A stretch of 33,315 nucleotides of DNA from a virus: positions 1 to 33,315 of the IMG/VR virus record IMGVR_UViG_3300045051_000493, one strand, 5' to 3'. Position numbers and translations under genes: made by a program. Each line of letters starts with the position of its first letter. The first letter of the stretch is position 1. This document shows, piece by piece, positions 1-33,315 of this stretch. Under the pieces are notes generated by a model that was not told the origin of the DNA, searched no databases, and saw nothing but the letters and a program-made list of their open reading frames with translations.

Positions 1-127
1 TCTCCCTGGACGTACACCATCAGCGGCGGGGAGGCGACAGTGACGGGCTACACAGGCATTGGCGGCGCGGTCACGGTCCCGGAGTCGCTAGGCGGGTGCC
101 CCGTGGTCGAGATGGGCTACGGATGCC
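1..127. repeat. Terminal direct repeat, left copy
   Basis: These 127 bases are identical to 33189-33315. The length equals a common maximal assembly k-mer, and a coding frame crosses the junction in phase. The simplest reading is a circular contig written with an overlap, so one copy is redundant and the unique genome is 33,188 bp. A true short terminal redundancy cannot be excluded from sequence alone. Confidence 0.93.
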
Positions 128-1314
128 TGTGGCACAACGCGACGATAACGTCGCTCGGCCTGCCGTCGACTCTCCGCACGATCGCTCAATCTGCCTGCCG
201 CGACATGAGCGTTCTCACGTCGATCACGATACCGGATTCGGTCGAGTACATCGGACGCTCCGCGTTCGACACTTGCGCCGTACTTGCGTCCGCCGTCATC
301 GGTGCGGGAGTCACGGAGATCGTCGTCTACGCGTTCGCCTCATGTCCGTTGCTCACCTCCATTACCTTCGCCGGCCTGGTTGCGCCGATAACGGTGGGTG
401 GAACGTGGGTCTACGACCAGGCGGCGACGCTGCTCGGTCACGCGAACTATCTCTCCGACTTCCCCGCTCCAGGCGACTATTTCTACGGGCTGCACATGGG
501 CAACTATTCCGTAGGCCCTCCGGCAGATCCTAACTTCGCCTACTCCGTCTCCGGAGGGGAAGCGACCATAACGAGCTATATCGGCGCAGGCGGAGCGGTG
601 ACGATACCGGCGACGTTGGGCGGCTGTCCAGTTACGGCGATCGGGGACAACGCCTTCAACGACTGCGACACGATAACGTCCGTCGCCATACATGGAGGCG
701 TGGCGTCCATCGGCGTCAGCGCCTTCGAGGACTGCGACGCGCTGACATCGGTAACGCTAGCGAACGGCCTAGCGACCATCGGAGCCAATGCGTTCTACGG
801 AACAGCGATTACGTCCATCACGATACCCGACAGCGTGACCGCTCTGCCGGATTGGTGCTTCGCCAACTGTGCCTCGCTCGCTTCGGTCGACCTGGGCGCT
901 GGCGTGGTCACGATCGGGACCAGCTCGTTCATGAACTGCGACGCGCTGGCGACCATCGACTTCGGGACCGCCCTGACAACGATAGGCCAGTCGGCGTTCG
1001 AGCATTGCTCCGGCCTAGTTACGGTGACGCTTCCCGACAACGTGACCAATGTCGGAGTGCTCGCGTTCTTCCAATGCGGCGCTCTGACGACCGTAACGAT
1101 GGGGACGGGCGTGACGACGATCGGCCTCGCGGCGTTCAAGTACGACACGCTGCTGGACACCATCAACTTCAACGGATTGGTTGCTCCGACTAGCGTAGGC
1201 GCACAGTGGAGGGACAGCACCGCGGCGGGACTGCTCGGCCACGCCTACGCCGCGTCGGACTTCCCAACGCCGGGCAACGTCTGGAACAGCCTGACGATGG
1301 GGGCGAACCTCTAA
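1..1314 (+). CDS. Tail fibre/adhesin, C-terminal part with BspA-type leucine-rich repeats (partial; 5' part at 30867-33315)
   Basis: This frame is open from base 1 and continues, in phase across the circular junction, the frame that starts at 30867. The joined protein would be 1,211 aa. The part here is 437 aa of BspA-like (LRR_5) repeats of the form LTSITIPDSV..IG.SAF..C. Two modules are visible. Each opens with a near-identical strand (YTISGGEATVTGY at residue 5 of this segment, YSVSGGEATITSY at residue 181). Each closes with a GLVAP...LLGHA...SDFP.PG tail. This suggests an internal duplication, with the second module carrying more repeats. In microbes this repeat class is typical of surface adhesins; at the end of a tail operon it probably binds the host surface. 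An apparent start at base 40 (GTG) is an artefact of the linear cut. Confidence 0.85.
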   Translation, partial: SPWTYTISGGEATVTGYTGIGGAVTVPESLGGCPVVEMGYGCLWHNATITSLGLPSTLRTIAQSACRDMSVLTSITIPDSVEYIGRSAFDTCAVLASAVIGAGVTEIVVYAFASCPLLTSITFAGLVAPITVGGTWVYDQAATLLGHANYLSDFPAPGDYFYGLHMGNYSVGPPADPNFAYSVSGGEATITSYIGAGGAVTIPATLGGCPVTAIGDNAFNDCDTITSVAIHGGVASIGVSAFEDCDALTSVTLANGLATIGANAFYGTAITSITIPDSVTALPDWCFANCASLASVDLGAGVVTIGTSSFMNCDALATIDFGTALTTIGQSAFEHCSGLVTVTLPDNVTNVGVLAFFQCGALTTVTMGTGVTTIGLAAFKYDTLLDTINFNGLVAPTSVGAQWRDSTAAGLLGHAYAASDFPTPGNVWNSLTMGANL

Positions 1315-1315
1315 C

Positions 1316-1567
1316 GTGGGAGGTTCTAGCGCTCTATCAATGGCAGTACATCGTCTATTGCGAGGCGATACACTGGACGTTATCATCGCTGGCGGCGCTG
1401 GCGGTGTGCTGCCCGACCTGGACCATTTGCAGATCGAGATGGCCCGGAGTCTACACTGGCCGCTCGTTCTTGCTCTTGGCGTTATTTGTGGGATCTCTTT
1501 TGCATGCAATTATAGACTTCACGCCCGGACTCGGCTTTTGCTAGGAGAACGGATTAATAGTCGTTGA
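1316..1567 (+). CDS. Small membrane protein, possibly frameshifted (DUF457/YdjM-like motifs split over two frames)
   Basis: A GTG-started frame of 83 aa directly follows the fibre gene (one base after its stop). It contains GGVLPDLDH (about residues 28-36), which resembles the metal-binding motif of YdjM/DUF457 inner-membrane hydrolase-like proteins. From about base 1470 the other frame (ending with TAG at 1542-1544) reads LFVGSLLHAIIDFTP, which resembles the second motif of the same family. The two halves are joined only if one base is skipped (+1). It could be a broken gene, a sequence error, a programmed frameshift, or chance similarity in a small hydrophobic protein. No clear ribosome binding site is seen. 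Family assignment is tentative. Confidence 0.35.
   Translation: MGGSSALSMAVHRLLRGDTLDVIIAGGAGGVLPDLDHLQIEMARSLHWPLVLALGVICGISFACNYRLHARTRLLLGERINSR
1554..1559 (+). promoter_or_regulatory. Candidate TATA box for the 1584 membrane-protein gene
   Basis: TTAATA lies with its centre about 27 bases before the ATG at 1584. This is the spacing expected for an archaeal promoter giving a leaderless transcript, and the same spacing is seen at several other genes in this genome. The motif is short, so chance is possible. Confidence 0.35.
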
Positions 1568-1583
1568 CGCGCATTTCCTAGTC

Positions 1584-1952
1584 ATGAAACTCAAGTCGCT
1601 CAAGCCGACCTTCGGCAAGGCCCAGGTCGCGATCCTAGCCCTCTCGCTCCTATCTCTACTCCTTCCCTGGCTCACTTCGACCGTTACCGGGGCGGACATG
1701 CTCGGCATCATGGCGCTGCTGAACGTCGCCCCGCTAGGACTCGGCATCTTCATCGCCGGAAGCGTGCTCGTCCTCTGGGACGTCGGCGTGGGAATGTTCG
1801 CGCAGATCGTCGGCCTCATCGCCTTCTACCCCGACTTCTCAAGGGCGTCCTACGTCCTGGGATGGGGCTATCTTCTCGCGTGGGGCATTGTGATCATTGG
1901 GCTCGTGGTCGTACTCGACAAGTTCATGACGAAGAACGCGGTCAAAGAGTAG
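1584..1952 (+). CDS. Multi-pass membrane protein (holin-like candidate)
   Basis: 122 aa with about four hydrophobic segments (roughly residues 14-30, 40-60, 62-82 and 90-112), a basic N-terminus (MKLKSLKP) and a charged tail (KNAVKE). I do not recognise a family. Size, hydrophobicity and position just after the tail fibre fit a holin or a superinfection-exclusion membrane protein, but neither is shown by a motif. It converges with the winged-helix gene on the other strand. A perfect palindrome lies between the two stop codons and would suit a shared terminator. ATG 1584 is preferred because of the TATA-like element 27 bases upstream. Confidence 0.6.
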   Translation: MKLKSLKPTFGKAQVAILALSLLSLLLPWLTSTVTGADMLGIMALLNVAPLGLGIFIAGSVLVLWDVGVGMFAQIVGLIAFYPDFSRASYVLGWGYLLAWGIVIIGLVVVLDKFMTKNAVKE

Positions 1953-1976
1953 CCAGCGCACCATTTCTTCCCCGGC

Positions 1977-1998
1977 GATTATTTGCCGGCAAATAATC
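1977..1998. terminator. Perfect 22-bp palindrome at a convergent gene junction (candidate bidirectional terminator)
   Basis: All 22 bases form a perfect inverted repeat, with half-site GATTATTTGCC followed directly by its complement. It overlaps the TAA stop of the minus-strand winged-helix gene (1979-1981) and lies 24 bases after the stop of the plus-strand membrane gene. Either RNA could fold into a hairpin of about nine pairs. A protein-binding operator is the alternative. Confidence 0.5.
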
Positions 1999-2263
1999 CG
2001 AGCACCCGCTCCGCCTCGGCCAGCGCGTTCGCGACCGCCCGCCCGCGCTCGCTCAGCGTCAGGTACTTCGTGAACGGCCAAGCCTCTTGCTTCTCCTCCA
2101 CGATCAGCCCTTCGCGTATCAGCTCCTCCACGCGCTTGAGGGACACGTGGGGGCTCTTCCCCGTCCGCTCGTACAGCTCGTTGCGTCCGATCGGCCCGGA
2201 CGTGCGGAGGACGAGGAGGACGCGGATAGCGCGTGAGCGTTCGAGGAGCTGCACCTTTTCCAC
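1979..2263 (-). CDS. Winged-helix DNA-binding protein (MarR/ArsR-like)
   Basis: 94 aa on the minus strand, GTG start. The pattern is an archaeal winged helix: an N-terminal helix (EKVQLLERSRAIRVLLVL), a helix-turn-helix around residues 24-50 (GPIGRNELYERTGKSPHVSL), and a wing ending in KYLTLSERGRAVANAL. Such proteins are typically transcription regulators. It stands alone on the minus strand beside the other minus-strand regulator (2712-2912), away from the early and late operons, as expected for a lysogeny or housekeeping regulator of a provirus. No strong TATA box is seen upstream; ATTGTATTT on the minus strand about 28 bases before the start is the best candidate. Confidence 0.75.
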   Translation of the reverse strand: MEKVQLLERSRAIRVLLVLRTSGPIGRNELYERTGKSPHVSLKRVEELIREGLIVEEKQEAWPFTKYLTLSERGRAVANALAEAERVLGLFAGK

Positions 2264-2354
2264 AATGCGTTAATCCAGTCAGAGAGAAATACAATTTGCA
2301 GGGAATTAAGAGCAATGAACTATCGGCAAACCGCCCGCCCGTATCGGAGACCGA

Positions 2355-2363
2355 TTTATAAAA
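2355..2363 (+). promoter_or_regulatory. TATA box in the control region
   Basis: TTTATAAAA is a near-ideal archaeal TATA box. A start site would be expected near 2384-2388, giving a transcript that runs through the 18-bp palindrome towards the small gene at 2615. Confidence 0.45.
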
Positions 2364-2445
2364 CTGAGCATCGCCGGGGCCTTTACGAATCCCTAGCGCA
2401 AGTGGGAGAATCGCCGCCTAGAAAAGACGCTGGCTCAAAAAGTGC

Positions 2446-2463
2446 TTATCGAACGTTCGATAA
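2446..2463. promoter_or_regulatory. Perfect 18-bp palindrome (candidate operator)
   Basis: TTATCGAACGTTCGATAA is a perfect inverted repeat without spacer, outside any convincing gene and about 85 bases downstream of the TATA box at 2355-2363. A dimeric DNA-binding protein is the likely reader. Which one cannot be told; the winged-helix protein at 1979-2263 is a neighbour. Confidence 0.5.
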
Positions 2464-2614
2464 TCCTCTCGCATATCTTCCATCTGTTTGGCTGAATTTC
2501 TTGGTCTTACGGAGGCTTTATGAATCGCCCCCCGTCATGGTCTTTCACTTCCGGGCTACTCCCTACGGAAGGGGGATAGCGACGGAAGGAGAACCTTAGC
2601 AGGGAGTTGAAAAC

Positions 2615-2806
2615 GTGCAAGAGGCAAGATTGCTATTGGAGCTGCCGGAGCCGCTCGACGCGGCGTTCCGGGCAGAGGTCGACGAGATCCTAGAAGAGGC
2701 AAGAGTGAAGATCAACGCGGTTCGGGCGCGTCAAGAGGCAACGATATGCTCGTCCCATGCTTGCGCTTTCGCCACGCATCCAATTCATTCCGCACCGCTC
2801 CCTTGA
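2615..2806 (+). CDS. Small helical protein, unknown function
   Basis: GTG-started frame of 63 aa with GC-rich third codon positions in its first two thirds, unlike the upstream region. The first 40 residues predict amphipathic helix (LLLELPEPLDAAF, EVDEILEEARVKINAV). Its last 95 bases overlap the 3' end of the minus-strand ribbon-helix-helix gene, where the peptide loses character. A weak GGGAG lies about 9 bases before the start. It may be a genuine small gene ending in an overlap, or an open frame by chance. No family recognised. Confidence 0.35.
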   Translation: MQEARLLLELPEPLDAAFRAEVDEILEEARVKINAVRARQEATICSSHACAFATHPIHSAPLP

Positions 2807-2912
2807 CGAGATCGGTGCGATTGGAGTAGGGGATTCCCTCTTCCAGTGCCTCCTCGATTTCTCTAACCATTGACTTGGGCATCTTAAGGTCTACACGCTG
2901 GATATTGCTCAT
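2712..2912 (-). CDS. Ribbon-helix-helix (CopG/MetJ-Arc type) repressor
   Basis: 66 aa on the minus strand. An N-terminal beta strand (QRVDLKMPKSMVREI) is followed by two helices (EEALEEGIPYSNRTDLVKGA, VRNELDAWRKR). This is the CopG/Arc ribbon-helix-helix layout, in which the strand enters the major groove and the helices dimerise. The start ATG (2910-2912) directly abuts a GTGTACAC site (2915-2922), and a TATA box (TTATAAATA on this strand, 2937-2945) is centred about 29 bases upstream. The transcript is therefore probably leaderless and autoregulated. It faces the second ribbon-helix-helix gene at 3042 across a shared operator region, like repressor pairs that set a viral life-cycle switch. 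Confidence 0.82.
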   Translation of the reverse strand: MSNIQRVDLKMPKSMVREIEEALEEGIPYSNRTDLVKGAVRNELDAWRKRKHGTSISLPLDAPEPR

Positions 2913-3041
2913 GTGTGTACACTTAGAATATGTGCCTATTTATAATTTTATCATGGGCTGAGTAGCCAGCAATGTCCAGCATTGTGTGTACGGAATGTGT
3001 ACACAAGCCATTAAATACGGACGATGTGTGTACACTGTCCG
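2913..3041. promoter_or_regulatory. Divergent promoter region with three GTGTACAC operators
   Basis: The palindrome GTGTACAC occurs exactly at 2915-2922, 2997-3004 and 3028-3035, with a half-site (GTGTAC) at 2986-2991. The outer copies share the longer context ATGTGTGTACACT. TATA boxes point outwards: minus strand at 2937-2945 and plus strand TTAAATA at 3011-3017, each about 28 bases before a start codon. Outer operators sit between TATA and start codon, where a bound repressor would block the transcription start. Confidence 0.78.
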
Positions 3042-3191
3042 ATGAACACCCCGACGATGACCATCCGCCTGCCACGGGAATTTATCGAGGCCCTTGAGGC
3101 CGACGTCGACGCGGGGAAGTACGAGAACCGCTCGAAGGCGGCCGCCTCGATCATCAAGAAGCATTACCGCCGCCGGAAGCCGAAGCCCTGA
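3042..3191 (+). CDS. Second ribbon-helix-helix protein (49 aa)
   Basis: A 49-aa frame with ATG at 3042 and TGA at 3189-3191. Strand TPTMTIRLPREFIEAL is followed by helix EADVDAGKYENRSKAAASII and a basic tail (KKHYRRRKPKP). This is a minimal ribbon-helix-helix fold. The TATA box TTAAATA (3011-3017) is 28 bases before the ATG, and GTGTACAC (3028-3035) lies between, so transcription is likely leaderless and operator-controlled. It is divergent from the 2712-2912 repressor and could be its antagonist, like Cro against CI, but that role is inferred from layout only. The basic tail may add nonspecific DNA binding. Confidence 0.75.
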   Translation: MNTPTMTIRLPREFIEALEADVDAGKYENRSKAAASIIKKHYRRRKPKP

Positions 3192-3289
3192 CGCTGACCA
3201 CACGGGGCGGCGACCCCGGCGGACGATCCACCCCGCCATCTTTCTGCCGCCCCTTCCCCCTGATTCCTCCAGAACCCCTTACCGGCTCC

Positions 3290-3327
3290 CCTTGCAAGAG
3301 GCCGGGAATAAACCTCTTCCAGCAAGG
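3290..3327 (+). promoter_or_regulatory. Inverted repeat/hairpin before the first early gene
   Basis: CCTTGCAAGAGG (3290-3301) pairs with CCTCTT (3313-3318) and GCAAGG (3322-3327), leaving a three-base bulge. The element covers an AATAAA TATA-like motif (3307-3312) that is about 28 bases before ATG 3337, and ends inside the GGTG of the ribosome binding site. It may act as an operator on DNA or, if transcribed from further upstream, as a leader hairpin. The 3192-3289 stretch before it shows nothing else. Confidence 0.4.
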
Positions 3328-3336
3328 TGTGATGAC

Positions 3337-3675
3337 ATGACAAACGAAACCAACGAAGCAACCCCCGCCGCTTCCGAGAACGTAACGGTCCAGCGGCATG
3401 AGCACAAGAGCCTCGACTACCAGGACTCGATCGAGATGCCCTCGGGCGGAACGAAGGACCGCACGCCGGGATGGAAGATGTACTGTGACTTCCTGGAGTC
3501 GGATAAGACCAAGGCCCGCATCGAGGCCGCAAAGTTCTGGGCCGCATACGCCTATGAGTATGCACCGCCCCCGCCCGGAGTGACCCCCATCTGGCCCCCG
3601 AAGGAGAAGACCGCCGAGCCGCCGAAGAAGGCCGAGGACCCGACCGAGCTCACCCCCGCTAAGGTGGTGGCCTAG
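3337..3675 (+). CDS. Unknown early protein, Pro/Lys-rich tail
   Basis: 112 aa. I chose ATG 3337 over upstream frame extension because GGTG lies about 8 bases before it and a TATA-like AATAAA about 28 bases before. The N-terminal 35 residues are polar and probably disordered. A central helical part (WKMYCDFLESDKTKARIEAAKFWAAYAYEY, roughly residues 47-76) is the likely folded segment. The tail is PPPP/PPK-rich. I recognise no family. It heads a run of small genes with no gaps (the next ATG follows its stop directly), so it is probably the first gene of the early operon controlled by the ribbon-helix-helix switch. Confidence 0.65.
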   Translation: MTNETNEATPAASENVTVQRHEHKSLDYQDSIEMPSGGTKDRTPGWKMYCDFLESDKTKARIEAAKFWAAYAYEYAPPPPGVTPIWPPKEKTAEPPKKAEDPTELTPAKVVA

Positions 3676-4038
3676 ATGGTCGCCCTCACATCCCCCCTAT
3701 CGGCGGAGGAACTGAGCGCCGGCATCTTCACCGCCAACAAGATCCGCGCTCGCATGGCCGAGCTCAAGGGCGAGCAGAACTCGTCCTGGCAGACGGACGA
3801 GGAGAAGCTGACCGACGCAGAGCTGATCGCCCGCGCCGAGAAGTACGCCAACCTAGCGGCGGAAGCCGACCTGCTCTGGGCCTGGGTCGAGGAAGCGGAA
3901 TTGGTAGAGGTCTCCAAGTTCGCTTCCTACGATACGCTGGCCGAGGGTCTGCGGCAGGAGTGCGTCTCCTATCTGGCGGAGAAGTGCAAGCGCGAACTGA
4001 GGCCGAAGATCCGGGCGTGGCTGGAGGCGGGGGCATGA
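3676..4038 (+). CDS. Unknown acidic helical protein
   Basis: 120 aa, with the ATG abutting the previous stop and its own TGA overlapping the next ATG (ATGA at 4035-4038), so translation is coupled on both sides. The sequence is almost all helix-forming and acidic (EEKLTDAELIARAEKYANLA, ADLLWAWVEEAELVEV), with a basic C-terminal helix (KCKRELRPKIRAWLEA). No motif or family recognised. Position suggests an early function, for example a host-takeover or accessory regulator, but nothing in the sequence shows which. Confidence 0.65.
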   Translation: MVALTSPLSAEELSAGIFTANKIRARMAELKGEQNSSWQTDEEKLTDAELIARAEKYANLAAEADLLWAWVEEAELVEVSKFASYDTLAEGLRQECVSYLAEKCKRELRPKIRAWLEAGA

Positions 4039-4292
4039 CCTCCTCCACCGACACCCGCAACGAAGCCTTCGCCCACGTCCCCGACATCAAGACGAGGCGC
4101 GGGGAGGTCCTCTTCATCATCGAGACCTTCGGGCCGATCTCCGACAAGGACATCGCGAGACGCCTGGACCACACGATCAACACCATCACGCCGAGACGCG
4201 GCGAGCTCGTGCGGGACGGACTCGTGCGCCAGGCCGGAACGGTCAAGGACCCGGACACGAACGTCGAGGTAGCGACCTGGGAGCGTGCCTGA
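4035..4292 (+). CDS. Winged-helix DNA-binding protein
   Basis: 85 aa starting at the ATG that overlaps the previous stop. It contains a clear winged helix: EVLFIIETFGPISDKDIARR and LDHTINTITPRRGELVRDGL form helices 1-3, and VRQAGTVKDPDTNVEVATWE the wing. The pattern TPRRGELVRDGLV is familiar from small phage wHTH proteins that test for repeat or partner DNA before later gene activation. The protein is short, with no effector domain visible. It is one of several wHTH proteins in this genome, and its regulatory target is unknown. Confidence 0.72.
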   Translation: MTSSTDTRNEAFAHVPDIKTRRGEVLFIIETFGPISDKDIARRLDHTINTITPRRGELVRDGLVRQAGTVKDPDTNVEVATWERA

Positions 4293-4293
4293 T

Positions 4294-4806
4294 ATGGCAT
4301 GGCTCTCGAAGGTGACAACGGAAGAACGCCGCAACGGCGACGGCGGGCTATTCTCGCGCATGCTCCAGATGGAGGTATCGTTCAGCGCCGAGGAGTTCCC
4401 GATCGACCTCAGCGCCGCGACGCCCGACCCCCGCCTCATGCTGGCGCTGTCCCGCGTCTGCGATACCGTGACGTTAACGCTCAACGTCCCGCCGCCGCTC
4501 GACGTGGGGCCGTGTCCTGAGTTCCAGACCGCCGACAAGATCGCCGCACCGCCCGCTCCCCCTGCGCCGCCGAAGGTCAGCAAGATCGACTACTCCATCG
4601 CTATGGGCAAGGAGCAGCCGAATGTGGAGGAGAAGCCGACCGAGACGAAGCCCACGGAAATCCCCGTCTGCTCGATCTGCGGAGCCCATCTCGCCACGCG
4701 CTTCGATGCGAAGCTGAAGAAGACCGTCCCAACGTGTCTGAGATGCGGCAAGGACCGCCAGGCGAACGGGAGACCGATCGAGCCGGCGAAGCTCAAGGGG
4801 GCGTGA
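4294..4806 (+). CDS. Zinc-ribbon protein with Pro-rich linker
   Basis: 170 aa from ATG 4294; a GTG nine bases upstream is possible but overlaps the previous gene more. The N-terminal half is mixed alpha/beta, with a beta-rich stretch (DTVTLTLNVPPPLDV). A linker of APPAPPAPPK type follows. The C-terminus carries CSICGAHL and, about 20 residues later, CLRCGKDR, a four-cysteine zinc ribbon (around residues 123-153). Zinc ribbons of this kind bind nucleic acid or protein partners. No family is recognised for the N-terminal half. It sits in the early run of small genes. Confidence 0.68.
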   Translation: MAWLSKVTTEERRNGDGGLFSRMLQMEVSFSAEEFPIDLSAATPDPRLMLALSRVCDTVTLTLNVPPPLDVGPCPEFQTADKIAAPPAPPAPPKVSKIDYSIAMGKEQPNVEEKPTETKPTEIPVCSICGAHLATRFDAKLKKTVPTCLRCGKDRQANGRPIEPAKLKGA

Positions 4807-4809
4807 GGC

Positions 4810-5040
4810 GTGGACGCCAAGACCTACTTCACCCCCGCCTCCGCCTACGTCCGCGACGACGCCCCTACGACGTCCGTAGACGACGGCTCCCCGTGCGACG
4901 CGGTCGTGCCCGGATACGAATGCCCCATGTCCGGCTACATCCTGACCGCCGAGGCTATCGCCAAGGGGTACTGCGAGCGGCAGAGCTGCGTGCGGTTCTG
5001 TCGGAGGGATATGGTCAACGGGTGCAGGGGGGCGGCGTGA
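4810..5040 (+). CDS. Small cysteine-containing protein, unknown
   Basis: 76 aa, GTG start three bases after the previous stop; its TGA (5038-5040) ends on the A of the next gene's ATG (5040). Six cysteines are spread over the chain (SPCDA, YECPM, GYCERQSC, RFCRR, NGCRG), suggesting a metal site or disulphides. No recognised domain. Coupled translation and position mark it as part of the early operon. Confidence 0.6.
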   Translation: MDAKTYFTPASAYVRDDAPTTSVDDGSPCDAVVPGYECPMSGYILTAEAIAKGYCERQSCVRFCRRDMVNGCRGAA

Positions 5041-5303
5041 TGGCACGGATACGCCTGGAGAAGTGGCTCGATGAGCAGATCGCCGACGCGGAGAAGGCGA
5101 GAGTCCACTGCATGAAGACGGCTAGAGAACTTGGCAACAAGGGCAACGAGAAGGGGAAGGCCAACTTCCTGAGATACGCAGATGAGTGGAGCATCCGGGC
5201 TAGTGCCTGGGCCCGTGCCAAGCGTCAGCTAGTCCGCTCCCCCGACGCCCTCAAGCCGCTGATTTGCCACGTCCCGCCCTACGACCCGAAGAGGCGGTAC
5301 TGA
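5040..5303 (+). CDS. Small basic helical protein, unknown
   Basis: 87 aa from ATG 5040, which shares its A with the previous gene's TGA; the stop in turn overlaps the next ATG at 5303. Lysine- and arginine-rich helices dominate (RIRLEKWLDEQIADAEKARV, ADEWSIRASAWARAKRQLV). The basic charge fits nucleic-acid binding, but no motif confirms it. Confidence 0.6.
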   Translation: MARIRLEKWLDEQIADAEKARVHCMKTARELGNKGNEKGKANFLRYADEWSIRASAWARAKRQLVRSPDALKPLICHVPPYDPKRRY

Positions 5304-5455
5304 TGGCCCTCTCCGACACGGACAAGGTCGAGGCGATCGCCGCGGCTCATGTGATGGCTGACGCTCTCAAGACCTGGCCGAAGGAGAAGCTCCGCGTCAT
5401 GGCGACGACCCTTTACGACATCGCCAAGGAACGAGACACCACGGGGGGAGCTTGA
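5303..5455 (+). CDS. 50-aa protein, unknown
   Basis: A 50-aa frame bounded by stop/start overlaps on both sides (TGATG at 5301 and at 5453). It is one long amphipathic helical region (DKVEAIAAAHVMADALKTWP, KEKLRVMATTLYDIAKERD). No motif is recognised. Coding is supported by perfect embedding in the translation-coupled chain rather than by homology. Confidence 0.6.
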   Translation: MALSDTDKVEAIAAAHVMADALKTWPKEKLRVMATTLYDIAKERDTTGGA

Positions 5456-5700
5456 TGGAAGTCCTCCACATGACCCCCGCCGACCTCGCCGCCTGGGACC
5501 GCCTCCGCGACGAGTCGGTGGACTACGACCGCGAACGCCTCGACAAGGTCGCCCGCCTCTACAATGACGGAGCGAGCTATGCTGAGATAATGAGACGCAC
5601 GGGACTGAAGCAGGGGCCGCTGAGCAACACGCTCGCTAGGCTCTGGCAGCTAGGGACCTGCGTGAGAAGGAAGCCGAACTATCTGATGCAAAAGGAGTGA
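5455..5700 (+). CDS. Helix-turn-helix protein
   Basis: 81 aa from ATG 5455, overlapping the previous TGA. An N-terminal acidic helix is followed by a tri-helical HTH (KVARLYNDGASYAEIMRRTG and LKQGPLSNTLARLWQLGT, residues about 31-67). ASYAEIMRRTGLKQGPLSNTL has the spacing of a homeodomain-like or Trp-repressor-like HTH. It may regulate the integrase that follows 55 bases downstream, or act as an excisionase-like factor; the order HTH-then-integrase is the only support for that. Confidence 0.68.
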   Translation: MEVLHMTPADLAAWDRLRDESVDYDRERLDKVARLYNDGASYAEIMRRTGLKQGPLSNTLARLWQLGTCVRRKPNYLMQKE

Positions 5701-5754
5701 TGACGTGCCCGAGAACGAACACCTAGCAAAGACCGGATGAAATGAAGGGATGGG

Positions 5755-6789
5755 ATGCCATGCGAATCACTAGATTTATCAATCGGTGCGGACCTAGCAT
5801 CGGAGGAGATGCCCTCAACGGAGAGGCGTCTCGAACTGCAGATCGAGGAATACCTCGACAAGAAAGTGAAGCATCGAAGGCTGAGCCCGGACCAACGGCC
5901 GAAGTATCTTCGCGTCCTCAACCAGGCGTCGAACGCTTGGATGGACGCCGGACTGGAAACGCGGCCGAAGCGGATCGGAGAGAAGGAGATCGAGCATCTG
6001 CTCGCGGAAACGTGGGTCGAGGCGTCTCCTCAGTATCAGAAGTGGATGGTCAGTATCGTCTCCGGCTTCCTGGAGTACAACGACAACCGAGCTATCAAGA
6101 AAATGATGCTCAGTTGGCCGTCGGAGTACAGGCAGAACGTGGACTGGCTGATACCGGAAGAAGCGGTATCCGTCCTGGACAGCGCGAGAGGCGTGAAGCG
6201 TATCATCACGCATCTAGAGCTTCGTCTGTGGATGCGGCGGGTAGAACTACTACGCCTCACGCAGGCGGACGTGCAGGAGGGGCTGATGCAAGTGCTAGGC
6301 AAAGGCAAAGCGGGCGGGAAGTGGAGAACGCTCGCCTGGGCCCCGGACACGTTGCCGGAGTTCGAGCACTACTCCCAACTCCGGGAGGAGATGGTCGAAC
6401 GTGCGCGGGAGTACGATCCGAACGTGAAAGACCCGGACTCGTGGATCATCTACCAAAAGGGACGGCTGCTCTCCGGCTACGGCGAGACGGCGATCGACAA
6501 CCTCGTGCAGCAAGCGGGGCTCGACGCCGGTATCGCTCGGAAGCTCGGCAATCATACCCTTCGGAGGACGGGAGCGCGGCTCGCCTACTTCGCCGGGGAA
6601 CGGGTGGAGGAGATCTCCGAGTACCTAGGACATTCCAACACGAGGATGACCCGACGGTACTTAGGCCTCAACGTGGAGGACAACGCCAAGATGCAGGTTC
6701 GAGTCTGCGACTACATGGAGCAGGTCAGAAAGGGAATGACCGGAACGCTCGTATCGTCGAGCATCCCGGCCATGCGGATAAGCCGCTAA
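5755..6789 (+). CDS. int: Tyrosine recombinase/integrase
   Basis: 344 aa. The N-terminal part (about residues 22-125) is a helical core-binding domain. The catalytic domain carries the full tyrosine-recombinase set: Arg161 in LWMRRVELL, a basic turn with Lys183/185/189 in GKGKAGGKWR, His267 and Arg270 in NHTLRRTGA, His293 in LGHSN, and the nucleophile Tyr302 in TRRYLGL. It makes site-specific recombination between viral attP and a host site. The matching attP with a tRNA 3' end lies only about 30 bases after the stop. ATG 5755 is used; ATG 5809 is a possible later start. A longer frame (5742-7133) covering the same DNA is a shadow. Confidence 0.93.
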   Translation: MPCESLDLSIGADLASEEMPSTERRLELQIEEYLDKKVKHRRLSPDQRPKYLRVLNQASNAWMDAGLETRPKRIGEKEIEHLLAETWVEASPQYQKWMVSIVSGFLEYNDNRAIKKMMLSWPSEYRQNVDWLIPEEAVSVLDSARGVKRIITHLELRLWMRRVELLRLTQADVQEGLMQVLGKGKAGGKWRTLAWAPDTLPEFEHYSQLREEMVERAREYDPNVKDPDSWIIYQKGRLLSGYGETAIDNLVQQAGLDAGIARKLGNHTLRRTGARLAYFAGERVEEISEYLGHSNTRMTRRYLGLNVEDNAKMQVRVCDYMEQVRKGMTGTLVSSSIPAMRISR

Positions 6790-6816
6790 ACCCCTTGGAA
6801 AAGCGGCAGAAATCGT

Positions 6817-6876
6817 TTGAGCCAGTGTTAGTGGTGGGGGCACTGGGATTTGAACCCACCTCTCAAGCTGGCTCAA
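6817..6876. other. attP: Attachment site attP: tRNA 3'-end fragment flanked by an inverted repeat
   Basis: Read on the minus strand, 6860-6831 contains a T-arm (GGGTTCAAATCCC) and acceptor-end sequence GCCCCCACCA, the 3' end of a tRNA gene. It is bracketed by a perfect 9-bp inverted repeat, TTGAGCCAG (6817-6825) and CTGGCTCAA (6868-6876), which could be core binding sites for the integrase. No complete tRNA can be folded here. Integration of this kind rebuilds the host tRNA gene from the viral copy. The tRNA identity is not determined; an acceptor 5' end near GGGGGCA is predicted. Confidence 0.85.
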
Positions 6877-6884
6877 TCGAGATT

Positions 6885-7050
6885 TGCCCGATTTCCGCGA
6901 GGGTCCGGCAGCTCTACTCCGACATCAACAAGCAGTTCGAGGCGCAGAGGAAGCTCAAGGCGGAGCAGGAAACGAGGTCGAGCGCACGCTCCGTCTTAAC
7001 GCCTACCTCCGTTTCCACTGCTTCCACTGGAGCCGGAGAGAGTAGAGAAC
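6885..7050 (+). pseudogene. Possible gene remnant beside attP
   Basis: No start codon fits, yet the frame with codons at 6888, 6891 and so on reads RVRQLYSDINKQFEAQRKLK and continues KAEQETRSSARS, a typical coiled-coil stretch with coding-like composition. It begins almost at the edge of the att region. It may be a gene truncated by past recombination, or a frame completed by host sequence when integrated. Evidence is composition only. Confidence 0.25.
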
Positions 7051-7098
7051 GAATTTCCTACTATACTACTAGGAAACCTAGTAGCCTATTAGGGAATT
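7051..7098. promoter_or_regulatory. CCTA/TAGG repeat cluster with a perfect inverted repeat (promoter/operator region)
   Basis: An AT-rich island contains CTACTAGG-AAA-CCTAGTAG (7066-7084), a perfect 8-bp inverted repeat. Further half-sites around it form CCTA-N9-TAGG units (7058 to 7073 region and 7077 to 7093 region). CTATACTAC (7061-7069) could be a TATA box. It lies 32 bases before the first gene of the long early operon, whose product has a possible ribbon-helix-helix start. Confidence 0.6.
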
Positions 7099-7129
7099 CA
7101 TCGCCAAGCGAATTTTCGAGGCGGTCCCC

Positions 7130-7633
7130 ATGACTCGGGGACGCAAGGCCAATCCCGGCGGAAGGGGAGAGACATCCTCATTCTGGAAGGACGCCGAATC
7201 TAAGAAGGTCATCGAGGAACTAGGTCTGGAAGGGTCTCTTTCTAGGCTCATCAATGAGTACATCCACTCGCTGAAGAACGAAACCCCGAAGAACCTGGCG
7301 CTCAAGGCCCAGGACCAGGCCATCGAGCTGCATCAGATCGAGGCCCAGGCCGTTCGCAAGCGCATCGAGATGGAGCAGACGAACGCACGCCTCAACCTGA
7401 TGCAAGCAGGGGCCGCCGACGCCTACGAGTGCCGCCAACGCGCCTTCGTGGTCGCTAGGCCGCTCATCAAGTCGAAGCTCGCGTCCGGCATCAAGCCCGA
7501 GGCGGTCCACCACGCGATCGAGGACCTTTTCGCATCGCCGAGCCACGCGCACTTCATCGCCGAGTGCGAGTTCAAGAACGCCGCTGAACTGGCGCTTTGG
7601 TGCGTCAGCCAGCATTTTCAAAACCACAACTAG
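7130..7633 (+). CDS. Putative DNA-binding protein with coiled coil
   Basis: 167 aa. A basic, glycine-rich start (TRGRKANPGGRG) leads to a segment (SKKVIEELGLEGSLSRLINE) resembling the helices of small archaeal plasmid or viral regulators. A long coiled coil follows (about residues 48-100, rich in Gln, Glu and Ala), then a mixed C-terminal part with one or two cysteines. It is first in the second early operon and directly downstream of the CCTA/TAGG operator cluster, so autoregulation is a reasonable guess. No family is recognised with certainty. Confidence 0.62.
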   Translation: MTRGRKANPGGRGETSSFWKDAESKKVIEELGLEGSLSRLINEYIHSLKNETPKNLALKAQDQAIELHQIEAQAVRKRIEMEQTNARLNLMQAGAADAYECRQRAFVVARPLIKSKLASGIKPEAVHHAIEDLFASPSHAHFIAECEFKNAAELALWCVSQHFQNHN

Positions 7634-7645
7634 GGGGGTAACAAC

Positions 7646-7900
7646 ATGGACAAGATCACAATGGAAGATTGTAGAGCCGTCCTCAAGTACATTGAGGGAG
7701 CGGAGACTGCCAATGCACAGACGCACATGGGGGACATGGCAACCGACCTCAAGATGGACAAGTCAAAGGTGGAGAACATCGTCGATTTGCTGAAGGGATT
7801 TGGTGAAATTTACTGGAGCGACACATTCGCCAGATACCGCAACGTCGAGGACATGACCACAGAAGAACTGAAGGCAATGTTGCGGGGGCTGACGCTGTGA
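7646..7900 (+). CDS. Winged-helix-like small protein
   Basis: 84 aa with a good ribosome binding site (AGGGGGG about 6 bases before the ATG). Helices MEDCRAVLKYIEGAE, MGDMATDLKMDKSKVENIVD and LLKGFGEIYWSDTFARYRN give the helix-HTH-wing order of a small winged helix. The C-terminal helix (TTEELKAMLRGL) may dimerise. Its stop overlaps the next GTG (GTGA, 7897-7900), so the two are co-translated. The next gene also begins with a winged helix, suggesting related or partner proteins. Confidence 0.65.
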   Translation: MDKITMEDCRAVLKYIEGAETANAQTHMGDMATDLKMDKSKVENIVDLLKGFGEIYWSDTFARYRNVEDMTTEELKAMLRGLTL

Positions 7901-9006
7901 ACAGCTTCTACAAGGAACAGATCGAGAAGGTACTGAAGGACGAACGCTGCGCCATGACGATCAATCAGATCGTCCGCAAGACCGGCTTGCCGCAGGGCGA
8001 CATCGGCAAGGCGCTCAATCACCTGGTGGATGAAGGACAGGTCACGGTCTGCGACGGATACTATTCCTGGGACGACGGAACGAAGAGCGAAAAAGCGGAG
8101 TACGTCCCGAACGTCGCGCCGAGCGAGTGCCCCGACGCTACGCCGCCCGTCTCCGGCCTAACGTGTACCGTCTGCGGCAAGGTCTGCGCCAACCCGCAGG
8201 GATTGGGAAGCCACAAGTCCCGCGTCCACGGCAAGACTGCAAAGAAGAAGCCCGAGCACACGCCGCTCGAACACGTCTGCACCGTCTGCGGGGCAGGAAA
8301 CCGGACCGCCGCCGCGCTGGACAAGCACCGCAAAAAGCACCATGAGGGGAATTTCATCTGCCCCGAATGCGGCTTGCACTTCCCCAGCAAGGTCGCGCTG
8401 GCCCCTCATGTCCGCTTCGCTCACAAGGTGAAGCCGACCAACGCCAACGTGACGATACCCGTAGGCGAGGTCCGTATGCCCGAAGGCGCGACGCTGACGG
8501 TGAACGGAGAGGCGAACGTCAAGCCGATCTGCTTCGGCTCGACGTACTGCGGGAACGGAGTGGGATGCTCCGCCCGGGTCGAGTGCACCCAGGCCGTCCT
8601 GGACCTCCAAGAGGCTGCGAAGGCACGCGAGCCGAAGCTCTTTATGGCCGTGGACCCGGAGCCGCCCGCGAGCTACAACGTGCCTCAATTCGCCATCCCC
8701 GCCTGCTTTGGACACTTCCGCGGACTGAGCGACCAAACGTGCCCCGATTGCGCCGTCATGGACTGCTGCGAGAACTACGCCATCGCCCTCCAAATAATGA
8801 AGGAACCGAAGCCAGCCGAACCGGCGCACCCCTACGCCGCCCCGCACCTGATGGACGACCCGCTCGACGCTATCTACGAGATCGTCGCCCGCGCACGCGA
8901 GGCACGGAAAGACGGCTGGACGCTGACGGCGGACATCTCCATCAACATCGACAGCAAGGGCGAATCGACGATGTTCACCCTCTCGATGGACAAGGTGAGC
9001 CCGTGA
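7897..9006 (+). CDS. Winged-helix protein with three C2H2 zinc fingers and Cys clusters
   Basis: 369 aa, GTG start overlapping the previous stop. Residues 1-58 form a winged helix (MTINQIVRKTGLPQGDIGKA). Three C2H2 fingers follow: C90/C93/H106/H111, C128/C131/H144/H148 and C155/C158/H171/H176. Next come a Cys-rich cluster (C212, C218, C224, C230), a second motif CFGHF...CPDC...DCC (about residues 275-300), and a C-terminal acidic helix plus strand. The CFG...CxxC...C motif recurs in the ParB-like protein at 9947. This is a multi-site DNA- or protein-binding factor, perhaps the main early regulator. C2H2 fingers are uncommon in bacterial phages but known in archaeal viruses. Confidence 0.78.
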   Translation: MNSFYKEQIEKVLKDERCAMTINQIVRKTGLPQGDIGKALNHLVDEGQVTVCDGYYSWDDGTKSEKAEYVPNVAPSECPDATPPVSGLTCTVCGKVCANPQGLGSHKSRVHGKTAKKKPEHTPLEHVCTVCGAGNRTAAALDKHRKKHHEGNFICPECGLHFPSKVALAPHVRFAHKVKPTNANVTIPVGEVRMPEGATLTVNGEANVKPICFGSTYCGNGVGCSARVECTQAVLDLQEAAKAREPKLFMAVDPEPPASYNVPQFAIPACFGHFRGLSDQTCPDCAVMDCCENYAIALQIMKEPKPAEPAHPYAAPHLMDDPLDAIYEIVARAREARKDGWTLTADISINIDSKGESTMFTLSMDKVSP

Positions 9007-9239
9007 GCGGCGAGAAGTGCGGACTTTGCTTCGGCAAGGATAATCTCAACACAATCTGCGAAGACTGCTGCAACGAGTGCAAGGCGGCGACGGCTTTGGA
9101 ATATGGTCCAAAGACCCCAACTGGATGGAAGCCGTGGTGCTACTCCTCCAATGAGACAGAGACAGCATGCATCGGAATGGAGAGGGAATGGTCGCCTGGA
9201 TGCGGCCCCTGTCCCTATCGCGAGGCGGTGAGCCAGTGA
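9003..9239 (+). CDS. Cysteine-rich (zinc-binding) small protein
   Basis: 78 aa with GTG start overlapping the previous TGA. Nine cysteines occur as CGLCFG, CEDCCNEC, WCYSS, ACIG and CGPCPY, in an arrangement that could hold two zinc ions. CGPCPYREAV is close to the CxxC endings seen in other proteins of this operon. No enzyme motif is present. Its own TGA overlaps the next GTG. A role as a small nucleic-acid-binding or protein-adapter zinc protein is inferred only. Confidence 0.62.
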   Translation: MSGEKCGLCFGKDNLNTICEDCCNECKAATALEYGPKTPTGWKPWCYSSNETETACIGMEREWSPGCGPCPYREAVSQ

Positions 9240-9379
9240 GCGTCTGCCCCAAGTGCGGCCACGTCTACACCAACAGCGAGACCATCCCCTCTGGAACGAT
9301 ATTCTACCACGCCCCAACGCAGAGCGGACGCCCGTCCAAGCGGTGCTTCGTCTCCGTGACCGGCAAGGGGGGATTGTGA
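9236..9379 (+). CDS. 47-aa zinc-ribbon-like protein
   Basis: GTG 9236 overlaps the previous stop and TGA overlaps the next ATG (9379), so it is embedded in the coupled chain. It begins SVCPKCGHVYTNSE with a CxxC knuckle and has a single later cysteine (KRCFVS), so a complete four-ligand site would need histidine (FYHAP). Too small for function assignment. Confidence 0.58.
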   Translation: MSVCPKCGHVYTNSETIPSGTIFYHAPTQSGRPSKRCFVSVTGKGGL

Positions 9380-9720
9380 TGCTGTCGCCAACGAAGGCGG
9401 ACATGCTCCTCCACCTGGAACGCTATCCCGAATGTCACGGCGGGAAGGTCATCAAGAACTACAATCCCCCGTATGAGACGACCGCATTAGGCGTATCGAA
9501 GGCCATCAAAAAGACCGAGGCGCACAGCCAACGGATGCTCAAGGAACTGAGAGAGCAGGGGCTAATCGACTCGGTTCAAGCGTACCCCAAGCCGAGCGGA
9601 CGCAACGCGAAACGCTGTTCGTGCTACTTCCTGACCGACGCCGGACGCGAAGCGGCGAGACAGGTCCGCATCATGCTCAAGGCGAACGAGATCATCGAAA
9701 GACAGGCGGTGCCAGCATGA
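9379..9720 (+). CDS. MarR-like winged-helix protein
   Basis: 113 aa from the ATG sharing bases with the previous TGA. Winged-helix order is clear: TKADMLLHLERYP, recognition region VSKAIKKTEAHSQRMLKEL, REQGLIDSV, then a wing with KRCSCYFLTDAGREAARQV. The LTDAGREAA signature is typical of MarR/PadR-like proteins. It probably binds DNA as a dimer through the C-terminal helix. ATGA overlap at 9717 couples it to the next gene. Confidence 0.75.
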   Translation: MLSPTKADMLLHLERYPECHGGKVIKNYNPPYETTALGVSKAIKKTEAHSQRMLKELREQGLIDSVQAYPKPSGRNAKRCSCYFLTDAGREAARQVRIMLKANEIIERQAVPA

Positions 9721-9950
9721 AACCGCGCATCATGAAGTGGGTAAAAGAGGCGGTCGAATCGCTCCCCGATGAGTTCACCCTCCCGATGGTCGAGGACAGA
9801 ATGGTCGGGCGCGGCTACGGACAGACGAAGATGCAGATCGTCCACTACCTCAGACAGCTCGCCGAGTGCATCGGCCACAAGTACACGCTCATGCTCGGGG
9901 GCGTCTGGAGATGCGACTCCGTTTGGAGAAAGAAGAAGGTGAGTGTTTGA
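9717..9950 (+). CDS. Small winged-helix-like protein
   Basis: 77 aa, ATG overlapping the previous stop. MKWVKEAVESLPDEFTLPMV, EDRMVGRGYGQTKMQIVHYL and RQLAECIGHKY give a helix-turn-helix with a following hairpin (TLMLGGVWRCDSVWR). It resembles phage wHTH proteins with a single domain. Its TGA is overlapped by the TTG start of the ParB-like gene. Confidence 0.65.
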   Translation: MKPRIMKWVKEAVESLPDEFTLPMVEDRMVGRGYGQTKMQIVHYLRQLAECIGHKYTLMLGGVWRCDSVWRKKKVSV

Positions 9951-11416
9951 GCCAGCAACGCCTACGGGCAACCTGCCCCGGCTTCAAGGCACACCAGCAG
10001 AAGGAAGCACTCGAAGACTTCATGCGCTCGCACAAGGGCGTCGAAGTCGATGAGATGCTGATCGGCGAAGACAAGATGTGGGAGATATGGTACTTCGACA
10101 ACCGCCTGAAGGCCGTTGAGGAGAAGCCAAAGCTGACTAGCGAGGAAGCCGCGCTATTCTCCGCCAAGGTCATCCCCCGCGAGCCGCTGGTCATCGACAG
10201 GGACGCCCCCAAGCTCATCGACCTGCCAGCCGGACGCGAGAAGAGCAATCCGACCCCGACCGCCACGCCGAAGCCCGCGCCGATCGTGGAGAAGCCCGCC
10301 CCCGCCGACGCCGAGACGATGCAGCTCGCCCTCAAGGACATCATCATAACCGGAGGCAACTATCGCAAGAACTTCAACGCCGAGAAGATCGCCGAACTCG
10401 CCGCCTCGATGAACGCCGTTGGACAGATCAACGCAATCACGGTGAGGCCGAAGGGGGAAAAGAGATTCGAGCTGATAGCCGGAGAAAGAAGGGTCCGCGC
10501 CGCACGCCTCAACAAGTGGGCGACGATACGCGCCTATGTTGTCATCGCCGACGACGACAGAGTCCTCGACATCATGGCCGCGGAGAACTTCGGAAGAGAA
10601 GACTTAGACCCGATCGAGGCCGCTAACGCCGTAGCTCAGGCAATGAGGATAACAGGGGCTACGCAGACGAAGATCGCGGAGAAGTTCGGGAAGAGCCAGC
10701 CGTGGGTCGCGCAGATGCTCAGGATAGCCGAAGCACCCCGTGAAATGCAGGACCAAATTATCAGGTGCCTGATAATGCCGAGCACCGCGATTGAGCTTCT
10801 AGTGTGGGCCGACAAGCCCGAATACGAAGCTATCTGGAGCAAGGTTAAGGAGGAGCTGTCGAACGATGAGCCGGTCACGCAGAGACGCGCCCGCGAGATC
10901 ATCGCCGCTGTCGCCCGCCCCGCGCCGACCGTCGCGCCGGAGGCCGAGTACGAGCACATCCTCGAAATCGGGGACCTGCCTCACTGCTTCGGCACCGAGG
11001 GGAACGAGATTCTATGTTGCGACTGCCCGCACGCGGAGGACTGCGCGACGGAGGTAGAGAACGCAGACGCAGCGGCAAAGAAGGGACCTGCAGAGGCACA
11101 GGAAGCCCCCATACCCCCGCAGACCCCGCCCGCTCAAATAGAACCTGCGCAGACCTCTACTAATCACCGCGCAGAGACAAGAACGAACGAAGCCGAGGAC
11201 GTCCCCGCCCCGGTCGAGAGCAAGGCTGAGGTCATCACCAAATCCGTCCTGATCCTCACCTGCGACGGATGCCCCCTGATGTATTGGGACGAAGACGGCC
11301 CGCGGTGCAACCATCCAGACATGGAGGAGGACGAGCTAGGCGATGCCCCGAGGTACGTCCCAGACAGATGCCCGCTCCGCAAGGCCAATCTCTTCCTGAC
11401 TGTGGAGGTGGCGTAG
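9947..11416 (+). CDS. ParB-like DNA-binding protein with C-terminal zinc-binding region
   Basis: 489 aa from TTG 9947, which overlaps the previous TGA and has GGTGAG just upstream; ATG 9911 is an alternative. The ParB/Srx core lies near residues 125-230: strand LKDIIITGGNYRKNF, box GERRVRAARL, and AAENFGREDLDPIEAANA. The HTH is TKIAEKFGKSQPWVAQMLRI. After it comes CFGTEGNEILCCDCPHAEDC, a Cys motif shared with the zinc-finger protein at 7897. A Pro/Glu-rich linker and a last Cys cluster (CDGCPLMYWDEDGPRCNHP) follow. No ParA is encoded nearby, so it may be a regulator, nuclease or anti-silencing factor rather than a segregation protein. Confidence 0.82.
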   Translation: MSQQRLRATCPGFKAHQQKEALEDFMRSHKGVEVDEMLIGEDKMWEIWYFDNRLKAVEEKPKLTSEEAALFSAKVIPREPLVIDRDAPKLIDLPAGREKSNPTPTATPKPAPIVEKPAPADAETMQLALKDIIITGGNYRKNFNAEKIAELAASMNAVGQINAITVRPKGEKRFELIAGERRVRAARLNKWATIRAYVVIADDDRVLDIMAAENFGREDLDPIEAANAVAQAMRITGATQTKIAEKFGKSQPWVAQMLRIAEAPREMQDQIIRCLIMPSTAIELLVWADKPEYEAIWSKVKEELSNDEPVTQRRAREIIAAVARPAPTVAPEAEYEHILEIGDLPHCFGTEGNEILCCDCPHAEDCATEVENADAAAKKGPAEAQEAPIPPQTPPAQIEPAQTSTNHRAETRTNEAEDVPAPVESKAEVITKSVLILTCDGCPLMYWDEDGPRCNHPDMEEDELGDAPRYVPDRCPLRKANLFLTVEVA

Positions 11417-11417
11417 G

Positions 11418-11696
11418 ATGCCCGAATACTTCCTCCGCGTCAACCTTCCCGACAACGCCGTATCCTTCGGCTACCGCATGTGGTCCAGGGATGCGTTCTA
11501 CTCGAAGACGCGCCAATCGAGCGAGATATGGAGAGAGGCGAACGGGGACCTCGACCCGAAGATACACCTTGAGCCGGCGTATCCGAAGGGGTGGGCCCCG
11601 AGGTGCAACATCCCCGGCGAAGACGGATGCAAGAACGCCAACGAATACCTGCCGCAATGCAGCATGTGTCCCTGCTTCAAGGCGGTGAAACAATGA
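11418..11696 (+). CDS. Small protein with cysteine-rich end, unknown
   Basis: 92 aa, starting one base after the ParB-like stop. The N-terminal half has two strands and aromatic residues (YFLRVNLPDNAVSFGYRMW). The C-terminal half carries CNIPGEDGCKN and CSMCPCFKAVKQ, five cysteines likely binding metal. The ending CSMCPCFK resembles the Cys endings of neighbouring proteins. No family recognised. Confidence 0.58.
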   Translation: MPEYFLRVNLPDNAVSFGYRMWSRDAFYSKTRQSSEIWREANGDLDPKIHLEPAYPKGWAPRCNIPGEDGCKNANEYLPQCSMCPCFKAVKQ

Positions 11697-12550
11697 GAGG
11701 CGTCGCCAACCCGAGAAAGGCGACCGACGAGGAGATCGTCGCCGCTTATCAGAAGCACAAGTCCGTCTGGAAGGCCGCCGAAGAGCTAGGCATGTGCGGC
11801 CAGTCCGTCCACGAACGCCTAACTAGGATGGGCGTCACCTTAGACGGCAATGGCAAGAGATGGACCGAGGAGGACGATAAGAAGCTCGCCGAAGAGTACG
11901 AGATGTACCGCTACTTCGGGAAGGTCTCCCAGCTCGCCGCGATCATGGGGCGGACGGTCTTCTTCCTGTCTCGCAAGGCGAAGGGATTAGGGCTCACCAC
12001 ATACGCATCCAAGAGAGCCCCGACCGCGAAGATCAGGAAGATGAGCCCCGACGCCATCCAGCTCATCTGGGAAGACTACAAGGCTTCGTCCTTCAAGATG
12101 TCGGAATACTGCCGCCGTCATGGGTTCGACGATGAGACGTTCGCCAACGTCATGCGCGACACCTACCCCGAATACGACGAGGTCATGGAATCGAAGAAGA
12201 CCAAATGCACCAAGTATTGCAGCGGTCGGACCTTCGAGTACCGGGTCAAGAACTACCTCCAGGCAAAGGGGTTCTTCGTCATGCGTGCGCCTCAGTCGAA
12301 GGGGCCCGCGGACCTGATCGCCTACGACCACGGAAGATGTCTGCTCATCCAGTGTAAGATGGGCGACTGGCACGCGGTAGACGAATGGAACGAGTTCTAT
12401 CGGCTGGCGGTCAAGCACGGAGCGGAACCTATATTCTGCACCAAGGGAGAGAGCGGACGCCTGAAGGTCATGCGGATCACCGGCGAGAAGGACCGCTCGC
12501 GGAAGCCGTGCCCGATGGTCGAGGTCGAAGTCGAGGGGGTGAGGATTTGA
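11693..12550 (+). CDS. HTH domains fused to a Hjc-like Holliday junction resolvase
   Basis: 285 aa from ATG 11693 (ATGA overlap). The N-terminal ~165 residues hold two or three HTH segments: TDEEIVAAYQKHKSVWKAAE, a SANT/Myb-like RWTEEDDKKLAEEYEMY, and a further HTH near 117-155. From residue 178 the archaeal Hjc fold appears: SGRTFEYRVKNYLQAKGFFV, then RAPQSKGPADLIAYD and CLLIQCKMG. Candidate catalytic residues are Glu182, Asp207 and Gln220-x-Lys222, where the usual glutamate is glutamine. Hjc enzymes cut four-way junctions during recombination or before packaging. The HTH fusion may give sequence or structure targeting. Confidence 0.8.
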   Translation: MRGVANPRKATDEEIVAAYQKHKSVWKAAEELGMCGQSVHERLTRMGVTLDGNGKRWTEEDDKKLAEEYEMYRYFGKVSQLAAIMGRTVFFLSRKAKGLGLTTYASKRAPTAKIRKMSPDAIQLIWEDYKASSFKMSEYCRRHGFDDETFANVMRDTYPEYDEVMESKKTKCTKYCSGRTFEYRVKNYLQAKGFFVMRAPQSKGPADLIAYDHGRCLLIQCKMGDWHAVDEWNEFYRLAVKHGAEPIFCTKGESGRLKVMRITGEKDRSRKPCPMVEVEVEGVRI

Positions 12551-12972
12551 GCAGCCCCCTCACCTTCAAACACACTCTGCACGGAAAGGACCGCCACGAC
12601 GCCTACATCTTCCTATGTCAGCGTCTCCTCATACGCAACGGGCACCAGCTCCTCGACGGGCATTGGTTCCTCGATAAGGGGATAATGAGGGGCGAACCCG
12701 ATATTCACGCGAGGCTCATCGACAGACGAAAGGACGACCACGGACGGACGACCGAATGTTACGAAGCGTGCGTGATCGAGTTCGAGTCGAAGCTGACGGA
12801 AGCGAACCGGATCAAGAAGCTCGCGCAGTTCAAGGAATCGGTGAAGGGGATAGAATACTACTTGGTTGAGCTGAACAAGCAACCTGGAGATCCGTGGAAC
12901 ATCCTCGACATGGAGGCGTACCTGAAGACGTGCCTGCCGTTCCTGGCGCGGAAGGGGGGTGAGCGGTATTGA
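12547..12972 (+). CDS. Putative PD-(D/E)XK nuclease
   Basis: 141 aa from TTG 12547, overlapping the previous TGA, with GGTGAG three bases upstream. Motifs fit a compact PD-(D/E)XK nuclease: PD at residues 51-52 in MRGEPDIHARLI, then VIEFESKLT with Glu80-Ser-Lys82, and a following helix (NRIKKLAQFKESVKGIE). It could be a resolvase- or Cas4-like nuclease working with the Hjc protein, or a restriction-type enzyme paired with the methyltransferase that follows; the sequence does not decide. Its stop TGA (12970-12972) overlaps the start of the second frame of the methyltransferase region. Confidence 0.62.
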   Translation: MSSPLTFKHTLHGKDRHDAYIFLCQRLLIRNGHQLLDGHWFLDKGIMRGEPDIHARLIDRRKDDHGRTTECYEACVIEFESKLTEANRIKKLAQFKESVKGIEYYLVELNKQPGDPWNILDMEAYLKTCLPFLARKGGERY

Positions 12973-13981
12973 ACCACTCCGAACCCTCTCCCTCTTCAGC
13001 GGAATCGGAGCCTACGACCTCGGACTCGAATGGGCTGGAGGGTTCGAGACAGTGGGGTTCGTTGAGATCGACCGTAAGTGTCAAAAGACCCTCGCCCTCC
13101 GCTTCCCCGGCGTCCCGATCTACGGAGACATCAAGTCCTTCGACCCTGCACAGATTCCTGGACGGATTGACCTCATACATGGAGGCTTCCCGTGCCAGGA
13201 CATTAGTTCAGCAGGACTTGGCGCTGGCATTGAGGGCGAACGAAGCTCTCTATGGGCTGAGTTCGCGAGATGCATTTGCGTGGCTCGACCGAGCTACGCG
13301 CTCGTGGAGAACGTTTCGTCACTCAACAAACGGGGACTGGACGTTGTTCTCGGGTGCCTGGCCCAAGGCGGGTACGATGCGGAATGGGATTGCATATCGG
13401 CGGCAAGTGTCGGGTGCCTCTGGATGGATGGTGAAGAGGTGCTTACAGGCCATGGCCGAAACCGGCTGTGGACCTGCGCCACTCTTCCGGATACCGCCCG
13501 TGAGCGGGAGTGGCTCGAATGGTTCAGGTCTCGAGGCGGACGGGCCGGCAACTCCCTATCCGATTTCGACCAACGTGAAGATAACAGTGGATATGCTCCC
13601 GACTCCGACAGTTCAGGATGCGAGCGGGAGGAAATACACATTCGACAACGGGGACCACTCAAAGCCGAGACTATCTCTTCCGGGGAGGGTTCAGGTTCTG
13701 ATGTTTCCGACGCCGAAGGTCGGCGGGATGTGCGGCGGGACGGGTTCGTACCAGATGTTGGAATCCTTGAGAGAGCAAGGCTTGCTGACCGACTTGGAAT
13801 GTTCTTCGATGCAAGCTGGGAATGGCGGGAAGCTCAATCCGGAATTCAGCGAGTTACTGATCGGGTTGCCAACCGGGTGGACAGACTGGAACAAATTGGA
13901 AACGCAAATCCGCCGCAGATGGTCGAGTTCCTCGGCACCCTGGTACGAGAGGACGCGGAACGAAGGAGGCGCGTAGCGTGA
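12959..13981 (+). CDS. dcm: C5 cytosine DNA methyltransferase
   Basis: 340 aa, GTG start 11 bases before the previous gene ends. It transfers a methyl group from S-adenosylmethionine to carbon 5 of cytosine in DNA. Visible motifs: I (LFSGIGAYDLGL, residues 12-23), II (EIDR, 36-39), III (GDI, 56-58), IV with catalytic Cys79 (GGFPCQDIS), VI (ENV, 117-119), VIII in altered form (GRNRLW, 166-171, after an unusual insertion), and IX/X (NRVDRLEQIGNANPPQMVEF, 305-324). Viral orphan methyltransferases usually protect DNA from host restriction. Its TGA overlaps the next GTG. Nearly all of it is overlapped by another open frame (12969-13976) with its own family sequence. Confidence 0.9.
   Translation: MSGIEPLRTLSLFSGIGAYDLGLEWAGGFETVGFVEIDRKCQKTLALRFPGVPIYGDIKSFDPAQIPGRIDLIHGGFPCQDISSAGLGAGIEGERSSLWAEFARCICVARPSYALVENVSSLNKRGLDVVLGCLAQGGYDAEWDCISAASVGCLWMDGEEVLTGHGRNRLWTCATLPDTAREREWLEWFRSRGGRAGNSLSDFDQREDNSGYAPDSDSSGCEREEIHIRQRGPLKAETISSGEGSGSDVSDAEGRRDVRRDGFVPDVGILERARLADRLGMFFDASWEWREAQSGIQRVTDRVANRVDRLEQIGNANPPQMVEFLGTLVREDAERRRRVA
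12969..13976 (+). CDS. Overprinted frame within the methyltransferase gene; phage protein family with GLPTGWTDW motif
   Basis: 335 aa in the +1 frame relative to the methyltransferase. TTG 12969 overlaps the upstream nuclease stop and has GGTGAG five bases before it, matching the TTGA starts at 9947 and 12547. The N-terminal ~70 residues are Ser/Pro-rich. Then come ASRART (73-78), FSGAWPKAGTMRNG (127-140), MLPTPTVQD and MFPTPK repeats, and LNPEFSELLIGLPTGWTDW (289-307). Proteins with this series (SGTWP.sG..R.G, LPTPTA.D, LNP.W.EWLMG.P.GWTDL) are common in phages, as I recall them. Each motif here falls on a methyltransferase motif in the other frame, so it is either a true second protein or a long shadow preserved by constraint on the enzyme. 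Confidence 0.45.
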   Translation: MNHSEPSPSSAESEPTTSDSNGLEGSRQWGSLRSTVSVKRPSPSASPASRSTETSSPSTLHRFLDGLTSYMEASRARTLVQQDLALALRANEALYGLSSRDAFAWLDRATRSWRTFRHSTNGDWTLFSGAWPKAGTMRNGIAYRRQVSGASGWMVKRCLQAMAETGCGPAPLFRIPPVSGSGSNGSGLEADGPATPYPISTNVKITVDMLPTPTVQDASGRKYTFDNGDHSKPRLSLPGRVQVLMFPTPKVGGMCGGTGSYQMLESLREQGLLTDLECSSMQAGNGGKLNPEFSELLIGLPTGWTDWNKLETQIRRRWSSSSAPWYERTRNEGGA

Positions 13982-14175
13982 CCCCACATCCCACCCCCCG
14001 CCTCTGCTCCGACCCAACGTGCCGCGGCCCCACGACCGTCACCGAACGTCACACGTTCCCGACCGGACGTATCGAACTGACGGTCGAATGCCTCGTATGT
14101 CATGCGACGGAGATCGACGTGCAGTGGGAGAAGAAGAACGCGATAGAGAGGCCGGTCGGCGTGCGGGGGCTGTGA
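13978..14175 (+). CDS. Zinc-ribbon-like small protein
   Basis: 65 aa with GTG overlapping the methyltransferase TGA and GGAGG about 7 bases upstream. LCSDPTC near the start and CLVCHA about 25 residues later supply four cysteines of a zinc ribbon, with strands between them (TVTERHTFPTGRIELTVEC). No enzymatic residues. One of a series of tiny zinc-ribbon proteins in this operon. Confidence 0.62.
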   Translation: MTPHPTPRLCSDPTCRGPTTVTERHTFPTGRIELTVECLVCHATEIDVQWEKKNAIERPVGVRGL

Positions 14176-14176
14176 G

Positions 14177-14809
14177 ATGAAGATATACCAAGGCAATGGA
14201 GGAGGCTCAAGCACCAGGAAGTTCTGCAAGGACCATGATGTTGGAATCCTCCTCTGCTCCCGCTGGCGCAACCCGTCCGGCTATCCGTACTATGCGTTGG
14301 ACAATGGGGCATTCTCAGCCTACATCAACAAGAGAACATGGAACGAGGAGGGATTCTTGAATCTCCTGAAGAAGTGCCTAGCTCAGCCGAAGCTACCCGA
14401 TTTCGTCGTGGTGCCGGACAAGGTAGCGAAGGGCATGGAGTCGCAGGCGTTCAGCCTCGCATGGCTGGACAAGCTGCCGAAGGCCGACACGCGCTATCTG
14501 CTCGCCGTTCAGGACGGAATGACCTATGAGGCCGTCGAGCAGGTCATCGACAGATTCGGCGGGATATTCGTCGGCGGGACCATTCCCTGGAAGTATTCGA
14601 CCGCATGGGAATGGAGCTCTCTGGCGCACGCGCACGGGAAGCCGTGCCACATCGGGAGGGTTGGCGTCTGGAGTCGCATCATGTGGGCGTCCGCGATCGG
14701 AGCCGACAGTATCGACTCATCGTCCTGGCCTCACAACAATAGCTGGCACCATATCACCTACGCAGAAGAACAGAGAGCCCTCCCCTACTTTGATGGAGAG
14801 ATAGCATGA
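14177..14809 (+). CDS. TGT/DpdA-like protein (queuine tRNA-ribosyltransferase-like)
   Basis: 210 aa. The pattern follows the tRNA-guanine transglycosylase fold as found in small viral DpdA-like (DUF7221-type) proteins: ALDNGAFSAY with Asp42, DFVVVPD with Asp81, LLAVQDG (108-114), GGIFVGG (128-134), and HIGRVGVWSRIMWASAIGAD leading to DSIDSS (158-182). DpdA enzymes exchange guanine in DNA for a 7-deazaguanine such as preQ0. No preQ0 synthesis gene is in this genome, but euryarchaea make preQ0 for archaeosine, so a host supply is possible. Action on tRNA is the alternative. It follows the cytosine methyltransferase and one tiny zinc protein, consistent with a DNA-modification set. ATGA overlap couples it to the next gene. 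Confidence 0.72.
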   Translation: MKIYQGNGGGSSTRKFCKDHDVGILLCSRWRNPSGYPYYALDNGAFSAYINKRTWNEEGFLNLLKKCLAQPKLPDFVVVPDKVAKGMESQAFSLAWLDKLPKADTRYLLAVQDGMTYEAVEQVIDRFGGIFVGGTIPWKYSTAWEWSSLAHAHGKPCHIGRVGVWSRIMWASAIGADSIDSSSWPHNNSWHHITYAEEQRALPYFDGEIA

Positions 14810-14916
14810 CCCCGACCTACTGTCCTCACTGCGGCAAGCTCACCTGGTACACCACGCAGACAGCCCCGTTGGTGGTCTACTGTCAGCACTGCGGGAAAGA
14901 AGTGGGGGTGCGCTAG
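14806..14916 (+). CDS. 36-aa zinc ribbon
   Basis: A very small gene, ATG 14806 (overlapping the previous TGA) to TAG 14914-14916. It encodes two perfect knuckles, YCPHCGKLTW and YCQHCGKEVG, 16 residues apart, making a complete CxxC...CxxC zinc ribbon. The next gene's GTG directly follows the stop. Too small for anything but binding; coupling to the DpdA-like gene hints at an accessory role. Confidence 0.68.
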   Translation: MTPTYCPHCGKLTWYTTQTAPLVVYCQHCGKEVGVR

Positions 14917-15192
14917 GTGACGACCGACGCAACGTCCGAACCGTCCGAGCCGCCGACCGGAACCACGGTTGTCTCGACCTACAATATCATCCAGGGAACG
15001 TGGACGCAGGGTACTATCTTCGACCTAGTTTGGGACATTCCGTGCATCTCGTTCATCCAACCCCGCTACGAGGCAGACCCTCGCCCGCTCCACCTGCACG
15101 GACTACGTCCTAAGCCGTCCAAGCACGACAATCGCAAACACCGCATCAAGACAGCCGCGATGAAGCGGAGATTCAAGAGCGGGAGGTTCTGA
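14917..15192 (+). CDS. Unknown protein with basic C-terminus
   Basis: 91 aa, GTG directly after the previous stop. The N-terminus is Thr/Ser/Glu-rich, the middle aromatic and beta-like (TWTQGTIFDLVWDIPCISFI), and the end strongly basic (KPSKHDNRKHRIKTAAMKRR). The basic tail suggests nucleic-acid contact. No family recognised. Confidence 0.55.
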   Translation: MTTDATSEPSEPPTGTTVVSTYNIIQGTWTQGTIFDLVWDIPCISFIQPRYEADPRPLHLHGLRPKPSKHDNRKHRIKTAAMKRRFKSGRF

Positions 15193-15194
15193 CG

Positions 15195-15485
15195 TTGTCA
15201 CCGAACGCCTATTGGACCGCGACGGACGAAGCGATCATCCTGCACCTGCTCAACGTAGACGGCGGCGCAACGTGCCGGAGCATCGCCAAATCCGTAGGCT
15301 GCACGACGCGCAACGCCGACTACCGTCTCGGCCGCATGGTCGCGGACGGCATGGTCGCACGGACGCGGAGCGACCCGAAGCAAAGAGGCCGCATGCCGCA
15401 CGTCTACGCGCTGACGGACGCGGGGAAGATGAGGGCGAGACTGTGCGTCCCCGTCTCGTCGCCTAAAGACCCGGTGAGCAGCTAA
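15195..15485 (+). CDS. Winged-helix regulator
   Basis: 96 aa with TTG start two bases after the previous stop and a GGAGG-type site about 8 bases upstream. TDEAIILHLLNVDGGATCRS, IAKSVGCTTRNADYRLGRMV and ADGMVARTRSD form a winged helix, ending with HVYALTDAGKMRARL, a MarR/PadR-like wing. It is the last gene before the late promoter and could be the late-gene regulator by position. Confidence 0.7.
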   Translation: MSPNAYWTATDEAIILHLLNVDGGATCRSIAKSVGCTTRNADYRLGRMVADGMVARTRSDPKQRGRMPHVYALTDAGKMRARLCVPVSSPKDPVSS

Positions 15486-15533
15486 CCCCCCTCACCGTCA
15501 AACGATTTCCATCATATCCAGAAATCCGACTTC
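15486..15533. other. Short spacer before the late promoter
   Basis: A pyrimidine-rich spacer between the last early gene and the TATA box. T-rich runs here and just after (TTCTTTAAATTCTT) could end early transcription, since archaeal termination uses T-rich tracts. Nothing else is seen. Confidence 0.3.
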
Positions 15534-15540
15534 TTTAAAT
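15534..15540 (+). promoter_or_regulatory. TATA box of the late (structural) operon
   Basis: TTTAAAT in an otherwise GC-rich context, 118 bases before the first late ATG. With the usual spacing the transcript would start near 15562-15566, only a few bases before a structured element (15570-15639). Unlike most promoters here it would give a leader of about 85-90 bases. Confidence 0.6.
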
Positions 15541-15569
15541 TCTTCCCCCAACTAGGCAATACCTCTCCC

Positions 15570-15639
15570 AGCAGGAAGCGACCCTATCACACAGGGTCGG
15601 GGACGGGGTCTTACTTGGTTTCTACCCGTCCCCCCTGCT
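15570..15639 (+). promoter_or_regulatory. Predicted three-way-junction RNA in the late operon leader
   Basis: Three helices can be read directly. An outer stem AGCAGG (15570-15575) pairs with CCTGCT (15634-15639). Hairpin one is CGACCCT (15579-15585) with AGGGTCG (15593-15599), loop of 7. Hairpin two is GGGACGGG (15600-15607) with CCCGTCCC (15625-15632), loop of 17. Together they close a compact three-way junction between the TATA box and the first late ATG at 15652. It could be a riboregulator or a packaging signal next to the terminase genes. I recognise no known riboswitch class. Confidence 0.6.
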
Positions 15640-15651
15640 AGACGAACCACC

Positions 15652-15942
15652 ATGGAAGCACAAGCACGGAGGCCCACGATCGCAACCGAGGCAAAACGCC
15701 TCTCCCGTGTCGAAGCCCTCGTCCTGATCACCTGCCGCAAGAAGAAGCGGTACACCTACCTAGACATCATGCGGGCGCTCGAAGAACGAAGAGACAAGGA
15801 ACGTCCGCGTTCGCGTTTCCGCACGGAGTGGCCGACCGAACGCGAGCTGAAGTGGATGCTCGCCCACTCCGACTATTCTTTTCAGATCGGCACCGACTCG
15901 CAAGGAAGGGCGCTCTATGAGTTCAAAGACGCATGTAGATAA
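15652..15942 (+). CDS. Small basic protein before terminase, unknown
   Basis: 96 aa starting 12 bases after the leader structure. It is basic (RKKKRYTYLDIMRAL, RRDKERPRSRFRTEW) with a possible helix-turn-helix in the first 60 residues and a C-terminal strand pair (FQIGTDSQGRALYEF). The first gene of a late operon next to the small terminase often codes for an HNH nuclease or a terminase helper, but HNH residues are absent. It overlaps the small terminase gene by 26 bases. Confidence 0.58.
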   Translation: MEAQARRPTIATEAKRLSRVEALVLITCRKKKRYTYLDIMRALEERRDKERPRSRFRTEWPTERELKWMLAHSDYSFQIGTDSQGRALYEFKDACR

Positions 15943-16468
15943 GCTATCGTCGAACAATCCATCCGTGGAGCGAGCCGCCTGGGAGCTGAGGGACGACGAA
16001 ACGCCGAAGTCCTACGCGGCATTCTGCATCTACCGCGACCTGGGGCCGGACCGCTCCGTCGCTAAGGCCCTCGAAGCCGATGGGAAGACGGTGGGAAGCC
16101 GAGGGTATTGGGAGGCTTGGTGCTCGAAGTACGATTGGGTCGACCGCGCCGCCGCCTATGACCTGCACACGGACGGCCTGATCCGCAAGCGCCTTGAGGC
16201 AAAGCGGATGCGGGCGGCGGAGCAGCAGGCCGAGCTAGGGGAGGCGATGGTCTCCAAGGCCAGGGAGCGACTGAGGACGATCGACACCTCCGACCTGGGG
16301 GCGCAGGACATCGCACGGCTAGCCGACGTCGGCGTGAAGATGCAACGCCTCGCCCTAGGCGAGCCGACCGAGATCGGCAAGCAGTCCGTCATCATCCCGA
16401 ACATCCTGGAGGTGACGCTCTGTGACAGTGACGACCGTAAAGAGAAGCCTGCACCCCGGACAGAGTAA
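15917..16468 (+). CDS. terS: Terminase small subunit
   Basis: 183 aa. The N-terminal HTH region is of the kind found in phage small terminases (SYAAFCIYRDLGPDRSVAKA, YWEAWCSKYDWVDRAAAYD). A central helical oligomerisation part (ELGEAMVSKARERLRTIDTS) and a short disordered acidic/basic tail follow. Small terminases recognise the packaging start on viral DNA and regulate the large subunit. It lies directly before and overlaps the large subunit gene by 47 bases, the usual order. ATG 15917 gives the complete domain. Confidence 0.85.
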   Translation: MSSKTHVDKLSSNNPSVERAAWELRDDETPKSYAAFCIYRDLGPDRSVAKALEADGKTVGSRGYWEAWCSKYDWVDRAAAYDLHTDGLIRKRLEAKRMRAAEQQAELGEAMVSKARERLRTIDTSDLGAQDIARLADVGVKMQRLALGEPTEIGKQSVIIPNILEVTLCDSDDRKEKPAPRTE

Positions 16469-17714
16469 GGCATGGCGGAGCGAGGCGCGGTTCGTCTCGG
16501 TGATCGCGGGGACGGGCGGCGGCAAGACGTGGTTCGGACCTCAGTGGCTCTACCGCGAGATGTGCGCCCATCCGAAGGAGGATTACCTCGTCGTCGCTCC
16601 CACTTATGGGTTGCTTCAGAGGGTCACCTTCCCTACGTTCATGAGCCTCATGGAGAACGTGCTTCCCGGAATTACGGCCAACTACAAGGCGATGGAGCGC
16701 ACGCTGACGCTACCTACGGGCGGGCATGTCTTCTTCGGGTCCGCCGACCGCCCGATCACCCTCGAAGGCGTCCACGTCCGCGCCATTTGGCTCGATGAAG
16801 CGGGGCAGATGAAGCGCGAAGCGTGGGAAGTGTGCCAACGTCGTATCGGCCACAAGCAGGGGCGCATTCTCATCACCACGACCCCGTACAACATGGGCTG
16901 GCTGAAGCTCGAAGTGTACGACCGCTACAAGGCCGGCGACCCGGACTATGATATAATCCAGTTCCCCAGCTACTGGAATCCCTCCTATTCCCGCGACGAA
17001 TACGAGCGGGCGAAGAAGACGCTCCCCGACTGGAAATTCTCCATGTTCTACGATGGGAAGTTCACGCGAGCGTCCGGCCTCGTCTACCAGGACCTCGACC
17101 CCGCGGTGCATGTCGTCCATCCCTTCAACATCCCCGACTCATGGCCTCGCTATGTAGGCGTCGACTTCGGCTTTACCGCCCCGACCGCGGCCGTGTGGGG
17201 TGCGTTGGATCCCGACGACCGGCTCTACATCTACCGGGAATACTACCAAACAGGGAAGCTCCCGGAGGACACGGCGAAGGACATCATTGATCTATCGGGC
17301 AAGGAAACAATAGAGCAGGCGTTCTGCGACCCTGAGGACCCGGCCGCGATCGTGAAGTATCAACATCTAGGCATCCGGGCGACCGAGGCCTACAACACCA
17401 TCAAGCCGGGAGTTATCGAGGTCATTGGGCGACTTCGCACTAAGCGGCTGTTCATCTTCGCCGGGTGCTTCTACACGCTGGATGAGGCAGAACAGTACAA
17501 GTGGCGGATGAAGGACGACAAGATGGACGACGAGCCGGTACACGAATACTGCCACGCGCTCGACGCGGTCCGCTACCTGGTCATGGGAGCGAGGGGCGGC
17601 TCCGCGCCATCCGTCCCGGTCGAGTGCGCGTCCGTCAGCTCGGGGATGCCGGAGATCTACGACAACGGGCTGCCTAATATCTTCGAATCATCCCGCGGGG
17701 GTTATCCATTTTGA
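16422..17714 (+). CDS. terL: Terminase large subunit (packaging ATPase and nuclease)
   Basis: 430 aa, GTG start. It pumps viral DNA into the prohead and cuts it. ATPase part: Walker A GTGGGKT (30-36), Walker B AIWLDEAG (121-128, Asp125/Glu126), and coupling motif TTTPYNMGW (152-160). Nuclease part: GVDFGF with Asp248, AFCDPEDP further on, and a C-terminal HALDAVRYL with the last metal-binding aspartate. Length is usual for the compact Terminase_3/6 type. The late operon continues with portal 12 bases after its stop. Confidence 0.95.
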   Translation: MTVTTVKRSLHPGQSKAWRSEARFVSVIAGTGGGKTWFGPQWLYREMCAHPKEDYLVVAPTYGLLQRVTFPTFMSLMENVLPGITANYKAMERTLTLPTGGHVFFGSADRPITLEGVHVRAIWLDEAGQMKREAWEVCQRRIGHKQGRILITTTPYNMGWLKLEVYDRYKAGDPDYDIIQFPSYWNPSYSRDEYERAKKTLPDWKFSMFYDGKFTRASGLVYQDLDPAVHVVHPFNIPDSWPRYVGVDFGFTAPTAAVWGALDPDDRLYIYREYYQTGKLPEDTAKDIIDLSGKETIEQAFCDPEDPAAIVKYQHLGIRATEAYNTIKPGVIEVIGRLRTKRLFIFAGCFYTLDEAEQYKWRMKDDKMDDEPVHEYCHALDAVRYLVMGARGGSAPSVPVECASVSSGMPEIYDNGLPNIFESSRGGYPF

Positions 17715-17726
17715 GGGAGGACTGAA

Positions 17727-19073
17727 ATGAAAAAGCCACAGGAAGGAGTCGTCTACGTCTCATCTTCAGGGACGTACTTCGACAAGTCGACCATAGACGC
17801 CGACGATCTGAAAGAGGTACTAGGGAACAACTACGTGCAAGAGCAGCTGCGTAAGGTGAAAACGAAGGTCTTCACCGGGATGTACGCGCTGACCGTGAAA
17901 GACCCGATGGGCGAGACGGTCGAGGACATCTCCAAGGTCATGCTGCAGATGTGCGAGACCCCCGACGTGCGTATGCTTGCCCGCATGAAGCAGTCGCTCG
18001 ACGACATCGTATCGTGGGGGTGCTTCCTCTGCAACCCCGTCTGGGACCAGGACGGAAGCCGGTTCTATCTATCGAAAGTGAGACGCCTGCCGCCCGACTC
18101 GTTCGCCCTGCCCGCTCCGGGACGCCGCATCTACAACTCTATCCTCCAAGGCATCACGCTCAATGAGAACGAGATCGAGTTCTGGCAGGTAGGTGAGGAA
18201 GGGAAAGCCGTCCAGCTCCGCAACGTGAGCATGATGAAGGACCAATCGACGAACGGCCTCGCCGGCGAGTCGTGGTTCGTCCCCCTCGTCCCTATCGTGA
18301 AGATGCTCAACTTCTGCTGGCAGGCCCAGATGCAAAAGGTGAATCGTGTCGCCGCTCCGGTCTTCTTCATCCGCATCACGAAGCCTACTGGAGACGACGA
18401 GCAGTTCGCGCAGAAGATCCTGAACCGCTGGGGCAAGGACTCGGCGTTCCAACTCCGCCCGAACATGGAGGTCGTAGAGCTGAACCTGACGGACAACGAG
18501 GCCGCGCTCAACACGATCAGCAAACTAGAAGGGAGGATCAAGCAGTTCTTCAGCGCCGCCTCCTCGATTCAGAAGGAAGGCTCGACGCTCGGGGGCAACG
18601 CCGCCGCCGAGAAGGAGATGGACGACGAAGCCGTTGAAGCGTTGCGCGTCGTCCTCGAGGACGAGTGGGAGGCGTTCCTGCAAACGTACCTTGACGTGAA
18701 CCTCTACGTCGGCTATACGGTCGAACTGCGGATCTCCGCCAAGAAGCAGAAGCCCGGACTCCTTGAGGCGAAGCAGGCCGAGGTCGGATTCGCTACTCGC
18801 GCCATGAGCATCAACGAGCGCAGGGAGAAGCTAGGCTTGGAACCGCTCGACGATGACGCGATCGCCAAGCTGATAGAGGAGCACCAGCGCCTCGACCCGG
18901 CCGGCGTCTCGCCCGGAGCGGACAATCCGTTCGCCCTGCCGATGAACCAGGTCAAAGAGCGGGCCGGCGTCCTTGGAGTGCTGACCAACCTAGACCCGGT
19001 CGACCCGGAGCGGTACATGAGCGACGAAGAACAGCGGAAGTTCCTCGGCCTCAAGGGGAAGCAGCATGGTTGA
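17727..19073 (+). CDS. Portal protein
   Basis: 448 aa, good GGAGG site 8 bases before the ATG. Size, place right after the large terminase, and pattern fit a phage portal: N-terminal strand region, a conserved VRRLPPDSFALPAPGRRIYN segment, WFVPLVPIVKMLNF leading into the long stem helices, the tunnel-loop region near SAASSIQKEGSTLGGNAAA, and a C-terminal crown rich in charged helices. The dodecameric portal forms the DNA gate at one capsid vertex. Its last codons overlap the next ATG. Confidence 0.88.
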   Translation: MKKPQEGVVYVSSSGTYFDKSTIDADDLKEVLGNNYVQEQLRKVKTKVFTGMYALTVKDPMGETVEDISKVMLQMCETPDVRMLARMKQSLDDIVSWGCFLCNPVWDQDGSRFYLSKVRRLPPDSFALPAPGRRIYNSILQGITLNENEIEFWQVGEEGKAVQLRNVSMMKDQSTNGLAGESWFVPLVPIVKMLNFCWQAQMQKVNRVAAPVFFIRITKPTGDDEQFAQKILNRWGKDSAFQLRPNMEVVELNLTDNEAALNTISKLEGRIKQFFSAASSIQKEGSTLGGNAAAEKEMDDEAVEALRVVLEDEWEAFLQTYLDVNLYVGYTVELRISAKKQKPGLLEAKQAEVGFATRAMSINERREKLGLEPLDDDAIAKLIEEHQRLDPAGVSPGADNPFALPMNQVKERAGVLGVLTNLDPVDPERYMSDEEQRKFLGLKGKQHG

Positions 19074-19809
19074 TCTAGTAAGCAAGGTCAACCTGAAGGA
19101 CCCCTCCGGACTGAGGCGGACGGAGGAACGACGAGCCGTTGAGGTGCAGAAGGATCTCGACGCCGCCATGAAGCGGGCGCTCGATCGCGTCACGTCGAGC
19201 GGCGTCACCGACCCGCTCGTGATCAAGAGCATCGTTGATTCAGAGCTGTCTCACTTCGATACGACGGCTAGGGACAAGGTCCTCAAGTGGGTCAAGGACT
19301 CAAGGGCGAGGGGCGAGATCCGAGGGGCGCAGCTGCTCAAGGTCGGAGGCGTCGAGCTGGGCGTCCGTGCCATCCTCGGAGGGGGCGGCATCTCCGACGA
19401 CGTAAGAAAGGCGGTCGAAGTGCGGGTCGCCGGCTCGTTCGAGACGCTGAGCGCGTCGTCGCGGCAGAAGCTCACTCAGGTTCTAGTCGACGGGATGCAG
19501 GCGGGGAACGGGCCGCGCGTCATTGCCAAGGCCATCAGCGAGGACCTAGCGATCGAGCGGAACCGGGCGACGGTGATCGCTCGGACGGAGACGATGAACG
19601 GCTTCCGCGACGGGGCGACGGCTCAGTTCCAGCGGCATGGCATCGAGGAAGAGGAATGGCTTAGTACGGTAGGGGATAGCCGCACCTGCGACGAGTGCGC
19701 CGCCCTCAACGGCACGCGCTACAAGGTCGGCCAACGACCGCACGTCCACGGCGGGACTGACATATCGTGCAGATGTATCGGCCTGCCTGTCATCCCCGAG
19801 GTCGATTGA
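19066..19809 (+). CDS. MuF/SPP1 gp7-like minor head protein
   Basis: 247 aa, overlapping the portal gene by 8 bases. The C-terminal ~110 residues match the phage MuF head-morphogenesis domain: ERNRATVIARTETMNGFRDG, then EEWLSTVGDSRTCDECAALN, G, and HVHGGTDISCRCIGLP with three or four metal-binding cysteines and histidines. The N-terminal half is helical. Such proteins bind the portal inside the prohead and often travel with the DNA. No toxin domain is fused here. Confidence 0.88.
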   Translation: MVDLVSKVNLKDPSGLRRTEERRAVEVQKDLDAAMKRALDRVTSSGVTDPLVIKSIVDSELSHFDTTARDKVLKWVKDSRARGEIRGAQLLKVGGVELGVRAILGGGGISDDVRKAVEVRVAGSFETLSASSRQKLTQVLVDGMQAGNGPRVIAKAISEDLAIERNRATVIARTETMNGFRDGATAQFQRHGIEEEEWLSTVGDSRTCDECAALNGTRYKVGQRPHVHGGTDISCRCIGLPVIPEVD

Positions 19810-19815
19810 CGCATC

Positions 19816-19823
19816 TATATAAG
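19816..19823 (+). promoter_or_regulatory. TATA box before the capsid-assembly genes
   Basis: TATATAAG centred 27 bases before ATG 19846, in a 36-base gap, the only real gap in the head-gene run. It predicts a second, leaderless late transcript that would raise expression of the scaffold, decoration and capsid genes. Confidence 0.7.
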
Positions 19824-19845
19824 TTACACCCAGGGAATAGCTCTA

Positions 19846-21060
19846 ATGCCGTATAGTTCGGTCTCTGAGCTGCCTGAGCCGGTCCGCAAGCGACTGAGCG
19901 AATCGGCGCAGCGCGTCTTCCTCGCGGCCTTCAACGCCGCCTTTGACGAGGCATGGAAGGATCAGCCGCTGGAGAATCGCGAAGCCCAGGCGATGCGTGT
20001 GGCGTGGGCGGCGGTCGCCAAGAACTTCGAGGAGAACGACGACGGCGAGTACGAAGCCGTGTCTACGTCGGTCTTCACTGACTTTATGCCGCTGTCGTTC
20101 ATCGGCCACGACGCCATTCTCCAGACGCTCGACCGCGAGTCCAAAGGCGTGTTCCTGTGCAAGGAGCACTTCGAGCCCTCGGTCGACGCCTGGAACGACG
20201 TGCCGCTTATTCTAGCCCAGCAGCACCCGGACCCGAAGGCCTACGACAAGGACGCGGCCGCGGAACTGAAGCGCATCGGCGGGCGGCTGCTCAAGGGACA
20301 TGCGTCGGAGACGTCGATCGAACTCACCGGGCACCCCCGTCTGATGACCACGTTCAAGATCGAGGACAAGCAGATCAACGAGGACATCGCGAAGGGGCTC
20401 ATCTCCACGTCCAACGGGTTCTGGGTCAGGAACGACGGGAAGAAGACGACCGGGAACGTCCAGCCCCACCACATACTGTTCTTCTACGAAAAGCCGGAGG
20501 GGCCGGTGCCGGGGGACAAGGGGGCTTTCATTCTGAACACTGACGACCCGATGGATAAGAAGATCGTCGAGCGCCTGAAGGCGTTGCTATTCGGCAGCGC
20601 CAACGGGGCCGAGAGCAAGGGGAAAGAAGACATGGAAACAAAGGAGCTGGAAGCAAAGCTCGCTACCTCGGAGACGGAGCTGAAGAACGCGAAGTTGGCG
20701 TTCACCCAGCTCCAGGCCGACGTGGCGAAGAGGGACGAGGAGAACGCCCGCCTGAAGGCGGAGAACGAGCAGATGAAGACCGCCAACCTTGCGTTCCTGG
20801 CGAAGGAGAAGGACGCCAAGTGGAACGGATTCAAGTCGAGGCACATCCCGCCCGGACTCGTCGCCAAGCCGGAGGACGAGAAGGCGCTGCGCGACAAGTT
20901 CGAGGGAGATCCGCTCTCCTTCACCGAAGACCTGCTCGCCGCCAAGGGCAAGCAGAAGAGCGAGGGGACCGAAGAGGGCATGGAGTTCACCGCGGAAGGC
21001 GGCGAAGCGAAGGCCCCGAGGGTAGGCCGGTACAACCCGGACACCCGCAAGTGGGAGTGA
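19846..21060 (+). CDS. ChaB-domain prohead protease/scaffold fusion
   Basis: 404 aa. Residues 1-60 are a ChaB domain (PYSSVSELPEPVRKRLSESA, QRVFLAAFNAAFDEAW, MRVAWAAVAKNFEE). Residues ~75-230 resemble the phage DUF2213-type prohead protease region (FMPLSFIGHDAIL, VPLILAQQHPDPKAYD, GRLLKGHASETSIELTGHPR, INEDIAKGLISTSNGFWV). Residues ~255-320 form a coiled coil of scaffold type (ELEAKLATSETELKNAKLAF and on). The end is disordered with YNPDTRKWE. A fused protease-scaffold is known in phages; the ChaB head is typical of several archaeal and some bacterial viruses. A strong TATA box precedes it. Confidence 0.82.
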   Translation: MPYSSVSELPEPVRKRLSESAQRVFLAAFNAAFDEAWKDQPLENREAQAMRVAWAAVAKNFEENDDGEYEAVSTSVFTDFMPLSFIGHDAILQTLDRESKGVFLCKEHFEPSVDAWNDVPLILAQQHPDPKAYDKDAAAELKRIGGRLLKGHASETSIELTGHPRLMTTFKIEDKQINEDIAKGLISTSNGFWVRNDGKKTTGNVQPHHILFFYEKPEGPVPGDKGAFILNTDDPMDKKIVERLKALLFGSANGAESKGKEDMETKELEAKLATSETELKNAKLAFTQLQADVAKRDEENARLKAENEQMKTANLAFLAKEKDAKWNGFKSRHIPPGLVAKPEDEKALRDKFEGDPLSFTEDLLAAKGKQKSEGTEEGMEFTAEGGEAKAPRVGRYNPDTRKWE

Positions 21061-21064
21061 GAAC

Positions 21065-21946
21065 ATGGTTGACACCGGATACGTGACACCGAGCGGGAAG
21101 ATCGTCGTGCGCGGCGACCCCCCGATCAAGATCGAGAAGAACGTTGAGACCGCGACGAACGTCTATCCCGGACGCCTGCTCATCAAGGGCACGACCGACT
21201 ACGACGTTGCAGTCGGCAACGGCATCGCCGCCCCCATCGGCTGGGCGGGATTCGAGCACAGCTACTCCAAGAAGGACTCGAAGGCCACCATCTACGCCGC
21301 GAGTGACAAGATCACCGTCCTCCGTGGCGGCGGCTTCTCCATCCTCGGCAAGATGGCGAAGGGCTTCGTTGCGCTGCAGGGAGACGACCTGTTCTCCTGG
21401 GGCAACGGCATGGTCGCCCCCGGATGCTTCATCAGGGGAATGCCTGCGCTCAAGGTGCCGTTCACCAAGAAGACGAGCGTCGAGGATACCAACATCGACT
21501 TCCCGGCCCAGGTGCTGATCCACGACGCGGTCGTGCGTGTCACCACCAATGACGCTTCGGGAACCATCGACGTCGGCTTCGAGAACGCCGTTGAATCCGG
21601 AGACCTTGACGGACTGCTCGACGCCGAGCCGTGCGCCGTGGTCGGCTGGAATACCCACAACATGGTGGACGCCACCGACGCGAACAACACCTTTGGCGCT
21701 CTCCTCTACGAGGTCGCCATCAAGGACGCGACCGGCACCCCGGTCTACTACCGCGTGCCGAAGCTCCCCGGCTACATCACCGATGGAACGATCAAGAGCC
21801 TGGTCTACACGACCTCGAACCACACCATCGCGGGGGACATCTTCATCCTGGTCTCCAGCCCCGGCATCAAGCACGTGGGCAAGGCCGCGTATGGAGTGAG
21901 CGCCGTCGCCGCCGACGCGGACATCGTCGTGGAGAGCATCCTCTAG
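21065..21946 (+). CDS. Capsid decoration/stabilisation protein (candidate)
   Basis: 293 aa with the ATG four bases after the previous stop. All-beta, Gly/Thr/Val-rich sequence with a DUF2190-like N-terminus (YPGRLLIKGTTDYDVAVGNG, then IGWAGFEHSY) and a long C-terminal beta region with repeated DA.NNTFGALLYEV-type strands. Its place between scaffold and major capsid protein is the usual one for a head-decoration protein. Direct family assignment is moderate; a second capsid protein is less likely. Confidence 0.66.
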   Translation: MVDTGYVTPSGKIVVRGDPPIKIEKNVETATNVYPGRLLIKGTTDYDVAVGNGIAAPIGWAGFEHSYSKKDSKATIYAASDKITVLRGGGFSILGKMAKGFVALQGDDLFSWGNGMVAPGCFIRGMPALKVPFTKKTSVEDTNIDFPAQVLIHDAVVRVTTNDASGTIDVGFENAVESGDLDGLLDAEPCAVVGWNTHNMVDATDANNTFGALLYEVAIKDATGTPVYYRVPKLPGYITDGTIKSLVYTTSNHTIAGDIFILVSSPGIKHVGKAAYGVSAVAADADIVVESIL

Positions 21947-21957
21947 GAGGGAAAAAC

Positions 21958-22839
21958 ATGGCTACCGCAGCTGAAAGAATCGCAAATGAGCTGGACAAGC
22001 AGATCGTGGACCCGCTCCGGAGGAGACTGGTTGGGAGGAAGCTCTTCAACAAGGTCGTCACCTTCCCGGACGGAACGTTCAACGTGGACCGCGTGAGCAT
22101 CGCCGAGATGGGCGAGGCAAGCATCGCCTACAAGATGCCCGATGAGGCGTCCGACCAGGACAACATCAACCCGAGCATCACCAACGAGAAGCTCGCCGTC
22201 ATCAGCAAGAGGTACAAGATCGAGAACGCAATGGCGCAGTCCTACCTGAGCAAGGGCATCGCGATCGACAACGCCGCCATGCTCTCCGCCATCTACGTGT
22301 GCGCCGCAAAGGAGAACGACCTGCTCTTGCAGGGCTGGATCCCGAACGGAAGCACCTACGAGATCAACGGCCTCTACCAGGGCGCGGGCAACGACTACTC
22401 GACCTCGAAGGACTTCGGCACCTTCGGCTACGCGACCGACGCCGTCGCCGGCGCGATGGCGCTGATCCTCGACGACGGAGTGGAGGGCGTCAATTTCAAC
22501 GCCGTCCTCAACCCGGCGCAGTACCAGGAACTCGCCGCATCCCGCAGCGCCAACGGCGTCCCGGAGATGCCCGACATCGAGAAGATGCTGAACCCGATCG
22601 GCGACTCCCCCAAGGGAGCGGTCTACTACTCCTCTGCCATCACCGCAGGGACCGGGCTTATCTCCCCGGTGGACCCGGACGGCGGGCTGATCGACCTGGT
22701 CGTGGGCATGGACTTCCAGAACATCCCTGGAACCGACTCCAAGATGGGCCGCATCTCGCCCTACTACATGACCGTCGTGGCAGTCGAACGCCCGAGGATC
22801 AAGCAGGCCAACAGCATCGCCAAGATGAGCGCCATCTAA
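21958..22839 (+). CDS. Major capsid protein (HK97 fold)
   Basis: 293 aa from ATG 21958, with an ideal GGAGGG site before it; in-frame sequence upstream is the shadow of the preceding gene. Content fits an encapsulin/HK97-type capsid protein: N-terminal helix (AERIANELDKQIVDPLRRRL), E-loop region (ASIAYKMPDEASDQDNINP), a long spine helix segment (AMLSAIYVCAAKENDLLLQG), then P-domain and A-domain strands (EGVNFNAVLNPAQYQELAAS). It forms the icosahedral shell with the protease/scaffold protein upstream. A strong 10-bp hairpin follows the stop. Confidence 0.85.
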   Translation: MATAAERIANELDKQIVDPLRRRLVGRKLFNKVVTFPDGTFNVDRVSIAEMGEASIAYKMPDEASDQDNINPSITNEKLAVISKRYKIENAMAQSYLSKGIAIDNAAMLSAIYVCAAKENDLLLQGWIPNGSTYEINGLYQGAGNDYSTSKDFGTFGYATDAVAGAMALILDDGVEGVNFNAVLNPAQYQELAASRSANGVPEMPDIEKMLNPIGDSPKGAVYYSSAITAGTGLISPVDPDGGLIDLVVGMDFQNIPGTDSKMGRISPYYMTVVAVERPRIKQANSIAKMSAI

Positions 22840-22853
22840 ATCCGTTTCTCCCA

Positions 22854-22882
22854 TCGGCCAGGGGCCTTTTCTCCCTGGTCGA
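22854..22882 (+). terminator. Strong hairpin after the major capsid gene
   Basis: TCGGCCAGGG (22854-22863) pairs with CCCTGGTCGA (22873-22882): ten pairs including one G-T, loop of 9 with TTTT. It lies 14 bases after the capsid stop and 24 bases before the likely start of the next gene. Partial terminator, RNA stabiliser of the capsid message, or translation control element are all possible. Confidence 0.65.
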
Positions 22883-22906
22883 AACACCACAAAGGACGGT
22901 GCTCCG

Positions 22907-23341
22907 ACGTACTGCAGCTACAACGACATTCTGATCCGGGCGGGAACGGCCGCGTCCGCCCTCACGCAATCGGTAGTCGAGAGCATCATCACCGACGCCG
23001 GACGCGAGATCGACGCGAAGCTAGGCGCTAGAGGCTTCTCCTCGGACGAAGGGGACTCGGACCTCAAGCAGGCGTGCGTCGAACTTACTCTCGTTCGCAT
23101 CATCGGACGAAGGCGCTTCGACGGGACGATGCTGAAGTCGCTCTCGATCGGCGGACTAAGCATGAGCGACGACCTGGACGCCGCGATACGCCAGTACCAG
23201 GCGAGCGGGGACGCGCTAGTTGACGTCTACATAGGGAAGGCGATAGCGGCCTCCACGAGCACGCTGGACGAGGAACGGGTCGATTCGACCATGGACGATT
23301 TCCGGCTCGACCTGTCCGAAGTACCGACATTCAGGGAGTGA
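22907..23341 (+). CDS. Head-tail connector/adaptor (gp6-like), no standard start codon
   Basis: The frame reads YCSYNDILIRAGTAASALTQ, AGREIDAKLGARGF, DLKQACVELTLVRIIGRRRF and on to the TGA at 23341, about 144 aa. This is the pattern of phage gp6-like adaptor proteins that sit under the portal. The frame is open from 22829, but it has no ATG, GTG or TTG before residue ~75, and the conserved N-terminus precedes that. ACG at 22907 has GGTG five bases upstream and is the best candidate start. An assembly error or a +1 shift from the end of the capsid gene are alternatives. The end lies 4 bases before the next start. Confidence 0.72.
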   Translation, partial: TYCSYNDILIRAGTAASALTQSVVESIITDAGREIDAKLGARGFSSDEGDSDLKQACVELTLVRIIGRRRFDGTMLKSLSIGGLSMSDDLDAAIRQYQASGDALVDVYIGKAIAASTSTLDEERVDSTMDDFRLDLSEVPTFRE

Positions 23342-23345
23342 TCCA

Positions 23346-23771
23346 TTGAGACTAACCAACAAGAACAGTCAAAAGGCGGACGCTCAGGGCTCAAGGGACA
23401 CTGCCCTGGTCGATTCCGACATGTACGCGGCGAATCAGACGCTGACGAACGGGCAGACCTTCACGACCGACTCCGCCGCCATCGCGACGAACGGAGCTGA
23501 TTCTGTCGACCTCTATCTGAAGGCGACGGGAGCGAACGCCTCGAGCGCGGGCATCGTGCAGTTCTATGTCGTCGCATCCTACGACGGGATAGCCTACGAG
23601 TCGGTCGGAAGCCCGCTCGTGCTGACCTTGGCGGCAAATGCCGCTGTCGTTGCCAACGCCATCAAGCTCGACACAAGGAACGTCCGCTATCTGAAGGTGG
23701 ACAAGATCGTGAACGGCGACGCGACCTACGGACTGACGGGTGTCAACGTGCACGCGTTCGCATTGCAGTGA
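23346..23771 (+). CDS. Beta-rich virion-surface-like protein, unknown
   Basis: 141 aa, TTG start. Sequence is Thr/Ala/Asn-rich with alternating strands (DLYLKATGANASSAGIVQFY, VVASYDGIAYESVG, LDTRNVRYLKVDKIVNGDA), like a jelly-roll or Ig-like decoration domain. It stands between the adaptor gene and two membrane-anchored proteins, where a head-closure gene would be expected. No family recognised. It could be a head fibre or decoration subunit. Confidence 0.6.
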   Translation: MRLTNKNSQKADAQGSRDTALVDSDMYAANQTLTNGQTFTTDSAAIATNGADSVDLYLKATGANASSAGIVQFYVVASYDGIAYESVGSPLVLTLAANAAVVANAIKLDTRNVRYLKVDKIVNGDATYGLTGVNVHAFALQ

Positions 23772-23781
23772 GGTGAACCAA

Positions 23782-24090
23782 ATGATTCCTGACTGGGTTT
23801 GGATAAGCGCGGCCCTCTTCGTGGGTGCCGCGGTCGGAACGTACATACTCCCGAAAGTGCCGGGAGCGAAGGCTTGGATACTGAACATCTGCGTCAAAGG
23901 CTACGCCTACCTCGACAGCGTCAAAGCGGACGTGCCGGAGGAGGCCATGCCGACGTGGCAGGCAGCCTACGACGAACTCGACGCCATAATCGAGGCGTTG
24001 GGCGACGACAAGCTGACCGCGGGCGAGATACGCCACTGCGGGAAGCACGCGATCGAGCTGATACTCTCGGTGAAGAAGCTCGTGGGGTGA
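23782..24090 (+). CDS. Single-pass membrane protein (holin-like candidate)
   Basis: 102 aa from ATG 23782, with GGTGA five bases upstream. Residues 4-22 are a transmembrane helix (WVWISAALFVGAAVGTYILP); the remainder is a soluble helical region (YLDSVKADVPEEAM, YDELDAIIEALGDDKL, IRHCGKHAIELILSV). This resembles small phage proteins annotated as holin-like or virion-associated, but no motif proves lysis. It forms a pair with the next membrane protein. Confidence 0.58.
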   Translation: MIPDWVWISAALFVGAAVGTYILPKVPGAKAWILNICVKGYAYLDSVKADVPEEAMPTWQAAYDELDAIIEALGDDKLTAGEIRHCGKHAIELILSVKKLVG

Positions 24091-24097
24091 ACGACCG

Positions 24098-24388
24098 ATG
24101 GGGCTGGAGGAGTACCAAGGCATGACGGCCGACCAGAAGCTGACCACGCTCTGCGTCAAGATGGACACGATAGAGGAAGCAGTCAAGAATCGGCCCGTCT
24201 GCCCCAGCCCCCAATGCGCGGACCATTGCAACCGCATCAACAAGCTCGAAACGACCGCAACATGGCAGTGGATCGCGATAACCGGATGCTACGCATTCAC
24301 GGCGCTGGTCCTCTCCATGATCTGGGGCCACGCGACGTCGCCGGACGCGTTCGCCGCCGCCCTTATCTCATTCCACGGAGGATTCTAA
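24098..24388 (+). CDS. Coiled-coil plus transmembrane protein (XhlA-like layout)
   Basis: 96 aa. An N-terminal helical part (QKLTTLCVKMDTIEEAVKNR), a CPSPQCADHC segment that may bind metal or form disulphides, a short helix (NRINKLETTATW), and one transmembrane helix (IAITGCYAFTALVLSMIWG, about 59-77). The order helix-then-TM resembles the XhlA haemolysin/holin partner proteins. With 23782 it could make a two-part holin in the middle of the structural genes; this is inferred from layout only. Confidence 0.58.
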   Translation: MGLEEYQGMTADQKLTTLCVKMDTIEEAVKNRPVCPSPQCADHCNRINKLETTATWQWIAITGCYAFTALVLSMIWGHATSPDAFAAALISFHGGF

Positions 24389-24389
24389 G

Positions 24390-24812
24390 ATGCCGATTCT
24401 CAACGAAGGCGCACTCACCAAGACGCGTTACGACGCCGTCGCCCCGCTCGCCGAGGCGCTGCGCGACACGCTCATCACAGAACGCCAGGAGCAGGAAGCA
24501 AGGCACGCAGAGACGCAGGCGGCGCTACGCGACAAGGCTGAATCGTTCTACTATGGAATGCTCAGTGAAGTGCCAGATGCTAAGTTCCTCCCGATAGTCG
24601 ATGAGGCGCGTATCAGGACGCTGAAGGAGATCGACGACCTCTTCGCTGAAGGGGGAGCGCCCGATCAGAAGGCGGCGCAGATCGTGGACGGCATGTCCGC
24701 CGACCTCGGCTGGGTCGTGCCGCGGCCCGTAGACGCGGAGAAGGTCGCCGAGATAGTCGCGAGGGACAAGGCGCAGGAGACCGTCGAGAAGCAGATCGTC
24801 GTGAGGAAGTGA
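24390..24812 (+). CDS. Unknown helical protein
   Basis: 140 aa. A Glu/Gln/Ala-rich coiled-coil helix (RDTLITERQEQEARHAETQA, about residues 25-50) is followed by a folded helical part (ESFYYGMLSEVPDAKFLPIV, EARIRTLKEIDDLFAEGG) and a charged end. It directly precedes a fibre gene, so it may be a fibre chaperone or attachment protein. No family recognised. Confidence 0.55.
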   Translation: MPILNEGALTKTRYDAVAPLAEALRDTLITERQEQEARHAETQAALRDKAESFYYGMLSEVPDAKFLPIVDEARIRTLKEIDDLFAEGGAPDQKAAQIVDGMSADLGWVVPRPVDAEKVAEIVARDKAQETVEKQIVVRK

Positions 24813-24816
24813 GCGA

Positions 24817-26217
24817 ATGGCGACCAATTCCTGGATAGCGGCGGGGGCAGGCAACGCATCGGTAGACGCGAATTGGTCGCTCGGCCACGCTCCGGCCATC
24901 GGGGAGGACGTAGACCCGTCGTCCGCGTCCCAGAACAACATCAACTGGGACATCACGACACAGGTCGCCTCTATCGTAGGGCAGATTCCGGCCGGAGGCG
25001 CAGGCTCGCAGGTCATCGCCATGTCCGCCGCGTGCAACGTAGCGGGGGCGGTCAATCTGTCGTCCGCGCACGCGACGTACACGCTGACGCTGCAGACGGG
25101 GACTAGCTCGTTGGCGGCGGGGCCGATGACGCTCGGTACTCGCGGATGCTTTTCGCAGACTGGAACTGGGGGCAACGCGAGCGTTTCAAGCCTCACCCAA
25201 TCAGGGGCTGGCTCAATCATAACTGGCAAGGTCGATGCGACATTCACCTGCGCGGGCGACTTCATTCGCACGGGCGGGAGTCTTGCCGGGTCGGTTCTCT
25301 ACCTAATTATGACAAAGAACGGAGCAACATACTCCGTCTATAATGGAGACCAGCTATATGCTCTTCGGGCATCGGGAAATATTGCAGTAGAAAGAACGGC
25401 GGGCACATACAATGTGTTAGTGCAAATATTGGTCGTTGACTCTAGCAAGACGCTCACCATCAACTCTGGCAGTCATCTGGTGATGTATTGCTATTCTTGG
25501 TTTGCGATTACCATTGATGGTTATCTCAACGGCCCAGGAGACTTCTATATCAATCCAACGCTCGGTGGCACGACTAACGCCGTCATGCTGAAGAACATCA
25601 ATACGAGCGTTACGGTTAGAGCCGATAGTGCTTCCTCATCGAATACTGTTGTGCCAATGAGCGCAAATTGGGACATCAACGGCCCACTCTCAGTCTACTC
25701 CAATCATGCCTCATACACTATGGCAGTTGACCAGAAAGGCTACCGCCTCACCTGCACCACCCTCACCGACAGCACTAGAGGCATCATCATGTCGAGCGTG
25801 GCGGGCGCGGAGATCGTGACGCCGGGGGCGGTCGTCGTTGCGGCGACGGCTGCGTTGGACATGACGAACATCGCCAAGCTAGAGGCGTACTCGTTAGACG
25901 CGTCCGCCGGCACGTACACCGAAGGAAAGGAGCTCGTGATCATCGGCGCAGGCGGAAGCGTCAAGCTCGCGGCAGGGCAGAAGATCTACAACCTCATAGC
26001 GAAGGCAGGACTCAGACTCCTCTCCAACGTCACCGTCGATAATCTGTACGCGCACGTGGGGGACGTGATAAAGGGGGCGTATGCGGTGACGTTGACGAAG
26101 CCGGAGATGGAATATACGGGACTGAGACGTCCGATCGTCCGCTCTCTGCGCGACATAGAGATGTGCTGCACCGGGCTGGCGGACGGGTGGCTGAAGAAGC
26201 TCGGAGGGCTGCTCTGA
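24817..26217 (+). CDS. Fibre/surface protein with beta-rich repeats
   Basis: 466 aa, nearly all beta, Gly/Ser/Thr/Ala-rich. The N-terminus (WIAAGAGNASVDANWSLGHA, PAIGEDV) is like the start of the distal tail protein at 30087 (WDSTGTWSDTDGGAPGSSVP, GSGD), a shared W...W..G.AP..GD attachment module. The centre (codons around 25160-25740) is clearly AT-richer than both flanks and has a different amino-acid style, with more Asn, Tyr and Ile. The C-terminal part returns to the GC-rich style and ends ADGWLKKLGGLL. This fits a receptor-binding fibre with an exchanged central region. Confidence 0.68.
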   Translation: MATNSWIAAGAGNASVDANWSLGHAPAIGEDVDPSSASQNNINWDITTQVASIVGQIPAGGAGSQVIAMSAACNVAGAVNLSSAHATYTLTLQTGTSSLAAGPMTLGTRGCFSQTGTGGNASVSSLTQSGAGSIITGKVDATFTCAGDFIRTGGSLAGSVLYLIMTKNGATYSVYNGDQLYALRASGNIAVERTAGTYNVLVQILVVDSSKTLTINSGSHLVMYCYSWFAITIDGYLNGPGDFYINPTLGGTTNAVMLKNINTSVTVRADSASSSNTVVPMSANWDINGPLSVYSNHASYTMAVDQKGYRLTCTTLTDSTRGIIMSSVAGAEIVTPGAVVVAATAALDMTNIAKLEAYSLDASAGTYTEGKELVIIGAGGSVKLAAGQKIYNLIAKAGLRLLSNVTVDNLYAHVGDVIKGAYAVTLTKPEMEYTGLRRPIVRSLRDIEMCCTGLADGWLKKLGGLL

Positions 26218-26537
26218 TGCTGGCGGGGACGATAGCGGCGCTGTTGAGGGAGACGGTGACGATCGAGCCCTTCGCCGCCCTCGACACCCACGGGCGCGAC
26301 ACCTACGGGACCGCGGCGACGGCAGCCGCCCGCGTCGAGCAGAAGACGCAGAACGTGAGGGAGGAAAAGACAGGAAACGAGGTAGTGAGCCACGCGATGA
26401 TATTCCTCGACGGGGCAACGACCATCACGAACCGCTCCCGGATAACGCTCCCGGACAGCACCAAGCCGCAGATCCTCGCGATAGACGTGCAGAAGGGGCC
26501 GGATTGTCAGCCCTACATGAAGGTGGTCTATGTCTGA
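26217..26537 (+). CDS. Head-tail joining (head-closure) protein
   Basis: 106 aa from ATG 26217, overlapping the fibre stop. The pattern LAGTIAALLRETVTIEPFAA, GRDTYGTAATAAARVEQKTQ, SHAMIFLDG and LPDSTKPQILAIDV is that of SPP1 gp16/HK97-type head-closure proteins, which are small beta-barrels that plug the portal and receive the tail. It belongs functionally with the adaptor at 22907, from which it is separated by a fibre/membrane cassette. Overlaps the next gene by 8 bases. Confidence 0.72.
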   Translation: MLAGTIAALLRETVTIEPFAALDTHGRDTYGTAATAAARVEQKTQNVREEKTGNEVVSHAMIFLDGATTITNRSRITLPDSTKPQILAIDVQKGPDCQPYMKVVYV

Positions 26538-26949
26538 GGGGTATCAAGTCCTGGTCGATGGAGAGCCGCCGAAGCCGTTCGACGCCGACATTCAGAGACG
26601 CATCGCGGACGCTACGGCGGAGGCGTTGTGGCAGGAGCTACGTCTCACGCTTAACGAGTCGCAGAGGCGCGTTCCCGTGGATACCGGCTACCTGCGCGGG
26701 TCCGGCTACGTCGCCGAGCCCGTCGCGCTGGGCGACCGCGTCATCGGGTCTGTCGGCTACTCGGCGGAGTACGCCTACGCCGTGCACGAGATCCCGCCCT
26801 ACTACATCGCCACGAGGGAGAAGAGGAGAGGGGCGCACCATTCGTCCGGGACGTGGAAGTTCCTGGAGAAGGTCATCCTCGAACGCTCGCCCAAGTTCGA
26901 GAAGCGGATCGCGATGAGAGTCAAGAACATCCTCCGGGGTGAGAAGTAA
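26530..26949 (+). CDS. HK97 gp10-like tail completion protein
   Basis: 139 aa. Contains the well-known RRVPVDTGYLRGSGYV segment (about 46-61), YSAEYAYAVHEIPPYY and SSGTWKFLEKVI, the hallmarks of HK97-gp10-type tail completion proteins. These bind the top of the tail tube during joining. The next gene's ATG overlaps the stop (TAATG), so translation is coupled. Confidence 0.82.
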   Translation: MSEGYQVLVDGEPPKPFDADIQRRIADATAEALWQELRLTLNESQRRVPVDTGYLRGSGYVAEPVALGDRVIGSVGYSAEYAYAVHEIPPYYIATREKRRGAHHSSGTWKFLEKVILERSPKFEKRIAMRVKNILRGEK

Positions 26950-27356
26950 TGCCGGTCGAGACCGACATCGCGTCCTACCTCTCTTCCCTCAGCACGGTCA
27001 CCTACGGGACGCTCGGGACGAACCTGTTCGACGGCGTCCTCCCGCCCTCCCCGGATGCGTGCGTCGGGATACTGCCCTATGGCGGTTCCCCGCCCGAACT
27101 GTCCTGGGGCGCGGAGAATCCGAGGATACAGGTACTCGTGAGAGGAGCGAACGCCGGCGCGTCGACCGACTACTCGGACGCACGCGCGAAGGCGAACAGC
27201 ATCTTCCGCGCCCTGCACCTGGCAAAGAACATCACCGTCTCCGGGAGGCTCTATTACTGCATCAAGGCGACCGGGTCGGTCGAGTTCCTGGAGAATGATC
27301 AGAACAACCGCCCCCTCTTTTCCGTGAACTTCGAAGTGATCAAAGCGTTGGAGTGA
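26949..27356 (+). CDS. Tail terminator protein
   Basis: 135 aa. Order and pattern fit the tail terminator (lambda gpU/HK97 type): helix VETDIASYLSSL, strand with NLFDGVLPPSPDACVGILPY, GG, then PRIQVLVRGANAGASTDYSD and a helical stretch ending in NRPLFSVNFEVIKAL. It caps the growing tail tube. It sits exactly between the tail completion protein and the tail tube gene, as in other siphoviruses. Confidence 0.75.
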   Translation: MPVETDIASYLSSLSTVTYGTLGTNLFDGVLPPSPDACVGILPYGGSPPELSWGAENPRIQVLVRGANAGASTDYSDARAKANSIFRALHLAKNITVSGRLYYCIKATGSVEFLENDQNNRPLFSVNFEVIKALE

Positions 27357-27361
27357 ACTAA

Positions 27362-28291
27362 ATGCCGCAATACACGCCCGGTAGTTTGAAGGACTTCTTC
27401 TACAAAGCAGAGTCGAGCTATGGAACGATACCGTCGAACGCCCTCGTCTGGGCCGGGACGATGCGGAGCATAACGCCCTCACCGTTGACAGACCGCTCCC
27501 CCGAGTTCATCACCCTGCCCGGTTCTCGCGGCTATGGTGAAGCGATACCTGGCACGTTCAAGTACGGCTTCAATGTGAAGTGCCTGAGCCGCCGCACCGC
27601 GCACGACTGGACGGTCTTCTGGGCGGCGTTCGGGCTGGGGGCGGCGAACGGGGTAGCGGCCGAGCTTCCCTCCTTCCTCGCGCAGATCGCCCTGGTGAAC
27701 GGCGCGGTCACTTCGTACAACTTCTTCAACGGGTGCAAGGTGAACAAACTCTCGATCAGCGGCGACAAGGTCGGGGAGAAACTCATCTTCGAGGCGGACG
27801 TGATGGCGCAGTGGTGCACGGTCGGAACGTCCAAGACGATAACGGGCATCCAGTCCGTCACGGTCGGCGCGGACCCGAGCGCAGTAACTACCGGCGTCCT
27901 GACGTGGGACTCGGCCATCACGTACAATCTGGGCGGGGCCGGGGCTGTCGCCTGGTCCCCCTCCAAGTGGAAACTGAGCGTCGATAACCATCTCGTCCCG
28001 CAGATGGGCAACCGTACCGGAGCGGACGCCGCGCAGTACGTCTGCCCGGTCGCGATGCACGAGGGTGGGAGGGACATCATTCTTGAGGTCACCCAGCCCC
28101 GTCTCGATGAGGCGTTCCAGAACGCGAAGCTGGCGGGAACGGCGATGACGGCGGTTACGATCGTCATCGGGACGAAGACCATCACCCTCTCGAATGGCGA
28201 CTTCGAGGCGAACGACCTGGCAACGGCGGACCAGGAGAACAGCCTCGAGGAGACGGTGAAGATCAGGTTCAAGGGCCTGAGCATCGCGTGA
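27362..28291 (+). CDS. Major tail tube protein
   Basis: 309 aa. Beta-rich with the pattern of phage tail-tube subunits: an N-terminal arm (PQYTPGSLKDFFYKAESSYG), strand FKYGFNVKCLSRRTAHDWTV, then CKVNKLSISGDKVGEKLIFE and DVMAQW, which is the highly recognisable tube core (NKL.IS...GEKL.FEADVMAQ). The end EETVKIRFKGLSIA also fits. Hexameric rings of it form the tail tube. Highest-copy tail protein, directly after the terminator. Confidence 0.82.
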   Translation: MPQYTPGSLKDFFYKAESSYGTIPSNALVWAGTMRSITPSPLTDRSPEFITLPGSRGYGEAIPGTFKYGFNVKCLSRRTAHDWTVFWAAFGLGAANGVAAELPSFLAQIALVNGAVTSYNFFNGCKVNKLSISGDKVGEKLIFEADVMAQWCTVGTSKTITGIQSVTVGADPSAVTTGVLTWDSAITYNLGGAGAVAWSPSKWKLSVDNHLVPQMGNRTGADAAQYVCPVAMHEGGRDIILEVTQPRLDEAFQNAKLAGTAMTAVTIVIGTKTITLSNGDFEANDLATADQENSLEETVKIRFKGLSIA

Positions 28292-28300
28292 GGTGAAAGA

Positions 28301-28888
28301 ATGTCCCAACCGATCGGGCTCATCTCGGTGAGCGAGAAGGACCTGGAGCACGCTACGCTTAGGCCGGTCCCGATGGCCGACCTTCTTACGCAGCACCGCA
28401 AGCGGTTCATCCTCCGCACCGCGAAGTACGACATCGTGCTCAAGTACATCACGCACCTGGATGTCGAGAAGTCCGCCCTTGAGATCCTGAAAGACCGGGA
28501 GCACATGAACGCCGCTCAAAGGCTGCTCCAGCTCGGCGGCAAGGTGACGAACGGGGGAGAGCTGAACGCGGAGGAGATGACCGAATATCGGGGGTTGGAG
28601 GAATATCTCGCTCCGAGCAAGAAGCTCTTCACCTTCCCCTGCTTCGTCTCGCCCGTCATCACGACGCTGGAAGAGTACGACCTGCTCATGTCCAACCTGT
28701 CCAAGGCGGAGACGAAGGAGCTGGAAGAGTATCTAGTCAAGCTCTCCCGGCTCGAACCGGAGGGTCCGGTCGCGTCGTCCATCCCGACTCTAGCATCCAT
28801 CTATCACTTCCCGATCGCCCCGGACCTCAACGGCGAGAACATCACAGGCCAGCAGGCGGCGTCCCTTGCGGCCATGACGAGGCGGTGA
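28301..28888 (+). CDS. Tail assembly chaperone candidate
   Basis: 195 aa, GGTGA six bases before the ATG. Helical and charged (LTQHRKRFILRTAKYDIVLK, YITHLDVEKSALEILKDREH, SKAETKELEEYLVKLSRLEP). Its place between tail tube and tape-measure genes is the usual place of the tail assembly chaperone. The expected frameshifted longer partner is not obvious: the next gene starts with its own GTG three bases after this stop. Sequence family not recognised with certainty. Confidence 0.55.
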   Translation: MSQPIGLISVSEKDLEHATLRPVPMADLLTQHRKRFILRTAKYDIVLKYITHLDVEKSALEILKDREHMNAAQRLLQLGGKVTNGGELNAEEMTEYRGLEEYLAPSKKLFTFPCFVSPVITTLEEYDLLMSNLSKAETKELEEYLVKLSRLEPEGPVASSIPTLASIYHFPIAPDLNGENITGQQAASLAAMTRR

Positions 28889-28891
28889 GCC

Positions 28892-29392
28892 GTGTCGACG
28901 CTCGGCGTCGTCGGTAACATGGTCGAGGCGTTCAAGACGCTGAGAGAGACGCAGATCAACATCGCCGAGCAGGACCCGACCGTCAGCATGAAGGGGGCGT
29001 TCAGCCGCGGCGAGGGCGTCGGGGCGATGCGCCAGGGCATAGGCAACCTGACTAACGGGGTCGAGTTCTTCGGCATTCTCTCCGATGAACAGCTCCGCGT
29101 CTTCAAGGCCCTCATGGGCGCGGTGACCGTGACGTATGCGAGCATGCTCATCTATCAAGCCGTGCAGGCGTTAGTGAACGCCAACCTCATCTATGAGGCG
29201 GCGCAGGCGGCGATCGAGACGGCCGCCTACGTCGCGGGCGTCGTGACTATTCCGTTCGTCGTGCTCGCGGCAGCTACCGCGGGGGCCGTCTACGCCGGCC
29301 TCCAATTCGCGTCGGGCACCTGGACGATACCGAGCGGGGCGACGGACACGGAACGCAGACAGATCCTTCTCGGAGGCCCCTCCAATGGTTGA
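28892..29392 (+). CDS. Short tape-measure-like protein 1
   Basis: 166 aa, GTG start. A polar helical N-terminus, then a long hydrophobic part (residues ~75-140: FKALMGAVTVTYASMLIYQA, VQALVNANLIYEAAQAAIET, IPFVVLAAATAGAVYAGLQF), and a tail ASGTWTIPSG...LGGPSNG that resembles the loop-rich ends of tape-measure proteins. The hydrophobic stretch matches, in pattern, the one in the next gene, suggesting two related proteins. It may be a tape-measure fragment or a tail-tip membrane-entry protein. Confidence 0.5.
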   Translation: MSTLGVVGNMVEAFKTLRETQINIAEQDPTVSMKGAFSRGEGVGAMRQGIGNLTNGVEFFGILSDEQLRVFKALMGAVTVTYASMLIYQAVQALVNANLIYEAAQAAIETAAYVAGVVTIPFVVLAAATAGAVYAGLQFASGTWTIPSGATDTERRQILLGGPSNG

Positions 29393-30080
29393 CGTACCCA
29401 TCAGCTACACCTACTCGATAATCGACAACATGACCCCCGCTCTTCAGCGGATCAACGCCGAGCAGCAGAAGGTCAACGATGACGCGGCGAAGATGAACGG
29501 GACGACCCCGGAGGCGAAGGCGGCGATTCCGGGCGCGGAGAACGTCGAGCCGCCCGTCAGCGGGGACGCGGCGGCAGCTTCCGCCGTGCAGAAGGAGCTG
29601 ACCGACAACACGAACAAGGCGACGGTCGCCGTCGACAAGCAGACGTTGAGCATGGTCGCGCAGGTGACGGCCGTAACTGCGGTCTATCGCGGGCTCAATA
29701 TGCTCTCCGGCTCGATGACCGAGCTGGGCATCATTTCTGAGGAGGATGCGAAGAAGTTCAACGACCTGAACGCGGCGGTCGGACTAGTCGTCGGCACCTT
29801 CCAGTTGTTCAAGGGCATCGTCTACATCGTCCAGGCATTGCAGGCGGCGGAGGTCGGGCTGGCGTCGGTTGAGACGTATCGCTCCGTGCTCGCCTCGAAG
29901 GGGACGACCGCGTTGGTCGCCGCGGTCGGCATCGGCGCGGCCGCGGGGGTAGGCGGCTACTTCCTCGGACAGCAATCGAGCCAGCAGACGACGGTCAATC
30001 AAACCGTCAACTTCGCGGGGCAGTCCAACGCTTCGCAGAGACAGACGGCCTACGAAACTCTTGACATATTGGGGGGCTGA
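29385..30080 (+). CDS. Short tape-measure-like protein 2
   Basis: 231 aa, overlapping the previous gene by 8 bases. The start SYTYSIIDNMTPALQRINAE is typical of tape-measure proteins, as is the ending VNQTVNFAGQSNASQRQTAY. Between lies a helical, partly hydrophobic core (FNDLNAAVGLVVGTFQLFKG, IVYIVQALQAAEVGLASVE). Tape-measure length sets tail length at roughly 1.5 angstrom per residue, so 231 aa would mean a very short tail. Two short proteins in place of one long one are unusual. Confidence 0.6.
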   Translation: MVDVPISYTYSIIDNMTPALQRINAEQQKVNDDAAKMNGTTPEAKAAIPGAENVEPPVSGDAAAASAVQKELTDNTNKATVAVDKQTLSMVAQVTAVTAVYRGLNMLSGSMTELGIISEEDAKKFNDLNAAVGLVVGTFQLFKGIVYIVQALQAAEVGLASVETYRSVLASKGTTALVAAVGIGAAAGVGGYFLGQQSSQQTTVNQTVNFAGQSNASQRQTAYETLDILGG

Positions 30081-30086
30081 TTCACA

Positions 30087-30866
30087 ATGGCAGTACGTTA
30101 CTCGGTAGCTGACGGGGATTGGGATTCGACGGGGACGTGGAGCGACACGGATGGCGGAGCGCCGGGTTCGTCCGTCCCCGGAAGCGGCGACACGGCGATC
30201 ATCATGCCCGCGGGGGACGTGCTCGTAGACGACCTATTCCCGATCTATTGGGTGCAGGTATTGGGCGGCGTGCTGACCATCGCTCCCGGCTCTGGATTCA
30301 TCTTCGACGATACCGCTTCGGCGGGCATCGACATCGACGCAACGTCTACGTCCGGCTTCGTCTCTCAGGGGACGGCCGCCAGTCCGATCATCCTCAAGTC
30401 CGCCTCCGCAGACCCGACCAACAAGTGGTCGTGGGAGGTCTATGGGATAAGACCGGACCCGCGCAATATCGTCTTCGACCACATGACCTGTCTGGGCAAC
30501 AAGTGGTACCTCGGCAATGAAACGGATTCGGTCGAGTTCAACTATTCGGGCGGGCCGTTGATCACGAAGGTCACGCCTCCGCTCGCCATGCCGCGCATCG
30601 AGACGCACGCAATAGACGGGAGGGAAGGCGACCGGACGTACCGGAACGGCTCGCGCTCCGCCGTCGTGCAGCTCAAGGGGACGTGCCCGTGGTCCATGCA
30701 CCTCTGGGAGGACCTGCATACGATGGACGCGGCTAACAAGCGTATGGCGCTCATCACGCAGGACGTACATCTTGTAAGAGCAAGGCTCGAGGTCCCCGGC
30801 TCGTTCGCGCCCGTAGACGGCTCGCTCTACATCCCCTTCACCATCAGCCTCGTGGAGGACAAGTAG
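30087..30866 (+). CDS. Distal tail protein with fibre-like N-terminus
   Basis: 259 aa. The N-terminal ~120 residues are Gly/Asp/Ser-rich strands with the WDSTGTWSDTDGGAPGSSVP module also found at the start of the fibre at 24817. The C-terminal ~100 residues (RTYRNGSRSAVVQLKGTCPW, MHLWEDLHTMDAANKRMALI, VPGSFAPVDGSLYIPFTISL) look like a Dit-type baseplate hub domain. It abuts the giant fibre gene: its stop is followed directly by ATG 30867. Confidence 0.62.
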   Translation: MAVRYSVADGDWDSTGTWSDTDGGAPGSSVPGSGDTAIIMPAGDVLVDDLFPIYWVQVLGGVLTIAPGSGFIFDDTASAGIDIDATSTSGFVSQGTAASPIILKSASADPTNKWSWEVYGIRPDPRNIVFDHMTCLGNKWYLGNETDSVEFNYSGGPLITKVTPPLAMPRIETHAIDGREGDRTYRNGSRSAVVQLKGTCPWSMHLWEDLHTMDAANKRMALITQDVHLVRARLEVPGSFAPVDGSLYIPFTISLVEDK

Positions 30867-33315
30867 ATGGCGGTCGAGGGTGAGTTCGAGCTGACGTTCC
30901 ATAAGACGATCGGCGGCGTATCTCAGTTCTTCACCTGGACGCAGGCGAGCGCCGGCAATCGCGTCATGTCTCCGAAGCTCTACTCTGCGGAGAACTATCC
31001 GAGCCGTCTGGAGCTGGCCATCGACAACACGCAGAAGGTAGCGGCGGAGAACCTGCTCTCGGACGCCTGTGCGCTGTGGGACGCTGGTACGGGTTCGCTC
31101 GACGTGGGCGACCGTGTGTCGTTCTCGTTGCCGCTCAAGGCGACGGGTGTAATGACGCAGATCTTCCACGGCGTCATCGCTTCGCTGAAGGTCGACAACA
31201 AGGGCGTCCTGCGTATCGTGGCCGTCGATTGGCTGGCGGCGCTGGACTCGCATCGGGAGGATGTCATTGTATTCGATACGTACCGGGATCAGGTCGACGC
31301 AGTTATGGCTCTGAGCGCCGACAAGCGGTATTACCTGACCGCGCCCGACTCGAACGCCGCTTATCCCTTCGTCCAGGTCGAGGCCACGGGGGACTATCAC
31401 GCGGTGGAGATCTCCAACACGAAGAACGCGGTCTCGCTCTACATCGCCGGCCCCTCGCTCGCTACGGAGTCATATCTCGCCCAGGCGTTCATCCCGGACG
31501 GGGACGTATTCCTTGGATGCGCCGCCTGGGTGGAGTGGGTCGATTCGCTCGTCACCGACGCCACGCTGATGGCCTCGCTGCATGAGTCCGACTCGATCGA
31601 CAGCGCCCCACTAGCGACCGCCCTCTGGAGCAAGAACATCACCATCCTGCGCAACTCTGACCAATGGCAGAGATGGGAAGCGGACACTCCCCTACCCGTC
31701 AAGCCGGGGAAGGTCTACTGGCTCCGGTTCGAGTGCGTCGGGACCTATGACATAATCAACCTCGGCACTAACACCGTGCCGCAGTATCGGGCGCTGGCTA
31801 TCGCATCGTACAATCGTTGCCTCACCGGGACATGGACGACCTACAACGACGTCACGCTTGCCTGCCAGGTCGGAATCGGGCGGTACGTCACCATGCCGTC
31901 CAGCGAGTATGCGCTCGATGCGACCGACCCGACGATCATCTACCTGCTCAAGCCGCCGACACCGCTATCCGAGGCGCTGTATTCCATCCCTGGCACGCTC
32001 TTGAGCATCTGCGCCGCCATGCAGGGTCGGCTCTCCTACTACTACGGCAGCATCCCGTCGCAGTACGCTGTCGACGACATAGCGGACCTGGCGGGACTGA
32101 CGGCCGGCTGGGATGCCTCTCTGTCCGCCCTCGTCCCTCTGCCCCTCTTTCGCACCAGGGGGAAGACGCACAGCGAAGCACTTAGGGAGCTCCTCGACCA
32201 GTACGTCTTTACCAAATCGTCCGTCCCCGTCCAAGCGGTCATGTACGCCGATATGAACGTCGAGGGAGGGACGCGAACGCTGTTCGTCGCTCCGCGCAAG
32301 GCGCTCTCTGACGCCAGCGCGTTCACCTTCTCCTACGCTCCGGACACGGCGACCGACTCGGAGCGCGTGATCATCTCCGCCGACCTCGAGGTGACGTCGA
32401 AGCGTCCCTCCGCCGTGATGGTCGTCGGGAAGTCCAGCGACGGCTTCCCGCTCTGCGCGTATCGCGACGACCGGCCGCTCGGCGCTGGCTCGTTCTTCAG
32501 CAAGTCGGGAATGCCCACAGTCACTCGCATCGTTGACGAGTCCATCAATACGCTGGAGCAGGCGGATAAGGTAGCGTGGGCGATGCTGGACCATTACGCC
32601 AGGGATGAATGGGAGGGGCGGATACTGCTGTCCGGCTGCTATCCCGACGTCTTCGCGAACGGATCGGGCGAGATCATCACGCTCAACTACTCACCGATGG
32701 GAATATCTGGACTCAAGCTCAAGGTCAAGAGTGCGGTCGTCGGCCTGTTCGGGACGGAGATAACCGTGTCGAACATCGACCAGCTCCTAGAGAACAAGCT
32801 GCAGGCGTCCATCACCCGCGGCCAACGCAGCGAGCTGTTCAACTCGCCTGAGTACCAGGGGAGAAACGTATTCAGCAAGGTCGTGGACCTCGACGCGAAC
32901 ATCGACACCGCCGCCCTCTACATGGCGCTGATCAGCGGAGCGGACGAGGTAACAAGTCGCGTCAAGTGCGTCCGGTTCTTGAACGAGGACTACGAGTGCG
33001 CCGTCTATCACGCCGAGTTCGAGCAGGACGATCGGACCGTTGACGCATCCGCAGCTCCCGTCGACTCGATCGCCCTCTACGACGCCGCGTCGGGCGGCTC
33101 GCTCGTTGCCTCTGAATCCCTCACAGGTCTGAATCGCGTCTGGAAGTGGCAGACGACCCGCGTTATCGTTGACTATCTCTGCTGGTCCTCTCCCTGGACG
33201 TACACCATCAGCGGCGGGGAGGCGACAGTGACGGGCTACACAGGCATTGGCGGCGCGGTCACGGTCCCGGAGTCGCTAGGCGGGTGCCCCGTGGTCGAGA
33301 TGGGCTACGGATGCC
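30867..33315 (+). CDS. Tail-tip/fibre protein, N-terminal part (continues at base 1 of the circle)
   Basis: Open frame from ATG 30867 to the window edge without a stop. 774 codons precede the repeated 127 bases, and the frame continues as 1-1314, giving 1,211 aa in total. The first ~120 residues (VEGEFELTFHKTIGGVSQFF, LYSAENYPSRLELAIDNTQK, IFHGVIASLKVDNKGVLRIV) resemble a baseplate hub/Tal-like beta domain. A carbohydrate-module-like beta region follows (NAAYPFVQVEATGDYHAVEI, RWEADTPLPVKPGKVYWLRF), then a second hub-like part (ERVIISADLEVTSKRPSAVM, VVGK). The leucine-rich repeats come last. A baseplate hub fused to a bacterial-style adhesin is consistent with host recognition. Confidence 0.8.
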   Translation, partial: MAVEGEFELTFHKTIGGVSQFFTWTQASAGNRVMSPKLYSAENYPSRLELAIDNTQKVAAENLLSDACALWDAGTGSLDVGDRVSFSLPLKATGVMTQIFHGVIASLKVDNKGVLRIVAVDWLAALDSHREDVIVFDTYRDQVDAVMALSADKRYYLTAPDSNAAYPFVQVEATGDYHAVEISNTKNAVSLYIAGPSLATESYLAQAFIPDGDVFLGCAAWVEWVDSLVTDATLMASLHESDSIDSAPLATALWSKNITILRNSDQWQRWEADTPLPVKPGKVYWLRFECVGTYDIINLGTNTVPQYRALAIASYNRCLTGTWTTYNDVTLACQVGIGRYVTMPSSEYALDATDPTIIYLLKPPTPLSEALYSIPGTLLSICAAMQGRLSYYYGSIPSQYAVDDIADLAGLTAGWDASLSALVPLPLFRTRGKTHSEALRELLDQYVFTKSSVPVQAVMYADMNVEGGTRTLFVAPRKALSDASAFTFSYAPDTATDSERVIISADLEVTSKRPSAVMVVGKSSDGFPLCAYRDDRPLGAGSFFSKSGMPTVTRIVDESINTLEQADKVAWAMLDHYARDEWEGRILLSGCYPDVFANGSGEIITLNYSPMGISGLKLKVKSAVVGLFGTEITVSNIDQLLENKLQASITRGQRSELFNSPEYQGRNVFSKVVDLDANIDTAALYMALISGADEVTSRVKCVRFLNEDYECAVYHAEFEQDDRTVDASAAPVDSIALYDAASGGSLVASESLTGLNRVWKWQTTRVIVDYLCWSSPWTYTISGGEATVTGYTGIGGAVTVPESLGGCPVVEMGYGC
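33189..33315. repeat. Terminal direct repeat, right copy
   Basis: Identical to bases 1-127. See the left copy; the fibre frame passes through it in phase. Confidence 0.93.

Follow-up and report, generated by a model that had tools for sequence, protein, structure and literature searches.

Two-polypeptide C5-cytosine methyltransferases have been described before, and they differ in where the enzyme is divided. In M.EcoHK31I (YGGCCR; Lee, Kam and Shaw 1995, via PMC3404938) the larger subunit contains motifs I-VIII and X, and only motif IX lies in the smaller polypeptide (PMC3404938). The gene of this small subunit is reported to lie, here too, in another frame inside the large-subunit gene. M.AquI (CYCGRG), also made of two polypeptides, is divided in the variable region (PMC3404938), and its small subunit carries motifs IX and X, as in gp92/gp91 of mycobacteriophage Blue7. 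In databases, the families phrog_1008 and phrog_31772 bear the label 'DNA methyltransferase', and BLOOM_57 of Paenibacillus phage Bloom is an annotated gene inside BLOOM_56, at +1, each of the two being called DNA cytosine methyltransferase (L320, 2299-3354 and 2501-3205; host Paenibacillus larvae). These are database labels only, in which neither the role of the inner frame nor dual coding is described. Most other phage records that we examined annotate only the outer frame.

The window, that is, the whole stretch of 33,315 nucleotides analysed here, is a virus record that also carries terminase, head and tail genes. It holds two overlapping frames, A and B, that divide the methyltransferase motifs in the same way as M.EcoHK31I, and frame B belongs to the two PHROG families named above. 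That both frames are real genes, with dual coding under purifying selection, is shown at the level of the family, without data on a B protein. Together they most likely make up a single two-subunit C5-cytosine DNA methyltransferase, although the heterodimer and the methylation are inferred and no binding or methylation data support them. The locus differs from the described systems in several respects. The predicted TRD of M.EcoHK31I is in the large subunit (PMC3404938), whereas selection places the variable region of our pair in B; M.EcoHK31I is part of a restriction-modification system, whereas our pair looks solitary; and, unlike M.AquI, the window keeps motif X in A. Gp71 of mycobacteriophage Martik (L169) shares the N-terminal half of A and has a B-like C-terminal segment, but has everything in one frame and does not keep +1 open.

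The two frames of the locus

The features of the locus are as follows.

12959..13981, + strand: frame A, C5-cytosine methyltransferase, read here as large subunit; GTG start, 340 aa; PF00145, phrog_363
13181..13207, + strand: motif IV of A, GGFPCQDIS; the same bases read ASRART in B (S-P-A-R/K-T-S in the B family)
13451..13471, + strand: motif VIII of A, GHGRNRLW region with H, R and R kept (alignment, region rates); last A motif before B dominates
13898..13915, + strand: motif X of A, GNANPP (alignment); constrained in frame A (family rates)
12963..13976, + strand: frame B, open from stop to stop, in the +1 frame of A; phrog_1008 at 4.5e-18
13167..13976, + strand: core of frame B, putative small subunit with variable region and motif IX (conservation, selection in relatives)
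13167 (TTG) or 13179 (ATG), + strand: candidate starts of B; the upstream TTG codons at 13062 and 12969 are not excluded
13596..13619, + strand: LPTPTVQD of B, one of the WPTPxA repeats found in the variable region of the family
13833..13889, + strand: motif-IX-like segment of B, LNPEFSELLIGLPTGWTDW (conservation; aligns to the C-terminal half of single-chain enzymes)

Frame A matches phrog_363 (1.7e-59) and PF00145 (6.6e-35), the latter only over profile positions 2-148 of 324, which is the N-terminal half; its relatives of solved structure in the PDB are M.HhaI and M.HaeIII. In the alignment it carries motifs I (FxGxG), IV (PCQ), VI (ENV), VIII (RxR) and X (GNxxPP). Motif IX is not recognisable in A, either in the alignment or in the PF00145 match, which ends at profile position 148, and the criterion for a single-chain enzyme is therefore not met. 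A and B together do meet the criterion for an enzyme of the M.EcoHK31I kind, a large chain with I-VIII and X and a small chain with IX.

As an open reading frame with a TTG start, frame B spans 12969-13976 (335 aa). It matches phrog_1008, labelled DNA methyltransferase, and two smaller PHROG families; no Pfam family was found for it, the B profile had no match among PDB sequences, and a single-protein search of viral contigs returned no close relative. Selection was consequently measured on the family and not on the window copy. The earlier note had claimed both open reading frames, the coincidence of their landmarks base for base, and the likeness of B to a phage protein family, and all three claims held. 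Its list of motifs for A (I, IV, VI and IX/X) held only in part, X being present there and IX being recognisable in B instead.

Directly upstream of A, and overlapping both its neighbours, is an open reading frame at 12385-12972. It found no match in Pfam or PHROG, but shows by eye a PD-(D/E)XK-like pattern (GEPDIHARL ... VIEFESK), and a nuclease partner is possible. Elsewhere in the window we observed a BspA-type leucine-rich repeat protein (40-1311; LRR_5 at 1.2e-67), unusual for a phage, and a phage protein with several C2H2 zinc-finger matches (7897-9003).

Purifying selection on both frames across the family

Gene finders usually discard long overlaps on the same strand of bacterial and phage genomes, and evidence of selection in two frames exists for few of them. 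Here, hundreds of diverged copies make selection measurable region by region, and natural single-chain forms serve as a control. When the codons of A in the window are shuffled synonymously, a +1 frame as open as the real one is obtained with p = 5e-5. Between motif IV and the end, where 5.5 +1 stops would be expected, the window has none, a count that no shuffle reached. Upstream of motif IV, on the contrary, the openness of the window is uninformative (P = 0.74 by the same shuffling). Against an independent B profile the window scores 153 bits, and its shuffles 60 on average and 94 at most. In 81/81 loci the real +1 translation scores higher than every one of its 20 synonymous shuffles. The shuffled A genes still score about 60-80 bits, meaning that the motif codons of A force part of the resemblance to the landmarks of B, but that most of it is not forced. 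Loci chosen through A carry no selection bias toward B; in 57/80 of them the +1 frame exceeds its shuffles in openness (p<=0.005), and +2 behaves as expected by chance.

The distribution of stops over about 248 alignable loci delimits the gene. In the +1 frame, 501 stops are seen against 538 expected between motifs I and IV, 23 against 190 between IV and VI, 1 against 147 between VI and VIII, and 72 against 427 between VIII and X; in the same regions and loci the +2 frame has 935 against 883, 323 against 333, 444 against 452 and 1702 against 1640, with no depletion. This map implies that B begins near motif IV and ends before X. The A frame for its part reaches motif X without a stop in VIII-X in 236/248 loci, with the caveat that the absence of A stops in VIII-X arises partly by construction, A frames having been picked as continuous.

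Substitution rates tell which frame is constrained where. Over 54 independent pairs, the rates at positions 1, 2 and 3 of A codons are.138,.082 and.426 upstream of B, as in ordinary single coding, and.218,.120 and.247 in the overlap. In VIII-X they are.425,.237 and.236, a reversal that makes B the constrained frame, and in motif X they are.046,.026 and.23, with A constrained. A hence dominates in IV-VIII and in X, and B between VIII and X, where A is nearly neutral (.188 for A-changing, B-synonymous changes against.216 for doubly synonymous ones) apart from staying open. Transition rates are.30 for changes synonymous in both frames,.13 for those altering B only,.10 for those altering A only and.048 for those altering both. 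The two criteria for an overlapping pair are met: a second frame open beyond what the first frame and codon usage explain, and purifying selection in both frames.

Of the two outcomes that the earlier note had left open, true dual coding is supported by stops, shuffles and codon-position rates, and a widespread shadow of viral methyltransferases is rejected, even if the worry was partly justified in that about 60-80 bits are forced by the motif codons of A. Frequent stops or neutral change in frame B of relatives, which would have refuted dual coding, were tested for and not seen. The extent claimed, about 1 kb, held only partly, selection on B running from about motif IV to just before X, roughly 0.8 kb.

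The start of B that had been proposed, TTG 12969, is doubtful. The openness upstream of motif IV is unselected in the family (501 stops against 538 expected) and also in the clade of L001, where the N-terminal extension region has 46 stops against 56 expected. We did not count an extension from this TTG as part of B for that reason; it has a better ribosome-binding site than TTG 13167 or ATG 13179, neither of which has a good one, but no family support. The usual ATG of the B family is absent from the window, where these two codons are the nearest candidates, and the exact start can only be inferred. The B core rests on the depletion of stops from motif IV onward in the family and on the score of the window above its shuffles. 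In the family, ATGs just upstream of motif IV number 379 in the B frame against 80 and 19 in the other frames, and 24% of them have a Shine-Dalgarno match against 11% and 5%; in many loci the WPEVPxYDD codons of A spell GAGGTG-N6-ATG. B is thus probably translated from an internal start, an inference that no ribosome profiling or proteomics yet supports.

Frame B and the missing part of the enzyme

The earlier note did not propose that B supplies part of the same enzyme. We think it likely that B carries what A lacks, a variable recognition region and motif IX (LNPxWVEWLMGFPxGWT). The family consensus reads SPAxTS - SWRTxQ - FSxTWPRSGMMRNG - repeated WPTPxA - GxLNPxWVEWLMGFPxGWTDL, and in its motif-IX-like segment P, E, M, G, P, G and T are nearly invariant over 130 B proteins. 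The canonical form of motif IX is RxLTPRECARLxGFPDxW, which this last segment resembles.

One line of evidence comes from enzymes in which both parts are in one chain. Martik gp71 has A-like motifs I-VIII followed by LPTP repeats, PEWMMGWPAGWVT and motif X, and PF00145 spans it nearly end to end (1-317 of 324). The B profile matches single-chain mycobacteriophage methyltransferases in their A frame, and hhalign aligns B with the single-chain alignment over the C-terminal half, the LPTP/IX stretch (97%, E 3e-11). This shows that B and the C-terminal half of the single-chain enzymes are homologous. The end of these enzymes in turn aligns to canonical IX-X (E 0.006); a direct comparison of B with the canonical C5-methyltransferase profile aligns no more than 18 columns, at motif IX, and is not significant (E 0.38), so the link between B and canonical enzymes runs through the single-chain ones. 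L267, from a closely related mycobacteriophage, has nearly the same DNA as Martik as far as motif VIII and resembles it again at IX-X. Indels in between put its TRD-IX-X part in the +1 frame, and the one-chain form and the split form are thus interconvertible. A second split family, from a bacterial genome (L307:1240-3187 / L312), has over A a +1 frame with canonical RRLTVTECCRLQGYPDDW and motif X, where PF00145 positions 270-299 (motif IX) match. In single-chain loci (n=17) +1 is not kept open in IV-VIII, with 37 stops against 42 expected; these loci are mutually related and provide supporting evidence only. The small-domain fold of B is not demonstrated: AlphaFold models of window B (130 sequences; mean pLDDT 61) and of a short B from L218 (89 sequences; 62) are both of low confidence, and Foldseek and VIA-align searches with the former found no fold match in the PDB.

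Since A lacks motif IX, B is homologous to the TRD/IX part, and +1 is not kept open in single-chain forms, A and B most likely form one enzyme. In the model that we favor, A would provide the catalytic domain (AdoMet site in motif I, catalytic Cys in IV, then VI and VIII) and the closing motif X, and B the small domain, with a variable target-recognition region containing PTP repeats and motif IX. B would be made from its own internal start near motif IV and then bind A, taking the place that the small domain occupies between VIII and X of a single-chain enzyme, and the VIII-X stretch of A would serve mainly as an open linker leading to motif X. Phage DNA methylated by the pair would then most likely escape host restriction, which we infer only from its setting as a solitary phage enzyme. 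The model assigns a role to a common family known as 'phage protein of unknown function or methyltransferase'. It predicts that one-gene annotations of these enzymes leave out the half responsible for recognition, and attempts to clone A by itself would be expected to fail often.

A bolder reading, which in our view could equally well prove right or wrong, is that the split forms descend from one single-chain methyltransferase in which the reading frame came to switch after motif VIII and again before X. Each frame would then consist of an old half and a newly overprinted one (B over IV-VIII, A over VIII-X), and the arrangement would have persisted across many bacterial phyla and their phages. 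If this is true, few long overlaps between genes of the same strand would be as widespread in prokaryotes.

Two other explanations accept that B is translated, and both are very unlikely. In the first, ribosomes translating A would undergo a programmed +1 frameshift past motif VIII and make one I-VIII-TRD-IX chain, with no separate B. It is favored by loci in which A stops after VIII while B continues (L163, L193, L267 and Blue7 gp92/gp91), and by the existence of a single-chain version in Martik. However, such a frameshift needs no open B frame over IV-VIII, yet VI-VIII is the region most depleted of stops (1 against 147); its product would not need A to be open to X, as it is in nearly all loci; and the B-frame ATGs upstream of motif IV are frequent and more often accompanied by a Shine-Dalgarno match. 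The second takes B for a genuine protein with a function of its own, such as regulating or inhibiting A or acting against restriction, and regards its overlap with A as incidental. B indeed has neither a Pfam family nor a PDB sequence match, and its part overlapping IV-VIII has no counterpart in single-chain enzymes. But toward its C-terminus it shares homology with the TRD/IX region of single-chain methyltransferases, a region that A is missing, and +1 is not kept open where that region sits in the A frame.

The remaining possibility, a non-coding shadow in which the conserved motif codons of A and GC content keep +1 open and conserved-looking, can draw on the about 60-78 bits that shuffled A genes still score and on an upstream openness that needs no selection, but it is refuted at the family level and all but excluded by stops depleted in +1 and not in +2 exactly from motif IV to before X, by real B frames scoring above every shuffle in every locus, by codon-position rates that reverse in VIII-X, by doubly synonymous changes twice as frequent as A-synonymous, B-changing ones (.30 against.13), and by a B frame still open at 37% GC.

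Distribution of the overlap

Whether the B family always overlaps a methyltransferase had been raised as a check on the earlier note's claim, and the answer is yes for all loci and named-phage records that we examined. A B-profile frame lies at +1 on an A-profile frame in 240/240 collected loci: 80 viral contigs gathered by similarity to B, 80 viral by A and 80 bacterial by B. All three counts are lower bounds (at least 80 each). One locus (L010), for which the automatic pass listed just a weak A match in the B frame, shows, when translated in three frames, the methyltransferase as frame 0 with B overlying it at +1. The constant association is explained if B is, as is most likely, the missing TRD/motif-IX half of the same enzyme. 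The bacterial loci come from Pseudomonadota, Bacillota, Actinomycetota, Verrucomicrobiota, Planctomycetota, Spirochaetota, Bacteroidota, Chloroflexota and other phyla.

Among named phages, tblastn of B gave matches in four genomes, 4/4 at +1 of a C5 methyltransferase. No B without A was found in the viral, bacterial, plasmid or named-phage loci, including records with only hypothetical annotations (L323, L324). In ten genomes, ordinary C5 methyltransferases had neither B nor excess openness, and those of the A type in the same genomes mostly had both. We found no description of such a widespread A/B overlap in the open-access literature searched, subscription papers being outside the search; the overlap is far more widespread than the descriptions found, though its kind is already known.

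In one viral contig (L150:3050-5953) the B frame continues past A as a 967-aa open reading frame, whose downstream part has sub-threshold Pfam matches to Toprim and a DnaB-like helicase, as if B were fused to a primase-helicase.
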